Below are positions 1 through 53,806 of a stretch of 53,806 nt of DNA, in pieces. How positions within the stretch are numbered: the stretch's first letter is position 1; every line of letters begins with the position of its first letter. Below the pieces are notes generated by a model that saw only the letters and a list, made by a program, of their open reading frames with translations, had not been told where the DNA came from and made no database searches. Source of the stretch: Candidatus Poribacteria bacterium (GTDB lineage: Bacteria; Poribacteria; WGA-4E; B28-G17); NCBI GenBank assembly GCA_021162805.1, contig JAGGXZ010000115.1:1-53806 (forward strand). The letters are read 5' to 3'. The translations under genes and the position numbers were made by a program.

Positions 1-1
1 A

Positions 2-1039
2 AAACTCGTCTATGAGTTTCTCCTTTCGGGGAATTACAACTTTTATCCGGACCACATAGGCGATGCCGTCTTCAGCTATATGAGACAGGGGGGCAAATCA
101 CTTCGGCCTGCCGTGTTGCTCTTTTCATGCGGGGCCGTCGGGGGAGATGAGAGGAGGGCGGTTCCGGCGGCGGCCGCTGTGGAGGTTTTCCACACCTGGA
201 CGCTCGTCCACGATGATATCATCGACAGGGATAAAACCAGACGGGGCGGACCGACCGTTCATGAGGAGTTCAGGATAAGGGCGATAGAGGAGATGGGATA
301 CAGATCCTCCGAGGCAAAGCACTATGGCATGTCGGTCGCCATGCTGGCCGGGGATATGCAGCAGGGATGGGCGGTTTCAATCCTGGCCGACATGGCCTTA
401 AAAGGAGATATAGATCCGAAGCTGGCTCTCTATCTGATAAGGGATTCCGAGATGAGGGTTCTCAGTATCCTGATAGACGGCGAGCTGAGGGATATACAGT
501 ATTCGAAGGTACCTATGGAACTCCTAAATGAAACCCTCATCCTGGACATGCTTTGGAAGAAGACGGGGATTCTATACGAATTTGCCGGAAAGGCCGGGGC
601 GATGATAGGGTTGAACACCACCGATCCGAATCACGAATACGTCAAGGCCATATCCTCCTTCACGAGCAAATGTGGAACCGCATTCCAGCTTCAGGACGAC
701 ATTCTGGGCGTGGTGGGCGACGAGAAGAAGCTGGGCAAACCGGTCGGCTCTGATATCCGTGAGGGCAAGAGAACCCTGGTGTTATATCACGCCTATCAGA
801 ACGCCAATCCATCCCAAAAGGAGTTCCTGATGTCGGTTCTGGGGAACCCGAGAGCCAAACTCTCCCAGATAAAGGAGGCGATAAAACTGCTCAGGGATCT
901 GGGAGGGGTGAGCTATACGGCTCATATGGCAAGGTCATATATCATCGACGCGCTGACATATCTCGAATCCATTCCGCCATCGCCGTATAAAGATCTGCTT
1001 GAATCATGGGCGCTATATATGATAGAGAGGAAGTTCTGA
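2..1039 (+). CDS. Polyprenyl diphosphate synthase, 5' partial
   Basis: Condenses isopentenyl diphosphate with allylic diphosphates to make a C15-C40 isoprenoid chain. The reading frame is open from base 2, so the gene enters from the left and the ATG at 80 is internal. Visible in order are the substrate-binding GGKSLRP, the first aspartate-rich motif in VHDDIIDRDKTRRG, and the second in FQLQDDILGVVGD followed by GSDIREGKRTL. All catalytic aspartates are present. A Trp lies five residues before the first DDxxD; chain length cannot be deduced safely. It sits one base upstream of dxs, so the precursor supply and the prenyl chain synthesis are probably co-transcribed. Confidence 0.93.
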   Translation, partial: KLVYEFLLSGNYNFYPDHIGDAVFSYMRQGGKSLRPAVLLFSCGAVGGDERRAVPAAAAVEVFHTWTLVHDDIIDRDKTRRGGPTVHEEFRIRAIEEMGYRSSEAKHYGMSVAMLAGDMQQGWAVSILADMALKGDIDPKLALYLIRDSEMRVLSILIDGELRDIQYSKVPMELLNETLILDMLWKKTGILYEFAGKAGAMIGLNTTDPNHEYVKAISSFTSKCGTAFQLQDDILGVVGDEKKLGKPVGSDIREGKRTLVLYHAYQNANPSQKEFLMSVLGNPRAKLSQIKEAIKLLRDLGGVSYTAHMARSYIIDALTYLESIPPSPYKDLLESWALYMIERKF

Positions 1040-1040
1040 A

Positions 1041-2888
1041 ATGGTGCTTGAAAGGGTTAATTCGCCGGCAGATCTTAAGAATCTAACGATAGAGGAGCTC
1101 AGGATATTAGCCGAGGAGATAAGACAGTATATCCTCACCGTTATGTCCAGCACGCCCGGACATCTGGCCTCAAACCTCGGCACGGTGGAGCTGACCCTCG
1201 CCCTGCACAGGGTCTTCGACGCCCCGTCGGATAAGATCATATGGGATGTGGGACATCAGGCCTATGCCCATAAGATCATCACCGGCAGAAGGGACCTTTT
1301 CCCTACCATAAGGAAATACGGCGGGTTGAGCGGTTTCCTGAAGCGGAACGAGAGCGAATATGACGCTTTCGGAGCGGGACATGCCGGCACCTCCATACCG
1401 GCAGCCCTTGGGATGGCGGTCGGCAGGGATATAAGAGGTGAGACGTTCAGGGTCATAGCCGTGATAGGCGATGGGGCCATGAGCACCGGAATGGCGTTTG
1501 AAGGTCTGAACAACGCCGGCGGCATGAGGCGAAACCTCATCGTGATCCTTAACGACAACAAGATGTCCATCTCACCCAATGTCGGCGCCCTGGCCAAATA
1601 CATAAACAGGATAGTCACCAATCGGGCATATACCCTTTTCAGGGAGAACACCGAGGAGATAATAAGGAGGATCTCCCCTGGAGCGGCGAGGCTTGCCAGA
1701 AGGCTCATATCGTTGATGGGCGAGGGGACCCTCTTTCAGGAGCTGGGGTTCCAGTATTTCGGGCCCGTCGACGGTCACGACATCGAGGAGATGATAGAGG
1801 TGTTCGAGGGGATCAAATACATGCATGGCCCCATCCTCGTGCACGTCGTGACGAAGAAGGGAAAGGGATATGAGTTCGCCGAGCGTAACCCCACCCGGTT
1901 TCACTCCGTCAGCGGAATCGATCTCGCCACCGGTCAACCCATAAAGCGGAAGGCCCCTCCATCCTACACCAGCATCTTCAGCCAGACGTTAATAGATCTG
2001 GCGCGTCAGGATGAGAGGATCATCGCCATAACGGCCGCCATGCCGAGCGGAACGGGGTTGGATAAGTTCATGAAGGCTTTCCCGGATAGATGCTTCGATC
2101 TGGGCATCGCAGAACAGTGTGCTGTGACCTTCGCCGCAGGATTGGCGGCTGAGGGGTTCAAACCGGTCGTCGCCATATACTCGACCTTTCTCCAGAGGGC
2201 ATATGACCAGATAGAACACGACGTCTGTCTACAGAACCTGCCGGTGGTGTTCGCCATGGATAGGGGAGGTTTGGTCGGCGAGGACGGCCCCACCCATCAC
2301 GGTGTCTTCGACTTCGCCTATCTCAGACATATACCGAACATCGTCGTCATGGCTCCCAGGGATGAGGATGAGTTGAGACATATGCTTAAGACGGCGCTGG
2401 AGTATGACGGCCCCATAGCCATGAGATATCCCCGCGGCGCGGGGGTGGGAGTTGAGCTCTCAGAGGAACTTAAAACAATACCGATAGGCAGGGCCGAGCT
2501 GATGAGGGAAGGAGGCGATCTCCTGATCCTGGCCATAGGTCGAACTGTCCATCCCGCCCTGAAAGCCGCCGAGAGACTTGAGACCGAGGGGGTAAAGGCT
2601 GCGGTGGTCAACTCCAGATTCGTCAAGCCCCTGGATGAGGAGATGATACTGGACATGTGTTCCCGAATCGGCAGGATCATCACCGTGGAGGATCACGTCC
2701 TGGCAGGGGGATTTGGCAGCGCCGTCTGCGAGCTCCTGATGGACAGAGGTATCGCCGTTAAGGTCAAACGGCTCGGCATCTCCGATAGGTTCATCGAACA
2801 CGGAGATCTGAAAACATTACACAGGATATGCGGGATAGATGAGGAGGGGATATATAGGGCCGCCACGCAGATCATGGAATCAGGGTGA
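1041..2888 (+). CDS. dxs: 1-deoxy-D-xylulose-5-phosphate synthase
   Basis: First step of the MEP isoprenoid pathway: pyruvate plus glyceraldehyde-3-phosphate gives DXP, using thiamine diphosphate. The 615-residue length is normal for the family. The ThDP/Mg site is seen as GDGAMSTG at about residue 143 and NDNKMSISPNVG shortly after; the catalytic glutamate lies in AEQCAVTFAAG near residue 357; GLVGEDGPTHHGVFD is the family signature of the pyrimidine domain; the C-terminal transketolase domain runs from about residue 490. The ATG follows the prenyl synthase stop by one base and is preceded by GAGAGGAAG. It precedes a sugar kinase by four bases, so all four genes to 5164 are probably one operon. 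Confidence 0.97.
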   Translation: MVLERVNSPADLKNLTIEELRILAEEIRQYILTVMSSTPGHLASNLGTVELTLALHRVFDAPSDKIIWDVGHQAYAHKIITGRRDLFPTIRKYGGLSGFLKRNESEYDAFGAGHAGTSIPAALGMAVGRDIRGETFRVIAVIGDGAMSTGMAFEGLNNAGGMRRNLIVILNDNKMSISPNVGALAKYINRIVTNRAYTLFRENTEEIIRRISPGAARLARRLISLMGEGTLFQELGFQYFGPVDGHDIEEMIEVFEGIKYMHGPILVHVVTKKGKGYEFAERNPTRFHSVSGIDLATGQPIKRKAPPSYTSIFSQTLIDLARQDERIIAITAAMPSGTGLDKFMKAFPDRCFDLGIAEQCAVTFAAGLAAEGFKPVVAIYSTFLQRAYDQIEHDVCLQNLPVVFAMDRGGLVGEDGPTHHGVFDFAYLRHIPNIVVMAPRDEDELRHMLKTALEYDGPIAMRYPRGAGVGVELSEELKTIPIGRAELMREGGDLLILAIGRTVHPALKAAERLETEGVKAAVVNSRFVKPLDEEMILDMCSRIGRIITVEDHVLAGGFGSAVCELLMDRGIAVKVKRLGISDRFIEHGDLKTLHRICGIDEEGIYRAATQIMESG

Positions 2889-2892
2889 AACC

Positions 2893-4239
2893 GTGAAATT
2901 TAGGGAAGGATGGTTCGACTCCGGCGAGGATGTCTTTCTCTCCCGCGCCCCGGGAAGGCTGGACGTCATGGGCGGGATCGCCGACTATAGCGGCTCGAAC
3001 GTCTTCGAGATGCCCCTGAGGAACGCCGTCACCGTCGGATGCCAGCGCAGGAAGGACGATAAGCTCCGGGTGCTGAGCCTGAACGCCGAGGAAGAGGGGT
3101 TCGATCCGAAGGTGGAGCTTTCCATCTACGACCTGTTCAAGTCCTACGATCAACTCCGCTCCCTATTCTCATTTAATCCCAAGAGAAGATGGGCCGGATA
3201 TGTGCTGGGGGTCTTCCCCGTCCTGATACATGAGGGAATTGTGAGGCGGTTCCCGTGTGGGGCGAACATCCTGATAGACAGCACCGTCCCTATGGGAGCA
3301 GGGATAAGCTCGTCGGCGGCGCTGGAAGTCGCATCGATGAGCTCAATACTGGCGTGTTACGGCCTGAAACTCGATCCGATGAGGATAGCAAGCCTCTGTC
3401 AAATCGTGGAGAATCGGATCGTCGGGGCGCCGTGTGGGATCATGGATCAGATAACGTCGGTTATGGGACGTAGAAACAGACTCATATCCATCCTCTGCCG
3501 CCCCGGCGAGGTTCTGGAACAGGTCGAAATACCCGATTTCATCCGGTTCGTCGGGATAAACTCCCGCGTCAAAAGGAGCACGGCGGGCGAGGCCTATACG
3601 AAAACCAGAACGGCGACCTTCATGGGTTTCACGATCATACTGCATGAGCTCAAGCTGGAGGCGAAGTACCTTTGTGAGGTGTCGCCGGAGGAATTTAGGG
3701 GGGAGCTCGCCCAGGTCCTCCCGCTGAGAATGAAAGGGGAGGAGTTCCTCAGACGGTACGGAGACACGGTCGACACCGTCACGGAGGTCAACCCCTATGA
3801 GATATATCGCGTTCGGAGCTGCACGGAACATCCGATTTACGAAAACAGAAGGGTCGAGAGATTCATCAAGTTGATCAAATCCCTGAGCCGGTTCGACTCC
3901 CTTAAAGATGCGATCCCCACGCTCAGGAAAGCAGGTTCGCTCATGTATAGCTCGCATTGGAGCTATAAATACCGGGCAGGGCTGGGGTGCAGGGAGGTGG
4001 ATATGATCGTCAGGTTCGCCCGCAAGCTGGGAGTTGAGATGGGGATCTTCGGGGCGAAGATAACCGGGGGAGGAGGTGGCGGGACAGTGGCGGTGATGTG
4101 CTCAAGCGATTCCGACTGGGCGCTGGAGGAGATATGCAGCCGATATCGCTCGGCCACGGGCCTTAAACCCGATCTGTTCATCGGATCATCCGATGGGGCG
4201 GCGTTATATGGGATCGAAGTGCATCGAACGGGGAGATAG
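2893..4239 (+). CDS. GHMP sugar kinase resembling plant L-arabinokinase / galactokinase
   Basis: ATP-dependent sugar-1-kinase of the GHMP superfamily. Start chosen at GTG 2893 (AGGGTGA just upstream, four bases after dxs), giving 448 residues; an upstream in-frame ATG at 2839 would overlap dxs. Motif 1, APGRLDVMGGIADYSGS (about residues 18-34), differs from the usual galactokinase GRVNLIGEHTDYN and, from memory, matches the kinase domain of Arabidopsis ARA1 almost word for word. Motif 2 (MGAGISSSAALEVASMS, about 132-148), ENRIVGAPCGIMDQ and ITGGGGGGTVAVM (about 389) also follow ARA1. The next gene is a nucleotidyltransferase, which fits salvage of free arabinose or galactose to a UDP- or NDP-sugar. 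Substrate is inferred, not shown. Confidence 0.8.
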   Translation: MKFREGWFDSGEDVFLSRAPGRLDVMGGIADYSGSNVFEMPLRNAVTVGCQRRKDDKLRVLSLNAEEEGFDPKVELSIYDLFKSYDQLRSLFSFNPKRRWAGYVLGVFPVLIHEGIVRRFPCGANILIDSTVPMGAGISSSAALEVASMSSILACYGLKLDPMRIASLCQIVENRIVGAPCGIMDQITSVMGRRNRLISILCRPGEVLEQVEIPDFIRFVGINSRVKRSTAGEAYTKTRTATFMGFTIILHELKLEAKYLCEVSPEEFRGELAQVLPLRMKGEEFLRRYGDTVDTVTEVNPYEIYRVRSCTEHPIYENRRVERFIKLIKSLSRFDSLKDAIPTLRKAGSLMYSSHWSYKYRAGLGCREVDMIVRFARKLGVEMGIFGAKITGGGGGGTVAVMCSSDSDWALEEICSRYRSATGLKPDLFIGSSDGAALYGIEVHRTGR

Positions 4240-4240
4240 A

Positions 4241-5164
4241 ATGAAGGTCAGAAAATGCGTCATCCCTCTTGCCGGGCTCGGCACGAGGATGTATCCCCTC
4301 ACAAGAGTAGTTCCCAAGGCTTTCCTTCCGGTGATAGACATGGATGGATTTGCCAAGCCCGCCCTCCATCTCATGTTGCTTGAGGCAGCGGAATCGGGGA
4401 TCGAGGAGATCTGCCTGGTCGTTCGTCCCGGACAGGATGAGATGATAGCGAGATACCTGTTCGACCAACCGCCTCCTCAAATACGTTGTAGGGCAGATCT
4501 ATTTCACATGGAGGATCAGAGGGAAAAGCTGGGGGATCTCGTCAGATTCGCCTTTCAGGACGAGCCACATGGTTTCGGCCATGCCGTATACTGCGCCAGG
4601 AAACTTGTGGGAGATAACCCGTTCGTCGTGAGCTTAGGTGACCATCTCTATCGCTCAGGCTCCAAGAAACGATGTATCGCCCAGGTTATGGAGGTCTTCG
4701 AGAGGTTTTCCCTCAACGTCACGGGATTGACGGTCGTCGAGGAGGATCAGGTTCGATCCGTGGGAATTATATCGGGTCAGTTTCTGCCGGGCGAAGATCG
4801 CATCCTGAAGCTCGAAAGGTTGGTGGAAAAGCCAGATCCATCCTATGCCAGAGAGAACCTTAAAATCGAAGGGATCAACGGGTATCTCGGCAATTTCGGG
4901 ATAGACGTGTTGAGACCAAGCGTATTCGATGTGCTCGAGAGGATGATCGCCGAAACGCCCTCTGAACATGAGGTCCAACTGCGCGACGCGATGGATGAGC
5001 TTGTAGGATCGGAGGGCATGCTGGGATACATCGTCGAAGGCGAGAGGTTCGACATCGGCACCCCTTTGGAATACCTGAAAAGCCTGATTCGATGGCATCA
5101 AGGTGTTTCTTCTTGGCTCATATCATCGCTGGACCGCTACATTCAAGGGGAATTTGAGCGATAG
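4241..5164 (+). CDS. Sugar-1-phosphate nucleotidyltransferase (GalU-like)
   Basis: Transfers a nucleotidyl group from an NTP (probably UTP) to a sugar-1-phosphate. ATG at 4241 lies two bases after the kinase stop with GGGGAGA upstream; 307 residues, close to bacterial GalU. The N-terminal signature is PLAGLGTRMYPLTRVVPKAFLPV split as GLGTR, T and PK, all conserved. VVSLGDHLY contains the metal-binding Asp region and EKPDPSYA the sugar-phosphate loop. Directly following the L-arabinokinase-like gene, it could activate the sugar-1-phosphate that the kinase produces. GalU proper is the default alternative. Its last 22 bases overlap the convergent beta-helix gene. Confidence 0.85.
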   Translation: MKVRKCVIPLAGLGTRMYPLTRVVPKAFLPVIDMDGFAKPALHLMLLEAAESGIEEICLVVRPGQDEMIARYLFDQPPPQIRCRADLFHMEDQREKLGDLVRFAFQDEPHGFGHAVYCARKLVGDNPFVVSLGDHLYRSGSKKRCIAQVMEVFERFSLNVTGLTVVEEDQVRSVGIISGQFLPGEDRILKLERLVEKPDPSYARENLKIEGINGYLGNFGIDVLRPSVFDVLERMIAETPSEHEVQLRDAMDELVGSEGMLGYIVEGERFDIGTPLEYLKSLIRWHQGVSSWLISSLDRYIQGEFER

Positions 5165-7158
5165 AGCCCTATCTTCTCGAAGGGGATGGGCTTAAATCCG
5201 ATCTTATATGCCGGTGAATCGGGGCGCAGGCGGAAATCCATCTTCTCGGCATCTACGAAGAGCGGGTTTTGATCGATGAGGTTTTCCTCAAATCGCACAT
5301 ATGGTTTCGCCTTCCCCTCGATCTCCAGCCATTTCCCTCTCCAGCAGACGTTACGGATGATCCTGTTCCCCTTGGGCGCGGCCGGCTCGTCCTCCAGGAT
5401 GTTCACCAGCTCTGGATACCTCTCGCTCCAGGGCGGCTTCTTATACGGCACCCTGTTCAACCGTTCCACCATCGTCGTGTTCACGTGATAAGATGCCCAT
5501 CCCATCGCACGAGCATCCACATGCACGGCAGGGTTACATTCCACAAAGATGTTGTTCTCCACGATGTTATCCCTTCCGCCGCCGATGAAAGCGGCGCGGG
5601 TCACGCGATAGAAGACGTTGCCGTAGATGATCGTGCCGCACAACATATCATCCAGATAAACGCCCATACATCCCCGATTCTGAAATCCGTTGATGTGATG
5701 GAAGAAGTTGTATCGGATGACGGTCCCCCGCCATGTCCAATCCCGTCCGCTGTAGATCGCCCCGGCGTCGTTGGATTCGAGGCAGACGTGGTGGATCTCG
5801 TTGAACTCGATCAGATGATCGTTTCCGCTGAAGGCGATCGCCTGGTGCGGCGCATCGTGGATGAGGTTATGTCTCGCCCGGTTGCCGACTCCGCTCAATG
5901 AGACGGCGGGGGTGTACATCCTCTTCCACAGGCCGTAATGATGGATGTGGTTGTTCTCGGCGAGATGCCCGGCGGGGATCAATCTCCTCCGATCGCCGCC
6001 GCTCAGGGCTATGCCGCCGTGGCCGATGTTGTAGATCTCACATCCCGTCACCTTATCCCCTTTCCCGCCGGAGATCCGCACCGCCCATCCATGGATATTA
6101 CGGATGGTGCAGTCGATGATTCGATCCTCCTCGCCGTTTGCGATCGTGATGGCGTTGCCCCGCGCCACCTCCAGGGTAAATCCCTGAAGCGTCACATGTG
6201 AGACATCCCTCATCTCCACCAACGTGGAGACAGTGGAAACCGTCGGGCATCCGTTTTCGATATCGCCGGGCGGCCAGAAGTAGAGGATGCCGCTCTCCCG
6301 GTCGAGATACCACTCGCCGGGGCTGTCCAGCTCGGCGAGGATGTTATATGCGTAAAACCATTGGCCCTTGCGATATCCATAGCTATGATAGGGCGGAGCG
6401 ACGGAGATAATCCGTCTCTCAGTATCTATCGACTCGATCCTATGTCGCTGATCGGACCAGTCCCAGAACCAGTATCCATGCAACCATGGGTCCTTCTCAC
6501 CGACCCACCGTTTGGGCCGATCGCCCTCATAATAGAACTTTCCGATCTTGCTGCCCTTGATGCCGTGGATCTGATGTCCATCATGGGCGACCACGTCGGC
6601 GATATGCATGAATCCCTCGTTCGGATACCGCGCCAGCGTCATGGGTTTGTCGTTGAAGAAAAGCTCCAGACCACCGCCGCTTGGCCGGCCGTAATCGGTT
6701 ATCCCGATGGAACGCAGATCGGCCTGCATGACCTTTCCCCTGGCCGATTCATCCAAGCGGCCCAGTATAGAGCGATCGGTGACCGGCTGCCAGTTCGACA
6801 CCGGTTTGCCGCCGATCAGCCTGACCTCCTCACCCGGATAGGCTCTATAGAGGATAGGCGTGTCGGGCGTGCCGGAGTCCTCAGAGGTCAGCTTGAAGGG
6901 TTTATCCAAGTAATATCTTCCTCCGCGCACGAAGACCGTCACGCTGCCCTTCAGTTTCCCCTCGGCCTTCAGCCTTCGGATCTCATCGCGGGCCCGTTCC
7001 AGGGTGGCAAACGGCCCGTCGTTCTCCTCAGCGTTCGGCTCAGGAAGCCTTCCGGACCATCCATCATCGCCATCTATGGAGACGTAGAGAACGAGGCCTT
7101 TAGGCCCGTTCATCGCCGTGATTATCCCCATCGTTACGGCCATCACCAGCCATTCCAT
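5143..7158 (-). CDS. Secreted right-handed parallel beta-helix protein
   Basis: Predicted exported protein of 671 residues; no enzyme activity can be assigned. I chose ATG 7158 because AGGAGG lies six bases upstream; a GTG at 7185 would add nine residues and place the Shine-Dalgarno inside the gene. A hydrophobic leader occupies residues 2-16, followed by YVSIDGDDGWSG, a start typical of secreted beta-helix proteins with a DUF1565-like opening. GPFATLERARDEIRRLK and VFVRGGRYYLDKPF are family-typical. Residues from about 310 carry beta-helix coils rich in G, N and I (for example NAITIANGEEDRIIDCTIRN and NLIHDAPHQAIAFSGNDHLI). Polysaccharide lyase or epimerase activity is possible. Confidence 0.85.
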   Translation of the reverse strand: MEWLVMAVTMGIITAMNGPKGLVLYVSIDGDDGWSGRLPEPNAEENDGPFATLERARDEIRRLKAEGKLKGSVTVFVRGGRYYLDKPFKLTSEDSGTPDTPILYRAYPGEEVRLIGGKPVSNWQPVTDRSILGRLDESARGKVMQADLRSIGITDYGRPSGGGLELFFNDKPMTLARYPNEGFMHIADVVAHDGHQIHGIKGSKIGKFYYEGDRPKRWVGEKDPWLHGYWFWDWSDQRHRIESIDTERRIISVAPPYHSYGYRKGQWFYAYNILAELDSPGEWYLDRESGILYFWPPGDIENGCPTVSTVSTLVEMRDVSHVTLQGFTLEVARGNAITIANGEEDRIIDCTIRNIHGWAVRISGGKGDKVTGCEIYNIGHGGIALSGGDRRRLIPAGHLAENNHIHHYGLWKRMYTPAVSLSGVGNRARHNLIHDAPHQAIAFSGNDHLIEFNEIHHVCLESNDAGAIYSGRDWTWRGTVIRYNFFHHINGFQNRGCMGVYLDDMLCGTIIYGNVFYRVTRAAFIGGGRDNIVENNIFVECNPAVHVDARAMGWASYHVNTTMVERLNRVPYKKPPWSERYPELVNILEDEPAAPKGNRIIRNVCWRGKWLEIEGKAKPYVRFEENLIDQNPLFVDAEKMDFRLRPDSPAYKIGFKPIPFEKIGLYRSNSP

Positions 7159-7204
7159 GCCTTCCCTCCTCATACTGTAAGACACCTCTGAAGCTCGAAG
7201 GGTT

Positions 7205-7435
7205 TATCTAACGGTTTCAATCTCCGTGATCTTCCCGATTTCATCTTCATGGATGAAGATAAGCTGACCGTGGATCTCCCTTCCTGCAATTTTGATCTTT
7301 TGGGGTGTCTCCGCGCTCACAAGGTAATCCCAATCGCCGTCGGGGTTCTCTCCCTATTCTCCAACGTATCCGATGGAACTTGCGATATTGTAACAGTAGC
7401 TCCTTATGTCGTCAAGATCTGGAAGACATAAAAGG
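7205..7435 (-). pseudogene. Possible decayed coding remnant
   Basis: The gap between the beta-helix gene and the esterase (7159-7504) holds no intact gene. On the minus strand one frame reads about 76 protein-like codons ending at the TAA of 7205-7207, interrupted by one TAG at 7355-7357. The stretch after the TAG includes DGDWDYLVSAETPQ and FIHEDEIGKITEIE, and before it LDDIRSYCYNIASS. No start codon with a ribosome site is visible and no family was recognised. It may be the tail of a lost gene or chance. Confidence 0.25.
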
Positions 7436-7464
7436 TTGAAAGACCCCCTGTTTTATGTTATCGT
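7436..7464 (+). promoter_or_regulatory. Candidate sigma70 promoter for the esterase
   Basis: TTGAAA at 7436-7441 and TATCGT at 7459-7464 are separated by 17 bases, about 40 bases before the esterase ATG. The -10 is only a partial match. Confidence 0.35.
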
Positions 7465-7504
7465 AACCTCAAACATGATACGGTCGCATCCTCAGGAGGT
7501 TGAG

Positions 7505-8176
7505 ATGGAATACAGATGTATGTTCGAGAGGGAGATTGAAATAGTCAAAACCGTTCGGCTGAGATATCTCCTCTTTCTACCCGATGAATACAGCAGGGAT
7601 CCAAGGAGAAAATGGCCACTGATCCTTTTCCTACACGGAGCGGGGGAGAGGGGAGATGACCTGGATCTGCTTAAAAGACATGGAATACCGAAAATCACCG
7701 AAAGATGGAGGGATTTTCCGTTTATAGCCGTCTCGCCTCAATGTCCGAGGTATTCATGGTGGACGGCGGAGATAGAATCACTGAACGCCTTCCTGGATCA
7801 CATCGTGGAGAGCTATTCCGTCGATGTCAGCAGGGTATATCTGACGGGATTGAGCATGGGGGGATTTGGAACCTGGCGGTTGGCCGCCTCATATCCCGAG
7901 AGGTTCGCAGCCATAGCTCCTATCTGCGGCGGTGGTGATCCCGAATGGGCGCCGCGGCTGAAGGATATACCGGTATGGGTCTTCCACGGGGCTAAGGATG
8001 AGATCGTTCCCTTAAGCGAGTCCGAGAAGATGGTTGAAGCACTGAAAGCCTGCGGCGGGAATGTTCGATTCACCGTCTATCCCGACGCAGGACATGACTC
8101 TTGGACGCAGACATATGAAAATCCGGAGCTCTACGAGTGGCTCCTGCAACACTCCAAAGGTGAAACCGATCAGTAA
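7505..8176 (+). CDS. Alpha/beta hydrolase, esterase/phospholipase-carboxylesterase type
   Basis: Serine hydrolase of 223 residues without a signal peptide. Start is ATG 7505 with AGGAGG five bases upstream; a longer in-frame ORF from 7406 lacks such a site. The oxyanion region is LILFLHGAGERGDD (about residues 38-51), the nucleophile elbow GLSMGGFG at about 117-124, the acid in GAKDEIVP near 168 and the histidine in DAGHDSW near 200, so the catalytic triad is complete. The architecture matches PHB-depolymerase/esterase-like hydrolases found beside polysaccharide genes; substrate unknown. Its 3' end overlaps the sulfatase relic by seven bases tail to tail. Confidence 0.88.
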   Translation: MEYRCMFEREIEIVKTVRLRYLLFLPDEYSRDPRRKWPLILFLHGAGERGDDLDLLKRHGIPKITERWRDFPFIAVSPQCPRYSWWTAEIESLNAFLDHIVESYSVDVSRVYLTGLSMGGFGTWRLAASYPERFAAIAPICGGGDPEWAPRLKDIPVWVFHGAKDEIVPLSESEKMVEALKACGGNVRFTVYPDAGHDSWTQTYENPELYEWLLQHSKGETDQ

Positions 8177-8553
8177 GCCCAAACGGGGCGTATGGGGCGC
8201 TCGATCTGGATCAGCCGCTTTAACATCTCATGCCGAAGCTCAGCCAGGATGTTGTCGTATCTGGCCTTTCCGGCCAGGCCTGATAGCTGATCCGGCGCCA
8301 CCCGTCTGACCCACGCTCGATAGGCGTCCTCATAACATCCGGGCTCGTCCGAAATCTCCAAGTGATCGAATCCATATGATGGATGAGGTTCCCCGTGATC
8401 TCTGTTTGAGCAGGGTAGGAAGTGAAGCTTGCCTATATTGGCGGAGGTATAACCGTAGTTCTTGAGCAGCATAGGCAGCGTGATGGCCTCTCATCGAAGT
8501 TCACCCCTTCCTCCGAGATTTTGGGGTTTTGATCTCGCGATTTCCAGAAGAGC
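8170..8553 (-). pseudogene. Sulfatase relic with internal deletion and frameshift
   Basis: Remnant of an arylsulfatase-type gene. The readable frame 8170-8472 begins with MLLKNYGYTSANIGKLHF, the N-terminal region that follows the active-site Cys segment in sulfatases, then YGFDHLEIS and YEDAYRAWVRR. It jumps directly to a typical sulfatase C-terminus (LRHEMLKRLIQIERPI). Several hundred central residues are absent. Upstream, 8480-8553 continues in another frame as NPKISEEGVNFDE and then needs a shift near 8485 to read AITLP into the main frame. The C-x-P/S-x-R active-site segment is missing. Clearly non-functional as a sulfatase. Confidence 0.75.
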
Positions 8554-9288
8554 TCAATCGAGAAACAGCACAACCAGAGCGATAATTGCCATGATCAGGA
8601 TCGCTCCCGCGGCCGAGAGGGTCCAGATGATGATCTTCCTCCTATGTTCGGGCGAGGTTTCCCTTCTCTCCCTCCTCCTGGGAGGAGGAACATCCCTATA
8701 GGTTGACTCTACCAACCTGATGAATTCGCCCATCATCTTATTCTGTTTCAGCCATCGGTAGAGGTTCGGATACTCGGTTTTGAGCAATATGGAGAATTCA
8801 TGCCTCTGCGCGCTGAAATCGGTAAACTCCCCCCAGCGTGACTCCTCGACCATGTAGTATGGCTCCGGTCCGACTCTTAGCTCGTATCCGTGATCCATAT
8901 AATGAACGATCTCGCCCACGCCTTCTCGGGATGCTATAACCATCTTTTCGACGGCCGCTGGCGCAGCTTTGGGGATATAGGTTTCCTCCGGTTCCGGCGA
9001 TCTGGTGAATCTCGATATCTCCTCCAATCTCCCTGACTCCTCCATCGCTCTTTCAAGGGCGTACTCGGAGATCGCCATCTCGACCCTGCTCACCACCTCA
9101 AGCGCCTCGATCTCCCTGATATCCGGAACGGTGACCAGATAATCCCCCCGTTGAGACATGATCAACTTGCATCTTATCCTTTCCCCGGCAAGGGCAGCTT
9201 TCATCAGCCTTGCCGTCCACTCATCCCTGGTGGTATAGACGACCATCCAATTCCAGCCGATATCGGCTCTGGTATCTCTCCCCTCCAT
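8554..9288 (-). CDS. Uncharacterised tail-anchored protein with DUF2007-like N-terminus
   Basis: A 244-residue protein with no assigned function. The first about 70 residues (VVYTTRDEWTARLMKAALAG and onward) resemble DUF2007-type domains, where a short beta-alpha unit precedes a ligand-binding ridge; this is a pattern judgement. The middle is hydrophilic. Near the C-terminus a basic stretch (PPPRRRERRE) precedes one membrane segment, IIIWTLSAAGAILIMAIIAL, leaving a three-residue tail, so the protein is probably a tail-anchored inner-membrane protein facing the cytoplasm. It stands between a relic and an intergenic stem-loop. Confidence 0.65.
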   Translation of the reverse strand: MEGRDTRADIGWNWMVVYTTRDEWTARLMKAALAGERIRCKLIMSQRGDYLVTVPDIREIEALEVVSRVEMAISEYALERAMEESGRLEEISRFTRSPEPEETYIPKAAPAAVEKMVIASREGVGEIVHYMDHGYELRVGPEPYYMVEESRWGEFTDFSAQRHEFSILLKTEYPNLYRWLKQNKMMGEFIRLVESTYRDVPPPRRRERRETSPEHRRKIIIWTLSAAGAILIMAIIALVVLFLD

Positions 9289-9409
9289 AGCTTAACAGCC
9301 TCATGTTCCCGATTTTTAACGGGAGAAATTCTACCACACATCCCTCCCTTTGTCAAAGTCAAAGGACAAGGAGGTTTTCAACGCTTTTCGCCAGCGCTGT
9401 AATTGTAGC

Positions 9410-9464
9410 GAGTAGCGAGTGGCGAGCAGCGAATAGGGGAGAATCACCATTCGCTACTCGCCAT
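9410..9464. repeat. Imperfect stem-loop repeat
   Basis: Arms GTGGCGAGCAGCGAAT (9419-9434) and ATTCGCTACTCGCCAT (9449-9464) pair with few mismatches; the left arm is preceded by a near-direct copy (AGCGAGTAGCGAGT). The rest of 9289-9578 contains no recognisable gene. It could be a REP-like element or transcription terminator. Confidence 0.55.
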
Positions 9465-9578
9465 TCGCCGTTCCTCCTTGTGCCTGCCGGATTCAGGGGC
9501 ATGCGTAGGGAAACGCCCTTACCATGCCTGATTATGCCAAATCATTGAAAAGCCCTTGGCAAGGGAAAAAAGAAACTG

Positions 9579-9911
9579 TTGGGCATGAAGTTGAACTTCA
9601 CCAACCTCATAGCCTTCCCGCTCATAATCGGCATAGGCATAGACGACGGCGTTCATCTGATACATCGATATCGAATGGAAGGATGGCAGAGGATCGGGAC
9701 GGTCTTTGCCAACACCGGCAAGGCGATCCTTCTCACATCTCTGACCACGATGATCGGATTCGGCTCCTTGATGTTTATGACTCACAGGGGCATGGCGAGC
9801 ATGGGAACGGTTCTGGTCATCGGCATCGGCTCATGTCTCATAACGACGGTGTTGATCCTATCACCGGCCTTTAGGGTGACCAGATTCTCCGGATCTAAGA
9901 GCCCTCAATGA
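9579..9911 (+). pseudogene. C-terminal relic of an MMPL/RND transporter
   Basis: About 110 residues corresponding to the last three or four membrane helices of an MMPL/RND-type exporter. IGIGIDDGVHLIHRYR is the conserved aspartate-rich helix of the second half, followed by LTSLTTMIGFGSLM and a final helix. HpnN-like hopanoid exporters carry very similar stretches. The preceding 600-700 residues of the transporter are absent and no start codon with a Shine-Dalgarno is visible (the frame opens at a TTG). It is best read as the surviving end of a deleted gene. The stop is three bases from the convergent permease stop. Confidence 0.7.
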
Positions 9912-9914
9912 CCG

Positions 9915-11138
9915 TCATCCCTTCGTCTCCGCCTTCACCATCCTGATCCCCGTTCTTACTCCGGCCCTTATAACGCAGACGGAGGGAATGGCCAGCAGCA
10001 TACCCACGGGCCCGATGAGGTCGCTCCCGATGAAAACGGCCACGAGGATTAAAACCGGGTTCAGGTTGAGCGTTCTGCCCATCAATTTCGGAGATATGAA
10101 GTTCCCCTCTGTGAACTGGACGACGAAAAACCATCCGATGACCGCCACGAGGAAATACCATCTGTATCCCGGCGATGAGAGGCAGATCAGCACCCCCGGT
10201 ATAGCCCCCAAGATCGCCCCGATATATGGGATCATGTTGGCTATGCCGGCTATTATCCCAACCAAAAGGGCGTAGTTCCTGAGATCGGTCGGACCCAGGA
10301 GCCCTATTATGAAAAGCCCGAAGCTTGTCAACAGCGCCACCAGCGAGGAAACGGCCAACTGTCCCCTGAGGAACTGCGAGAGGCTCTCATCGACATCCCT
10401 GAGAAAATCCTTGATCATCCCACTTCTGGGGCTTCTATCCACTACCCTGGCGGCGAAACCCTTCAACGCCTTGATCTCGCTCAGCATGTAGAACGTTATG
10501 ACGGGAACGACGATAAACCCCAGGATGCTCAGCAATGCGCTTGCGACGTTGCTGAAAAGCTTGAAGGTGTAACCGCCGATCGAGCTTGCGATCTGTGGAA
10601 CCCTCGATTTGAAGTCCGTCATCACGGCGTCCAGTATCTGCCTCATCGGGCTTTCATCCGCACCTCCACCCCGGCTCAGATAGGGAACGACCTTGCTGGT
10701 GTAAAAATCGTAGATCAGGTTGGTCAATCCTATCATCTGTTTGACGGCGGGGAAGGCTATGAAGAAAGCCATACCCAGAACGAATATCACCAAAGCCATC
10801 ATCACCAGCGCTATCCCCACGGAGCGCGGTATATACCGTTCAAGCTTGACCACAAGCGGATCGAACATATACGCCAGTCCCAACCCGACCAGAAAGGGTG
10901 AGAGCGTCCTGCCAAGCTTGTATATCCCCCACACGGCAAGCAGGACGGTCATAATTACTATCAGCCTTCCGCCTATCCCGCTTGAACGGTAGGGCCATAG
11001 CAGATAGAGAACGCTCAGATAGAGGACAACGGGGTTAAATATGGCCTTAAGCGAAAAGCCATATGCGATCAGGGCCGAAACCACCACGCATATGGCTATC
11101 GCTAACGTCAATATATCCTTCGAATCCAGATCCCTCAT
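9915..11138 (-). CDS. AI-2E family transporter (PerM/YdiK/TqsA type)
   Basis: Polytopic inner-membrane protein of 407 residues. The usual AI-2E family plan is visible: N-terminal helices, the GLGLAYMFDPLVVKLER signature after helix 4, a long soluble stretch with helical FYTSKVVPYLSRGG, and a C-terminal set of helices with the PYIGAILGAIPGVLICL region and the ENFISPKLMGRTLNLNP-like motif (here GNFISPKLMGRTLNLNP). Family members export various small molecules or ions; a quorum-signal role cannot be assumed. ATG at 11138 overlaps the upstream Uma2 stop by four bases, so it ends a long minus-strand operon. Confidence 0.9.
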   Translation of the reverse strand: MRDLDSKDILTLAIAICVVVSALIAYGFSLKAIFNPVVLYLSVLYLLWPYRSSGIGGRLIVIMTVLLAVWGIYKLGRTLSPFLVGLGLAYMFDPLVVKLERYIPRSVGIALVMMALVIFVLGMAFFIAFPAVKQMIGLTNLIYDFYTSKVVPYLSRGGGADESPMRQILDAVMTDFKSRVPQIASSIGGYTFKLFSNVASALLSILGFIVVPVITFYMLSEIKALKGFAARVVDRSPRSGMIKDFLRDVDESLSQFLRGQLAVSSLVALLTSFGLFIIGLLGPTDLRNYALLVGIIAGIANMIPYIGAILGAIPGVLICLSSPGYRWYFLVAVIGWFFVVQFTEGNFISPKLMGRTLNLNPVLILVAVFIGSDLIGPVGMLLAIPSVCVIRAGVRTGIRMVKAETKG

Positions 11139-11710
11139 CGATCGGCGAAAACCTCATCTATATCGAATTTCAAACCGGACAGCAGGGGGGAGGTGAGGGT
11201 TTCGCCTACGCCGAACCTCCCATGTTCGACGAACTTACCCCTCACGAGCCTCAGGACCTGAATCTCCCTCCTCTCAGGTGAAACGAACCATAGCTCTTTG
11301 ACGCCGTATCTCTCATAAAGCCCTCTCTTGAGAACCCTGTCTATCTTCTCCGTGCCGGGCGAGAGGATCTCCACCACGAGATCGGGCGGTCCAGAGATGT
11401 ATCTCTCGCCGATGATATGGGCTCTTTGGGATGAGATGAACAAGATATCCGGCTGGACGATGTTCTCCTCAGAGAGAACCACGTCACAGGGGGCGATGAA
11501 CACCTCGCCTAATCCTTTCTCATTTACAAATGCGCTTAACCTGATAGCCATCTGCAGGGCTATCCTCTGATGATTTGGAGTGGGAGCAGGGACCATGAAA
11601 ACCTCCCCGTCGATGATCTGATACACCTTGCCGTCATCCGGCAGCTTGAGATAATCCTCATAGGTGAACTTCAATCTCTCCTGCAAGATAACAGGCTGAA
11701 TTCCACTCAC
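11135..11710 (-). CDS. Uma2 family protein (DUF820, PD-(D/E)XK nuclease fold), copy 1
   Basis: A 191-residue Uma2-family protein, a group that expands greatly in cyanobacteria and some environmental phyla; cellular role unknown. The family body starts at EYDYLKLPDDGKVYQI-like text (YEDYLKLPDDGKVYQIIDGE) and holds the nuclease-fold motifs QPDILFISSQR and VVEILSPGTEKIDRVLKR with the following ERYGVKELWFVSPE. The D, E and K residues expected of the fold are present. The gene is a tandem paralogue of the next one upstream, nearly identical over the first 35 and last 115 codons. Confidence 0.88.
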   Translation of the reverse strand: MSGIQPVILQERLKFTYEDYLKLPDDGKVYQIIDGEVFMVPAPTPNHQRIALQMAIRLSAFVNEKGLGEVFIAPCDVVLSEENIVQPDILFISSQRAHIIGERYISGPPDLVVEILSPGTEKIDRVLKRGLYERYGVKELWFVSPERREIQVLRLVRGKFVEHGRFGVGETLTSPLLSGLKFDIDEVFADR

Positions 11711-11754
11711 TTTAAATCACCTCGCCTCCTATCTCCTTCGGACATCTCCGACGC

Positions 11755-12324
11755 TTAGATGAGAACCTCATCTATATCGAATTTCAAACCGGACAGCAGG
11801 GGGGAGGTGAGGGTTTCGCCTACGCCGAACCTCCCATGTTCGACGAATTTACCCCTCACGAGTCTCAAGACCTGAATCTCCCTCCTCTCAGGTGAAACAA
11901 ACCATAGCTCTTTGACGCCGTATCGCTCATAGAGTCCTCTCTTGAGAACCCTATCTATCTTCTCCGTGCCGGGCGAGAGGATCTCCACCACGAGATCGGG
12001 CGGGCCGGAGATGTATCTCTCGCCGATGATATGGGCTCTTTGGGATGAGACGAACAGGATATCCGGCTGGACGACGTTCTCCTCCGAAAGCACCACATCG
12101 CAGGGGGCAAATATCACCTCTCCGAGTTCTCTGAGGCGTATAAAGTTTGAGAGCACAGACCATATCCTTCCGCATATCACCTGATGTTTGGGGGTGGGAG
12201 CAGGGGCCATGAAAACCTCCCCGTCGATGATCTGATACACCTTGCCGTCATCCGGCAGCTTGAGATAATCCTCATAGGTGAACTTCAATCTCTCTTGTGA
12301 AACCGCAGCTTGAACGTCGATCAC
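11755..12324 (-). CDS. Uma2 family protein (DUF820), copy 2
   Basis: Tandem paralogue of the gene at 11135-11710, 189 residues, with the same motifs (QPDILFVSSQR, VVEILSPGTEKIDR). The two copies diverge mainly around codons 45-75 (here KHQVICGRIWSVLSNFIRLR versus NHQRIALQMAIRLSAFV in copy 1) and at their first nine residues. It starts 11 bases after the aspS stop and precedes copy 1 by 44 bases, so it is probably co-transcribed with aspS. Non-uniform divergence suggests gene conversion between the copies. Confidence 0.88.
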   Translation of the reverse strand: MIDVQAAVSQERLKFTYEDYLKLPDDGKVYQIIDGEVFMAPAPTPKHQVICGRIWSVLSNFIRLRELGEVIFAPCDVVLSEENVVQPDILFVSSQRAHIIGERYISGPPDLVVEILSPGTEKIDRVLKRGLYERYGVKELWFVSPERREIQVLRLVRGKFVEHGRFGVGETLTSPLLSGLKFDIDEVLI

Positions 12325-12335
12325 CTCATATCACC

Positions 12336-14120
12336 TCACACCTCTTCCTCCTGGATATCCTCGACGCTTATACGGAGCTCCTCGAGCTGCTGTGGCGTCA
12401 CTTTCGACGGAGCGCCCGTCACTAGACATATCCCACGTTGAGTCTTTGGGAACGGGATGACGTCGCGTAGGGATTCCCCTCCGGCCATCATCATCACCAA
12501 TCTGTCAAACCCCAGGGCGATTCCCGCGTGAGGTGGGGCGCCGTATTTGAGGGCCTCGAGGAAAAAGCCGAATCGCACCTCGATGTCCTCCTCGCCAAGC
12601 TGGAGGATCTCGAAGATCTTGCGCTGCAGATTCATATCGTGAATCCTCACGCTGCCGCTTGCGACCTCAGTGCCGTTGACGACGAGGTCATAAGACTGAG
12701 ATCTGACCCTGCCTGGATCCTCACCCAGCAGATCCAGATCCTCGTAGTTCGGCGCCGTGAAGGGATGATGTTCCGAATCCCATCTGTTCTCCTCCTCGTT
12801 CCACTGAAAGAGCGGGAAGTCGGTCACCCAGAGGAAGCTAAACTGGCCTTCATCTATCAGCCCCAACTGATTCCCCAGCCTCAGCCTCAGATTGCCGAGG
12901 GCATCGGCGACGATCTTGGGCCTGTCGGCCACGAAGAAAAGCATATCTCCGGCCTGTCCCCTCATCCGCTCCACGAGAGCGCTGAGGCAGCCCTCGGGGA
13001 AGAACTTCCTGATCGGCGAGTCTATCCCGTCCGGCGTCACCCTCATCCATGCTAGCCCTTTGGCCTTGTAGATCTTTACGAACTTAGTAAGCTCATCTAT
13101 CTGGCTTCTGGAGAGCCCCGCACAGCCCGGGGCAACCAATCCCTTCACCTGTCCGCCACCCTTCAGAACCTCGGTGAAGACCCTGAATTCGCTTTCACTC
13201 ACGATGTCCGAGACGTCCACCAGCTCCATGCCGAATCGGGTGTCGGGCTTGTCCGACCCGTATCGGCTCATAACCTCCTGATAGGTGTATCTCGGGAAGG
13301 GGATCTCCAGATCGATCCCGGCCGCCTCCTTGAACATCCTTTTAACCAATCCCTCGGTGACGGCGAACACGTCATCCTGATCGGCGAAGGAGAGCTCGAT
13401 GTCTATCTGCGTGAACTCAGGCTGTCTGTCGGCGCGGAGGTCCTCGTCACGATAACATTTGACTATCTGGAAGTATTTGTCTATTCCGGCGATCATGAGC
13501 ATCTGTTTGAAAAGCTGAGGCGACTGGGGCATGGCGTAGAACTTGCCCGGATGAAGACGACTGGGGATCAGGAAATCACGGGCGCCCTCGGGAGTGCTTT
13601 TGGTCAGGACGGGCGTCTCCACCTCCAGGAACCCCTGCTCGTCCATGTACTTCCGGACTGAGAGCGCGGCCTTGTGTCGGATGAGGAGGTTGCGGAACAT
13701 CCTTGGCCTTCGCAGGTCCAGATATCGATATTTGAGCTTTATCTCCTCGGCCACGTTCAGGTTGTCCTCTATCATGAAGGGCGGGGTTTCAGAGGTATTC
13801 AATATCTGCAGCTCATATCCCGCCACCTCGACCTCGCCGGTGGGGATGTTGGGGTTGATCGTGTCCTCGGGCCGTCTGCGCAGCTTTCCCGTGACGCATA
13901 TGACGTATTCGTTCCTGAGCCTGTGGGCGAGCTGATGTGCCTCAGGATCTATATCCTGACTGAAGACGACCTGTATCAGGCCGGTTCTATCTCGGAGATC
14001 TATGAATATCAGTCCGCCGTGATCCCTCCTCCGCTGCACCCATCCCATGAGGACGACCTCACTTCCGACGTCCTTCATCCTTAACTCGCCGCAGTAATGG
14101 GTTCTCTTTCTCTTCAACAT
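12336..14120 (-). CDS. aspS: Aspartyl-tRNA synthetase
   Basis: Charges tRNA(Asp), class II synthetase of the long bacterial type (594 residues). Start chosen at ATG 14120 with GGAGG five bases upstream; the TTG at 14132 overlaps that site. Order: OB-fold anticodon domain (about 10-110, VLMGWVQRRRDHGGLIF), catalytic core with YRDEDLRADRQPEFTQID (motif 2), the bacterial insertion domain (about 285-420), and motif 3 GIALGFDRLVMM. Whether it also charges tRNA(Asn) depends on a GatCAB system not visible here. It lies between hisS and the Uma2 pair in one minus-strand operon. Confidence 0.97.
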   Translation of the reverse strand: MLKRKRTHYCGELRMKDVGSEVVLMGWVQRRRDHGGLIFIDLRDRTGLIQVVFSQDIDPEAHQLAHRLRNEYVICVTGKLRRRPEDTINPNIPTGEVEVAGYELQILNTSETPPFMIEDNLNVAEEIKLKYRYLDLRRPRMFRNLLIRHKAALSVRKYMDEQGFLEVETPVLTKSTPEGARDFLIPSRLHPGKFYAMPQSPQLFKQMLMIAGIDKYFQIVKCYRDEDLRADRQPEFTQIDIELSFADQDDVFAVTEGLVKRMFKEAAGIDLEIPFPRYTYQEVMSRYGSDKPDTRFGMELVDVSDIVSESEFRVFTEVLKGGGQVKGLVAPGCAGLSRSQIDELTKFVKIYKAKGLAWMRVTPDGIDSPIRKFFPEGCLSALVERMRGQAGDMLFFVADRPKIVADALGNLRLRLGNQLGLIDEGQFSFLWVTDFPLFQWNEEENRWDSEHHPFTAPNYEDLDLLGEDPGRVRSQSYDLVVNGTEVASGSVRIHDMNLQRKIFEILQLGEEDIEVRFGFFLEALKYGAPPHAGIALGFDRLVMMMAGGESLRDVIPFPKTQRGICLVTGAPSKVTPQQLEELRISVEDIQEEEV

Positions 14121-14212
14121 ATCGACCTCCAAAGCAGAGAGTTAAATTAACTCGTAGGATTTGTAGATTTTGACGCCCTATCCCCTCGCGAACTCCTCCA
14201 CCCTTGGATGAA

Positions 14213-15475
14213 CTACATGCTACACCGCCCCTCTAAAACCCTCGCCACCTGGTCGAAGGGGACATCGGTTTGCTCACCCGTCTCCATATTTCTAAGGGCC
14301 ACCTTTCCTTCCTTCATCTCCTCGCCGCCGACTATGGCGACGAACCTCGCCTTAAGCTTATCGGCCGTTTTCATCTGCGCCCTGAGGCTTCGGCCCCGAA
14401 ACTCCATCTCGACCGAGAGCCCTTCGCTTCTGAGTTTATCCGTCAGCCTCAGCGCATCCCCGAAAGCTTCATCTATGACGGCCACGAAACAGTCGATTCC
14501 CTCGGCGATTGGGAACCTAAACCCCTGGGCGTCGAGCGAGGCGATAATCCTATCCAGTCCGGCGGCGAATCCCAATGCGGGTGTGGGCTTGCCGCCCATC
14601 TGCTCCACCAGATAGTCATATCTACCACCGCCTACGACGGCGTTTTGCGCCCCCAACCCTTCGGCGGTGATCTCAAAGACCGTCCTGGTGTAGTAATCCA
14701 GCCCTCGCACGATCCTAGGATTCACACTGTACGGGACATCAAGCTCCTCGAGATACCTTTTAAGCCCATCGAAATGCGATCTGCATTCATCGCAGAGATA
14801 ATCCAGAATGACAGGCGCCTCCTTTGTAGCGATCCTGCACCTTTCCTCCTTACAATCCAATATCCTCAGCGGATTTCGATCAAGCCGATCCGCGCATTTC
14901 CCACATAGCCTATCGATATGTCTTCTCCCGAACTCCCTGAGATGCTCGACATATCTCGGCCTACATCTGTTACAGCCGATGCTATTGATATCGAGGGAGA
15001 GCCCCTTAAGGCCGACCTCCTTCATGAGCTGGTATGCCAGCTGGGTCACCTCGGCATCGATTGCGGGGTTATCGGATCCGAACGCCTCGACACCTATCTG
15101 CCAGAACTCCCTATATCTGCCGGCCTGGGGCCTATCGTATCGAAACATCTGTCCGATGTATGCCAGCTTCAGCACGGGCAGGGAGCTGAGAAGACCGTTT
15201 TCCAGACATGCCCTCACTATCGCCGGCGTTCCCTCCGGCCGAAGCGTGATGCTCCTTCCACCCTTATCGGTGAAGGTGTACATCTCCTTTTCGACGATAT
15301 CCGTCGTCTCGCCCGTCCCCTTTATGAAAAGCTCAGTGTGTTCGAAGGTCGGCGTGCGTATCTCCCTATAGCCGTATCTCCTGAAGATATCCCTGGCGAC
15401 CTCCTCGACGTATCGCCATTTCGCCATCTCACCCGGAGTGATATCCCTTGTCCCTCTTACCGCCTTTACCCTCAT
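14213..15475 (-). CDS. hisS: Histidyl-tRNA synthetase
   Basis: Class II synthetase charging tRNA(His), 420 residues, usual length. Visible: RGTRDITPGE near the start, TLRPEGTPAIVRA (motif 2 region), a Cys-rich insertion CNRCRPRY...LCGKCADR...DCKEERC, the histidine-specific RGLDYYTRTVFE, GGGRYDYL and motif 3 ALGFAAGLDRI. The ATG at 15475 overlaps the ammA stop by four bases. aspS follows after about 90 bases, a pairing that is common in bacteria. Confidence 0.97.
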   Translation of the reverse strand: MRVKAVRGTRDITPGEMAKWRYVEEVARDIFRRYGYREIRTPTFEHTELFIKGTGETTDIVEKEMYTFTDKGGRSITLRPEGTPAIVRACLENGLLSSLPVLKLAYIGQMFRYDRPQAGRYREFWQIGVEAFGSDNPAIDAEVTQLAYQLMKEVGLKGLSLDINSIGCNRCRPRYVEHLREFGRRHIDRLCGKCADRLDRNPLRILDCKEERCRIATKEAPVILDYLCDECRSHFDGLKRYLEELDVPYSVNPRIVRGLDYYTRTVFEITAEGLGAQNAVVGGGRYDYLVEQMGGKPTPALGFAAGLDRIIASLDAQGFRFPIAEGIDCFVAVIDEAFGDALRLTDKLRSEGLSVEMEFRGRSLRAQMKTADKLKARFVAIVGGEEMKEGKVALRNMETGEQTDVPFDQVARVLEGRCSM

Positions 15476-16080
15476 TTCAGTCCCTTCTCCTTTTCACTGA
15501 AGACCTGAGCGCTGAAGATATAGATCTCCGTCATCGGATCCTTCCACGCATCCGGTGGAAGCCATGCCTTTTGACAGGTATTCGCCAGGAACTGTTCCCT
15601 GTCCCATTCATACTCCACCGCCACCTGTGGCAGAAGCAATCCCGAGTTGATTCCCCTCTTGATGTAAATCCCGTGAGTACCGACCTTGATCTCGTCGATG
15701 CCCCTTATCCGTCTGAGCGGCGTAAGGGCTGAGATCTCTATCTCGATCTCCTCCATCTCCTCTAATCTAACGGGGGGAAACCTAGGATCGTCCACAGCGG
15801 CGGCGACGGCGACCTCCTGGACGGTCTGATAGAGGGGCTTGATTGGGAAGACATATCCTATGCACCCCCTGAGCCTTCCGTCCTTGTGTAGCGTCACGAA
15901 GGCCCCGCGTCTCTCCCGAAGCTTGGGGTCCGTTATCTCATATTGAGGCATGGATTTGCCCGAGAGGTGGCTTTCTATCGAGGATCTTGCGATCCTAAGA
16001 AGCAGTATCTGCGACTCCTCGCTCAGAAGCTCCTCCACCTCGGGTGTAACCTTTTTTTGCAAATCCTCCAATGTCTTCAC
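15472..16080 (-). CDS. amrA: AmmeMemoRadiSam system protein A (AMMECR1 domain)
   Basis: AMMECR1-family protein. Key motifs are GRLRGCIGYVFPIKPLYQTV and AAVDDPRFPPVRLEEMEEI followed by IEISALTPLRRI. The biochemical role of the family is unresolved; the AmmeMemoRadiSam set normally also has a MEMO1-like protein B and a radical SAM enzyme. The start is uncertain: GTG 16080 is used here, five bases after the protein B stop, but a TTG at 16071 has a better spaced GGGGGTGA. The longer frame to 16158 would run into protein B. It overlaps hisS by four bases. Confidence 0.85.
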   Translation of the reverse strand: MKTLEDLQKKVTPEVEELLSEESQILLLRIARSSIESHLSGKSMPQYEITDPKLRERRGAFVTLHKDGRLRGCIGYVFPIKPLYQTVQEVAVAAAVDDPRFPPVRLEEMEEIEIEISALTPLRRIRGIDEIKVGTHGIYIKRGINSGLLLPQVAVEYEWDREQFLANTCQKAWLPPDAWKDPMTEIYIFSAQVFSEKEKGLK

Positions 16081-16084
16081 CCCC

Positions 16085-16939
16085 TTACCATATGGCGGCG
16101 GCCATATATCCGACCACCTGGCCTTTATCGCCGAAAGGCACGTCGCCCGAATTGGCATATTTAAGCACCTTCACCCTCTCTGCACCCAGGAGCTTGGCGG
16201 CTTCGAGCAGGACGTAAACCGGCCCGGCGCCGCACATCATCGTGTGTAGCTCCGGGACGCCTAGCCTCATATGCTCATCCATCCTGCGGCGCAGCTCCGC
16301 CGGATCAAACTTCGAAACCGCCTCGATCACGATCCTATCCGCTCTGACCGCCTCATCATATTCCGGGTAGTGTGAGAGATCCGTGCTCGCCACGATCAAA
16401 ACGTTCCTGCCTTTGAGACACTCTCCCAAAGTGCTGGCGAGCGAATGACAGGCCGCCTCGGAATAGTCCTGCATGAGTATGGGAACGAGCTTGAACTCAC
16501 CAAGGCTCTCCTGCAGAAACGGAAGTTGAACCTCGATACTATGTTCATATGCGTGTGCCTGCGGAAGGTGCTTTATCCCGTCGTTGAGGCTCATCAGCTC
16601 TGAGGCCAGTCCTTCGTCTATGGGGACGGCGCCGAGGGGGGTCTCGAAACTGCCCTTAGCCCACAGGGCGAACCCCCAAAACGGCATCCGATGGCTCGGC
16701 CCTATCACGACGACCGAGTCGTAGCTTTCGCCCTCCACCTGTTTGTAGGCATGTCCCGCCACATGTCCCGAATAGACGTAGCCGGCGTGTGGCGAGATGA
16801 GCCCGATTATCCGTCCATCGACATCGACCCTGGGGGCTTTGTCTATGAATTCCCTGACCATCCGACGCAGGGTCGATGGAGAATCGGGATAAAACGCGCC
16901 CGCCACGGCGGGCCTTCTGATATCAGACGAAAAAAGCAT
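16085..16939 (-). CDS. amrB: AmmeMemoRadiSam system protein B (MEMO1 family)
   Basis: MEMO1-like protein, 284 residues, related in fold to class III extradiol dioxygenases with a metal site. Characteristic motifs: RRPAVAGAFYPDSP at the start, LISPHAGYVYSGHVAGHAY, the AHAYEHSIEVQLPFLQ stretch, and STDLSHYPEYDEA near residue 190; the histidines of the family site are retained. ATG 16939 is preceded by GGGGAGGGGGG. First gene of the minus-strand operon to the permease. The radical SAM partner is not in this window. Confidence 0.88.
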   Translation of the reverse strand: MLFSSDIRRPAVAGAFYPDSPSTLRRMVREFIDKAPRVDVDGRIIGLISPHAGYVYSGHVAGHAYKQVEGESYDSVVVIGPSHRMPFWGFALWAKGSFETPLGAVPIDEGLASELMSLNDGIKHLPQAHAYEHSIEVQLPFLQESLGEFKLVPILMQDYSEAACHSLASTLGECLKGRNVLIVASTDLSHYPEYDEAVRADRIVIEAVSKFDPAELRRRMDEHMRLGVPELHTMMCGAGPVYVLLEAAKLLGAERVKVLKYANSGDVPFGDKGQVVGYMAAAIW

Positions 16940-17100
16940 CTCTTCCCCCCTCCCCGGTTTTATAGAGTCACGTGAAAGTCAGCCCTATACCTTCTCAACC
17001 AAAACCTCAACAGGCAAAAGCTTCCTCAAGGATAGCCAGGTAAATCCTTACGAACGGAAGTTCTGCGACATAGAAAGCTGCTAACGATGCACCTACTGCT

Positions 17101-17139
17101 GCGCAATGCCAAGCCCCCTTGTTGTGCTTGGCATTGCGC
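17101..17139. repeat. Perfect 14-bp inverted repeat abutting attC site A
   Basis: Arms GCGCAATGCCAAGC (17101-17114) and GCTTGGCATTGCGC (17126-17139) with an 11-base loop. The right arm overlaps the first two bases of the attC-like R box at 17138. Seen from the minus strand it follows the toxin gene and attC site and could terminate transcription, though no T-run follows, or it may be a remnant of another recombination site. No gene is visible in 16940-17100. Confidence 0.7.
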
Positions 17140-17214
17140 TTAACGTTTCGAGCGTATCTGAAGCCCTGCGAAGTAAGATTTGGGCGAAGCGGAGCCAGAT
17201 ACGCTCTGTTAGGC
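17138..17214 (-). other. attC-like recombination site A (integron cassette end)
   Basis: Seventy-seven bases bounded by GCTTAAC (17138-17144) and GTTAGGC (17208-17214), matching the R-box consensus RYYYAAC and GTTRRRY. Inside are perfect 11-base arms GAGCGTATCTG (17150-17160) and CAGATACGCTC (17196-17206), and inner GCCC/GGGC pairing. It lies 20 bases downstream of the toxin stop codon in the cassette reading direction. Structure and position are those of an integron attC site; mobility is an inference. Confidence 0.75.
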
Positions 17215-17234
17215 GAAGTCGGTCGGCGGTATTA

Positions 17235-17498
17235 TTATGTGCGATATGCTTCTCTACGATGACGGACATGATAAATGGTCACGATTTTCGTTTTGGTATC
17301 CACTTGGTAGATCACTCTGTAATTCCCAACTCGAATCCGATAATCTTGCTCTGAGCCTCGGAGTTTACGGTGTTGTGACGGAAATGGATTATCCACAAGG
17401 GATTCGACAGCCTTGATAATTCGAGGAACATGCTGTGGATCGATGTTCCGCAAGTCTCGTTCTGCCGAGCTCTTCCATCGAATCTCATAAGAGTCCAT
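17235..17498 (-). CDS. RelE/ParE family toxin
   Basis: An 87-residue RelE/ParE-fold protein, the toxin of a type II module. Motifs: YEIRWKSSAERDLRNI at the start, a helical segment with VPRIIKAVESL, PFPSQHRKLRGSEQDYRIRVG and YRVIYQVDTKTKIVTIYHV with C-terminal HRREAY, the set used by RelE-like ribosome-dependent RNases; ParE-like gyrase poisons look similar. It overlaps the antitoxin by 14 bases, ensuring coupled translation. The pair fills a small cassette bounded by attC-like sites, a common cargo that stabilises integron arrays. Confidence 0.88.
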   Translation of the reverse strand: MDSYEIRWKSSAERDLRNIDPQHVPRIIKAVESLVDNPFPSQHRKLRGSEQDYRIRVGNYRVIYQVDTKTKIVTIYHVRHRREAYRT

Positions 17499-17676
17499 CT
17501 TCTTTCAACCGTTTCTTAAGTTCTTCGAAAGGTATTGTAGGCTCATCCCGGCGTTCAGCAATGATCGCAAGATCGTGGAGATCCTCTAAAAGTTCTTCAT
17601 ACTCCTCAACGGGAAGAATTACAGCTGTCTTTTGACCCTTCTCATCTACGATATATTGTTCTTGAAATTTTTTCAT
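17485..17676 (-). CDS. Type II antitoxin, Phd/YefM-like
   Basis: A 63-residue acidic protein upstream of the RelE/ParE toxin. It reads QYIVDEKGQKTAVILPVEEY, the short beta-strand/turn opening common to small Phd/YefM or RelB-like antitoxins, then a helical, charged C-terminus (ERRDEPTIPFEELKKRLKED) likely to wrap the toxin. ATG 17676 is preceded by AAGGAGGATAGGT, a strong ribosome site. The start is 41 bases from the cassette boundary at 17717. Such antitoxins usually autoregulate the module. Confidence 0.82.
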   Translation of the reverse strand: MKKFQEQYIVDEKGQKTAVILPVEEYEELLEDLHDLAIIAERRDEPTIPFEELKKRLKEDGLL

Positions 17677-17710
17677 ACCTATCCTCCTTAAGCTTCTAAC
17701 AACCGATTTC

Positions 17711-17791
17711 GCTTAACGTTTTGCGTGTTTGCGAAGCCCCGCCTTGGCGGGATTTAAGTGAGCAAAGCGAACCACAAACACGCTGTTAGGC
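17711..17791 (-). other. attC-like recombination site B (integron cassette end)
   Basis: Eighty-one bases bounded by GCTTAAC (17711-17717) and GTTAGGC (17785-17791). Perfect nine-base arms GCGTGTTTG (17723-17731) and CAAACACGC (17775-17783) plus a central CCCGCC/GGCGGG hairpin. The boxes are identical to those of site A while the arms differ in sequence, as expected for attC sites, which are conserved in structure only. It lies 20 bases downstream of the acetyltransferase stop, the same distance as in the neighbouring cassette. Confidence 0.78.
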
Positions 17792-17810
17792 GATGCCGCC
17801 GATATTCCCT

Positions 17811-18230
17811 TTAACGAGTCTTCCTCAACTCCTTAAGCACAAGAAAGACTGATGTTCGTCTGAATCCCTTCTTCTCCCAGAAACTAACGCTTTGCTCAGT
17901 TATGGTAGCACTGACGGTTGGCGCATCACGGCGAGAGAGCTCTGCACAAACAGCTTCGACGAGCGCACTACCAATGCCACGGTTCTGGCAGTCTGGATGT
18001 ACTGAAAGAAGATGAATAAGCGCCCGAGAGCCATCATAAACTGCTCTGATGAATCCGCAAGGTTGTTTTTCTACTTCGGCAACTAAGAAAACAGCAGCCT
18101 CGCAGTTTGCTACTCTTCTCATCGCACTCGGCCCATCAATAATGGGATATTTATATTGATCGTTTAATTTAAGGATTTCAACCAGACAATCTATATCAGA
18201 TTCTTTGAATTTCCGTATTTGTATTTCCAT
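17811..18230 (-). CDS. GNAT family N-acetyltransferase
   Basis: A 139-residue single-domain GNAT enzyme transferring an acetyl group from acetyl-CoA to an unknown acceptor. IRKFKESDIDCLVEIL opens the fold; LLSVHPDCQNRGIGSALVEAV is the acetyl-CoA binding motif A (Q/R-x-x-G-x-G/A); FWEKKGFRRTS is the C-terminal motif B. GNAT genes are frequent integron cargo. The coding sequence is AT-richer than the housekeeping genes around it. Its start lies about 40 bases from the boundary box at 18265-18271 and its stop 20 bases from attC site B. Confidence 0.9.
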   Translation of the reverse strand: MEIQIRKFKESDIDCLVEILKLNDQYKYPIIDGPSAMRRVANCEAAVFLVAEVEKQPCGFIRAVYDGSRALIHLLSVHPDCQNRGIGSALVEAVCAELSRRDAPTVSATITEQSVSFWEKKGFRRTSVFLVLKELRKTR

Positions 18231-18264
18231 AAAGCCCCCTTCTGGAGCATGTATCGGCGGTTTC

Positions 18265-18271
18265 GCCTAAC
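18265..18271 (-). other. R-box at the outer edge of the cassette array
   Basis: GCCTAAC on the plus strand (GTTAGGC on the minus strand) in the same extended context, TTCGCCTAAC, as seen at attC site A. No inverted arms flank it, so it resembles an attI-type or residual insertion point that marks where the first cassette begins. Confidence 0.5.
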
Positions 18272-18275
18272 TCTA

Positions 18276-18304
18276 AGTATATCTGATATAGCCGAAATGG
18301 ACAA
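18276..18304 (-). promoter_or_regulatory. Candidate Pc-like promoter of the cassette array
   Basis: On the minus strand TTGTCC and TATACT are separated by exactly 17 bases, ending five bases before the boundary R-box. It points into both cassettes and could play the role of an integron Pc promoter. Confidence 0.5.
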
Positions 18305-18322
18305 GTAGAACAGTATGGAGGC

Positions 18323-18814
18323 TCAATCGAGCCTAATAATCTCCCCCTTCACACCCTCCCTGGTGACCTCAAGGATGCCGTAGGATCTGAAGTGGGCGAA
18401 GATGGTGTCCGTGGGGCTTCCGGGATTAAAGAGGAGTATCCCCTTCCTCTCCTCACACATCGCCTGATGTGAGTGGCCGAAGATGATACATCTGACGCCG
18501 TCATCTTTAAATTGTTCCATCACCCTCTCCGGCAACGTGTGCGGATCGCCCCATCCATGTATGATCCCTATCCTGACGTGCTCGACGTTTAAAACCCTCC
18601 TGTTGGGCAGTTGTCTCCTGACGTCGGGGGAATCCATGTTGCCGTGGACGGCAACGAGCCTGTTTATCCTCTCGATTTCTCTAAGCGCCTCCATCGTCTC
18701 GAAATCCCCCGCGTGTATTATGAAGTCGAGCTTACGGAGCACATCCACCAGATCATCAGGCAGACTCTGTGCTCTCTTTGGGATGTGCGTGTCCGATATC
18801 ACCCCTATCCTCAT
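18323..18814 (-). CDS. YfcE/MJ0936-type metallophosphoesterase
   Basis: A 163-residue cytosolic phosphodiesterase. All calcineurin-like motifs are present: GVISDTHIP (D-x-H), HAGDFET (GD), VHGNMDS (GN), GWGDPH (H) and GHSHQA (GHxH), giving a two-metal active site. Substrate unknown; relatives cleave phosphodiesters in vitro. The start ATG at 18814 lies inside the DUF1844 gene, overlapping its end by 59 bases in another frame, so translation is probably coupled. Confidence 0.92.
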   Translation of the reverse strand: MRIGVISDTHIPKRAQSLPDDLVDVLRKLDFIIHAGDFETMEALREIERINRLVAVHGNMDSPDVRRQLPNRRVLNVEHVRIGIIHGWGDPHTLPERVMEQFKDDGVRCIIFGHSHQAMCEERKGILLFNPGSPTDTIFAHFRSYGILEVTREGVKGEIIRLD

Positions 18815-19106
18815 CTTCCCTCTCCTTTTTCTCCTGCTCGGTAGAAATCCTCACGAAGGTCATCTTCAACGTGAAGAGCACGTTCTCCAAAAACTTCTCC
18901 TCGTCCTCCGTGAGGTTTCCCTTTGTCTTTTCCTTAAGCATATCGAGTGTGTCTATGGTATGCCTCGCCAGGTTCAGGTCGATAACGGGCTTTTTGGTTT
19001 GGGTATCCTCCATCCCGCCCATGTAGGCGAAAGCGGCGTTGGCAAGGGTGGTCACAAATCCGATGAACGTGACCGGCGGTAGCTCAACCTTTTTCCTCTC
19101 ATCCAT
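18756..19106 (-). CDS. DUF1844 domain protein
   Basis: Small cytosolic protein of 116 residues with the DUF1844 signature FIGFVTTLANAAFAYMGG near residue 12, PVIDLNLARHTIDTLDMLKE and KGNLTEDEEKFLENVLFTLK. Function unknown; the family is common near translation and isoprenoid genes in deltaproteobacteria and allied phyla. ATG 19106 is chosen because GGGGGTG is spaced five bases away; GTG 19112 would overlap it. The charged tail (EQEKKEREDEDRGD) extends into the phosphodiesterase overlap. Confidence 0.88.
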   Translation of the reverse strand: MDERKKVELPPVTFIGFVTTLANAAFAYMGGMEDTQTKKPVIDLNLARHTIDTLDMLKEKTKGNLTEDEEKFLENVLFTLKMTFVRISTEQEKKEREDEDRGDIGHAHPKESTESA

Positions 19107-19118
19107 AGCCACACCCCC

Positions 19119-21812
19119 TTATGTCAGTTCCTCGGGGAATCTCCCCGTTTTGTTGACGATCTTCACCTTTCGAATCGTCCTCTCATCCGAGTTCAATATG
19201 ATAAACCTGAGCGTATCCGTATCGATCACCTCGCCGGGCCTCGGCACCCCATCGCGGAGCGAGATCAAATAGCCGGCCACCGTCTCATAGTTCCCCTCGG
19301 GTATCTGGAGGTTAAACCTCATGTTCAGCTCCTCGATCTCCATCCTGCCATCGCATATTATGCTCCGCTCGTCCATGGATATCAGGTGGCTTTGCCCTCC
19401 CCTTTCGCTCTGGATGTTGCCTATGATCTCCTCGATCAGATCCTCTATGGTGACGAGCCCCACCACGCCGCCGTATTCGTCCACCACAAAGGCCATCGGG
19501 TTTCTTCCCTCCTTCGGCGTATTGAGGAGCTTATGCTGAAACTCCCTCAGGAACGTATCAACCCGTTTGAGCTCCGGCACGAAGGTCAGATCCCTTCGGA
19601 TAAACCTGTCGATCGTCCCCTCATCATCCCCGGAGTAGATCACATCCAGAACGTGGACGATCCCCACGATATCATCTATCCTCCTCCTGTAGATCGGATA
19701 TCTGGAATAGGGATATCTGGCGGCCATATCGAGGAAATCGGATATCGACGTGCCCTTTCTCAGGGAGATCATCTCGACCAGGGGCACCATCACCTGGCCG
19801 ACCGTCTTCCTGTGCAGATCCAATACGCTATGGATCATCTGCCTCTGTCTGGGCAGGATCACCCCCTCCTGTTCCCCCATGCTCGTAAGCAGTCTGAGCT
19901 CGCTCCTTCGGGCGTCGCTCTCCTCCTCCCCTTTGACGGCCGAGGCGAGCTTGGAGGAGAGACTCGTGAAGACCTTAACGACGGGATAGAAGGCCAGATG
20001 TGAGCCTCTTATCATCAGATAGGCCCTCATCATGATCGAGTTCGCCTTGGCCCTGAAGATGGATTTGGGGATGATCTCACCGAAGAGCAGGATCAGTGGG
20101 GTCATCACGGCGGTGGTGATCGAGCTTTGCCATGCTATATCGTGCGGCCTTATCGATTTGGCGGCGAGTACCGCCATCTGGGTGGCCGATATACCCATCA
20201 GATTCGTCCCTATGAGCGTCATCGTCAGGATCTCCTCGGGCATGCTGAAAAGGGAGAGAGCCCTAGCGGCTTTGACCTCTCCATCCTCCGCCAAGGCTCT
20301 TAATCTCATCCTATTCGCCGATACGAAGGCCGTCTCCGAACCGGCATAAAACGCCCTGAATCCCACGAGGATCAGAGCTATGATGCTAAAAGGTATCGCC
20401 TGCCACAAAACGGATTGCGGAGTCGATCCGCTCGTCGCCCATGAGCTCGAAGCCAAGAGAAGCAGAGGCACCAGGAGGGATATAATCCCCTTGGTTTTCC
20501 CCCCCTTACCGCCGAGCTTACTCAGGATTACGGTCTCGACCCTCATCCCTTCGATCTTCTCCACTTCGATCCGAAGATCCTCTATCTCTACGACCTCACC
20601 CGCCTTCGGTATCCTTCCCAGGAGGTTGATCACATATCCTCCCATGGTGTCGGCCGCTTCCTCATCCAGTTTGAGACTGAGCGTTCTGTTGATAAGCCTG
20701 ACCGGTGTTCTCCCTGAGACCTCATATCTGTTTCCACCCAGATCCTTTATCATTTCCCTCTGAGGTCTATATTCGTCGTACTCATCGACGATGTCACCCA
20801 CGATTTCCTCTATCACGTCCTCCAAGGTCACAAGGCCTGAGGTTCCGCCGTATTCGTCGACCAGTATGACCATGTGGGTTTTGAACCTGGAGAAGTCCCT
20901 CAGCAGTTCGCTGACCCTTCGGCTTTCAGGCACGAAGTGAGGTCTCCTTATGAGGGTATCGCTCTGGTCGACCAGCAGTTCCTCTCTGACGGTCATAAAG
21001 AACTCCGCCGTCATATCCATCACATCGAATCCACGCCATATGGGCAGGTCTTTGGCGTAGAATATTCCGCAGATATCGTCCAGGCTCTTCCTGTATATGG
21101 GAACTCTGGAGACGCCATGTTCTTTAGCTTTGTTCAATATATCGCCGATCCTCTCCGTGCTCTGGGCGCAGATCATATCGGTGCGAGGGATCATTATCTC
21201 ATGCGCCTCGATATCCCTGAGCTCGAATATCAACTGGATGAGCTCCCTCTCCCTCTCCTCAAACTCCCCTTCCTCCGCACCCGCCGAAAGGAGCGCTTTG
21301 ATCTCATCGGGCGTGACCGTATCGTTAAACTCCATTCCTTTGGGCATGATCAGATCTGTGATCAGCTTCAGGATCCAGTAGGCTGGGAAGAGAAAGATGG
21401 AGATCAGCCAGAGCGGCCTGGCGGTTTTAAGGGCGAATCTCTGGGGATGTTTAAGGGCATACACCTTGGGGGTGATCTCTCCGAAGGTTAGAAGCATCAG
21501 GAGGTTGAAGATCACGGCTGCTGTGACGCCCTTCGTGCTTCCCATGAGCCCTATGAAGAGCGATCCGGTGATGCTGGAGAAGGCTATGTTGACGAGGTTG
21601 TTGCCTATCAGAACGGTCACAAGCAGGCGACGGAGATCCTGATAAAAACGGACCACAGCCCTGCTGGCACCATCCGTCCTTTCCCTCAACCTCTGAACCT
21701 GAAGTTTGGTCAGGGAGAACATCGCCGTCTCAGAGCCGGAGAAGAAGGCGGATAGTCCCAGAAGCAGAGCTAATCCGATCAGGTGAGGTAAGAAAGAGCT
21801 TATGTCCATCAT
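19119..21812 (-). CDS. Double-length CNNM/CorC-type membrane protein (two DUF21-CBS-CorC units fused)
   Basis: An 897-residue protein made of two complete hemolysin-C/CorC units in one frame. Unit 1 (about residues 1-435): DUF21 helices with FFSGSETAMFSLTKLQ and LTFGEITPKVYAL, a CBS pair (IMIPRTDMICAQ, VPIYRKSLDDICGIFY, VDEYGGTSGLVTLEDVIEEI) and a CorC/HlyC C-terminal domain. Unit 2 (about 470-897): FYAGSETAFVSANRMR, LFGEIIPKSIF, VMVPLVEMISL, VDEYGGVVGLVTIEDLIEEI and a second CorC domain. Family members take part in Mg2+/Co2+ efflux or membrane-repair. The junction holds a leader-like hydrophobic stretch and a run of seven G residues (plus-strand 20499-20505). A minus-strand promoter lies upstream. 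Confidence 0.88.
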   Translation of the reverse strand: MMDISSFLPHLIGLALLLGLSAFFSGSETAMFSLTKLQVQRLRERTDGASRAVVRFYQDLRRLLVTVLIGNNLVNIAFSSITGSLFIGLMGSTKGVTAAVIFNLLMLLTFGEITPKVYALKHPQRFALKTARPLWLISIFLFPAYWILKLITDLIMPKGMEFNDTVTPDEIKALLSAGAEEGEFEERERELIQLIFELRDIEAHEIMIPRTDMICAQSTERIGDILNKAKEHGVSRVPIYRKSLDDICGIFYAKDLPIWRGFDVMDMTAEFFMTVREELLVDQSDTLIRRPHFVPESRRVSELLRDFSRFKTHMVILVDEYGGTSGLVTLEDVIEEIVGDIVDEYDEYRPQREMIKDLGGNRYEVSGRTPVRLINRTLSLKLDEEAADTMGGYVINLLGRIPKAGEVVEIEDLRIEVEKIEGMRVETVILSKLGGKGGKTKGIISLLVPLLLLASSSWATSGSTPQSVLWQAIPFSIIALILVGFRAFYAGSETAFVSANRMRLRALAEDGEVKAARALSLFSMPEEILTMTLIGTNLMGISATQMAVLAAKSIRPHDIAWQSSITTAVMTPLILLFGEIIPKSIFRAKANSIMMRAYLMIRGSHLAFYPVVKVFTSLSSKLASAVKGEEESDARRSELRLLTSMGEQEGVILPRQRQMIHSVLDLHRKTVGQVMVPLVEMISLRKGTSISDFLDMAARYPYSRYPIYRRRIDDIVGIVHVLDVIYSGDDEGTIDRFIRRDLTFVPELKRVDTFLREFQHKLLNTPKEGRNPMAFVVDEYGGVVGLVTIEDLIEEIIGNIQSERGGQSHLISMDERSIICDGRMEIEELNMRFNLQIPEGNYETVAGYLISLRDGVPRPGEVIDTDTLRFIILNSDERTIRKVKIVNKTGRFPEELT

Positions 21813-21846
21813 CCTTGGTCGTCAAGAAGGTTCTAAACGCATTGAT

Positions 21847-21875
21847 ATTTTAGCATACCTGAACATGAGGCGCAA
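21847..21875 (-). promoter_or_regulatory. Sigma70-like promoter for the CNNM/CorC gene
   Basis: Minus strand TTGCGC, 17-base spacer ending in TGC (extended -10 like), TAAAAT; 35 bases before the ATG at 21812. Confidence 0.6.
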
Positions 21876-21898
21876 TAACTTTAAACTTCTGAGATCTG

Positions 21899-21927
21899 TT
21901 GACTTGAAGTTGTGATTATCGTATCAT
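21899..21927 (+). promoter_or_regulatory. Sigma70-like promoter for the aminotransferase operon
   Basis: TTGACT (21899-21904), 17-base spacer, TATCAT (21922-21927), about 50 bases before the gene start and back to back with the CNNM promoter. Confidence 0.6.
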
Positions 21928-21978
21928 ATAAGTGCACGTAAAGGATAGGGTTTCCACTAAAACCGGGGTGCTGTGGAG

Positions 21979-23178
21979 ATGCTTATAAAATCGAAGAGGT
22001 TGGACAGGCTTCCGCCTTATATGTTCGGCAAGCTCAAGGAGATGACGCTCGAAAGGCGTCGAAAGGGGATAGACGTCATCGACCTAAGCATGGGCAACCC
22101 CGACAGACCCACCCCTCCCCACATCGTCGAAAAGCTCCGTGAGGTGGCGTTGGACCCGAAGGCGCATAGATATTCCGCCTCACGCGGGATATTCAACCTG
22201 CGTAAAGAGGTATCGAGGTTCTATGAGCGCCGTTTCAACGTGTCGCTTGACCCTGAGACCGAGGTGATATCGGTCATCGGCACCAAGGAGGGGATCTCAC
22301 ACCTGATGCTCGCCCTTCTCGATGAGGGTGACATCGCCCTCGTCCCCAATCCCTCCTTCCCGATCCACATCTACAGCGTCATAATAGCGGGCGGCAGCTT
22401 GATGAAGATCCCCCTCCGGGAGGAGAATCAGTTCGTGCCGGATCTAGCTGAGATAGCGAAGGAGATCGTCCCAAAGCCTAAAGTCCTGATCCTCAGCTTC
22501 CCCCACAATCCCACCGGGGCGGTGGTTGATCTGGGTTTCTTCGAGGAGGTGGTGGATTTCGCCCGCAGGAACGAGATCATAGTGGTTCACGATCTCGCCT
22601 ATGCGGACATCGTCTTCGACGGATATGTGGCCCCCAGCATAATGCAGGTAAAAGGCGCTAAGGAGGTCGCGATCGAGTTCTTCTCGCTCTCCAAGTCCTA
22701 TAACATGGCGGGATGGAGATGCGGCTTCGCGGTGGGAAATAGGGATATAATCGATGCGCTGGCGAAGATAAAGGGATACTACGACTACGGCATATTCACC
22801 CCGATCCAGGTCGCCGCTATAGTGGCGCTGCGCTCAGAGCCCGAGGTGGTCAGACAGACGGCCATGACCTATCAGAGAAGACGTGACGTGCTGGTGGATG
22901 GATTGAACAGGATAGGGTGGAAGGTGAACAGTCCGAAAGCGACGATGTTCGTCTGGGCGCCTATACCCGAACCGTACAGGGAGATGGGTTCACTGGGGTT
23001 CTCCACGATGCTGCTGGAGGAGGCGAACGTCTGCGTCTCCCCTGGGGCTGGCTTCGGGTCAAACGGAGAGGGATACGTCAGGATAGCCCTCGTTGAGAAC
23101 GAACATCGGATCCGTCAGGCCATAAGACAGATTAAGAGGGTGCTCAGGTTGGATGAGGTCAACACGGGTAAGATATGA
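21979..23178 (+). CDS. PLP-dependent class I/II aminotransferase (AlaC/LL-DAP aminotransferase-like)
   Basis: A 399-residue fold-type I aminotransferase. ATG 21979 is favoured over GTG 21973 because GGGGTG then sits eight bases away. Visible: DLSMGNPDRPTPPHIV, FPHNPTGAVVD (NPTG signature), VVHDLAYADIVFDGY (PLP Asp/Tyr), SLSKSYNMAGWRCGF with the Schiff-base Lys at about residue 238, and VRIALVEN with the substrate-carboxylate Arg. Glutamate-pyruvate transamination (alanine synthesis) or LL-diaminopimelate formation are the two likely reactions; the window does not decide. It overlaps murJ by four bases, which fits a cell-wall link. Confidence 0.9.
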   Translation: MLIKSKRLDRLPPYMFGKLKEMTLERRRKGIDVIDLSMGNPDRPTPPHIVEKLREVALDPKAHRYSASRGIFNLRKEVSRFYERRFNVSLDPETEVISVIGTKEGISHLMLALLDEGDIALVPNPSFPIHIYSVIIAGGSLMKIPLREENQFVPDLAEIAKEIVPKPKVLILSFPHNPTGAVVDLGFFEEVVDFARRNEIIVVHDLAYADIVFDGYVAPSIMQVKGAKEVAIEFFSLSKSYNMAGWRCGFAVGNRDIIDALAKIKGYYDYGIFTPIQVAAIVALRSEPEVVRQTAMTYQRRRDVLVDGLNRIGWKVNSPKATMFVWAPIPEPYREMGSLGFSTMLLEEANVCVSPGAGFGSNGEGYVRIALVENEHRIRQAIRQIKRVLRLDEVNTGKI

Positions 23179-24719
23179 CCAAACGCCCCTCATCTTTCAT
23201 CCGATCCGCGGGAGTTTTCGGCTCCATCACCATGGTCAGCCGCCTCTTCGGGCTGACCAGAGATCTGGTCATAGCCTACTTCTTCGGGGCGGGTCTTCTG
23301 ACGGATGCCTTCTTCGTCGCCTTCGGAATACCTAACCTGCTGCGACGTCTCTTCGGTGAGGGGGCCCTCAATGCCGCCACCGTCCCCGTAATCTCCGGAT
23401 ACATCGAGAGGGGCGAGCGGAAAGAGGGATGGAGGCTGGTAACGGATCTATTCAATCTCCTTCTCCTTTTGCTCCTTGCCCTGAGCCTGATCGGCATAGC
23501 CCTTGCCCCGTATCTGATCAGGCTTATGGCCTGGGGGTTTTCGCGAAATCCCGGTCAGATCTCCATCGCCGCCCACCTTCTAAGGGTGATGTTTCCCTAT
23601 GCCATCTTCATATGTCTTGCAGCGCTGGAGATGGGCGCATTAAACTCCTTCAACCATTTCGCCACCCCGGCCGCCGCCCCGATCATGTTGAACATATGTA
23701 TGATCTCGTTCACCCTTCTCCCTTCGCTCCTCCTCGATATCCCCGAACGTGAGAGGATAAATTGGCTGGCATATGGAGTTTTGGTCGGGGGAATGCTGCA
23801 GATGGGAATACAGATCCCGCCGATGCGTCGTCGAGGGTGGAGATACGGTTTGAGCTTTAGGCTCACCCCCGACGTCAGACAGGTTCTGCGGCTGATGGCC
23901 CCGGCCGCCGTCGGGCAGACGGTGGTTCAGATAAACCTGATGATCGACAGATTGCTCGCCACTTTTCTACCAAAGGGGAGCCTCACATATCTGTACTACG
24001 CCAACAGGCTCGTACAACTCCCGCTCGGCGTGTTCGGCATAGCCATATCGACGGCGGTCCTGCCATATCTATCGAGGCAGACCGCTAGAGGGGATCTGGA
24101 GGGGATGAAGGGGACGCTGATGAGGGCGTTGAGGCTGGCGTATTTCATCTCCTTTCCGGCGATGGTGGGGATGATCGTGCTGAGGGAATCCATCATAGCC
24201 CTGTTATTCGAGCACGGCCTCTTCAACAGGGCGGATACGGCGGGGACAGCCTGGGCCTTGCTCTTTTACTCGTTGGGCCTCTTCTCCTATAGCGGCGCCA
24301 AAATAGTCTCTCAGGCCTTCTATTCGCTCAAGGACACCAAAACGCCGGTCATCGTGGGGGCGGTCGCCATGATCTGTAACGCCGCCCTCAACCTGATCCT
24401 GATGCGAACCTTCCTTAAACACGGAGGGCTGGCGCTCGCCACGGCGATCTCATCCACGATCAACATGGCGCTGCTGATGTGGATCCTGAGGAGGAGGATC
24501 GGCAGGTTGGGCTCCGTCGATCTGATCCGATCGGCTCTCAGGATCACCGCCGCCGGATCGACGATGGGATTGATCTGCTGGACGGTGATGAGGTATTTGG
24601 AGCGGACAGGCCCGGTCCTCATAGTGACCGTGAGCGTGCCGGTGGGGATAGCGGTCTACCTTGTGCTATGCTATCTGTTGAGATCAGGCGAGCTGGAGGA
24701 GGTGTTGAAGGCGATATGA
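23175..24719 (+). CDS. murJ: Lipid II flippase MurJ
   Basis: Polytopic inner-membrane protein (514 residues, about 14 helices) of the MviN/MurJ family, which flips undecaprenyl-linked peptidoglycan precursor to the periplasm. The N-terminal signature is clear: TMVSRLFGLTRDLVIAYFFG, then LLTDAFFVAFGIPNLLRRLF and GEGALNAATVPV. NRLVQLPLGVFGIAISTAVL and FYSLKDTKTPVIVG are further family hallmarks. ATG overlaps the aminotransferase stop (ATGA), and its own stop overlaps the next flippase gene. Confidence 0.95.
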   Translation: MTKRPSSFIRSAGVFGSITMVSRLFGLTRDLVIAYFFGAGLLTDAFFVAFGIPNLLRRLFGEGALNAATVPVISGYIERGERKEGWRLVTDLFNLLLLLLLALSLIGIALAPYLIRLMAWGFSRNPGQISIAAHLLRVMFPYAIFICLAALEMGALNSFNHFATPAAAPIMLNICMISFTLLPSLLLDIPERERINWLAYGVLVGGMLQMGIQIPPMRRRGWRYGLSFRLTPDVRQVLRLMAPAAVGQTVVQINLMIDRLLATFLPKGSLTYLYYANRLVQLPLGVFGIAISTAVLPYLSRQTARGDLEGMKGTLMRALRLAYFISFPAMVGMIVLRESIIALLFEHGLFNRADTAGTAWALLFYSLGLFSYSGAKIVSQAFYSLKDTKTPVIVGAVAMICNAALNLILMRTFLKHGGLALATAISSTINMALLMWILRRRIGRLGSVDLIRSALRITAAGSTMGLICWTVMRYLERTGPVLIVTVSVPVGIAVYLVLCYLLRSGELEEVLKAI

Positions 24720-26131
24720 TGGTGGTTTTGAAGAACTCCATCTCCCTCTTTTCAGCCTACACGCTTGCGAGGCTCCTCTCCTTCGCCCTGACCATCCTCC
24801 TGCCCAGGTTTTATCCCGACGAGCTCTTCGGCGCATATCTGTTCTCGATCTCTTTTGCCAACATGATGGTGGTCTTCACCGAGCTGGGCATGCAGGCGCC
24901 GCTGATAAGGGAGATGAGCGTCAACCGCTCGCGAGCGGGCGAACTGGCCTCCAACGCCCTCGCGATACGGGTCATACTCTGCCTGATCACCTTCGGCGGG
25001 ATAGCGATATACGTCCATCTGATGGGATACCCCCCCAGAACGATACAGATCGCCTATATCCTGGGCGCCTCGGAGCTCATCAACTCCCTCTCCCAGCTCT
25101 TTCGATGCGTTTTCAGGGCCTATGAGAGGATGATCTACGAGTCGATCACGGTCGCAATGGACAGGGTCATCGTGCTTGTGGTCGGGCTCCTGATCGTCGC
25201 GAGGGGATATGATATAGAGGCGTTCTGCTGGGTTGTAACCGGATCGAGCCTGTTCATTCTGATCGTCACGGTTATCATAACCGAGACGCTGTTCGTCAGG
25301 GTGAAGCTCGGCTTTTCGGCGAAGGTCTGGAGGCGGATAATGGAGTGGTCTCTGCCGTTTGCGCTGGCGAACATATTCAGTATGGTCTATTTTAAGCTCG
25401 GGATACTTATGCTCTCAAAGCTCTCAGGCGATGAGGCGGTCTCGTGGTATGGCGTGGGATATACGATCGTCATGGCCCTTTTGGTCCTGCCGGGCGCCTT
25501 TTCAGGGGCGATCTTCCCCGAGATATCGAAGATGTTCGCTGCCAAAGATCCCTCCAAGCTCAAACTTGCATACCAGACTTCCCTCAAGCTGATGCTGGCC
25601 GCCGGATTGCCGACAGCTATAACCCTCTCCTTTTCGACCAGGGAGTTCGTTCTGTTGTTTTACGATCCACACCGATTCCCGCCCGGCACGATCGACGCCT
25701 CGCTCAGGGTGTTGGCATGGTCGGGTTTCCTCTCCTTCCTCAATTTCATCATGATCGCCTTTTACAGGGCGGCCGACAGACGCAAGGCCTTCACCTTTCT
25801 GACGGGCGGGACCACCGCCATCAACTTCATCCTCAACGCCGTCATGATTCCCCGATTCAATCACGTCGGTGCCGCCATGGCGATGGCCCTCTCAGAGCTT
25901 TTCTTCCTGCTGGTAAGTTTCATCTACATGGGCCGATCGCTTAATCTCAGGGTCAACTGGGGTTCCTTCGCGAGACCCATCCTCTGCAGTCTCATCCTGA
26001 CCGGTTTTCTCTATCTCGGAGGGGGATGGAACAGGGTTCTGCTGAGCTTGATCGGAGGTTCAGGATATCTGGCACTTCTGGTTCTGACCAGGGGTGTGAC
26101 GGCGGATGATCTTAGGAGCTTGCAGACATGA
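24716..26131 (+). CDS. Oligosaccharide flippase (Wzx/MATE-like)
   Basis: A 471-residue polytopic protein of the MOP superfamily. The start at ATG 24716 overlaps the murJ stop; a far longer open frame from 24479 lies inside murJ and is rejected. The opening LKNSISLFSAYTLARLLSFA and LPRFYPDELFGAYLFSISFA are typical of polysaccharide biosynthesis flippases, as is the final pattern of paired helices. It is distinct from MurJ and sits directly before a GT4 glycosyltransferase, so it may export a lipid-linked glycan built by that enzyme. Confidence 0.88.
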   Translation: MMVVLKNSISLFSAYTLARLLSFALTILLPRFYPDELFGAYLFSISFANMMVVFTELGMQAPLIREMSVNRSRAGELASNALAIRVILCLITFGGIAIYVHLMGYPPRTIQIAYILGASELINSLSQLFRCVFRAYERMIYESITVAMDRVIVLVVGLLIVARGYDIEAFCWVVTGSSLFILIVTVIITETLFVRVKLGFSAKVWRRIMEWSLPFALANIFSMVYFKLGILMLSKLSGDEAVSWYGVGYTIVMALLVLPGAFSGAIFPEISKMFAAKDPSKLKLAYQTSLKLMLAAGLPTAITLSFSTREFVLLFYDPHRFPPGTIDASLRVLAWSGFLSFLNFIMIAFYRAADRRKAFTFLTGGTTAINFILNAVMIPRFNHVGAAMAMALSELFFLLVSFIYMGRSLNLRVNWGSFARPILCSLILTGFLYLGGGWNRVLLSLIGGSGYLALLVLTRGVTADDLRSLQT

Positions 26132-27276
26132 GGGTGCTTGTGCTATCCCATCCCTGTGCCATGAAGCCTTACAGACGGAAATTCGAGATACTCGCCGATA
26201 GATATCCCCTTGACATCCGCCTGATCGTTCCCCGGAGGTGGGTGGAGAACTTTAGGGAGCTGAGGGTTGAGGAGGATGACTCGAAGGGCTCGAACCTTAA
26301 ACTCCATCCCAGACCCATCCTCTTTCCCGGGTACACAAGTCGGTTTCTCTACACGCAGGGCCTGATACCTCTCTTCAGGGATTTCCGGCCGGATATCGTA
26401 CATCTGGAGGAGGAGCCGTGGTCGATGAGCGCCCTTCAGACGGCTGTGCTCAGGAGGATGTACTGCCCCAAGAGCAAATTCATCTTCCGAACATCTCTTT
26501 CTATATGGGTGGAGAGGCATTTCTCGAAACTCCCCCATGCCATAGAGAGGCTGGTCTTCAGGGAGGCCGACGCGGCCTTCGCATTGAACGAGGGGGCGGT
26601 TGGGATACTGAGGCGTAAGGGATATGCCGGTCCGACCTTTATATTCCCGAATGGGGTGGACACGGAGATATTCAGGCCGATGGACGTGTCCGATCTGAAG
26701 AGGTCTCTGGGGCTCAGCTCCGATTTCGTGATCGGATATGTGGGGAGGCTGCTTTGGATGAAAGGGGTGCACGTCCTCATCGAGGCAGCCTCCAAGCTTG
26801 ACTTCGACTTCCAGATGATGATCCTCGGCAGGGGGGAGTACAGGGATGAGCTCGTGTCCCTCGCTGAGAAGCTTGGGATCTCGGCGAAAGTCCTCTGGGT
26901 GGATGCCGTCCCGCCGAATGAGGTTCCCAGATACATGAACTGCCTGGATGTCCTGGTCCTTCCATCGCTTACAGCGCCGGACTGGGTGGAGTTCTTCGGT
27001 AGGGTCCTGGCGGAGGCGATGGCGTGCGGGGTGGCCGTGGTGGGATCGAATTCGGGGGATATACCGAACGTTGTGGGAGAGGCGGGGTTGATCTTCGAGG
27101 AGGGAAACGCCGATGATCTGGCGCGGAAGCTAAAGGAGCTGCATGACTCCCCATCGCTGGTCCAGAAGCTGCGGCGAAGGGGGCTTTCGAGGGCGTTGAA
27201 CCTCTATTCATGGGATAAAATCGCCGAGGAGACGTACAAAGCATATCGGTTGATATCAACCGGCGGGAGATGGTAA
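26128..27276 (+). CDS. GT4 family glycosyltransferase
   Basis: Cytosolic or membrane-associated retaining glycosyltransferase of 382 residues, GT-B fold. The N-terminal acceptor domain contains FRPDIVHLEEEPWSMSA; the hinge motif FPNGVDTEIFRP (near residue 172) and VIGYVGRLLWMKGVHVLIEA mark the C-terminal nucleotide-sugar domain; the EX7E motif reads EFFGRVLAEAMACGVAVVGS. It overlaps the flippase stop by four bases (ATGA), giving an aminotransferase-murJ-flippase-GT4 operon. Donor and acceptor sugars are unknown. Confidence 0.93.
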   Translation: MRVLVLSHPCAMKPYRRKFEILADRYPLDIRLIVPRRWVENFRELRVEEDDSKGSNLKLHPRPILFPGYTSRFLYTQGLIPLFRDFRPDIVHLEEEPWSMSALQTAVLRRMYCPKSKFIFRTSLSIWVERHFSKLPHAIERLVFREADAAFALNEGAVGILRRKGYAGPTFIFPNGVDTEIFRPMDVSDLKRSLGLSSDFVIGYVGRLLWMKGVHVLIEAASKLDFDFQMMILGRGEYRDELVSLAEKLGISAKVLWVDAVPPNEVPRYMNCLDVLVLPSLTAPDWVEFFGRVLAEAMACGVAVVGSNSGDIPNVVGEAGLIFEEGNADDLARKLKELHDSPSLVQKLRRRGLSRALNLYSWDKIAEETYKAYRLISTGGRW

Positions 27277-27304
27277 ACTCTAATGCGTAGGGCGTAATGC
27301 GTGA

Positions 27305-27337
27305 GACGTAAAGCGTTCTATCCGGGAGCTTAACGTC
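27305..27337. repeat. Intergenic stem-loop before uvrC
   Basis: GACGTAAAGC (27305-27314) pairs with GCTTAACGTC (27328-27337) with one mismatch. A second, weaker pairing uses GCGTGA and TCACGC around it. Probably a small repeat element or terminator of the glycan operon. Confidence 0.5.
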
Positions 27338-27383
27338 TATGTTTTCCCGTCGTTTCACGCAGTCGATTCGGAGGTGAGGCGGT

Positions 27384-29231
27384 TTGAGGTCAAAGATCGA
27401 GGGAGACCTTGAGGGGAAGCTCAAATTCCTTCCCGATTCCCCTGGCGTTTACATAATGCGCGATCTGAAGGGAGATGTCATCTATGTCGGCAAGGCGTCG
27501 TCGCTTAGAAACAGGGTCAAATCGTATTTCCAGCCCTCCTCCCTCTCACGTCCTCCGACAAGGCCGATCGAGAGATTTATACACAACGTGGCCGACCTCG
27601 AATATATCGCCACGCGCAACGAAGTTGAGGCGTTGATGCTGGAGGCGAACCTCATAAAGAGGTATCAGCCCCGGTATAACGTCAGACTGCGGGATGATAA
27701 GAGATATCCCTTCATCGGGATAACCCTCTCCGATCCCTTCCCCGGCATCTACGTGACGAGGGAGACGGGCGAGGAGGGCGTCAGATATTTCGGTCCCTTC
27801 ATAAACACCGCCGTCGCCAGACAGATCGTCAAGGAGCTGACGAGGATTTTCCCCATAAGAACCTGTGACAGGATATTGAAGCTCAGCGGGAACAGGATGA
27901 GGCCGTGTTTGAACTATCACATAGGCCGCTGCTCGGCGCCATGCGCCGGTAAGATATCCCCCGAGGAGTATCGGGATCTCGTCAAATCGGCCTGCACCCT
28001 GCTCTCCGGCGGAAAGGGAAGGTTGATCGAGGAGCTTCAGGCCGAGATGAGAAGAGCGGCGGAGGAGCTGAAGTTCGAACGAGCGGCCAAATTGAGGGAT
28101 AGGATAGAGGCCGTGAGAGAAATGGTCGATCATCAGAGCGTCATATCCCCTTCGGCCGACGATGAAGATGTGGTGGGAATCGCATCGCAGGGCGACGAGG
28201 CATGCGTGCAGGTTCTAATGGTTCGGGACGGCAAATTGATCGAGAGGGAGCATTTCTTCCTCTGGGGCGCCGAGGGGGCGAGCCACGGTGAGATGATAGC
28301 CGCCTTCCTGAAACAGTTCTACTCCGAGGGCTCCTACGTGCCGGGCCATATCGTGCTGCAGGAAAGGCCGGACGATGAGGCCATAGCCGATTGGCTCTCC
28401 GAGCTGCGCGGGGGCAGGGTCTTCATCCACGTGCCGGTCCAGGGCAGAAGGGCCAAGCTGATCGAGATCGCGCGGAAAAACGCAGAGCTGCTGCTGAGTG
28501 AGAGGCGCAAGAACATGGCCGCATCGGCCACCGAGAACCCAGCCCTGATCAGGCTCAAGGAGATACTCGATCTTCCGAGGACACCGGCCAGAATAGACGG
28601 ATTCGATATCTCCAACATCGGCCCGGATCACGCCGTCGGCTCGATGGTGGTCTTCGAAAACGGAGAGCCTTCCAAGAGCTGGTATCGGAGGTTCAAGATC
28701 AAAATGGTGGAGGGACAGGACGATTTCGCCATGATATACGAGGTGACGATGAGACATTACCACAGGGTCATGGATGGCGAGGAGCCGATCCCCGATCTGA
28801 TCCTCATCGACGGCGGGAAAGGCCAGCTCAACGCCGCATGTCAGGCGCTAAAGAAACTGGGGCTCGATCTCCCCGTCATATCGCTGGCCAAGGAGTTCGA
28901 ACACATATTCCTGCCTCATAGCGTCGATCCGATAGTCCTGGATCGAAGCGATCCGGCGCTCAGGCTGTTACAGAGGATCAGGGATGAGGCACATCGTTTC
29001 GCCCTGTCCTATCACCGCAAACTTCGCTCAAGACCTCTCAGCTTCTCCATGCTCGATAGGATCCCCGGCGTCGGCCCCAAGAGGAAGAGAAGGCTTATCA
29101 GACATTTCGGATCGCTGGAGCGGATCAGAGAGGCATCCGTCGATGAGATCGCCTCGCTTGAGGGGATGAACAGAACCATAGCGGAGAGGATCAAGGAATT
29201 CCTCGGAAAACTTGAGGTGAGGGAGAGTTGA
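27384..29231 (+). CDS. uvrC: Excinuclease ABC subunit C
   Basis: Dual-incision nuclease of nucleotide excision repair, 615 residues. TTG 27384 is the start, supported by GGAGGTGAG five to six bases upstream. Domains: GIY-YIG 3' nuclease (GVYIMRDLKGDVIYVGKASSL, broken here as GVYIM and VIYVGKAS, about residues 15-40), Cys-containing segment CLNYHIGRCSAPC, UVR motif (LQAEMRRAAEELKFERAAKL, about 215-235), RNase H-like 5' nuclease (DGFDISNIGPDHAVGSMV, LILIDGGKGQLNAA), and C-terminal HhH (IPGVGPKRKRRLIRHFG). Complete. Overlaps recG by four bases. Confidence 0.97.
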   Translation: MRSKIEGDLEGKLKFLPDSPGVYIMRDLKGDVIYVGKASSLRNRVKSYFQPSSLSRPPTRPIERFIHNVADLEYIATRNEVEALMLEANLIKRYQPRYNVRLRDDKRYPFIGITLSDPFPGIYVTRETGEEGVRYFGPFINTAVARQIVKELTRIFPIRTCDRILKLSGNRMRPCLNYHIGRCSAPCAGKISPEEYRDLVKSACTLLSGGKGRLIEELQAEMRRAAEELKFERAAKLRDRIEAVREMVDHQSVISPSADDEDVVGIASQGDEACVQVLMVRDGKLIEREHFFLWGAEGASHGEMIAAFLKQFYSEGSYVPGHIVLQERPDDEAIADWLSELRGGRVFIHVPVQGRRAKLIEIARKNAELLLSERRKNMAASATENPALIRLKEILDLPRTPARIDGFDISNIGPDHAVGSMVVFENGEPSKSWYRRFKIKMVEGQDDFAMIYEVTMRHYHRVMDGEEPIPDLILIDGGKGQLNAACQALKKLGLDLPVISLAKEFEHIFLPHSVDPIVLDRSDPALRLLQRIRDEAHRFALSYHRKLRSRPLSFSMLDRIPGVGPKRKRRLIRHFGSLERIREASVDEIASLEGMNRTIAERIKEFLGKLEVRES

Positions 29232-31708
29232 AGCTCGAGGAGGTTCTCGACAGGATCGAAAAACCGCTGAGACTGGAGATGAAATCGGGCTTCAGGGACA
29301 GGGCAGCCGTTGGAGGGATCGAGAGATACGTGAGCGAATGGGTGGAAAAGGCGCTGAAGCTGGATCTGGAGGATCAGACGCGGGGCATGCTTGAAGGGCT
29401 GCGCAGCTCGGTCGAGGGATACTCCGGGCTCGACGCAAACCGGCGCAAAGCCCATATCAACAGGGCGATCGAGCTGATAGGGAGGATCAGAGAGAGGGAG
29501 ACGTCGAAGATCCAGCCTCTGCTCTTCGATTGGCAGGCGGCCTCCAGGGATAAGGCTGAAAGCGACGAAGATCGGGTCGAGCTCTCGTTTCCGCCCGCCG
29601 ATGAGGACCCTTCCGTTCTGGAACACCTCCTGAGACCGCCTCTCGCTGTCAAGGGTATAGGCCCGAAACGATCGGGGCTGCTAACGGCACAGCTCGGTAT
29701 AACCTCCATCCTCGATATGCTCGAGTACTTCCCCGCCGGTTATCTCGATAGGAGCAGGATCAAACGGATCTACGACGTCGGACGTTCCGGAGAACCTGAA
29801 ACCGTCCAGGGAAAGGTCGTCAGCGTGACGCAGTTCACCTCCAGAAAAAGCGGTCAGAGGATAGTCAAGGTGGTCATCTTCGATGAGACGGGGCTTGCCT
29901 CGCTCGTGGGTTTCGGCAGGTTCGGCGAGTTCCTCGAGAGGGCTCTTAAGGTCGGCGACCATCTCGTCGTCAGCGGCAGGTTTAAGCGGGCGTTCAACGA
30001 GATACAGACGTCAGACTTCGAGTTCGAGATGCTCTCAGATGAGGAGGCCGAGCTGATCCACACCGGAAGAATCGTACCCAAGTATCGGTTGGCCGGGCCG
30101 ATCACGCAGAGGAACATGCGATATATGATGAGGTTGGTTCTCGACCAATTCCTGAATCTCGTTCCGGAGCATCTTCCGATGGAGATGAGGCGAAGGCTGA
30201 GACTGATGGACAGGCGATCGGCGATCCGGAACATACATTTCCCCGAATCCCACGGGCATCTGCGACAGGCCAGACGAAGGCTCATATTCGACGAGCTGTT
30301 CCTCATACAGCTTGGGCTGGCGCTGAGAAAACGCCGTGTGGAGTCGACGGGCGGGATAAGCTTCAACGTGAACGGGCCGTTGCTTACGCGTTTCCTCGAA
30401 AGCCTGCCCTTTAAGCTGACCTCCGCTCAGAGGAGGGTGATAGAGGAGATCAGATCGGACATGTCGAAGCCCCATCCGATGAACAGGCTGATACAAGGGG
30501 ATGTGGGTTCGGGCAAGACGGTCGTGGCGGCCGCGGCGCTGGTCATAGCGGTCGAAAACGGATATCAGGGGGCCATGATGGCTCCCACCGAGATCCTCGC
30601 CACACAGCATTTCAACACCCTCGATCGTCTCCTCCGCCCCCTCGACGTGAAGGTCGCCATGCTCAGGGGTGAGATGAGAGGCTCTGAAAGGAGAGCTGCC
30701 CTTGAGGCCATACGATCGGGCGAGGCACAGGTGGTCGTCGGAACGCACGCCCTTATACAGGAGGGTGTGGAGTTCAACCGGCTGGGGCTGGTGATCACCG
30801 ATGAACAGCACAGGTTCGGCGTGCTGCAGAGGGCCGCTCTGAAGGGAAAGGGTCTCTCCTCGCCGGACGTGCTGGTCATGACGGCGACGCCGATCCCCCG
30901 GACGCTCGCGCTGACCGTCTACGGCGACCTGGATCTCTCGCTTATCGATGAGCTCCCGCCGGGCAGGAGGAAGGTTAAGACCTTCTGGGTGTCCGAGGAT
31001 AAGAGGGAGGAGATGTATGAGTTTATCAGGCGCGAGGTGCTCGCCGGAAGACAGGCATACGTGATCTATCCGCTGGTGGAGGAATCGGAGAAGCTGGAGG
31101 ACATTAAGGCCGCCACGGAGATGGCGGAGAAGCTGCAAAATGAGGTCTTCCCCGATCTCAGGGTCGGGCTGTTACACGGAAGGCTCCGACCTCAGGAGAA
31201 GGATGAGGTGATGAGGGCGTTTAAGGCCGGTGAGATAGATATACTGGTCTCGACGACCGTGGTGGAGGTCGGAGTGGACGTTCCAAACGCGTCGGTCATG
31301 GTGATAGAGCATGCCGAGCGGTTCGGATTGGCTCAGCTACATCAGCTCCGGGGCAGGGTCGGCCGCAGCGCACATCAGTCATACTGCTTCCTCATCGCCA
31401 ACCCCAAAAGCGAGGAGGCCCGCAGGAGGGTGGAGGTGATGGTGAGCTCCAACGACGGGTTTGAGATAGCCGAGGCGGATATGGAGATAAGAGGACCTGG
31501 TGAGCTCATGGGCACAAGACAGTCCGGCATGCCGGACCTCAAACTCGCAAACCTGCTGAGAGACGCGGACCTGCTGGCGCTCGCACGTAAGGAGGCACAG
31601 AGGCTCGCTGAGGCCGATCCGGAGTTGAAAAAGGCGGAGCACAGGATGTTGGGGGAGATAATAAGAAGGGTCTGGCGTGAAAACCTGGAGATGATGGCGA
31701 TAGGGTAA
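29228..31708 (+). CDS. recG: ATP-dependent DNA helicase RecG
   Basis: Branch-migration and fork-reversal helicase of 826 residues, longer than the usual 690-780 owing to an N-terminal extension of about 130 residues (EEVLDRIEKPLRLEMKSG onward). Start is TTG 29228 overlapping the uvrC stop, with GAGGTGAGGGA upstream. The OB-fold wedge has ETVQGKVVSVTQF; helicase motifs are QGDVGSGKT (Walker A), ITDEQHRFGVLQR (DExH), TATPIPRTLA and STTVVEVGVDVPNA with HQLRGRVGR. Adjacent to uvrC, it forms a DNA-repair pair. Confidence 0.97.
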   Translation: MKLEEVLDRIEKPLRLEMKSGFRDRAAVGGIERYVSEWVEKALKLDLEDQTRGMLEGLRSSVEGYSGLDANRRKAHINRAIELIGRIRERETSKIQPLLFDWQAASRDKAESDEDRVELSFPPADEDPSVLEHLLRPPLAVKGIGPKRSGLLTAQLGITSILDMLEYFPAGYLDRSRIKRIYDVGRSGEPETVQGKVVSVTQFTSRKSGQRIVKVVIFDETGLASLVGFGRFGEFLERALKVGDHLVVSGRFKRAFNEIQTSDFEFEMLSDEEAELIHTGRIVPKYRLAGPITQRNMRYMMRLVLDQFLNLVPEHLPMEMRRRLRLMDRRSAIRNIHFPESHGHLRQARRRLIFDELFLIQLGLALRKRRVESTGGISFNVNGPLLTRFLESLPFKLTSAQRRVIEEIRSDMSKPHPMNRLIQGDVGSGKTVVAAAALVIAVENGYQGAMMAPTEILATQHFNTLDRLLRPLDVKVAMLRGEMRGSERRAALEAIRSGEAQVVVGTHALIQEGVEFNRLGLVITDEQHRFGVLQRAALKGKGLSSPDVLVMTATPIPRTLALTVYGDLDLSLIDELPPGRRKVKTFWVSEDKREEMYEFIRREVLAGRQAYVIYPLVEESEKLEDIKAATEMAEKLQNEVFPDLRVGLLHGRLRPQEKDEVMRAFKAGEIDILVSTTVVEVGVDVPNASVMVIEHAERFGLAQLHQLRGRVGRSAHQSYCFLIANPKSEEARRRVEVMVSSNDGFEIAEADMEIRGPGELMGTRQSGMPDLKLANLLRDADLLALARKEAQRLAEADPELKKAEHRMLGEIIRRVWRENLEMMAIG

Positions 31709-31843
31709 CCCTCAGATCGAAATTTTCTGTAACATCTCCCCCTAAAACCGTGTCTGCAGTACCATTTAAAAAGCAAAAGGCTTATATCGGCAAAGGAGCT
31801 ATTCAAATCATCCGCCGGATTTTGGCAATGACGACATTGAGGA

Positions 31844-32353
31844 TCATGGCTCCTCACCGCTTTGCCTCAGAATCCTTTCGTAATCCCTCTCTGATATCCA
31901 CACCCCTTCTCTGATCATCTTATCGAGAAACGGTTTGACTTCCCCGATCAATCCCTCCTCCTTTGCCAATATCAATAAGGAACCGCTTCGAAGGAGAACT
32001 ATTTGGGTATCCGTGAGGAAATAAGCGGCTACGTCATGCGCCTTTTTATCGTCGATTAGCAGATAAGCTGCCTCCAGTTCCTTCGCCAAGATTATCGTCT
32101 CGGCGTCAGCTTCACTCAATCCGAAGGTTTGAAACCTTGGGAGCTCCTCTAAGTTCCTTATACTCTTGACGAGAAGCCATCCTGATACTTTCCCCCTTTC
32201 TACCTCCCTTGCTCCAGCTCTTCCTTTACCCCTGACCACCACTTCCTTGAAAACCCCTTCAGATATCACTGCTGTCTCAAAGAGAGCTCGAACAAGTTCG
32301 AAACATCCAGCTTTGCTTAGGGCAATAATAGAACTGCTATCAACAACGATCAT
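31844..32353 (-). CDS. DUF3368 PIN-like toxin
   Basis: A 169-residue PIN-fold protein of the DUF3368 group, predicted RNase toxin. IVVDSSSIIALSKAG holds the first acidic residue; GLSEADAETIILAKE and YLLIDDKKAHDVA hold the later acidic cluster. It follows a UPF0175 protein with a four-base overlap (ATG at 32353 within the antitoxin end at 32350), the usual gene order for this pair. Target RNA unknown. The 135 bases between it and recG hold no gene. Confidence 0.88.
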   Translation of the reverse strand: MIVVDSSSIIALSKAGCFELVRALFETAVISEGVFKEVVVRGKGRAGAREVERGKVSGWLLVKSIRNLEELPRFQTFGLSEADAETIILAKELEAAYLLIDDKKAHDVAAYFLTDTQIVLLRSGSLLILAKEEGLIGEVKPFLDKMIREGVWISERDYERILRQSGEEP

Positions 32354-32625
32354 CTAATTCCCCTTCTATAGGAGGATCGGAGTTCCCGGTACTCCTCTTC
32401 TATCTCACCATCGCCATACTCTGAAAGGGGAATATGATGTTGAGACATCAACTCTATAAAATCCTGCGGGGAAGTTCCCAGAAGTTTAGCCCCCAGAGAG
32501 ACTGATATCTTTCTCTGCTTCACCATCTCCAGAACAATCCATCTTTTAAGCGACGCCTCAAGCTCGCCGATATCCCATAGATCGAGGATTTCCTCCGGAA
32601 GTTCTATCTTGAGACCTCTAGACAT
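32350..32625 (-). CDS. UPF0175 antitoxin
   Basis: A 91-residue UPF0175 family protein, partner of the DUF3368 toxin. LKIELPEEILDLW opens the domain, then LEASLKRWIVLEMVKQRKIS and the helix-turn-helix-like SVSLGAKLLGTSPQDFIELM, which suggests DNA binding and autoregulation. ATG 32625 is chosen because GAGGTGA sits eight bases upstream; the GTG at 32637 is part of that site. A good promoter lies 55-83 bases upstream. Confidence 0.87.
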   Translation of the reverse strand: MSRGLKIELPEEILDLWDIGELEASLKRWIVLEMVKQRKISVSLGAKLLGTSPQDFIELMSQHHIPLSEYGDGEIEEEYRELRSSYRRGIR

Positions 32626-32679
32626 AGTCGTCTTCACCTCTTATCCTCGGATATTCCGATTCTTTCCAGCTCCGACATT

Positions 32680-32708
32680 AAAGTAGCATCTCATCACCTG
32701 GAAGTCAA
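32680..32708 (-). promoter_or_regulatory. Sigma70-like promoter for the UPF0175/DUF3368 pair
   Basis: Minus strand TTGACT, 17-base spacer, TACTTT, upstream of the antitoxin start at 32625. Confidence 0.55.
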
Positions 32709-32854
32709 GCTTGACATGCCCTTATCGGTGGGACAAGATATCCCGATGTTGAGATCCAAAGCGGCCAAGCTTGAAGCGAAACTTTTTGTTAAAAATCGCC
32801 CGAATTGTTGTCTAAGCAAGAGTCAGAAAACCTTTTGACCTAACCCCCTGTCCC

Positions 32855-32872
32855 CCTTCCCCGCGGGGAAGG
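32855..32872. repeat. Perfect palindrome, 18 bp
   Basis: CCTTCCCC (32855-32862) and GGGGAAGG (32865-32872) around GC. First of four tight palindromes in the gene-free interval 32709-33201. Confidence 0.75.
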
Positions 32873-32923
32873 AGGAATCCTTCTTGAACGAAGAGAACGC
32901 TTCGGCAAGGGATAGAGTAAACT

Positions 32924-32946
32924 CCCCTCTCCGTGTCGGAGAGGGG
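32924..32946. repeat. Perfect inverted repeat, 10-bp arms
   Basis: CCCCTCTCCG (32924-32933), loop TGT, CGGAGAGGGG (32937-32946). Second palindrome of the cluster. Confidence 0.75.
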
Positions 32947-32970
32947 AAGGAGGAGAGGTCAGTCAGAAAA

Positions 32971-33010
32971 GTAGGGGCTAGGCATTCTTCTTTGAATGCC
33001 TAGCCCCTAC
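32971..33010. repeat. Perfect inverted repeat, 17-bp arms
   Basis: GTAGGGGCTAGGCATTC (32971-32987), loop TTCTTT, GAATGCCTAGCCCCTAC (32994-33010). The longest perfect hairpin in the window; likely a mobile REP/MITE-like unit, inferred from its perfection. Confidence 0.8.
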
Positions 33011-33030
33011 TACCGGGATGGTTATCTTAA

Positions 33031-33050
33031 GGGCGCAAGGCCTTGCGCCC
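33031..33050. repeat. Perfect 20-bp palindrome related to the element near 53592
   Basis: GGGCGCAAGG followed immediately by its complement CCTTGCGCCC. The sequence GGGGTGCAAGGCACTGCGCC near 53590-53610 is a diverged relative, suggesting a dispersed family. Confidence 0.7.
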
Positions 33051-33201
33051 CCTACAACGACGGAAATTGTCATCCTAACTGTGAACCATCTCCCTGTTAC
33101 CGATAAATTTCTTATGCACCCAAGCACAACCCAGCCCTCCAATAAACTGACCACCACCTGGAGGAGGAATTAAGAGGGCATCTTTATGGGCGCCCTCAAA
33201 T

Positions 33202-34227
33202 TTAAGGTATCGATATGATCCCGACATTCCCACTGATCCTTACCCTCGTTCCCAGCGATTTACAAAGCGATCCGTATTTGTTCAATGCTTCCTTCGCCTT
33301 ATCTCCGGAGAGGATCACCGGCTGGCATCTTCTTTTCGGGTTATCCACCAGAATTGGTATAAGCTTTATCCGCTTGGCTTTGTCCTTGGAGAAGGTTATC
33401 ACAGGCAGGACGGTTGTGGCGTGTAATTTATCGTAGAGGCCGAAGATGAAATCGGCTAGGCTATAGATGACGGGTTTCCCGTTCACCAGCTCTGCCCCGT
33501 ATAACCTATGTGACTGCTGACCGATTACGATGTCGGCCCCAAGATCTAACATCATCTTCGCCCAGAACCTCTGCTTTTCAGATACACCCTTCGATCGGCC
33601 GCCGATTCCCCAATGTACCATAACCACAACCAGATCGGCAGCTTTTTTCGCCTTGGGTATCTCTCGCTCAAGTATCTCCGGAGCGAGGGGACATGGTCCG
33701 GGGGTTTCAAGATCCGCATATTTCGAGGTGAATTGATCGCCCCTGAGATAGGCTAGAAAAGCGACTCTGATCCCCTTCACGCTCACGGTCACCGGCTTGC
33801 GCGCCTCCTCCAGATTTTTCCCCACGCCAACCGTCTTAACCGTATACCAATCCAGAGCGTCAAGGGTCTCCTTTATCCCCTCCTCCCCATAATCGGTTAT
33901 ATGAGGGGTTGCGAGCGAGACAAGTTTCACTCCTCTCCTTGCCAGACCTCTCGCCACGGATATCGGTGCGCGGAACGGAATTCGGACATCCGGATCGGGC
34001 TCGCTGCTAGAAGTGATCGGCGAGTTGAGAAACCCGACGGTTAAATCGGAGCTTTGCAATACCTCACGAACCCCATCAAACGGGAACTCTGCCCCTTTCT
34101 CCTCCAAGAGCGGTTCCATCTCCTTGGTAAAGGTCATCTCCCCCAAAAAGGCGAGATTTATCTCAGCATCAGCTTGGACTACCCCGAAGAGGGAGGGCAA
34201 CATCAGTAGAAAAGCGACCGCCAACAT
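33202..34227 (-). CDS. CapA/PgsA-family protein with altered metal site
   Basis: Predicted exported protein (341 residues from ATG 34227 with GGAGG ten bases upstream; a TTG at 34248 is the alternative and would add an Arg before the leader). The signal peptide reads MLAVAFLLMLPSLFGVVQA. The fold follows CapA: YGEEGIKETLDAL, VKGIRVAFLAYLRG, VVVMVHWGIGG, LGADIVIGQQSHRLYG, GKPVIYSLADFIF. Several expected ligands are changed: GD is GE (FLGEMTF), NLE is NSP, NNH is TPH and GHHPH is GQQSH. It is probably a divergent or non-catalytic relative; polyglutamate or capsule assembly is not implied. Confidence 0.82.
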   Translation of the reverse strand: MLAVAFLLMLPSLFGVVQADAEINLAFLGEMTFTKEMEPLLEEKGAEFPFDGVREVLQSSDLTVGFLNSPITSSSEPDPDVRIPFRAPISVARGLARRGVKLVSLATPHITDYGEEGIKETLDALDWYTVKTVGVGKNLEEARKPVTVSVKGIRVAFLAYLRGDQFTSKYADLETPGPCPLAPEILEREIPKAKKAADLVVVMVHWGIGGRSKGVSEKQRFWAKMMLDLGADIVIGQQSHRLYGAELVNGKPVIYSLADFIFGLYDKLHATTVLPVITFSKDKAKRIKLIPILVDNPKRRCQPVILSGDKAKEALNKYGSLCKSLGTRVRISGNVGIISIP

Positions 34228-34281
34228 CCTCGGAAAACCTCCGGTCAATTCACCCTTGGTGGTCTCGATCTCCGCGACTTG

Positions 34282-34464
34282 TTATTTCGGAAAATGCCGA
34301 TGTCTTGGACTTCCGACGACGATCATCCCGAACCTCTCCATATCCCATCTTGATCCGACAAGCGGAACTAACTCGCAAAACCCGCGCGAATTAAACCAGT
34401 TGAAGATCCATATCGCTCTTATGAGCTTCTTCATCTTCCTTTTCTGAGGCGTTTCTTTGCCCAC
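34282..34464 (-). CDS. Small basic protein of unknown function
   Basis: A 60-residue ORF starting at GTG 34464 with an excellent GGAGGTGA four bases upstream. The product is rich in K and R (GKETPQKRKMKKLIRAIW), then NWFNSRGFCELVPLVGSRW and a His/Arg-rich tail (GSPRHRHFPK). One Cys only. I recognise no family. The strong ribosome site and lack of another gene in 34228-34537 favour a real gene; it could precede capA in one transcript. Confidence 0.45.
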   Translation of the reverse strand: MGKETPQKRKMKKLIRAIWIFNWFNSRGFCELVPLVGSRWDMERFGMIVVGSPRHRHFPK

Positions 34465-34537
34465 ATCGTCACCTCCTGCCGAACGATCACCACGGCAGCA
34501 CAATTTTATCAAAAACCCGATTTGCTGTCAAGCGACG

Positions 34538-36103
34538 CTATAGACTAAGAGCTTTCCTGATCGCCACGAGCATCTCCTCCAGCGAAAACGGCTTTTCAAT
34601 ATGGGGGACTCCGACCGATTCGAGAAATTCCTCCGTCTCACGGCTGAGGGTATCACCGGTGATGAATATAATTCTACGAGACATGGCGGGATTTACCCCG
34701 GAGAGATATTCATAGAAACTTTGCCCGTTCATCCCAGGCATTTTGATATCGCTTATGATGAGGTCGTATCCGCGGGTTCTGAGCTTCTCCAATGCCACCT
34801 GACCGTTGCTTGCCGTATCCACCTTGTGCCCGTCCGCCGAGAGCATATCCACCAGCATGTCCTGAATGGAAAGCTCATCGTCCACGACGAGTATCCTGAG
34901 GGAGGGTAAGGAAGCTGTATCAGCGCTTTCTTCCTCTGTCTCAAACTCCATAACAGGCTCCACTACGGGTAGCTCTACGGTCAAAACAGCGCCACCTCCA
35001 GATAGGTTAGAGGCGTAAATGTTCCCGTTATGCTCCTTTATGATGCCGTAGCATATACTCAGGCCCAATCCCGTTCCCTCGCCTACATCCTTGGTCGTGA
35101 AGAATGGATCGAATATCTTATTGATTATCTCCTCAGGTATCCCCTTGCCGTTATCCGTGAAGCTTATCCTGATAAGAGGTGGATCGGCCATAACCGGCTC
35201 AGTTTTTATCGATATCCTGCCCCTTTCCCTTCCGGCTTCCATGATCGCCTGCTGGGCATTTGTGATTATATTTATGAACACCTGTTGGAGTTGGTGGGGA
35301 TCGGCCATCGTCATGGGCAAGTTCGGAGCCAGATCGAGGGAGAGATGGATGTTATTGACCCTGAGTTCATACTCCTTCAGTTCTATCGTCTTCTCGATCA
35401 CGGAGTTGATGGAGATATAAGACCTCCGAGGTGGATGTTTACGGGCGAACTGAAGCAGATTCTGTACGATCCTAGCCGCCCTCTGTGCTTCCTCATATAT
35501 CACCTCCAGCCCTTTTCTCACCAAGGGGTCCAGGTCTTCCTTTTTCCCCAACAGTATCTGAGCGTATCCTACGATCCCCGTCAGAGGGTTGTTTATCTCA
35601 TGCGCCACGCCGGCCACGAGTTTGCCGATCGCCGATAGCTTCTCCGTCTGTATCAATTTCTCCTGCATCTCCCTAAGTTCCTCAAGGGATTTCCTCAGTT
35701 CTCCTTCAAGTCTCTCCTTCTCCTTTCGTATCCTAAACTGTTCTATGACCTTGTTTATGTTCACCGGAAGAGCATGAAGGTAATCACCCGCCTTGACTAT
35801 GTAATCGAACGCTCCTGCCCTGAGGGCTTTCATCGCTGTTTCAGACTCATTCTCGCCTGTCACGAATATGACGGGCAGATCGGCCTGTGAGAGGATCAAG
35901 CTCAAGGCATCCAATCCCGATATATCGGGGAGGTTATAATCCAGGAGAACGATATCGTATGATGAGAGCTTTTTCCCCTCACAATCCTTCCAGGAGAAAG
36001 CGACATCCACATCAAACCCTTCCGACTCCTCCGCGAGGAAGTCCGCTATAAGCAAGGCTTGATCCTCATCATCCTCTATGAGCAGTACCTTCACCTGTTT
36101 CAT
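34538..36103 (-). CDS. Hybrid receiver - histidine kinase - receiver
   Basis: Cytosolic signalling protein of 521 residues. REC1 (about 5-125) has the phospho-Asp at 55 in VLLDYNLPD and the acidic pair EDDED; a coiled coil follows (EKERLEGELRKSLEELREMQ); the DHp phospho-His is in AHEINNPLTG near residue 167; the ATPase has ITNAQQAI (N box), DNGKGIPEE and GEGTGLGLSI; REC2 (about 400-520) has its Asp in IISDIKMPGMNG. All catalytic residues are intact. The gene overlaps the upstream receiver by four bases and lacks any membrane segment, so it probably takes phosphate or signals from the kinase two genes upstream. Confidence 0.92.
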   Translation of the reverse strand: MKQVKVLLIEDDEDQALLIADFLAEESEGFDVDVAFSWKDCEGKKLSSYDIVLLDYNLPDISGLDALSLILSQADLPVIFVTGENESETAMKALRAGAFDYIVKAGDYLHALPVNINKVIEQFRIRKEKERLEGELRKSLEELREMQEKLIQTEKLSAIGKLVAGVAHEINNPLTGIVGYAQILLGKKEDLDPLVRKGLEVIYEEAQRAARIVQNLLQFARKHPPRRSYISINSVIEKTIELKEYELRVNNIHLSLDLAPNLPMTMADPHQLQQVFINIITNAQQAIMEAGRERGRISIKTEPVMADPPLIRISFTDNGKGIPEEIINKIFDPFFTTKDVGEGTGLGLSICYGIIKEHNGNIYASNLSGGGAVLTVELPVVEPVMEFETEEESADTASLPSLRILVVDDELSIQDMLVDMLSADGHKVDTASNGQVALEKLRTRGYDLIISDIKMPGMNGQSFYEYLSGVNPAMSRRIIFITGDTLSRETEEFLESVGVPHIEKPFSLEEMLVAIRKALSL

Positions 36104-36555
36104 TTCTCATCACCGTCCACGTGTGGGCGCTGATGTATGTATATCCAGTAGTTGGTCGCCTCAATGACGGTTTTCATGAACTCGATGGGATCGGCAGGTT
36201 TAAGGGTATAGCTATTGGCGCCGTTTCTGGCCGCTTCCAGCTTCTCCTTTTCATCGTTCAGTCCCGTCATCATAACCACAGGTATATCCTTGTATCGGTC
36301 GTCCGATTTGATCTTCTTGAGCACCTCCTGGCCGTTTACGCCGGGCATATCGATATCCAGGTAGATCAGACCCGGACGAGGGGCGTTCTCATATCCATCC
36401 CGTTTGTAGATGAAGTCGAGGGCCTCCTCGCCGCTTGACACTTCATATACGTTATTTTGAACTCCCGCCTCCTCGATGGCGTCTCTTATCATGAGCCTGC
36501 AATCCTCGTCGTCATCGACGAGAAGTATGGTTATCGGTTCACCTCTTCCTTCCAT
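36100..36555 (-). CDS. Stand-alone response regulator (Rcp1/CheY-like)
   Basis: Single receiver domain of 151 residues. The ATG at 36555 has GGAGG eight bases upstream; it overlaps the kinase stop by 17 bases. ILLVDDDEDCRLMI gives the acidic pocket, LIYLDIDMPGVNG the phospho-Asp (about 65), VMMTGL the Thr and SYTLKPADP the Lys. There is no output domain. The extended loop after the Asp strand and the context suggest a phosphotransfer shuttle between the membrane kinase and the hybrid kinase downstream. Confidence 0.9.
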   Translation of the reverse strand: MEGRGEPITILLVDDDEDCRLMIRDAIEEAGVQNNVYEVSSGEEALDFIYKRDGYENAPRPGLIYLDIDMPGVNGQEVLKKIKSDDRYKDIPVVMMTGLNDEKEKLEAARNGANSYTLKPADPIEFMKTVIEATNYWIYIHQRPHVDGDEK

Positions 36556-38095
36556 TTCCCATACCTCCCGCGTTTTTAGGCAGGGAGATGAAGAAGGTGC
36601 TTCCCCTGCCGTATTTCGACTCGACCCATATATCTCCGCCATATACCTCGATGATTCTTTTAACGGCCGCCAGGCCCACGCCCTTCCCCTCTACTTTGGA
36701 GATCTGAGGGCTTTGAACTCTCCTGAATACATGGAAGATCCTTTCCTTATCCTCATCCCTGATCCCTATACCGTTATCCTTGACGTAGAACAGATAATCC
36801 TCATCCCTTTCCTGGAACCCTATTTCGATCCGCGGCGGTTCATCCTCTTTGGAGTATTTAAGGGCGTTATCGATGAGGTTCTGGAAAAGCTGCTTGAACC
36901 TGCTCCTCTCGCAGTATATCGTAGGTAGTTTATCCTTGATCAGGACGGTACCACCCTTGGCCTCTATATCGTAGGAGAGCTCATCGATCACCTGCTCTAC
37001 CACCTCGTTGAGATCGACCATGCTGAAGGGCTGCCGTCTTGTTTTGATCCTTGAAAGCTCCAGCAGTTCCGCTATGAGCTCCTGTTCCTTCTCCACATTC
37101 CTCATGATCCTGGAAAGCCTATCCTTGCCCTTCTCGTCAAGGGAATCGGAGTATCTTCTCATCAGCATGGATACCATGCCAGCTATATTTCTCAGAGGGG
37201 CGTTGAGATCATGTGATACCGCTCTGAGGAAGTCGTCCTTCTCATCCATCTCCCTTCTCAACCTATCGTTCACCTTTTCAAGCTGAGCGATGGTCGATTG
37301 AAGCTGATCTACCATATAATTGAGAGATTCAGCCAGAGATGAGATCTCATGACTTCCCTTAACCTTAACCCGTTTCTTTAAATTGCCCATGGCTATCCAA
37401 TAGGCGGTATCCGCCATCCTGCGTAATGGATTCGCCAGATAGCGCGACAGCAGTGAGAGGCTCAGGATCGACCCGAAGGCTGTTATGACGAGAAAGATCG
37501 CTATCGAGCTGAAAAGCGTCTTTTTAACCCTGGCATAGGCATTGGCGAAGGTTACGCCCAGCCTCACACCTCCTATCTTCTCCAGTCGCGTCTCGCCGGG
37601 CAGTTCCCCTTTCTCGGTGAAACCATAAAGGGCCTTCTGGACATAAAGGTCGGGATCTTGAGCTTTTGAGGCGACCACAGGCGTAAAAATATCGATGAAT
37701 TTCATCCCTTTCTTATCCCACAAGACCTGCTCCTTTGCGCTCAGATCACCGGGAGCAGTTTCCATCGGCGGAAGAGGATATGAATCCCATCCTCCTCTGT
37801 ATCTCTGGATCAAAACCCTGCCTCTGGCGTCTGAGACGAGAACATAGACCACATCTGGATTCCCCATCACCTGTATCACTTCAGACCTCAGGCTCTCCTT
37901 ATCCCCCAGAAGCACTCCGTATTTAACGTTACGGGCGGCAGATATGGCGGTGTTAAAGGCGTACTTCCCCAGTTCGCCCTCCATCACCTTAAGCGATCGA
38001 CTGTAGATAAGATACACTCCTGGAATAGCTATTACGGCGACGCTGAAAAGGTATATCGCCGTCAGTCTGGATCTAACGCTTCTCAGTATGTTCAT
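36539..38095 (-). CDS. Membrane sensor histidine kinase with HAMP domain
   Basis: A 518-residue kinase. First membrane helix at about residues 11-31, periplasmic sensor of about 155 residues, second helix about 193-215, HAMP (NPLRRMADTAYWIAMGNLKK), coiled coil, DHp His in AVSHDLNAPLRNI near 294, ATPase boxes NLIDNALKYSK, DNGIGIRDED and GKGVGLAAVKRI. The sensor contains YVLVSDARGRVLIQRYRGG, a PAS/cache-like strand pattern. The upstream gene encodes a periplasmic binding protein that could present the ligand. Overlaps that gene by four bases. Confidence 0.93.
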   Translation of the reverse strand: MNILRSVRSRLTAIYLFSVAVIAIPGVYLIYSRSLKVMEGELGKYAFNTAISAARNVKYGVLLGDKESLRSEVIQVMGNPDVVYVLVSDARGRVLIQRYRGGWDSYPLPPMETAPGDLSAKEQVLWDKKGMKFIDIFTPVVASKAQDPDLYVQKALYGFTEKGELPGETRLEKIGGVRLGVTFANAYARVKKTLFSSIAIFLVITAFGSILSLSLLSRYLANPLRRMADTAYWIAMGNLKKRVKVKGSHEISSLAESLNYMVDQLQSTIAQLEKVNDRLRREMDEKDDFLRAVSHDLNAPLRNIAGMVSMLMRRYSDSLDEKGKDRLSRIMRNVEKEQELIAELLELSRIKTRRQPFSMVDLNEVVEQVIDELSYDIEAKGGTVLIKDKLPTIYCERSRFKQLFQNLIDNALKYSKEDEPPRIEIGFQERDEDYLFYVKDNGIGIRDEDKERIFHVFRRVQSPQISKVEGKGVGLAAVKRIIEVYGGDIWVESKYGRGSTFFISLPKNAGGMGNGRKR

Positions 38096-39027
38096 TCTCC
38101 CCCACCTTCCGATTTCGGGAAGATCTCCGCATTCTCGATAATACTTTTCGGCAGATCTATGCCCAGAAGTTTAGCTATTTTTACGTTAAGGGCCACTCGA
38201 CAGGAAATGGGCTGAATGAAACCAAGCTTCGAAGGGGAACATCCCTGAAGGATCTTCCTGGCAAGCCATCCCGCCTGTATCCCCATTCCCCGATAATCGG
38301 GAAGGACAGCGGCAAATGCACCTGATTTTACCATCGACCTGGAGAAAGCGAAGATAGGCACTCCTCTGGCCGTCGCCTCGGCGGCCACATACCTGAATGT
38401 ATCCTCCCAGAGGAGGACAGGATCGGGGAGAAGCCACAAAGCATCTATTTTCCCCCAGAGCTCGCTCAGGCTCGATGCTACATCCCTCCTCGTTTCAACT
38501 GGACGCTCGACCAGCGCCAGATGAAGCTTATCGGCAGCATCCTTCGCCTCATCGATCAGATATCCGGTTTTATCGGGATTGTATATCACACCGATCCTCC
38601 TCAGGGTTGGGAGCATCTCTTTAAATTTCGCCAATGTCAATTGTGCCGGCAGCCTTGCCGACACCCCCGTCATATGTCCCTTATGTTGAAGCCCGAACCT
38701 ATCGGGATTGATCACCATACAATATACGCTCGGTATCCCCCGAATCTTAGAGGCCGTTATGGCGGCCAACGTTCCGACGGCAAATATGAGGTCATATCCC
38801 CGCACCTGGATTATCTCCTTTATGTACCTCCCGTTCTTCAATTCCCCGCTCATATCGTATTCGCAGATCTCCCCGTCGACGACGCTTTTAAATCCTTCGA
38901 TCGCTCGGTTGAAAGGGATGATATCCCTACTTTTGATCACAGCTATCCTCGGTTTACGCTCAGGTTGGGCGATCTGAGCGGCGAGCAGGATCAAGGTAAA
39001 TATAGTTATCCATCGCAATCTGCTCAT
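38092..39027 (-). CDS. ABC-type substrate-binding protein (TrpX/PF04392-like)
   Basis: Exported 311-residue periplasmic binding protein. Residues 1-21 form a signal peptide (SRLRWITIFTLILLAAQIAQ). The type 1 binding fold shows in RIGVIYNPDKTGYLIDEA, YDLIFAVGTLAAITASKI, DALWLLPDPVLLWED and VPIFAFSRSMVKSGAFAAV, a pattern known for ABC_sub_bind proteins that bind aromatic or other small ligands. No permease or ATPase gene lies near; instead the next gene is a sensor kinase, so its role is more likely ligand sensing than uptake. Confidence 0.85.
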   Translation of the reverse strand: MSRLRWITIFTLILLAAQIAQPERKPRIAVIKSRDIIPFNRAIEGFKSVVDGEICEYDMSGELKNGRYIKEIIQVRGYDLIFAVGTLAAITASKIRGIPSVYCMVINPDRFGLQHKGHMTGVSARLPAQLTLAKFKEMLPTLRRIGVIYNPDKTGYLIDEAKDAADKLHLALVERPVETRRDVASSLSELWGKIDALWLLPDPVLLWEDTFRYVAAEATARGVPIFAFSRSMVKSGAFAAVLPDYRGMGIQAGWLARKILQGCSPSKLGFIQPISCRVALNVKIAKLLGIDLPKSIIENAEIFPKSEGGGE

Positions 39028-39114
39028 GCCTGGCGATCCCTCCGTGTCCGATCAGAGGGACTTGACAAGCTTAATGGCTTCATTATCGTATATCGGTTGA
39101 ACTCCGCCGGAAGT

Positions 39115-39978
39115 TTAAGGGTCGGGAGGGGCGAACCGAGCCTTTAGGGAGTCCAGATATCTTATCTCCGTCTTTTTATTATGTCTCACAGCCGCTTCAT
39201 ATGAGGATCGTATGTCCTTCAGATAGATCCAGACCCATGTGCCGCCCAAGATGAGGAGATTAAGATCATCTCCCTCCAAAGCGGCTTTGATCGATAGGGA
39301 TAAAGCGATTAAGTTGCCGGTCATGTATCCGAGGCCTTTGATTCTCTCCCCGCTATAGATAAGTCCCAAACCCGGCATCATAGCGGAAAGGATCTGGGCC
39401 AGTCTGGGAGATCTTCGAGGGAGTGAAAGCGCGTGCAGGGATTCGTCCGCCAGCGTGGAACTTTCCCTCGATATCGGATGATCCGGATAAAGCCCGGAGA
39501 CCTTACGAAATTTTATCGTGGCTTCGCCCCAATCCATCTCGTTCAGCGAACACCACCCGCTTAGATAAAGCGACTGAGCCGCTATGTCACGATAGAGCGG
39601 ATGGGAGGCGAGACGACGTGTGATGAACTTCGCCAAGTCGTATCTATCATCCCAGAAAAGGGCCTTCGCCCAAGCCAACTCCGCCTCTCTCCGAAGCCGC
39701 TCATCCAATGTTCCCTCGGCCACGGATCGGAAAATCCTCTCCGCCTCATCATACCTGCCTGTCCTCAGATAACACAGCCCTATCCTATATTCCAGATAAG
39801 GCCGTCTAGGATCGTTTGGATTGTAGTGTAGATAACGCTTATACTCGATCAGAGCGGTCTGAAAATCCCCCTCGTTGAAGATGCGGTTCGGCAACTCCAC
39901 GGTGATTTGTGGATGCTGAATCGCCGATGGGTTGAGGGGAGGAATTAAGAGAAATAAGGTTAATATAAGTTCGACCAT
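39115..39978 (-). CDS. Tetratricopeptide-repeat protein with C-terminal membrane anchor
   Basis: A 287-residue exported or membrane protein. The N-terminal hydrophobic leader is VELILTLFLLIPPLNPSA. TPR-like helices follow: FNEGDFQTALIEYKRYLHYN, YRIGLCYLRTGRYDEAERIF and WCSLNEMDWGEATIKFRKVS. The C-terminal part contains SAMMPGLGLIYSGERIKGLG, the PGxGxxYxGxxxKG pattern of DUF5683/TM2-type membrane domains, with two further hydrophobic segments. It may scaffold envelope assembly; function unknown. Confidence 0.78.
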   Translation of the reverse strand: MVELILTLFLLIPPLNPSAIQHPQITVELPNRIFNEGDFQTALIEYKRYLHYNPNDPRRPYLEYRIGLCYLRTGRYDEAERIFRSVAEGTLDERLRREAELAWAKALFWDDRYDLAKFITRRLASHPLYRDIAAQSLYLSGWCSLNEMDWGEATIKFRKVSGLYPDHPISRESSTLADESLHALSLPRRSPRLAQILSAMMPGLGLIYSGERIKGLGYMTGNLIALSLSIKAALEGDDLNLLILGGTWVWIYLKDIRSSYEAAVRHNKKTEIRYLDSLKARFAPPDP

Positions 39979-40002
39979 CCTCTACGCTCCGATTTTAACC
40001 AT

Positions 40003-40071
40003 GTCATTTGTTGTCATTTGTAGTCATTAGAATGACGGCGAAGCCGAATGACCCAATGACCACAAATGACC
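40003..40071. repeat. TCATTTG iteron/stem-loop repeat, copy 1
   Basis: Direct copies of GTCATTTG (40003, 40013) and GTCATTAG, then GACGGCGAAGCC, then the complementary AATGACC and CAAATGACC (40063-40071). The block folds on itself. A second copy is at 47183-47263. Confidence 0.7.
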
Positions 40072-40097
40072 TCTACCCGTCGGAGTGTTGAAACGTT

Positions 40098-41363
40098 CTA
40101 ACGTGTGAAGCTCCGTGTTGATCCAGAGAAAAACTTTCTGACCACATCCTCCGCAGGCCCATCTTTGGGTGAAAATCCCCGTTCAGCCCAATCCCAAAAA
40201 TAGGCTCCCATGCCCAGCGGATACACCTCTTCGAAGAAAGCCTCGTAGCATCTAGCCTGTAGATCGGGATTGTCCGATTTACGCAGATACCAGTTTCCCG
40301 GATATTTTGCGGCGTAATCCCATCTTCCCCATCCGCCCTCTGTGAAGAGCAGGGGTTTTCCTATCTTATCCCGCCAGGACTTTATCGCCTCGACGTAGTT
40401 CAGCATCACACTCGATATGATCGCCGGCACCTTGTATCGGTGCCATGCCCTTTTCAGCGTCTCAAGTGATGGGTTCTTCTCATCGCTGAGGGGAAAGTAG
40501 AAATTCAATCCAACCCAATCTAGGGTATCGAGCCAATCAGGATACTCATTAAAGGTATCCTTAGCCACCTCCTTCAACACGCCCGGATCAAATTCCAGTT
40601 TGTAATCTCCGGCTAGGATCATACGTTTCATAACGTTGTCCTCGAGATTGAAGAGGGTCAGAAGCGAGATAAGCCTCCTTTTCTGATGATGCACCACCAC
40701 CCACCAGTCGAAAGCACATGTTATCGGGATATCAGATCGCTTTCGCAGATCGGATATAAGTCTCCTCCAATCTCTGGATCGACTGTACGTGCCACTCAGT
40801 TCATCCGCAATACAGATGGCGTCGAAGGGGAAAGTGTTGATGTAATAGATCAATATCTTAGTATAATTTCGGAACCATATCCGCCAATCCCTTTCGTTCC
40901 GCATATGAACCCTTCCGGGCCACATCGGATCATTCGCCTTCCCGTCAGGACTCACCACCCGCATCCCCGTTCGTTCAGGATGAATATGCGGCTTGAAGAG
41001 AACCTTCAAACCGACCTTGTGAGCGGTCTTAACGAAATGGGCGATATCCTCATCTCTGGGAAAGTGATGCCATAGATCAGGTCTGAAGATGGTTTTCAGA
41101 ACGGGATGTCGATATCGTCGGCCCATTGGGAGATATATTTGGGGATTATCCCATCTACTTTGCCAGAGAGCCACGTCAAGGCTGACCCAATTGCAGCCAA
41201 GGGAGGCTATCCTCCTGAGATCCCGTTCCACCTTAGCCGGATCATAATCTGAAAAGGCGACGAAATAGGCCATACCTTTGTGCTTCTCCGTCGATTCGGC
41301 CTGGATCGGGGCGATGAGCATGAGAATCAGCGGGAGAATCGACTTGAATGAGGCTTTTCTCAT
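40098..41363 (-). CDS. Secreted glycosidase-like TIM-barrel protein (GH113-like)
   Basis: A 421-residue protein with a signal peptide (RKASFKSILPLILMLIAPIQA). The barrel order fits GH113/GH5-clan enzymes: YDPAKVERDLRRIASLGCNWV, GLKVLFKPHIHPE, WRIWFRNYTKILIYYI, ICIADELSGTYS with a likely acid/base Glu near 188, LDWVGLNFYFPLSD, and KPLLFTEGGWGRWD with a likely nucleophile Glu near 340. These are pattern-based assignments; mannan or other beta-glycan would be the expected substrate for GH113, but this is inferred. Four bases after the lipoprotein gene. Confidence 0.75.
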   Translation of the reverse strand: MRKASFKSILPLILMLIAPIQAESTEKHKGMAYFVAFSDYDPAKVERDLRRIASLGCNWVSLDVALWQSRWDNPQIYLPMGRRYRHPVLKTIFRPDLWHHFPRDEDIAHFVKTAHKVGLKVLFKPHIHPERTGMRVVSPDGKANDPMWPGRVHMRNERDWRIWFRNYTKILIYYINTFPFDAICIADELSGTYSRSRDWRRLISDLRKRSDIPITCAFDWWVVVHHQKRRLISLLTLFNLEDNVMKRMILAGDYKLEFDPGVLKEVAKDTFNEYPDWLDTLDWVGLNFYFPLSDEKNPSLETLKRAWHRYKVPAIISSVMLNYVEAIKSWRDKIGKPLLFTEGGWGRWDYAAKYPGNWYLRKSDNPDLQARCYEAFFEEVYPLGMGAYFWDWAERGFSPKDGPAEDVVRKFFSGSTRSFTR

Positions 41364-41366
41364 GTA

Positions 41367-42398
41367 TCACTCCGTCCGTTTGGGTGGCTGAGCGTTGAAG
41401 GCGACATATCTTTCTCCAACCGGCTTAACGCTAGCGGGTTTCAATTTGCCCTTAAGGTAGTTAGAGTAAGATTCAAATGCTTCAACAGCCCTGACTGGAT
41501 CAGGATAGGCGATGGCGAACAGATATACCTCGGTTTTATTGCTGCCTATCTTATATTTGGCAGCGATCCCCTCCGTTTCCCCGCCGAGTTTAAGCACGTT
41601 CTCATCGGAGACGTAATGGATATTGTTAAGGGCCAGCTGCTGTCTGAAATACTGCTCGCTACCCTTGATTCTCCCCTCCTCCGGCAGCGATTTGAGGATC
41701 CAGGGTAGATTCCCCATCTCAGGTATTCTCCTCTCCATCACCCTTGCGAATCTCTGCATTGCCTCCTTGATCTCGGTCGCTATCTCGAAGGCCTGGATCT
41801 TGATAAAGAACCTGTCTTTCCAGAAATCCAGCGTCTCATCCGTGAGAATGGCCTCATTTCCGAATCTAGCGAAGGGGGCATTAGGGTATCTAAGTTGGCT
41901 GTAGATACCAAAGGCGTTTTGGGATGTGCCCATGTCGTAGACGTCTATGGTGATCAGCGAGTCGGTGGCGAGCTTGGGTTGGATGTATTCGGCCGTGACG
42001 ACCTCAACGAAGCCATAAGTGTGGTAAAGCTCCGCCCCACCGTCGATATACTTAAATAGATCCCTCCCGACGTATCTCTTGATCTTGCCCTCATATATCT
42101 TCCACCAAGGAACATCCCCGTCCTTCGGTATGATATCCATGGCGCTGACAGTGGGCTTATTCGCCTCCTTCGATCCAGAAGGTGAGATTTGAGCCGATCT
42201 AAAAGCGCTGATCACAAATGAAATCTCATTCCTAGCCGGTGAGATGAACCTACAATCCCAGACACCGACGAGAAACCTGCCGCTTTGGGCTAAAACGGTG
42301 TATTTCCCCTCAACCTCTCCTTCAGATCCCTTTTGACATCCCTGCAGGATAGCGAGTGATACGAGTATAGCGAGGGTCACTATAAACTTACGTTTCAT
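41367..42398 (-). CDS. DUF6599-like lipoprotein
   Basis: A 343-residue predicted lipoprotein; signal peptide MKRKFIVTLAILVSLAILQG ends at Cys in LQGC. The central domain with GGAELYHTYGFVEVVTAEY, DVYDMGTSQNAFGIYSQ and FARVMERRIPEM resembles DUF6599, a family of unknown function. The C-terminal half is another mixed domain. It starts within the hypC gene (overlap of 11 bases) and precedes the glycosidase-like gene by four bases, so all three are co-transcribed. Confidence 0.75.
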   Translation of the reverse strand: MKRKFIVTLAILVSLAILQGCQKGSEGEVEGKYTVLAQSGRFLVGVWDCRFISPARNEISFVISAFRSAQISPSGSKEANKPTVSAMDIIPKDGDVPWWKIYEGKIKRYVGRDLFKYIDGGAELYHTYGFVEVVTAEYIQPKLATDSLITIDVYDMGTSQNAFGIYSQLRYPNAPFARFGNEAILTDETLDFWKDRFFIKIQAFEIATEIKEAMQRFARVMERRIPEMGNLPWILKSLPEEGRIKGSEQYFRQQLALNNIHYVSDENVLKLGGETEGIAAKYKIGSNKTEVYLFAIAYPDPVRAVEAFESYSNYLKGKLKPASVKPVGERYVAFNAQPPKRTE

Positions 42399-42618
42399 GC
42401 CCTATTACCTCCTCCATCCGTCTGAAGAGCTCCAGGGTTTCCCCTGCGGCTTCTTCATCCAACTTCTCTATGGCGAATCCGGCATGGACTATGACGTAAT
42501 CGTTCTCCCTTACGTCTTCCAGCAGTTGGAGGCTTACCTCGCGTCTGACGCCTCCGAGCTCGACTATACCGAGATCGCCGTGTATCTCAACAACTCTCAT
42601 CGGAACAGCCATACACAT
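42388..42618 (-). CDS. hypC: HypC/HupF hydrogenase maturation chaperone-like protein
   Basis: A 76-residue HypC family protein, normally delivering the Fe(CN)2CO group to the large subunit of NiFe hydrogenase together with HypD. The essential N-terminal Cys is present (MCMAVPMRVVEI), as is the beta-barrel core AIVELGGVRREVSLQLLEDV-like strand (here GIVELGGVRREVSLQLLEDV) and VHAGFAIEKLDEE. No hypD, hypE, hydrogenase or other hyp gene is visible in the window; the neighbours are a lipoprotein and a glycosidase. It has its own promoter. Confidence 0.88.
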   Translation of the reverse strand: MCMAVPMRVVEIHGDLGIVELGGVRREVSLQLLEDVRENDYVIVHAGFAIEKLDEEAAGETLELFRRMEEVIGHET

Positions 42619-42654
42619 CCTGACACTCTCCTCTCTCAGAATCCTCAGGAGAAT

Positions 42655-42683
42655 ATTTTAACACAGGCCGGGCAAGCTTGCAA
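42655..42683 (-). promoter_or_regulatory. Sigma70-like promoter for hypC
   Basis: Minus strand TTGCAA, 17-base spacer, TAAAAT, 37 bases before the hypC start; divergent from the promoter at 42730. Confidence 0.6.
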
Positions 42684-42729
42684 AGGTGAAGGAAGTGATA
42701 AAACAGTGAGGTAATCAGCCAATAACGTC

Positions 42730-42758
42730 TTGATCTGTCCTCTCCCTGATGTTATAAT
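42730..42758 (+). promoter_or_regulatory. Sigma70 promoter for the dehydrogenase-proS operon
   Basis: TTGATC (42730-42735), 17-base spacer, TATAAT (42753-42758), a consensus -10, 38 bases before the dehydrogenase ATG. Confidence 0.75.
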
Positions 42759-42796
42759 TGTCGAGCCACAAGCCGAACGGAGAGAGGAGAGAGAAG

Positions 42797-43864
42797 ATGC
42801 ACAGGATCGCTGTCATCCCTGGCGACGGCATAGGTCCTGAGGTTACAAGAGAGGCCATGAAGGTCGTCAGAGCTGTCGCCGAGAGGATCGGGTTCGATTA
42901 TGAGACCGTGGAGTACGATTTCGGTGGGGAGAGATACCTCAGAACCGGTGAGGCGATGCCCGATTCCGCTCTGGACGAGCTCAGGGAGATGGACGCCATC
43001 TTTCTGGGAGCGGTGGGTCATCCCGAGGTGAAGCCCGGAATACTGGAACACGGGATAATACTGAAGCTCAGATTCGGACTTGATCTCTACATCAACCTGC
43101 GCCCCATCAAGCTTTATCCTGGGGTCTGGACTCCGATCAAGGACAAGGGGCCGGAGGACATCGATTTTGTGGTGGTGAGGGAGAACACCGAGGGGCTGTA
43201 CATCGGCTCGGGCGGTTTCTTCAAGAAGGGAACCCCCGACGAGGTGGCGATCCAGGAGATGGTCGCAACCAGGAAAGGTGTGGAGAGATGCGTGAGATAC
43301 GCCTACGAGCTGGCCCGTAAGCGAAATAAAAAGAAGAGGCTGACGCTGTGCGATAAGGCCAACGTCCTCATCTACGCCCATGACCTTTGGAGGAGGGTCT
43401 TCGACGAGGTGGGCCAGGAATATCCGGATATCGAGAGGGACTGTGCCTTTGTGGACGCCACCACGATGTGGATGGTCAAAAACCCCGAGTGGTTCGACGT
43501 CATCGTCACCTGTAACATGTTCGGCGACATCATAACCGATCTGGGGGCGATGATCCAGGGCGGCATGGGGATAGCGGCCTCAGGGAACATACATCCCGGC
43601 AAGGTCTCCATGTTCGAGCCCATACATGGCTCAGCTCCCAAATATGCGGGCAAGAACGTCATAAATCCGCTGGCGGCCATCTGTGCGGCGGGGATGATGC
43701 TGGATTACATAGGCGAGGAGAAGGGTGCGAAATTGATCGACGCCGCTGTCGCCGAGCTGCTGGGAAGCGGCAAGATCAAAGATCTATCCGCCGGCAAGAT
43801 GGGATATACCACCTCCCAGGTCGGTGATATGGTGGTGGAATACGTCAAAAAGCTCCCTATCTGA
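42797..43864 (+). CDS. leuB: Isopropylmalate/isocitrate-type dehydrogenase
   Basis: NAD-dependent decarboxylating dehydrogenase, 355 residues. ATG 42797 follows GAGAGGAGAG; an in-frame start at 42758 lies within the promoter and is rejected. Signatures: [24 protein letters not shown]-like ([13 protein letters not shown]), [27 protein letters not shown] and [29 protein letters not shown]. 3-isopropylmalate dehydrogenase (leucine pathway) is favoured; tartrate or isocitrate dehydrogenase relatives share most residues. Other leu genes are absent here, so the symbol is tentative. Confidence 0.82.
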
Positions 43865-43875
43865 TGGGGTGAGTC

Positions 43876-44715
43876 ATGATGGACGCTAAACCCGGGAGGG
43901 AAAGGGTGCCCTCTCGGGTCAAGCTGATCCTTGAGGAGTATAGGCTTCAGACGGAGCTTTTCGTCAGGTATTTCTCCGGACTTAACACGGACTACATCGT
44001 CTTGGACGTGGCCTGCGGCGACGGATATCACATGGAGCTATTGCGAAATTTGGGGTTTCGCCGGATCTACGGCGTGGACACCGATGAGGAGATGTTGGAG
44101 ATCGCCGCCGAGAAGGGGCTTAACGTCAGATATGGCACCCCCTATGAGCTGGATATCCAGGGGGCTTTCGATGTGATCATCATGTGCGATCTGATAGGAT
44201 ACCTGGAGGATCCGGAGCTGGCGTTGAACAAGATCAACACGGCGCTGAAGGAATCGGGGATTCTCTACCTCTCCGTCCCCGTCTACGAGTCCCTCGCCGA
44301 AAAATTATCCAGACGCCGTAGGGAAACGCGTCCCGGATCGATGTCCAGCCAGCAGGTCATATACCTCCTCGAAAAAAGCGGTTTCGAGCTGGAGCATAAA
44401 CTCCACACCGCAAACAGGCTTCCGCTTTCATCGGGGAGGGTACAAAATATCACCTTCGGCGGCAGATTCGGCAATTGGTTTATCGTCATCGCCAGAAAGG
44501 TAAAACCTCCACAAATCACCCTCGAAGAGGTGGCAAAAGATGAGGATGTCGAAGCTGTTCGGCAGAACGCTGAGGGAAATACCGTCGGAGGCGGTGATAC
44601 CGAGCCATCAGCTCCTCCTGAAGGCCGGGATGATCAGGAGACTGGCGGCGGGACTGTACACAGCCATGCCGCTGGCTCAGAGGGCGATCAGGAAGATCGA
44701 GTCGATAATCCGTGA
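43876..44715 (+). CDS. Class I SAM-dependent methyltransferase
   Basis: A 279-residue methyltransferase. The SAM site is VLDVACGDGYHMELL (about residues 43-57), with VDTDEEMLEIA as motif Post I, IIMCDLIGYLEDPE as motif II and a small-molecule methyltransferase layout. Substrate unknown. ATG 43876 or 43879; GGGGTGAG is upstream. The frame runs 176 bases into proS, giving a hydrophilic tail ([17 protein letters not shown]) unlike the rest; the functional domain probably ends near residue 215, so the tail may be a consequence of a lost stop codon. Confidence 0.8.
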   Translation: MMDAKPGRERVPSRVKLILEEYRLQTELFVRYFSGLNTDYIVLDVACGDGYHMELLRNLGFRRIYGVDTDEEMLEIAAEKGLNVRYGTPYELDIQGAFDVIIMCDLIGYLEDPELALNKINTALKESGILYLSVPVYESLAEKLSRRRRETRPGSMSSQQVIYLLEKSGFELEHKLHTANRLPLSSGRVQNITFGGRFGNWFIVIARKVKPPQITLEEVAKDEDVEAVRQNAEGNTVGGGDTEPSAPPEGRDDQETGGGTVHSHAAGSEGDQEDRVDNP

Positions 44716-46282
44716 GGAGATGGACGGTGTAGGCGGGCAGGAGATAGATATGCCGCTGGTCCACCCGGCGGAGCTTTGGAAGGAGACGGGAAGATGGCAA
44801 CAACTGGCGGGCAAAGAGCTGCTTACGTTTAAGGACAGGAACGAACGGGAGTTCGTCCTGGCTATGACACATGAGGAGTCGCTCACGGATCTGGTCCGCA
44901 ACGAGGTGAACTCCTACAAACAGCTCCCCGCTATACTATATCAGATCAAACTGAAGTTTCGAGATGAGCCTCGCCCTAGAGGCGGGTTGATAAGGGTGCG
45001 GGAGTTCACGATGAAGGACGCCTACAGCCTGCACACCTCCTATGAGGATCTGGATAGATGTTACGATGAGATCTACCAGGCCTATCTGAGGATATTCAAG
45101 CGATGTGGTTTGGATGTGGTCGTCGTTCAATCCGATCCCGGGATGATAGGCGGCAAGGTGGCACACGAGTTTATGCTGGTGACGCCCTCCGGGGAGGACA
45201 GGCTGATACTCTGCTCCAACTGCGACTACACAGCGAATGCCGACATAGCGGTTATGCGCAAAATACAGGTGGATAACGGACCGCCGAAACCCATCGAGAG
45301 GGTCGCTACGCCGGGGAGGAAAACCATCGAAGCGGTGGCTCAGTTTCTGAACGTTCCCAAGACCCAAACGCTTAAGGCCGTTTTCTACTCGAACGGCCGG
45401 GAGGTCTTCTTCGTCGGCATAAGGGGAGATCTGGAGGTGAACGAGACCAAGCTCAAAAACGCCCTTAAGGAGCCGGATCTCTGGATAGCCAGCGAGGAGG
45501 AGCTCAAAAGTTACGGGATTGTCCCCGGATATGCCTCGCCGGTGGGAGTAGAAGGCATGAAGGTTATCCTGGATGACTCGGTCGCTCAGACCACCAACCT
45601 CGTCGCCGGGGCGAACGAGGAGGGATATCACCTCAAGAACGTCAACTATCCGAGGGATTTCAAGGCCGATATCGTCACGGATATAGCGCTCGCCCGAGAA
45701 GGTGACGCATGCGTCAAATGTGGGTCCCCGCTTAAGGAGGTGAACGGCATAGAGGTCGGCAATATCTTCAAGCTCGGGACCAAATACAGCGAGGCCATGA
45801 AGGCAACCTTCCTCGATCAGGACGGCAAACGCAAATACATCATAATGGGATGCTATGGGATCGGGGTTGGGAGGCTGCTGGCCTCCATCGTCGAGGCCTG
45901 GCACGACGAGAACGGGATTATCTTCCCCATCACTGTGGCGCCGTATCAGTTCCATCTGTTGTTCATAGGAAAGGATGAGGAGGTGATCTCCCAGGCGGAG
46001 AGAATTTACGAGGAGATGAGCTCAAAGGGGTATGAGGTGCTCTACGATGACAGAGATGAAAGCCCCGGGGTGAAGTTCAAGGACGCCGATCTTCTAGGGA
46101 TGCCGATAAGGATAGCGGTCAGCCGAAGGACGCTCAAAGAGGGGGCGATCGAGGTCAAGCTGAGGGCCGAGAGGAAGGCCGAGCTGGTGAAATTGGATCG
46201 GTTCGATCCGGACATCTACATAGAGAGGGCTAAGAAGATCATGGAGGAGGGGTATGGACGAAAGAATACCGGTTCTTCTTGA
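44540..46282 (+). CDS. proS: Prolyl-tRNA synthetase
   Basis: Class II synthetase charging tRNA(Pro), 580 residues, the bacterial type with an editing insertion. ATG 44540 has GAGGTGG six bases upstream inside the methyltransferase frame. Motifs: [20 protein letters not shown]-like opening ([20 protein letters not shown]), [40 protein letters not shown] (motif 2, written in parts here), YbaK-like editing domain (about 235-390), [12 protein letters not shown] (motif 3) and anticodon domain. Complete. Overlaps the nucleoside hydrolase by 29 bases. Confidence 0.96.
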
Positions 46283-47150
46283 CACGGACATCGGGTCGGA
46301 CATAGACGACGCTGTCTGTCTGGCCTATCTTTTGAAGCAGCCCAGATGTGAGCTTCTGGGCGTGACGACGGTCACCGGCGAGCCGGAGAGGAGGGCGATG
46401 CTTGCCAGCGCCATATGTAAGGCCGCCGGCCGGGATGACGTGCCGATACGGAGCGGCTCGGCCGATCCGATCCTGGTGGAGCAGAGGCAAAAGGGGGCGC
46501 CGCAGGCCGAGGTGTTGCCCAGATGGCGGCATAGGGAGGATTTCGAGCCGCATGCTGCCGTCGAATTCCTGCGCCAAACCATCCGCAGCCGTCCAGGCGA
46601 GATAACCCTCCTGGCGATCGGCCCCCTAACCAACATCGGCCTACTCTTCGCCCTTGATCCTGAGATACCGGGGATGCTCCGTTCGCTCGTCCTGATGAAC
46701 GGGGCATTTACGGGAAGGCTCCCGTCGCTGGCGCCCCTGGAGTGGAATGCGATAGGAGACCCCCACGCCACAGCCATCGTCTACAGGCGCGCTCCGGCCG
46801 GAAGGCACATATCGATCGGGCTCGATGTCACCACCAGATGCGTAATGCCGGCGGAGGAGTGTCGGAGAAGATTTAAGGGCGGGCCGCTCGACGTGGTTGC
46901 GGATATGGCCGAGGTCTGGTTCAAAAGGGCAAATAGGATAACCTTTCATGATCCACTAGCGGCCGCTATTATATTCGAGCCCGATATCTGCAGATATCAG
47001 GAGGGGAAGGTGGAGGTGGAGATCGAAAGCAAAAGGCTCGCCGGATTGACCATGTGGAACCCGAACGCCTCCGAAAAACCGCACAAAATCGCCGTAGATG
47101 TCGATCCGGAGAGGTTCTTCGAGCATTACTTCTCCGTCGTCCTCGGTTAG
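46254..47150 (+). CDS. Inosine-uridine preferring nucleoside hydrolase
   Basis: Calcium-dependent nucleoside N-ribohydrolase of 298 residues, splitting ribonucleosides into base and ribose. The hallmark [18 protein letters not shown] (about residues 10-27) carries the metal-binding aspartates; [13 protein letters not shown] and [14 protein letters not shown] follow the family pattern, and FHDPLAAA gives the last Asp. Starts 29 bases inside proS in another frame. Last gene of the operon from 42730. Confidence 0.92.
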
Positions 47151-47182
47151 GGTGAGGACGAGGCATTCAAATTTTGGGAAGA

Positions 47183-47263
47183 GGTCATTTGTAGTCACTT
47201 GTAGTCATTTATAGTCATTTTAAATGACGGCGAAGCCAAATGACCCGATGACTGCAAATGACC
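47183..47263. repeat. TCATTTG iteron/stem-loop repeat, copy 2
   Basis: GGTCATTTG (47183-47191) followed by GTAGTCACTT, GTAGTCATTT and ATAGTCATTT, a centre GACGGCGAAGCC, and a complementary right half ending CAAATGACC (47255-47263). Same plan and centre as the copy at 40003-40071. Confidence 0.75.
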
Positions 47264-47305
47264 GAGCTAAGGCGGACGTTATCTTTGAAGGAGGATAGGG
47301 TGTAA

Positions 47306-47938
47306 ATGGAGATATCCGTTATCGAAAGGGCAGAGAGGGAGATAGAGGATCTGATAAACAGGGAGGAAACGTCGCCGGATGTGAGAAGCCTGGCCGGGAT
47401 AATGAGAGAACTGTTGAAGGAGAGGAGATGGCCCATCTCATATGAAATGGTTCTTCGCGAAATAGAAGTTCGATTTGAGGCTACAGACGAGCGGTTTAGA
47501 GCTGTGTTACAGGAGATAAGTGCCCTGAGACAGGAGATGAATGCCAGGTTTGAGGCGATGGACAGAAGGTTCGAAGCGCTCCAGAGGGAAATGAACGCCA
47601 GATTTGAGGCTGTAGACGAGCGGTTTAGAGCTGTGTTACAGGAGATAAGTGCCCTGAGACAGGGGATGAACGCCAGGTTTGAGGCTACAGATGAGCGGTT
47701 CAGGGCTGTATTACAGGAGATAAATGCCCTGAGACAGGAGATGAATGCCAGATTTGAGGCTACAGATGAGCGGTTCAGGGCTGTGTTGCAGGAGATAAGT
47801 GCCCTGAGACAGGGGATGAACGCCAGGTTTGAGTCTTTGGAGAGCCGGTTTAGGATGATGCTGTGGTGGATCCCTATCTGGTTCACCGCCGTTAACTGGC
47901 TGACGGTATTGCTCCTGAAATTGCTTAAACTGATATGA
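47306..47938 (+). CDS. Coiled-coil repeat protein with C-terminal membrane helix
   Basis: A 210-residue protein. After a short N-terminal domain (about 1-55) come five coiled-coil repeats: four of 25 residues and one of 18 (about 56-175), each built on ARFEATDERFRAVLQEI and SALRQEMN-like text. The short unit lacks exactly seven residues, one heptad. A C-terminal helix (IPIWFTAVNWLTVLLLKLL) anchors the protein. No family is recognised beyond a general DUF1640-like coiled-coil look. Probably a trimeric or dimeric stalk; the DNA of the repeats is very similar, suggesting recent expansion or contraction. Confidence 0.75.
   Translation: MEISVIERAEREIEDLINREETSPDVRSLAGIMRELLKERRWPISYEMVLREIEVRFEATDERFRAVLQEISALRQEMNARFEAMDRRFEALQREMNARFEAVDERFRAVLQEISALRQGMNARFEATDERFRAVLQEINALRQEMNARFEATDERFRAVLQEISALRQGMNARFESLESRFRMMLWWIPIWFTAVNWLTVLLLKLLKLI
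47469..47833 (+). repeat. Tandem 75-bp coding repeat (one 54-bp unit)
   Basis: Near-identical tandem units inside the coiled-coil gene; unit 2 is 21 bases (one heptad) shorter. High DNA identity between units points to slippage or unequal exchange. Confidence 0.75.
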
Positions 47939-48019
47939 TCGTTTCCCTGAAAAAGCCCCACCGTTTGACATGTCCGGCCCTTCCACATATGTCGTCCATA
48001 GCGGAGGTAAAAGCCAAGG

Positions 48020-51000
48020 ATGGGTTTGAGCTCGTTCGGGATAATCCTGATATATGCTATGCTGTCATCTGCGCCGGCTGATTCGCCGATACCCCTGGGG
48101 ATTCCAGTGGGGATGTTCAACGTCTACGCCTCCTCAGGCGGGAACCTCGGCCGTAGCGAGCCCGATCTGCTTGAGGTATTCTCGGGCACCCCGGATCTAC
48201 CCTATGAATGCATCAACATCGTCCAGCATTACTGGCCTTCCCAGGAATCCCTCCCGAAGGTCGACGGGGATCGATACCTTGAGTGGTGGAAGAGGTACAT
48301 CCAGGAGGCTTATGATCTGACCAATCAGAACGGCAGGGTGAGGCTCAGGGTATTGGTCGGCCCGCTCTATGCTCCCTTCCTTCAAAGGGGTGAAGGGTGG
48401 CTCGCTAACTTCATAGAGAAGCTGTGCGTTTTTGAGAAAGGAAGCCCGCTTGAGGGAAGCATAGCCGGATGGTATGTCGTTGAGGAGCCGATGGGAACGT
48501 CCCACAACTACGATCCCGATCTGGTCAACCGCATGATAGGGATCATAAGGGACTCGGAGAACAAGGCCGGCTCACCACATCATCAGATCTACATCACCGT
48601 GGCCGTCGAGGGGAAATATTACACCCCTCAGAGGCTTGTGGAGTTCTGCAAAAATGTCGACGTCATAATGCTGAGCTCGACCACATACCTCTGGTTCAAA
48701 CCCACACCCCAACCGGTATACTCCCCCAACTGGTGGGCGATACACTGGTCGACGATGCAGATCAGAAACGCCCTTCGACCGTACTTTCAATCCGAGGGAA
48801 GGGAGCTGCCGAAGATACACGTCATCCTCCAGGCATATGACACCATGGGTTACGGGCAGCCGACACATTGGGAGATGCGCCAACAGATCAACTATGCCTT
48901 GAGCTACGGTAGGGCTTTTACGGGGAGATCGCTTGTGGCCAATGATCCGCCCGCGGATGGGATATGGTTCTTCTGGTGGCCCGGGATAGCTAAAAAGCCG
49001 GAGGACGACTGGACGTACGGCAGAAGGATAGCCGAGGCGATCGAGTCGACCGTCGCCTCGGTCAGATCTCCGTCCCTACCCTCTCGGACAAGGCTCCTCC
49101 TGGATGAGAACACCCCCTTTAACCCGACCGATTCACCCATACCCTATCAGATCGCCCGAAGGGGAAACGTCAGGGTGGAGGTCCTGGACGCCAGCCGATC
49201 TCCCGTAGCAAGCTTCGAGATGGGGCTGCAGGTGGAGGGGGTGCTCTCGCCGTTCGGAGGGCCGATCTGGAATCCGGGATCGAGCCTGAGGCAGGGAAAT
49301 TACATCTTCAGGCTCTATCTTGATGACGTGATAGCGGATGAGAGAACGGTTCCCGTGAGATGGAGGCCGGAAGTGACTCTCCTGAGCCATAAAACGGGGA
49401 CTTGGTCAAAGGATCGGAAGCTCATCGTCAGGATCACCCCGCCTCCGCTCAAGGAGGGGCTGATGGGATACGCCTATCTGCTGGATGGCTCATCCTATAC
49501 CGTCCCGCCGACTGAGGTTAATCTGTCCAAAACGGCCCAAATCCTGAACGAGAACCTCGAAGACGGCATCTGGTATCTGCATATCAGATATGCCGATAAC
49601 TCGGGGAACTGGTCGGATACGTCCCATCTCGGGCCGATCATGATCGATTCGACCCCGCCACGGGTTGAGGAGATCCAAAGCTCGATCAAGCCCGGTGTAT
49701 GGAGCAGGAACGGAAAGCTCACGATCAAATTGAAGCCGGAGGACGAGACGAGCGGCGTGAGGGGAATAATCTGGGCCCTGGATCATCAACCCTCTGTGGC
49801 GGCGGTCGGGGGGAAAATGATCTCAGGTGAAGAGATATCGGTCGATCTGACCGACGGAAGGTGGTTTCTGCATCTGATCGCTCAGGACGAGGCGGGAAAC
49901 CGAAGCAAAATCACAAACCTTGGCCCGTTCCTCATAGATACCTCCCCTCCGCCCGCGCCGAGAATCTCATCCGCCTCTCATGAGCCGGGGAGGTGGTCGA
50001 ACAGAAGTTTTCTCTCCGCCTCGATCGATCCGGGGGAGGATCCCGGCGGTGGGATCGAGGGTATCTCCCTCCTGATAGACGACTCCCCGAAGGGGTTACC
50101 GGACGATAAGGTCGATCTCCACCCGGAGGAGGGTATCCTCAAAAATCTGGATGACGGGATCTGGTATCTGCATCTCAAATCGATCGACAGGGCTGGAAAT
50201 ATCTCGCCCACCCTGGATTACGGCCCGATCATGATCGACACGTCTCCGCCCACATCTCCGGTCATCTCATCGAGCACCCACAGGGAGCGCGAATGGTCGA
50301 GCTCAGGCGATGTCGTCCTAAACTATAAGGCCCAGGATGAGGAGAGCGGAGTTCAGACGTATCTCTATCTGATCATCCCTGAAGGCGGGAGGTTGGATTG
50401 GAATAAGGCGATGGAGACGAGATCGGAGGAGATGCGGTTGAAGCTGAAGGGTGGGAGATGGACCATCTACCTTAGGGCTCTGGATAAGGCGGGAAACAAA
50501 GGTGAGCCGAGCTCATATGAGGTCTGGATCGACACCACACCTCCGCCCGCGCCCCTCATCTTGTCGCCGACCTATCAAGAGGGCAGGTGGACGGGACGAA
50601 AGGATCTGCTGATATCGTGGAGCGATGAGGACATATCGGGTATATCCTCATATCTCTATCTTCTGGATTCAAAACCGGATTCCGAGCCGACAAAGCCTCT
50701 GGACGGTTCCGTCAACTTTATGAGATTTGAATCCCTGCCGGATGGCATCCATTATCTCCACCTGAAGGCGGTAAACGGCGCCGGACTCACATCTCCGACG
50801 GTTCACTACGAGATACGCATAGACTCCTCCGTCCCACCTCCTCCGACCGTTCGGGCGGATGTGAACGGCGATCTGATCTCCTTCAGGTGGAGCGTCGATC
50901 CCCCGCCGAGCGGAATCGCCGGATATAGTTTCCTCCTCGACGCCATCCCTCAGAGCATTCCCGATGAGAGGGTCAAGACGACCGAGTCATATCATCAGTT

Positions 51001-52636
51001 CCGGGGTATCGGCGACGGGGTCTGGTTCTTTCACGTCAGGGCCGTCAGCGGGTCCGGGATTTGGAGTGAGACGGCGCATAGCTCCGTCCTCGTGGACAGG
51101 ACGCCTCCCCGGATAACCATCACCCCATCAGAGGCGGGATCGTGGCATAGCGATCGCATAGCCTCCGTCTCCGGCGGGATTGAGGATGCACTTTCGGGTG
51201 TCGATCCGGATAGCTTCGAGTTCAGGCTCAGCGGCGGGGAATGGGTCAGGTTCAAAAACGATTCCGCCCAAAAAGGGATTTGGAGAGATGAGGACGAGAT
51301 CCCTCCCCTGCTTGATGAGGGCGTCACGTCTATCCAAGTGAGGGTCAGGGATAGGGCTGGCAACGTCGGCACGTCCGACCCCGTGAGCTTCATGGTCGAT
51401 CTCACCTCTCCCACGCTTTCACTGAGCAGCCCTACGCATCCGGATCAGAGCAAGTGGTACTCCTCCCCTCTCGTCCGGTTTCTCATAGGCGCTAGCGATA
51501 ACCTCTCCGGGGTGGCAGCCTACAGTTTCGTCCTCGACAGATCCTCTGAGACCATGCCTCCCAGAATCGACATGATGAGGGCGGATCGGAATCAACTCTC
51601 CTTTGATCTGCCGTCAGACGGAACCTGGTTTCTGCATCTGGCCGCCAGGGATGAGGCTGGAAACTGGAGCAAGCCGGCACATTACAGGATCAACGTCGAC
51701 TCCGCTCCGCCCCAGTGCAGGATAAGGGTTCTGAGGCCGAGTGTAAACTTTGCAAGCGGCGAGATCGACTTCCGCCCCGTCAAGGGCGATTCGCCTGAGC
51801 TCTATTTCGGACCCGCGAGGATCGAGCTTTCGCTCTCCGAGAGGCTTTCCGAAGGTCCAAAGCTCTTCCTCAGGAAAGGATCCGAGATGAGAGAGCTCGA
51901 ACTTTCCCAGTCCGATTCCGACGGGCTGATCTTCACATCGGCGATCTTCGTGGATATGAGCATGGATGAGGGTGAGTGGGAATTGGTGGTTCAGGGGAGG
52001 GATAAGGCGTCGAATCCGATCGGGAGGATCGATGGGGGAAGGCTTAGGATCTCACCGCACATCGACGGCCGACAGGGCGGGACGATCTTCTCGAAGGATC
52101 TCAGATCGGCCCTCGTCATACCGGGGGGCTCTTTCGAGGGTAGGGCGCGATTTGAGCTCACGCCCGCCCCCATCGGATATCGCCTGGGAGTCCTCGATCC
52201 CATCCAGCTTGAAAGGCCGTTGAGGCTGATCTTACCGCTGGGGGAGAGGATCAAAAGGAATCCGGCCGTGTTCTTCTACGACGGCCTTCACGCCCATCAG
52301 ATCGGCGGGAAGGTTGTGGGGAACAGTATCATCGTCGTCCCTGTGGACGGTCCTGGGGTGTTCTTCGTATCCCAGGCTCAGGGGGGACCTTTCCGCGCCT
52401 GGGCCGCTCCGAACCCGTTTACCTCATCGACATCCTTCTACGTCATCGGAGGGAACGGTAGCCCGATCATACGGATATTCACGATCAAAGGGCGTCTGAT
52501 CAGGACCCTGAAGGGAGAAGTGCTCAGATGGGACGGGAAGGATGAGGAGGGGGAGCCGGTCGAAAGCGGGCTCTACATCTTTCAGGTTCTGGATGGCGGG
52601 GAGATCGCAACGGGAACGGTGGTCTTCGTGAGATGA
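48020..52636 (+). CDS. Giant secreted protein: glycosidase-like domain, eight Ig-like repeats, FlgD-like C-terminus
   Basis: A 1538-residue exported protein. The signal peptide covers about residues 1-21 (LSSFGIILIYAMLSSAPA). Residues about 30-345 look like a TIM-barrel glycosidase-type domain (GWYVVEEPMGTSHNYD). An Ig-like spacer follows. Residues about 448-1232 contain eight repeats of about 90-100 residues, each with DGxWYLHxxxxDxAGNxS and xxIDTxPP. Then comes a beta-rich domain, and at the C-terminus AAPNPFTSSTSFYVI with WDGKDEEGEPVESGLYIFQV, the FlgD/T9SS-type sorting-like domain. Likely displayed on the cell surface; a binding or degradation target is unknown. Overlaps the PorV-like gene by four bases. 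Confidence 0.82.
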   Translation: MGLSSFGIILIYAMLSSAPADSPIPLGIPVGMFNVYASSGGNLGRSEPDLLEVFSGTPDLPYECINIVQHYWPSQESLPKVDGDRYLEWWKRYIQEAYDLTNQNGRVRLRVLVGPLYAPFLQRGEGWLANFIEKLCVFEKGSPLEGSIAGWYVVEEPMGTSHNYDPDLVNRMIGIIRDSENKAGSPHHQIYITVAVEGKYYTPQRLVEFCKNVDVIMLSSTTYLWFKPTPQPVYSPNWWAIHWSTMQIRNALRPYFQSEGRELPKIHVILQAYDTMGYGQPTHWEMRQQINYALSYGRAFTGRSLVANDPPADGIWFFWWPGIAKKPEDDWTYGRRIAEAIESTVASVRSPSLPSRTRLLLDENTPFNPTDSPIPYQIARRGNVRVEVLDASRSPVASFEMGLQVEGVLSPFGGPIWNPGSSLRQGNYIFRLYLDDVIADERTVPVRWRPEVTLLSHKTGTWSKDRKLIVRITPPPLKEGLMGYAYLLDGSSYTVPPTEVNLSKTAQILNENLEDGIWYLHIRYADNSGNWSDTSHLGPIMIDSTPPRVEEIQSSIKPGVWSRNGKLTIKLKPEDETSGVRGIIWALDHQPSVAAVGGKMISGEEISVDLTDGRWFLHLIAQDEAGNRSKITNLGPFLIDTSPPPAPRISSASHEPGRWSNRSFLSASIDPGEDPGGGIEGISLLIDDSPKGLPDDKVDLHPEEGILKNLDDGIWYLHLKSIDRAGNISPTLDYGPIMIDTSPPTSPVISSSTHREREWSSSGDVVLNYKAQDEESGVQTYLYLIIPEGGRLDWNKAMETRSEEMRLKLKGGRWTIYLRALDKAGNKGEPSSYEVWIDTTPPPAPLILSPTYQEGRWTGRKDLLISWSDEDISGISSYLYLLDSKPDSEPTKPLDGSVNFMRFESLPDGIHYLHLKAVNGAGLTSPTVHYEIRIDSSVPPPPTVRADVNGDLISFRWSVDPPPSGIAGYSFLLDAIPQSIPDERVKTTESYHQFRGIGDGVWFFHVRAVSGSGIWSETAHSSVLVDRTPPRITITPSEAGSWHSDRIASVSGGIEDALSGVDPDSFEFRLSGGEWVRFKNDSAQKGIWRDEDEIPPLLDEGVTSIQVRVRDRAGNVGTSDPVSFMVDLTSPTLSLSSPTHPDQSKWYSSPLVRFLIGASDNLSGVAAYSFVLDRSSETMPPRIDMMRADRNQLSFDLPSDGTWFLHLAARDEAGNWSKPAHYRINVDSAPPQCRIRVLRPSVNFASGEIDFRPVKGDSPELYFGPARIELSLSERLSEGPKLFLRKGSEMRELELSQSDSDGLIFTSAIFVDMSMDEGEWELVVQGRDKASNPIGRIDGGRLRISPHIDGRQGGTIFSKDLRSALVIPGGSFEGRARFELTPAPIGYRLGVLDPIQLERPLRLILPLGERIKRNPAVFFYDGLHAHQIGGKVVGNSIIVVPVDGPGVFFVSQAQGGPFRAWAAPNPFTSSTSFYVIGGNGSPIIRIFTIKGRLIRTLKGEVLRWDGKDEEGEPVESGLYIFQVLDGGEIATGTVVFVR

Positions 52637-53529
52637 AGGTTCTGTGGGTGATCCTGATTCCTCTCATCATGGTTTCCTTCGCCGAGGCAGCGTTCGAGGA
52701 TATAACGCTTTCGCCAAAGGCTCTGGCCATGGGCGAGACATCCTCCCCGTCCGCCGACAGCCTAAACTTCATGTGGAATCCATCTCTCATATCGAATGCC
52801 AGAGGTATGGAGGTGATGGCCTCTTATCTGGCACTTTATCCGGGGATCGAGCTGGGGTTGTATCCGGGCGAGAGGGAGAGGCTCGGCCATCATCTGATCG
52901 CTTGTGGTTTTCCCCTGGGAAGGGGTGGAGGGGTGGGATTGGGATGGCTTTCATTCAGATCGGCCCTCTATGTCGAAAACACGCTGAACCTCGCCTATGC
53001 GGAGAGGTTCATCAGGATATTAAGGCTTGGCTGCGCCGTCAGGTTTCTCAACAGATCCCTACGCCGGAACGAATATGCCGAGTCCAACGTCGATCTCCTC
53101 ACGTCAGGGTTTTCGAGAAACGCCCTGACGTTCGACGTCGGGTTCCTGATCGATTTGAAATCCCTGAAATTGGGGGCATCGATAACCGGAGTCTATCCCG
53201 CCGACATCGGATTCATATCGAGCGAGATCCTCCCCTCGACGACCAGGATCGGGATAGGGCGTTTCACAAAGAGTTATACGCTGCTGGGCGAGATGAGGTT
53301 CAGGGACGGTAAGAGGAAATTCGGGGTCGGGTTTGAGAGGAGATTACTTCGCGATGATTTCGCCCTTCGAATCGGCGTATCCGATGAGATGGCCGGGCTG
53401 GGATGGGGATACAGGTTCAGGTTTGCAGGTTATGTCATTGGATTCGACTATGCCTTCATATATCCGATATCTCAACTGAAGGGGACATACGGATCACATC
53501 TGTTCTCGATCGAACTCGCGATACAGTAG
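52633..53529 (+). CDS. PorV/PorQ-family outer-membrane beta-barrel protein
   Basis: A 298-residue exported protein; signal peptide KVLWVILIPLIMVSFAEA. The opening LSPKALAMGETSSPSADS and NFMWNPSLIS is the PorV/PorQ (UPF0164) hallmark, and the rest has the alternating pattern of beta strands (LGASITGVYPADIGFISS, RIGIGRFTKSYTLLGEMR). PorV assists T9SS export; here the upstream gene encodes a giant protein with a FlgD-like C-terminal domain, and the ATGA overlap implies coupled expression. A direct export role is an inference from known T9SS partners. Confidence 0.83.
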   Translation: MKVLWVILIPLIMVSFAEAAFEDITLSPKALAMGETSSPSADSLNFMWNPSLISNARGMEVMASYLALYPGIELGLYPGERERLGHHLIACGFPLGRGGGVGLGWLSFRSALYVENTLNLAYAERFIRILRLGCAVRFLNRSLRRNEYAESNVDLLTSGFSRNALTFDVGFLIDLKSLKLGASITGVYPADIGFISSEILPSTTRIGIGRFTKSYTLLGEMRFRDGKRKFGVGFERRLLRDDFALRIGVSDEMAGLGWGYRFRFAGYVIGFDYAFIYPISQLKGTYGSHLFSIELAIQ

Positions 53530-53530
53530 G

Positions 53531-53578
53531 GCGGGGGTTCATCCCCCGCCGCTTCACGGCGGCATATAAAATGCCGCC
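53531..53578. repeat. Tandem hairpins after the PorV-like gene
   Basis: GCGGGGG / CCCCCGC (53531-53537, 53543-53549) and GGCGGCAT / ATGCCGCC (53558-53565, 53571-53578). The first may terminate the operon. A relative of the 33031 palindrome follows at about 53590-53610. Confidence 0.6.
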
Positions 53579-53615
53579 CTGCGATGTTAGGGGTGCAAGG
53601 CACTGCGCCCAAATC

Positions 53616-53644
53616 TTGACATACCCCCATCTCAGTGATAGAAT
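53616..53644 (+). promoter_or_regulatory. Near-consensus sigma70 promoter
   Basis: TTGACA, 17-base spacer, TAGAAT. It is the best -35 match in the window and serves the truncated gene starting at 53680. Confidence 0.75.
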
Positions 53645-53679
53645 GAGATGTAGAACCCATCGCCCCTAAGAAGGAAAAA

Positions 53680-53806
53680 ATGCGCTACGATATAGCATCA
53701 AAGGTCACAGTGGAGATTGCAAGATACTCCATCGTGCAACTGCTATTCGGGATAAAGCCCGATCACGTCTCTCTGATAGAGAGGCTGCCACAGGAGAGCG
53801 TGAGCC
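53680..53806 (+). CDS. Uncharacterised protein, 3' partial
   Basis: Reads MRYDIASKVTVEIARYSIVQ then LLFGIKPDHVSLIERLPQES to the window edge; the 42 codons have no stop. AAGGA lies just upstream of the ATG and a strong promoter 36 bases before. The opening is reminiscent of DUF4351/Rpn-type putative nucleases with MKYD...SK and ELPQE, but the fragment is too short for certainty. Confidence 0.5.
   Translation, partial: MRYDIASKVTVEIARYSIVQLLFGIKPDHVSLIERLPQESVS

Follow-up and report, generated by a model that had tools for sequence, protein, structure and literature searches.

Two overlapping genes on the forward strand of the window (the whole stretch of 53,806 nucleotides analyzed, from a Candidatus Poribacteria MAG) encode a giant repeat protein, P0001, and a small outer-membrane barrel, P0002 (Table 1). 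The original prediction saw here an eight-repeat surface protein with a glycosidase-like head and a FlgD-like tail, overlapping a PorV/PorQ-type gene by four bases. Both reading frames are present where it placed them, four-base overlap included, and P0001 is a real gene, since a full-length orthologue of 1780 aa, its head 46% identical, is encoded in another poribacterial genome, G029.

Table 1. Coordinates of features in and around P0001 and P0002 (positions in the window)
Feature	Position	Strand	Basis
GGAGG, ribosome-binding-like, 12 bases 5′ of P0001 ATG	48003..48007	+	read in sequence
P0001, 1538 aa, putative type IX cargo, multi-domain surface protein	48020..52636	+	ORF; full-length orthologue L254:6104-11446
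P0001 signal-peptide-like stretch, putative, about residues 1-21	48020..48082	+	hydrophobic core in translation
P0001 head domain, TIM-barrel-like, about residues 22-357, invariant E155 and E156	48083..49090	+	model, alignment
P0001 stretch linking head to repeats, residues 358-449	49091..49366	+	position only
P0001 repeat 1, residues 450-549, Big_13/OmpL47-type	49367..49666	+	
P0001 repeat 2, residues 550-646	49667..49957	+	
P0001 repeat 3, residues 647-746	49958..50257	+	
P0001 repeat 4, residues 747-844	50258..50551	+	
P0001 repeat 5, residues 845-941	50552..50842	+	
P0001 repeat 6, residues 942-1032	50843..51115	+	
P0001 repeat 7, residues 1033-1133, most diverged of eight	51116..51418	+	
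P0001 repeat 8, residues 1134-1233	51419..51718	+	
P0001 stretch linking repeats to tail, residues 1234-1455, no separate family reported	51719..52384	+	Pfam, NCBIfam
P0001 C-terminal tail, residues 1456-1538, FlgD/type IX CTD-like Ig domain	52385..52633	+	Pfam, NCBIfam, tail profile
ATGA overlap, P0001 stop with P0002 start, four bases	52633..52636	+	
P0002, 298 aa, distant PorV-family outer-membrane barrel, signal-peptide-like start	52633..53529	+	NF033709, A3 profile, tree

Domains of P0001 and P0002

Residues 450-1233 of P0001 are made up of eight repeats, each 91-101 aa long, which pass the cut-offs of both Pfam Big_13 (93.2 bits; cut-off 27) and the NCBIfam OmpL47-type domain (82.2 bits; cut-off 40). 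P0001 resembles OmpL47-type/Big_13 surface proteins in these repeats and differs from them in its further domains, a type IX-like tail and a head resembling a TIM barrel. A single-sequence AlphaFold2 model of the head, of low confidence (pLDDT 52.6, pTM 0.60), alternates strands and helices, eight of them, as in a TIM barrel. Its 50 listed fold matches are a mixture of TIM-barrel proteins with a few glycosidases among them: chitinase 7xmh (rank 21), hyaluronidases 2atm and 1fcq, and Cel6A 4a05. The head matched no glycosidase family in Pfam and, with P0001 or a six-row profile as query, no solved glycosidase by PDB sequence search. The predicted glycosidase-like character was thus not confirmed, and the model-based fold matches leave a glycosidase identity neither shown nor excluded. 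Two head residues, E155 and E156, are invariant in 6/6 heads of alignment A5. Homologues of the head occur in four of the 58 class genomes, its own included.

For the tail of P0001, the matches to TIGR04183 Por_Secre_tail (19.7 bits; type A CTD cut-off 23) and to FlgD_ig (21.6 bits; cut-off 27) are significant though below the curated cut-offs. It is absent from the PF18962 matches at E ≤ 1e-3 in the genome search, the 12 NCBIfam models that match P0001 at E ≤ 1 do not include TIGR04131 (type B CTD), and the tail lacks W-[ILV]-P-[FY], which marks the common tail class. The G029 orthologue, which starts with a clearer signal-peptide-like stretch than P0001, has a tail that passes TIGR04183 (25 bits; cut-off 23) and reaches 21.2 bits against TIGR04131 (cut-off 35).

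P0002 scores below the cut-off of NF033709 PorV_fam (3.4e-7, 30.1 bits; cut-off 90), so we call it a distant relative and do not file it as PorV. Used alone as query, P0002 found no PorV chain among solved structures; the A3 profile, built from an alignment of 19 PorV-type proteins with P0002 among them, reaches the solved PorV 6h3i_F at 5.7e-24 over profile positions 3-305 of 305. The match to PF11751 PorP_SprF is weak (0.0025, 17.8 bits; cut-off 22.3, not passed), and by profile P0002 is nearer to the PorV family. The assignment to a PorV/PorQ type therefore stands as homology to solved PorV through the profile, but not as a family match above the cut-off.

The two genes are not a conserved unit in the relatives examined, a possibility that we rejected: the sole full-length P0001 orthologue found precedes a TLC/MFS-type transporter gene instead, and the same four-base overlap there means that the overlap itself is not special. 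We also rejected the idea that this MFS-type neighbor is a diverged PorV. On the side of P0002, neither its three highest-scoring relatives (G029:C80, G005:C577, and G004:C149) nor its sister row in the PorV-type tree (G005:C201), in which rows with PorU were picked for their PorV neighbor, are beside tail genes.

A candidate type IX-like machine across the class

The SprA/Sov homologue of this genome matches TIGR04189 at 1.8e-47 (161.5 bits, below the equivalog cut-off of 200) and PF14349 just over its cut-off (29.9 bits; cut-off 27). Such homologues are present in 57 of the 58 class genomes, and all 11 poribacterial ones scanned match TIGR04189; in a scan of named genomes with the SprA alignment, the best 80 of 169 confirmed stretches correspond to 68 distinct loci. 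Sequence searches with poribacterial SprA matched no solved chain. A 1095-residue AlphaFold2 model of a homologue from a sister-family MAG (L131) has as its first four PDB matches 8gl6_A, 8gl8_A, 6h3i_A, and 6h3j_A (E 4.6e-24 to 6.7e-20), the fifth following at 1.3e-4; chain A of these entries is the SprA translocon.

A PorU-type protein encoded on C28 matches NF033707 at 1e-108 (364.5 bits, below the cut-off of 420), and a PorV-type gene follows it after 4 bases. The best PorU-type match has E ≤ 2.1e-97 in each of the 58 class genomes, the poribacterial proteins match solved PorU at 4.2e-25, and the positions aligned with the gingipain His and Cys, the catalytic pair of that enzyme, are kept in 34/34 PorU-type rows. 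Tail-bearing PorU-type proteins often precede PorV-type genes, an adjacency readable in only 10 of the 29 PorU loci of relatives. The PorV family itself counts 16 genes in this genome; of the 15 matched by NF033709, seven pass it, six directly and C182 together with its in-frame neighbors, while five PorV-type proteins were scanned against the PorV equivalog NF033710 and none passes it. PorV-type matches occur in 58/58 class genomes.

Far from lacking all T9SS genes and sorting-like tails, an absence on which the original prediction was to fall, the genome supplies SprA-type, PorU-type, and PorV-family genes together with 75 tail matches, and the first three, present class-wide, are components of a candidate type IX-like export machine. 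They share with the Bacteroidota system the SprA fold, the PorU-type His/Cys, PorV-family barrels, and Ig-like C-terminal tails; a PorU-type gene adjoining a PorV-type gene is a further likeness, porU and porV being neighbors in Porphyromonas. They differ from it in scores that stay below the NCBIfam equivalog cut-offs, in the number of PorV-family genes, several of which adjoin single tail genes, and in GldM and GldN, each found in 0/58 class genomes by searches in which no positive control gave a match either.

Tail genes, PorV-type genes, and the proposed export of P0001

The 75 tails, found with a profile built from the genome's own tails, answer the search for other proteins with a like tail; PF18962 finds 33 matches, some above its cut-off. 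The tail profile matches solved PorU (6.3e-10) and 5m11 (PorZ), but its match to FlgD (1.1e-10) is no weaker than that to PorU, and it also picks up unrelated chains, C5a peptidase and NHL-repeat proteins among them. An immediate same-strand tail neighbor is found for 7/16 PorV-type genes versus 19/260 other ORFs of the same regions (p 1.9e-4), a background that is inflated, and hence conservative, because the regions were picked for PorV-type, tail, or head-like genes. Genes were counted here as long ORFs of at least 100 aa, selected greedily, as distinct from a gene prediction, and the binomial in this analysis assumes a gene total of 3300-4200. Adjacent PorV-type/tail arrangements recur in relatives. 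The tails associated with PorV-type genes also stand apart in sequence: W-[ILV]-P-[FY] is present in 0/8 of them, P0001's included, versus 40/60 other full-length tails (p 4.2e-4; 39/58 and p 3.9e-4 before two tails were added), the motif being missing also in 20/60 tails without a PorV-type neighbor. This comparison covers 74 of the 75 matches (72 in an earlier version), with C197:6716-6814 left out and six fragments set aside. Tails and barrels show no significant co-variation: their distances over the eight PorV-associated pairs of this genome give r 0.25, with 4876 of 40320 permutations as high.

We posit, with a probability of about 0.5, that P0001 is cargo of a type IX-like system and that the PorV-family barrel P0002 most likely collects or holds it. 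The computation directly shows the genes with their domains, the SprA-type translocon, the PorU-type proteins with aligned His/Cys, and the PorV family, and also that PorV-type genes adjoin tail genes more often than chance would have it. We infer that type IX secretion actually takes place in this poribacterium, that of the 16 PorV-type proteins it is P0002 that serves P0001, and that P0002 acts as a shuttle or as an anchor. Both proteins would enter the periplasm through Sec, where P0002 would insert in the outer membrane and the SprA-type translocon would thread P0001 across; a PorV-type barrel could then pull the Ig-like tail out sideways, with P0001 then held in place either by the barrel or once a PorU-type sortase has trimmed it, and with the repeats keeping its head off the surface. 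Against this explanation, none of P0002, the P0001 tail, SprA, and PorU reaches the curated cut-offs of the NCBIfam T9SS models.

The notion of a dedicated cargo and export partner gains from the T9SS genes and the PorV-tail adjacency, but the pair is not kept in the relatives examined and tails and barrels show no significant co-variation. The P0001 orthologue without an adjacent PorV-type gene and this lack of significant co-variation, together with the position of the nearest relatives of P0002 away from tail genes, lend credence to a competing account, to which we give appreciable weight at less than even odds, in which P0001 is type IX cargo that relies on a PorV shared with other proteins (such as that of C178 or C190, whose genes are not beside tail genes) and P0002 is an ordinary PorV/FadL-family protein that shares only its transcript. 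Two PorV-family proteins away from tail genes reach 184.5 and 181.2 bits against the family model, as such an account would have it; a shared PorV sits poorly with the far greater frequency of PorV-type genes than of other genes next to tail genes and with the missing common motif in every PorV-associated tail. Alternatively, and overlapping with our preferred reading as a sub-case, P0002 may be a PorP/SprF-like surface anchor and not a shuttle, with P0001 exiting through SprA and staying bound. P0001 has the look of a stalked surface protein, P0002 does match PF11751 weakly, and PorP/SprF-like proteins are thought to anchor type B cargo, bound forms of which have been found in Bacteroidota (PMC9143113). 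We nonetheless consider an anchor of this kind less likely than not, given that the profile puts P0002 nearer the PorV family and that the tail, most clearly in the orthologue, resembles type A over type B. Improbable, in our judgment, is a purely structural role for the FlgD-like tail, an Ig domain in a protein that is not exported by type IX, with the SprA-, PorU-, and PorV-type proteins doing something else: the fit of the tail profile to FlgD, at least equal to that to PorU, and the undetected motor genes GldM and GldN would suit it, but it is at odds with the class-wide SprA- and PorU-type proteins, the PorV-type matches in every class genome, and the PorU-type proteins that carry such tails and often precede PorV-type genes.

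Cargo genes followed by barrel genes have a precedent. In Flavobacterium johnsoniae, cargo with a type B CTD has a PorP/SprF-like shuttle gene directly downstream, in several pairs per genome, as here, whereas type A tails are all recognized by PorV (PMC12618676). The candidate poribacterial pairing differs in its PorV-type barrel and type A/FlgD-like tail. It is conceivable, although doubtful, that Poribacteria run type IX secretion without a recognizable GldM/GldN motor and have expanded the PorV family into private shuttles for single cargos, which would read diverged type A-like tails while common-tail proteins share one PorV; P0001 and P0002 would then be one private pair.

Implications for Poribacteria

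In 2014, single-cell genomes of Poribacteria, prominent sponge symbionts, revealed type IX sorting tails and no Por structural genes, and the export route was left open (PMC3909097). The open-license PMC literature that pairs Poribacteria with type IX secretion, SprA, or Por gave no report of SprA, PorU, or PorV genes in them; Poribacteria lie outside the phyla for which the literature found reports a T9SS, and a type IX machine would be new for the phylum. The class-wide SprA-type, PorU-type, and PorV-family proteins are a candidate machine for that route and, in the sponge symbionts, a type IX-like system is a candidate path outward for large repeat proteins. If PorV-tail pairs are indeed private, they would offer about eight natural pairs in one genome for the study of signal-shuttle specificity and would amount to a second, independent way of arriving at shuttles that are cargo-specific, as those for type B tails are known to be.

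The P0001–P0002 locus

The 4.35-Mb genome is assembled in 232 contigs, one of which, C115, makes up the window in its entirety and carries the putative cargo gene P0001 and the barrel gene P0002. P0001 has a hydrophobic, signal-like N-terminal stretch, a head of ~340 residues, eight repeats of 91–101 residues spanning positions 450–1233, and an ~83-residue C-terminal tail, and the start codon of P0002 lies within its stop codon (ATGA). The repeats exceed the cut-offs for Big_13 and OmpL47 domains, and the tail matches FlgD_ig and TIGR04183, both below cut-off. Open reading frames, repeat analysis and family matches bear out the eight repeats, the FlgD-like tail and the four-base overlap of the original prediction, whose observations are confirmed except for the glycosidase label.

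Features of the locus and of related regions (L, fetched region; C, contig of the same genome)
Feature	Position	Strand	Description
P0001	48020-52636		1538 aa
P0002	52633-53529		298 aa
Gene just upstream of P0001	47306-47938		coiled-coil-like protein, near-identical internal repeats (FEATDERFRAVLQEISALRQ-like)
Inverted repeat	53530-53550		G/C-rich, immediately 3' of the P0002 stop, spotted by eye
GH113-family (PF22612) and DUF6599 proteins	40098-42398	minus	adjoining each other
Head-like protein	L060:10521-11972 (C24)		lacks repeats and tail
SprA homologue	L059:12887-18919 (C183)		Gly/Tyr-rich stretches
PorV-type protein	L056:8189-9817 (C230)		542 aa, lytic transglycosylase SLT domain (PF01464, 1e-31)
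Propeller-repeat and PorV-type gene pair	L058:8072-14628 (C166)		1512-aa protein with two-component-regulator propeller repeats and tail, then a 667-aa PorV-type protein
Three-gene group	L261:7975-11495 (C232)		F5/8-type tail gene, response regulator, PorV-type gene
Transporter	L254:11443-12696 (genome G029)		417 aa, TLC/MFS-type

For the head, Pfam, PDB sequences and a six-row profile yielded no sequence family, and a single-sequence model (pLDDT 52.6, pTM 0.60), with eight strands and helices in alternation, matched assorted TIM barrels with a few glycosidases among them. E155 and E156 are invariant across six aligned heads and directly follow the fourth strand of the model, but this does not establish an active site. 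Head-like proteins of 483–512 aa without repeats or tail occur in regions L060, L255, L256 and L257.

P0002, as predicted, is a relative of PorV, albeit a distant one. Its matches to PorV_fam (3.4e-7) and PorP_SprF (0.0025) are below cut-off, and as a lone query it retrieved no PorV chain from solved structures; a 19-protein PorV-type profile with P0002 as its first row reached solved PorV (6h3i_F, 5.7e-24) ahead of FadL-type transporters.

Translocon, sortase and tails

A search for further components of a type IX secretion system (T9SS) and for similar tails elsewhere in the genome found both, contrary to the refuting case named with the original prediction, a genome lacking every T9SS gene and tails that do not resemble sorting signals. 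SprA_N has one match, within a 2010-aa homologue of the translocon SprA that scores 161.5 bits against TIGR04189 (cut-off 200), a model that matches 11 of 11 poribacterial SprA homologues. Of the 58 class genomes, 57 (counting this one) have such a homologue, and the one that does not, G053, is 81% complete; in an SprA-alignment scan of named genomes all 68 listed loci, the best of 169 confirmed, are from Candidatus or uncultured Poribacteria. Because PDB sequence searches with poribacterial SprA returned no SprA chain, 1095 residues of the homologue from B28_G17 were folded, aligned with 39 other named poribacterial rows, and searched by structure. The top four PDB matches of this model (mean pLDDT 60.6, pTM 0.39) are 8gl6_A, 8gl8_A, 6h3i_A and 6h3j_A (E 4.6e-24 to 6.7e-20), with the fifth at 1.3e-4. 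All four are type 9 translocon entries in which chain A is SprA, as one title states. TM-scores are low (0.33–0.37 of the query), as expected of a partial and loosely arranged model. Gly/Tyr-rich stretches recur in relatives of the C183 homologue and in L315 and L316 (genome G025).

Peptidase C25, the family of PorU-type sortases, is represented five times. The one on C28 reaches 364.5 bits against the PorU model, whose cut-off is 420, and matches solved PorU at 4.2e-25; the columns of its His878 and Cys912 hold His and Cys in 34/34 rows (5 own, 29 from relatives). A PorU query matched at 2.1e-97 or better in 58/58 genomes. GldM and GldN each gave 0/58, and no control genome gave a match either, so these counts do not establish absence. 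In many genomes of genus g10, PorU and SprA share a contig and are separated by ~24–40 kb; in G025, the 40 kb holding both has no tail or PorV-type gene beyond PorU and its PorV-type neighbor.

PorV_fam gave 16 matches, corresponding to 15 genes, and C232, found with the P0002 query, brings the set to 16 genes. PF18962 has 33 matches in the genome (E<=1e-3), among which the P0001 tail is absent; a profile of the genome's own tails, P0001 included, has 75. A 19-tail profile matches solved FlgD (1.1e-10), PorU (6.3e-10) and the PorZ entry 5m11 (1.3e-7), and also less related chains, C5a peptidase and NHL-repeat proteins among them.

Barrels beside diverged tails

PorV-type barrels are often encoded beside diverged tails. 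An immediate same-strand tail neighbor accompanies 7 of the 16 PorV-type genes, compared with 19/260 other ORFs in the same, favorably chosen regions of this genome (Fisher p 1.9e-4); a binomial estimate assuming 3300–4200 genes and ignoring strand gives 3.2e-6 to 6.4e-7. The tail gene comes first on C115, C167, C28, C58, C63 and C166 and the PorV-type gene on C224, and the distance between the two genes is -16 to 71 bases; on C232, a response regulator separates the two, an order also seen in L210 (G001:C91). A PorV-type gene follows 2 of the 5 own C25 genes (C28, C58) and, in relatives, PorU at 8/10 readable loci. In the tree, 5/6 rows in the C224 clade keep the C224 order; for the C232 type, 6/10 rows have a tail gene adjacent or one gene off. 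On C166, the gene after that of the propeller-repeat protein encodes a PorV-type protein of 667 aa, extended at its C terminus by a long additional part.

Many of the tails belong to a single uniform class, PNPFNPETWIPF-like in sequence. With six fragments set aside, the motif W-[ILV]-P-[FY] occurs in 0/8 PorV-associated tails (the seven adjacent plus C232) versus 40/60 others, 20 of which thus also lack it (p 4.2e-4; 39/58 and p 3.9e-4 without C5 and C42). A looser pattern, tried first on 72 tails with fragments included, gave 1/8 (C166) versus 41/64 (p 0.0076).

A possible partnership and its precedents

Whether P0001 and P0002 are a dedicated cargo and export pair, which their arrangement was originally said to resemble, is a separate matter. 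The adjacency habit favors it, but the single full-length orthologue of P0001 that the 58 class genomes yielded (G029, 1780 aa), whose tail passes the TIGR04183 cut-off at 25 bits, overlaps a transporter gene by four bases; P0002 relatives are present in G029, but on other contigs. P0002 is sister to G005:C201 (support 97/91, long branches), apart from the trio G029:C80, G005:C577 and G004:C149, and none of these four has a tail gene beside it. Across eight PorV-associated own pairs, tail and barrel distances correlate at r 0.25, equaled or exceeded in 4876/40320 permutations. The pairing of PorV-type with tail genes as a habit is therefore strong, the particular partnership of P0001 and P0002 only plausible, and the interpretation as a whole partly supported.

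Type B tails in Flavobacterium johnsoniae are served by cognate shuttles of the PorP/SprF-like kind, the genes for which often lie directly downstream, while PorV recognizes all type A tails (PMC12618676); type B cargo is found bound to PorP-like barrels (PMC9143113). The shuttles beside type B tails there are PorP/SprF-like, whereas the barrels beside diverged tails here are of the PorV type. The tail classes suggest, without proving it, that one common signal may serve a shared PorV and that tails encoded beside individual barrels may carry individual signals.

A 2016 survey detected T9SS in Bacteroidetes alone (PMC4793230), other FCB phyla have since been named (PMC11285876), and for Poribacteria TIGR04183 tails were reported but no structural genes (PMC3909097). 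NCBI taxonomy places Poribacteria among candidate phyla, incertae sedis, and we found no later report on their T9SS genes among open-licence papers. The larger result is a predicted export machine of the SprA/PorU/PorV type across a class of Poribacteria.
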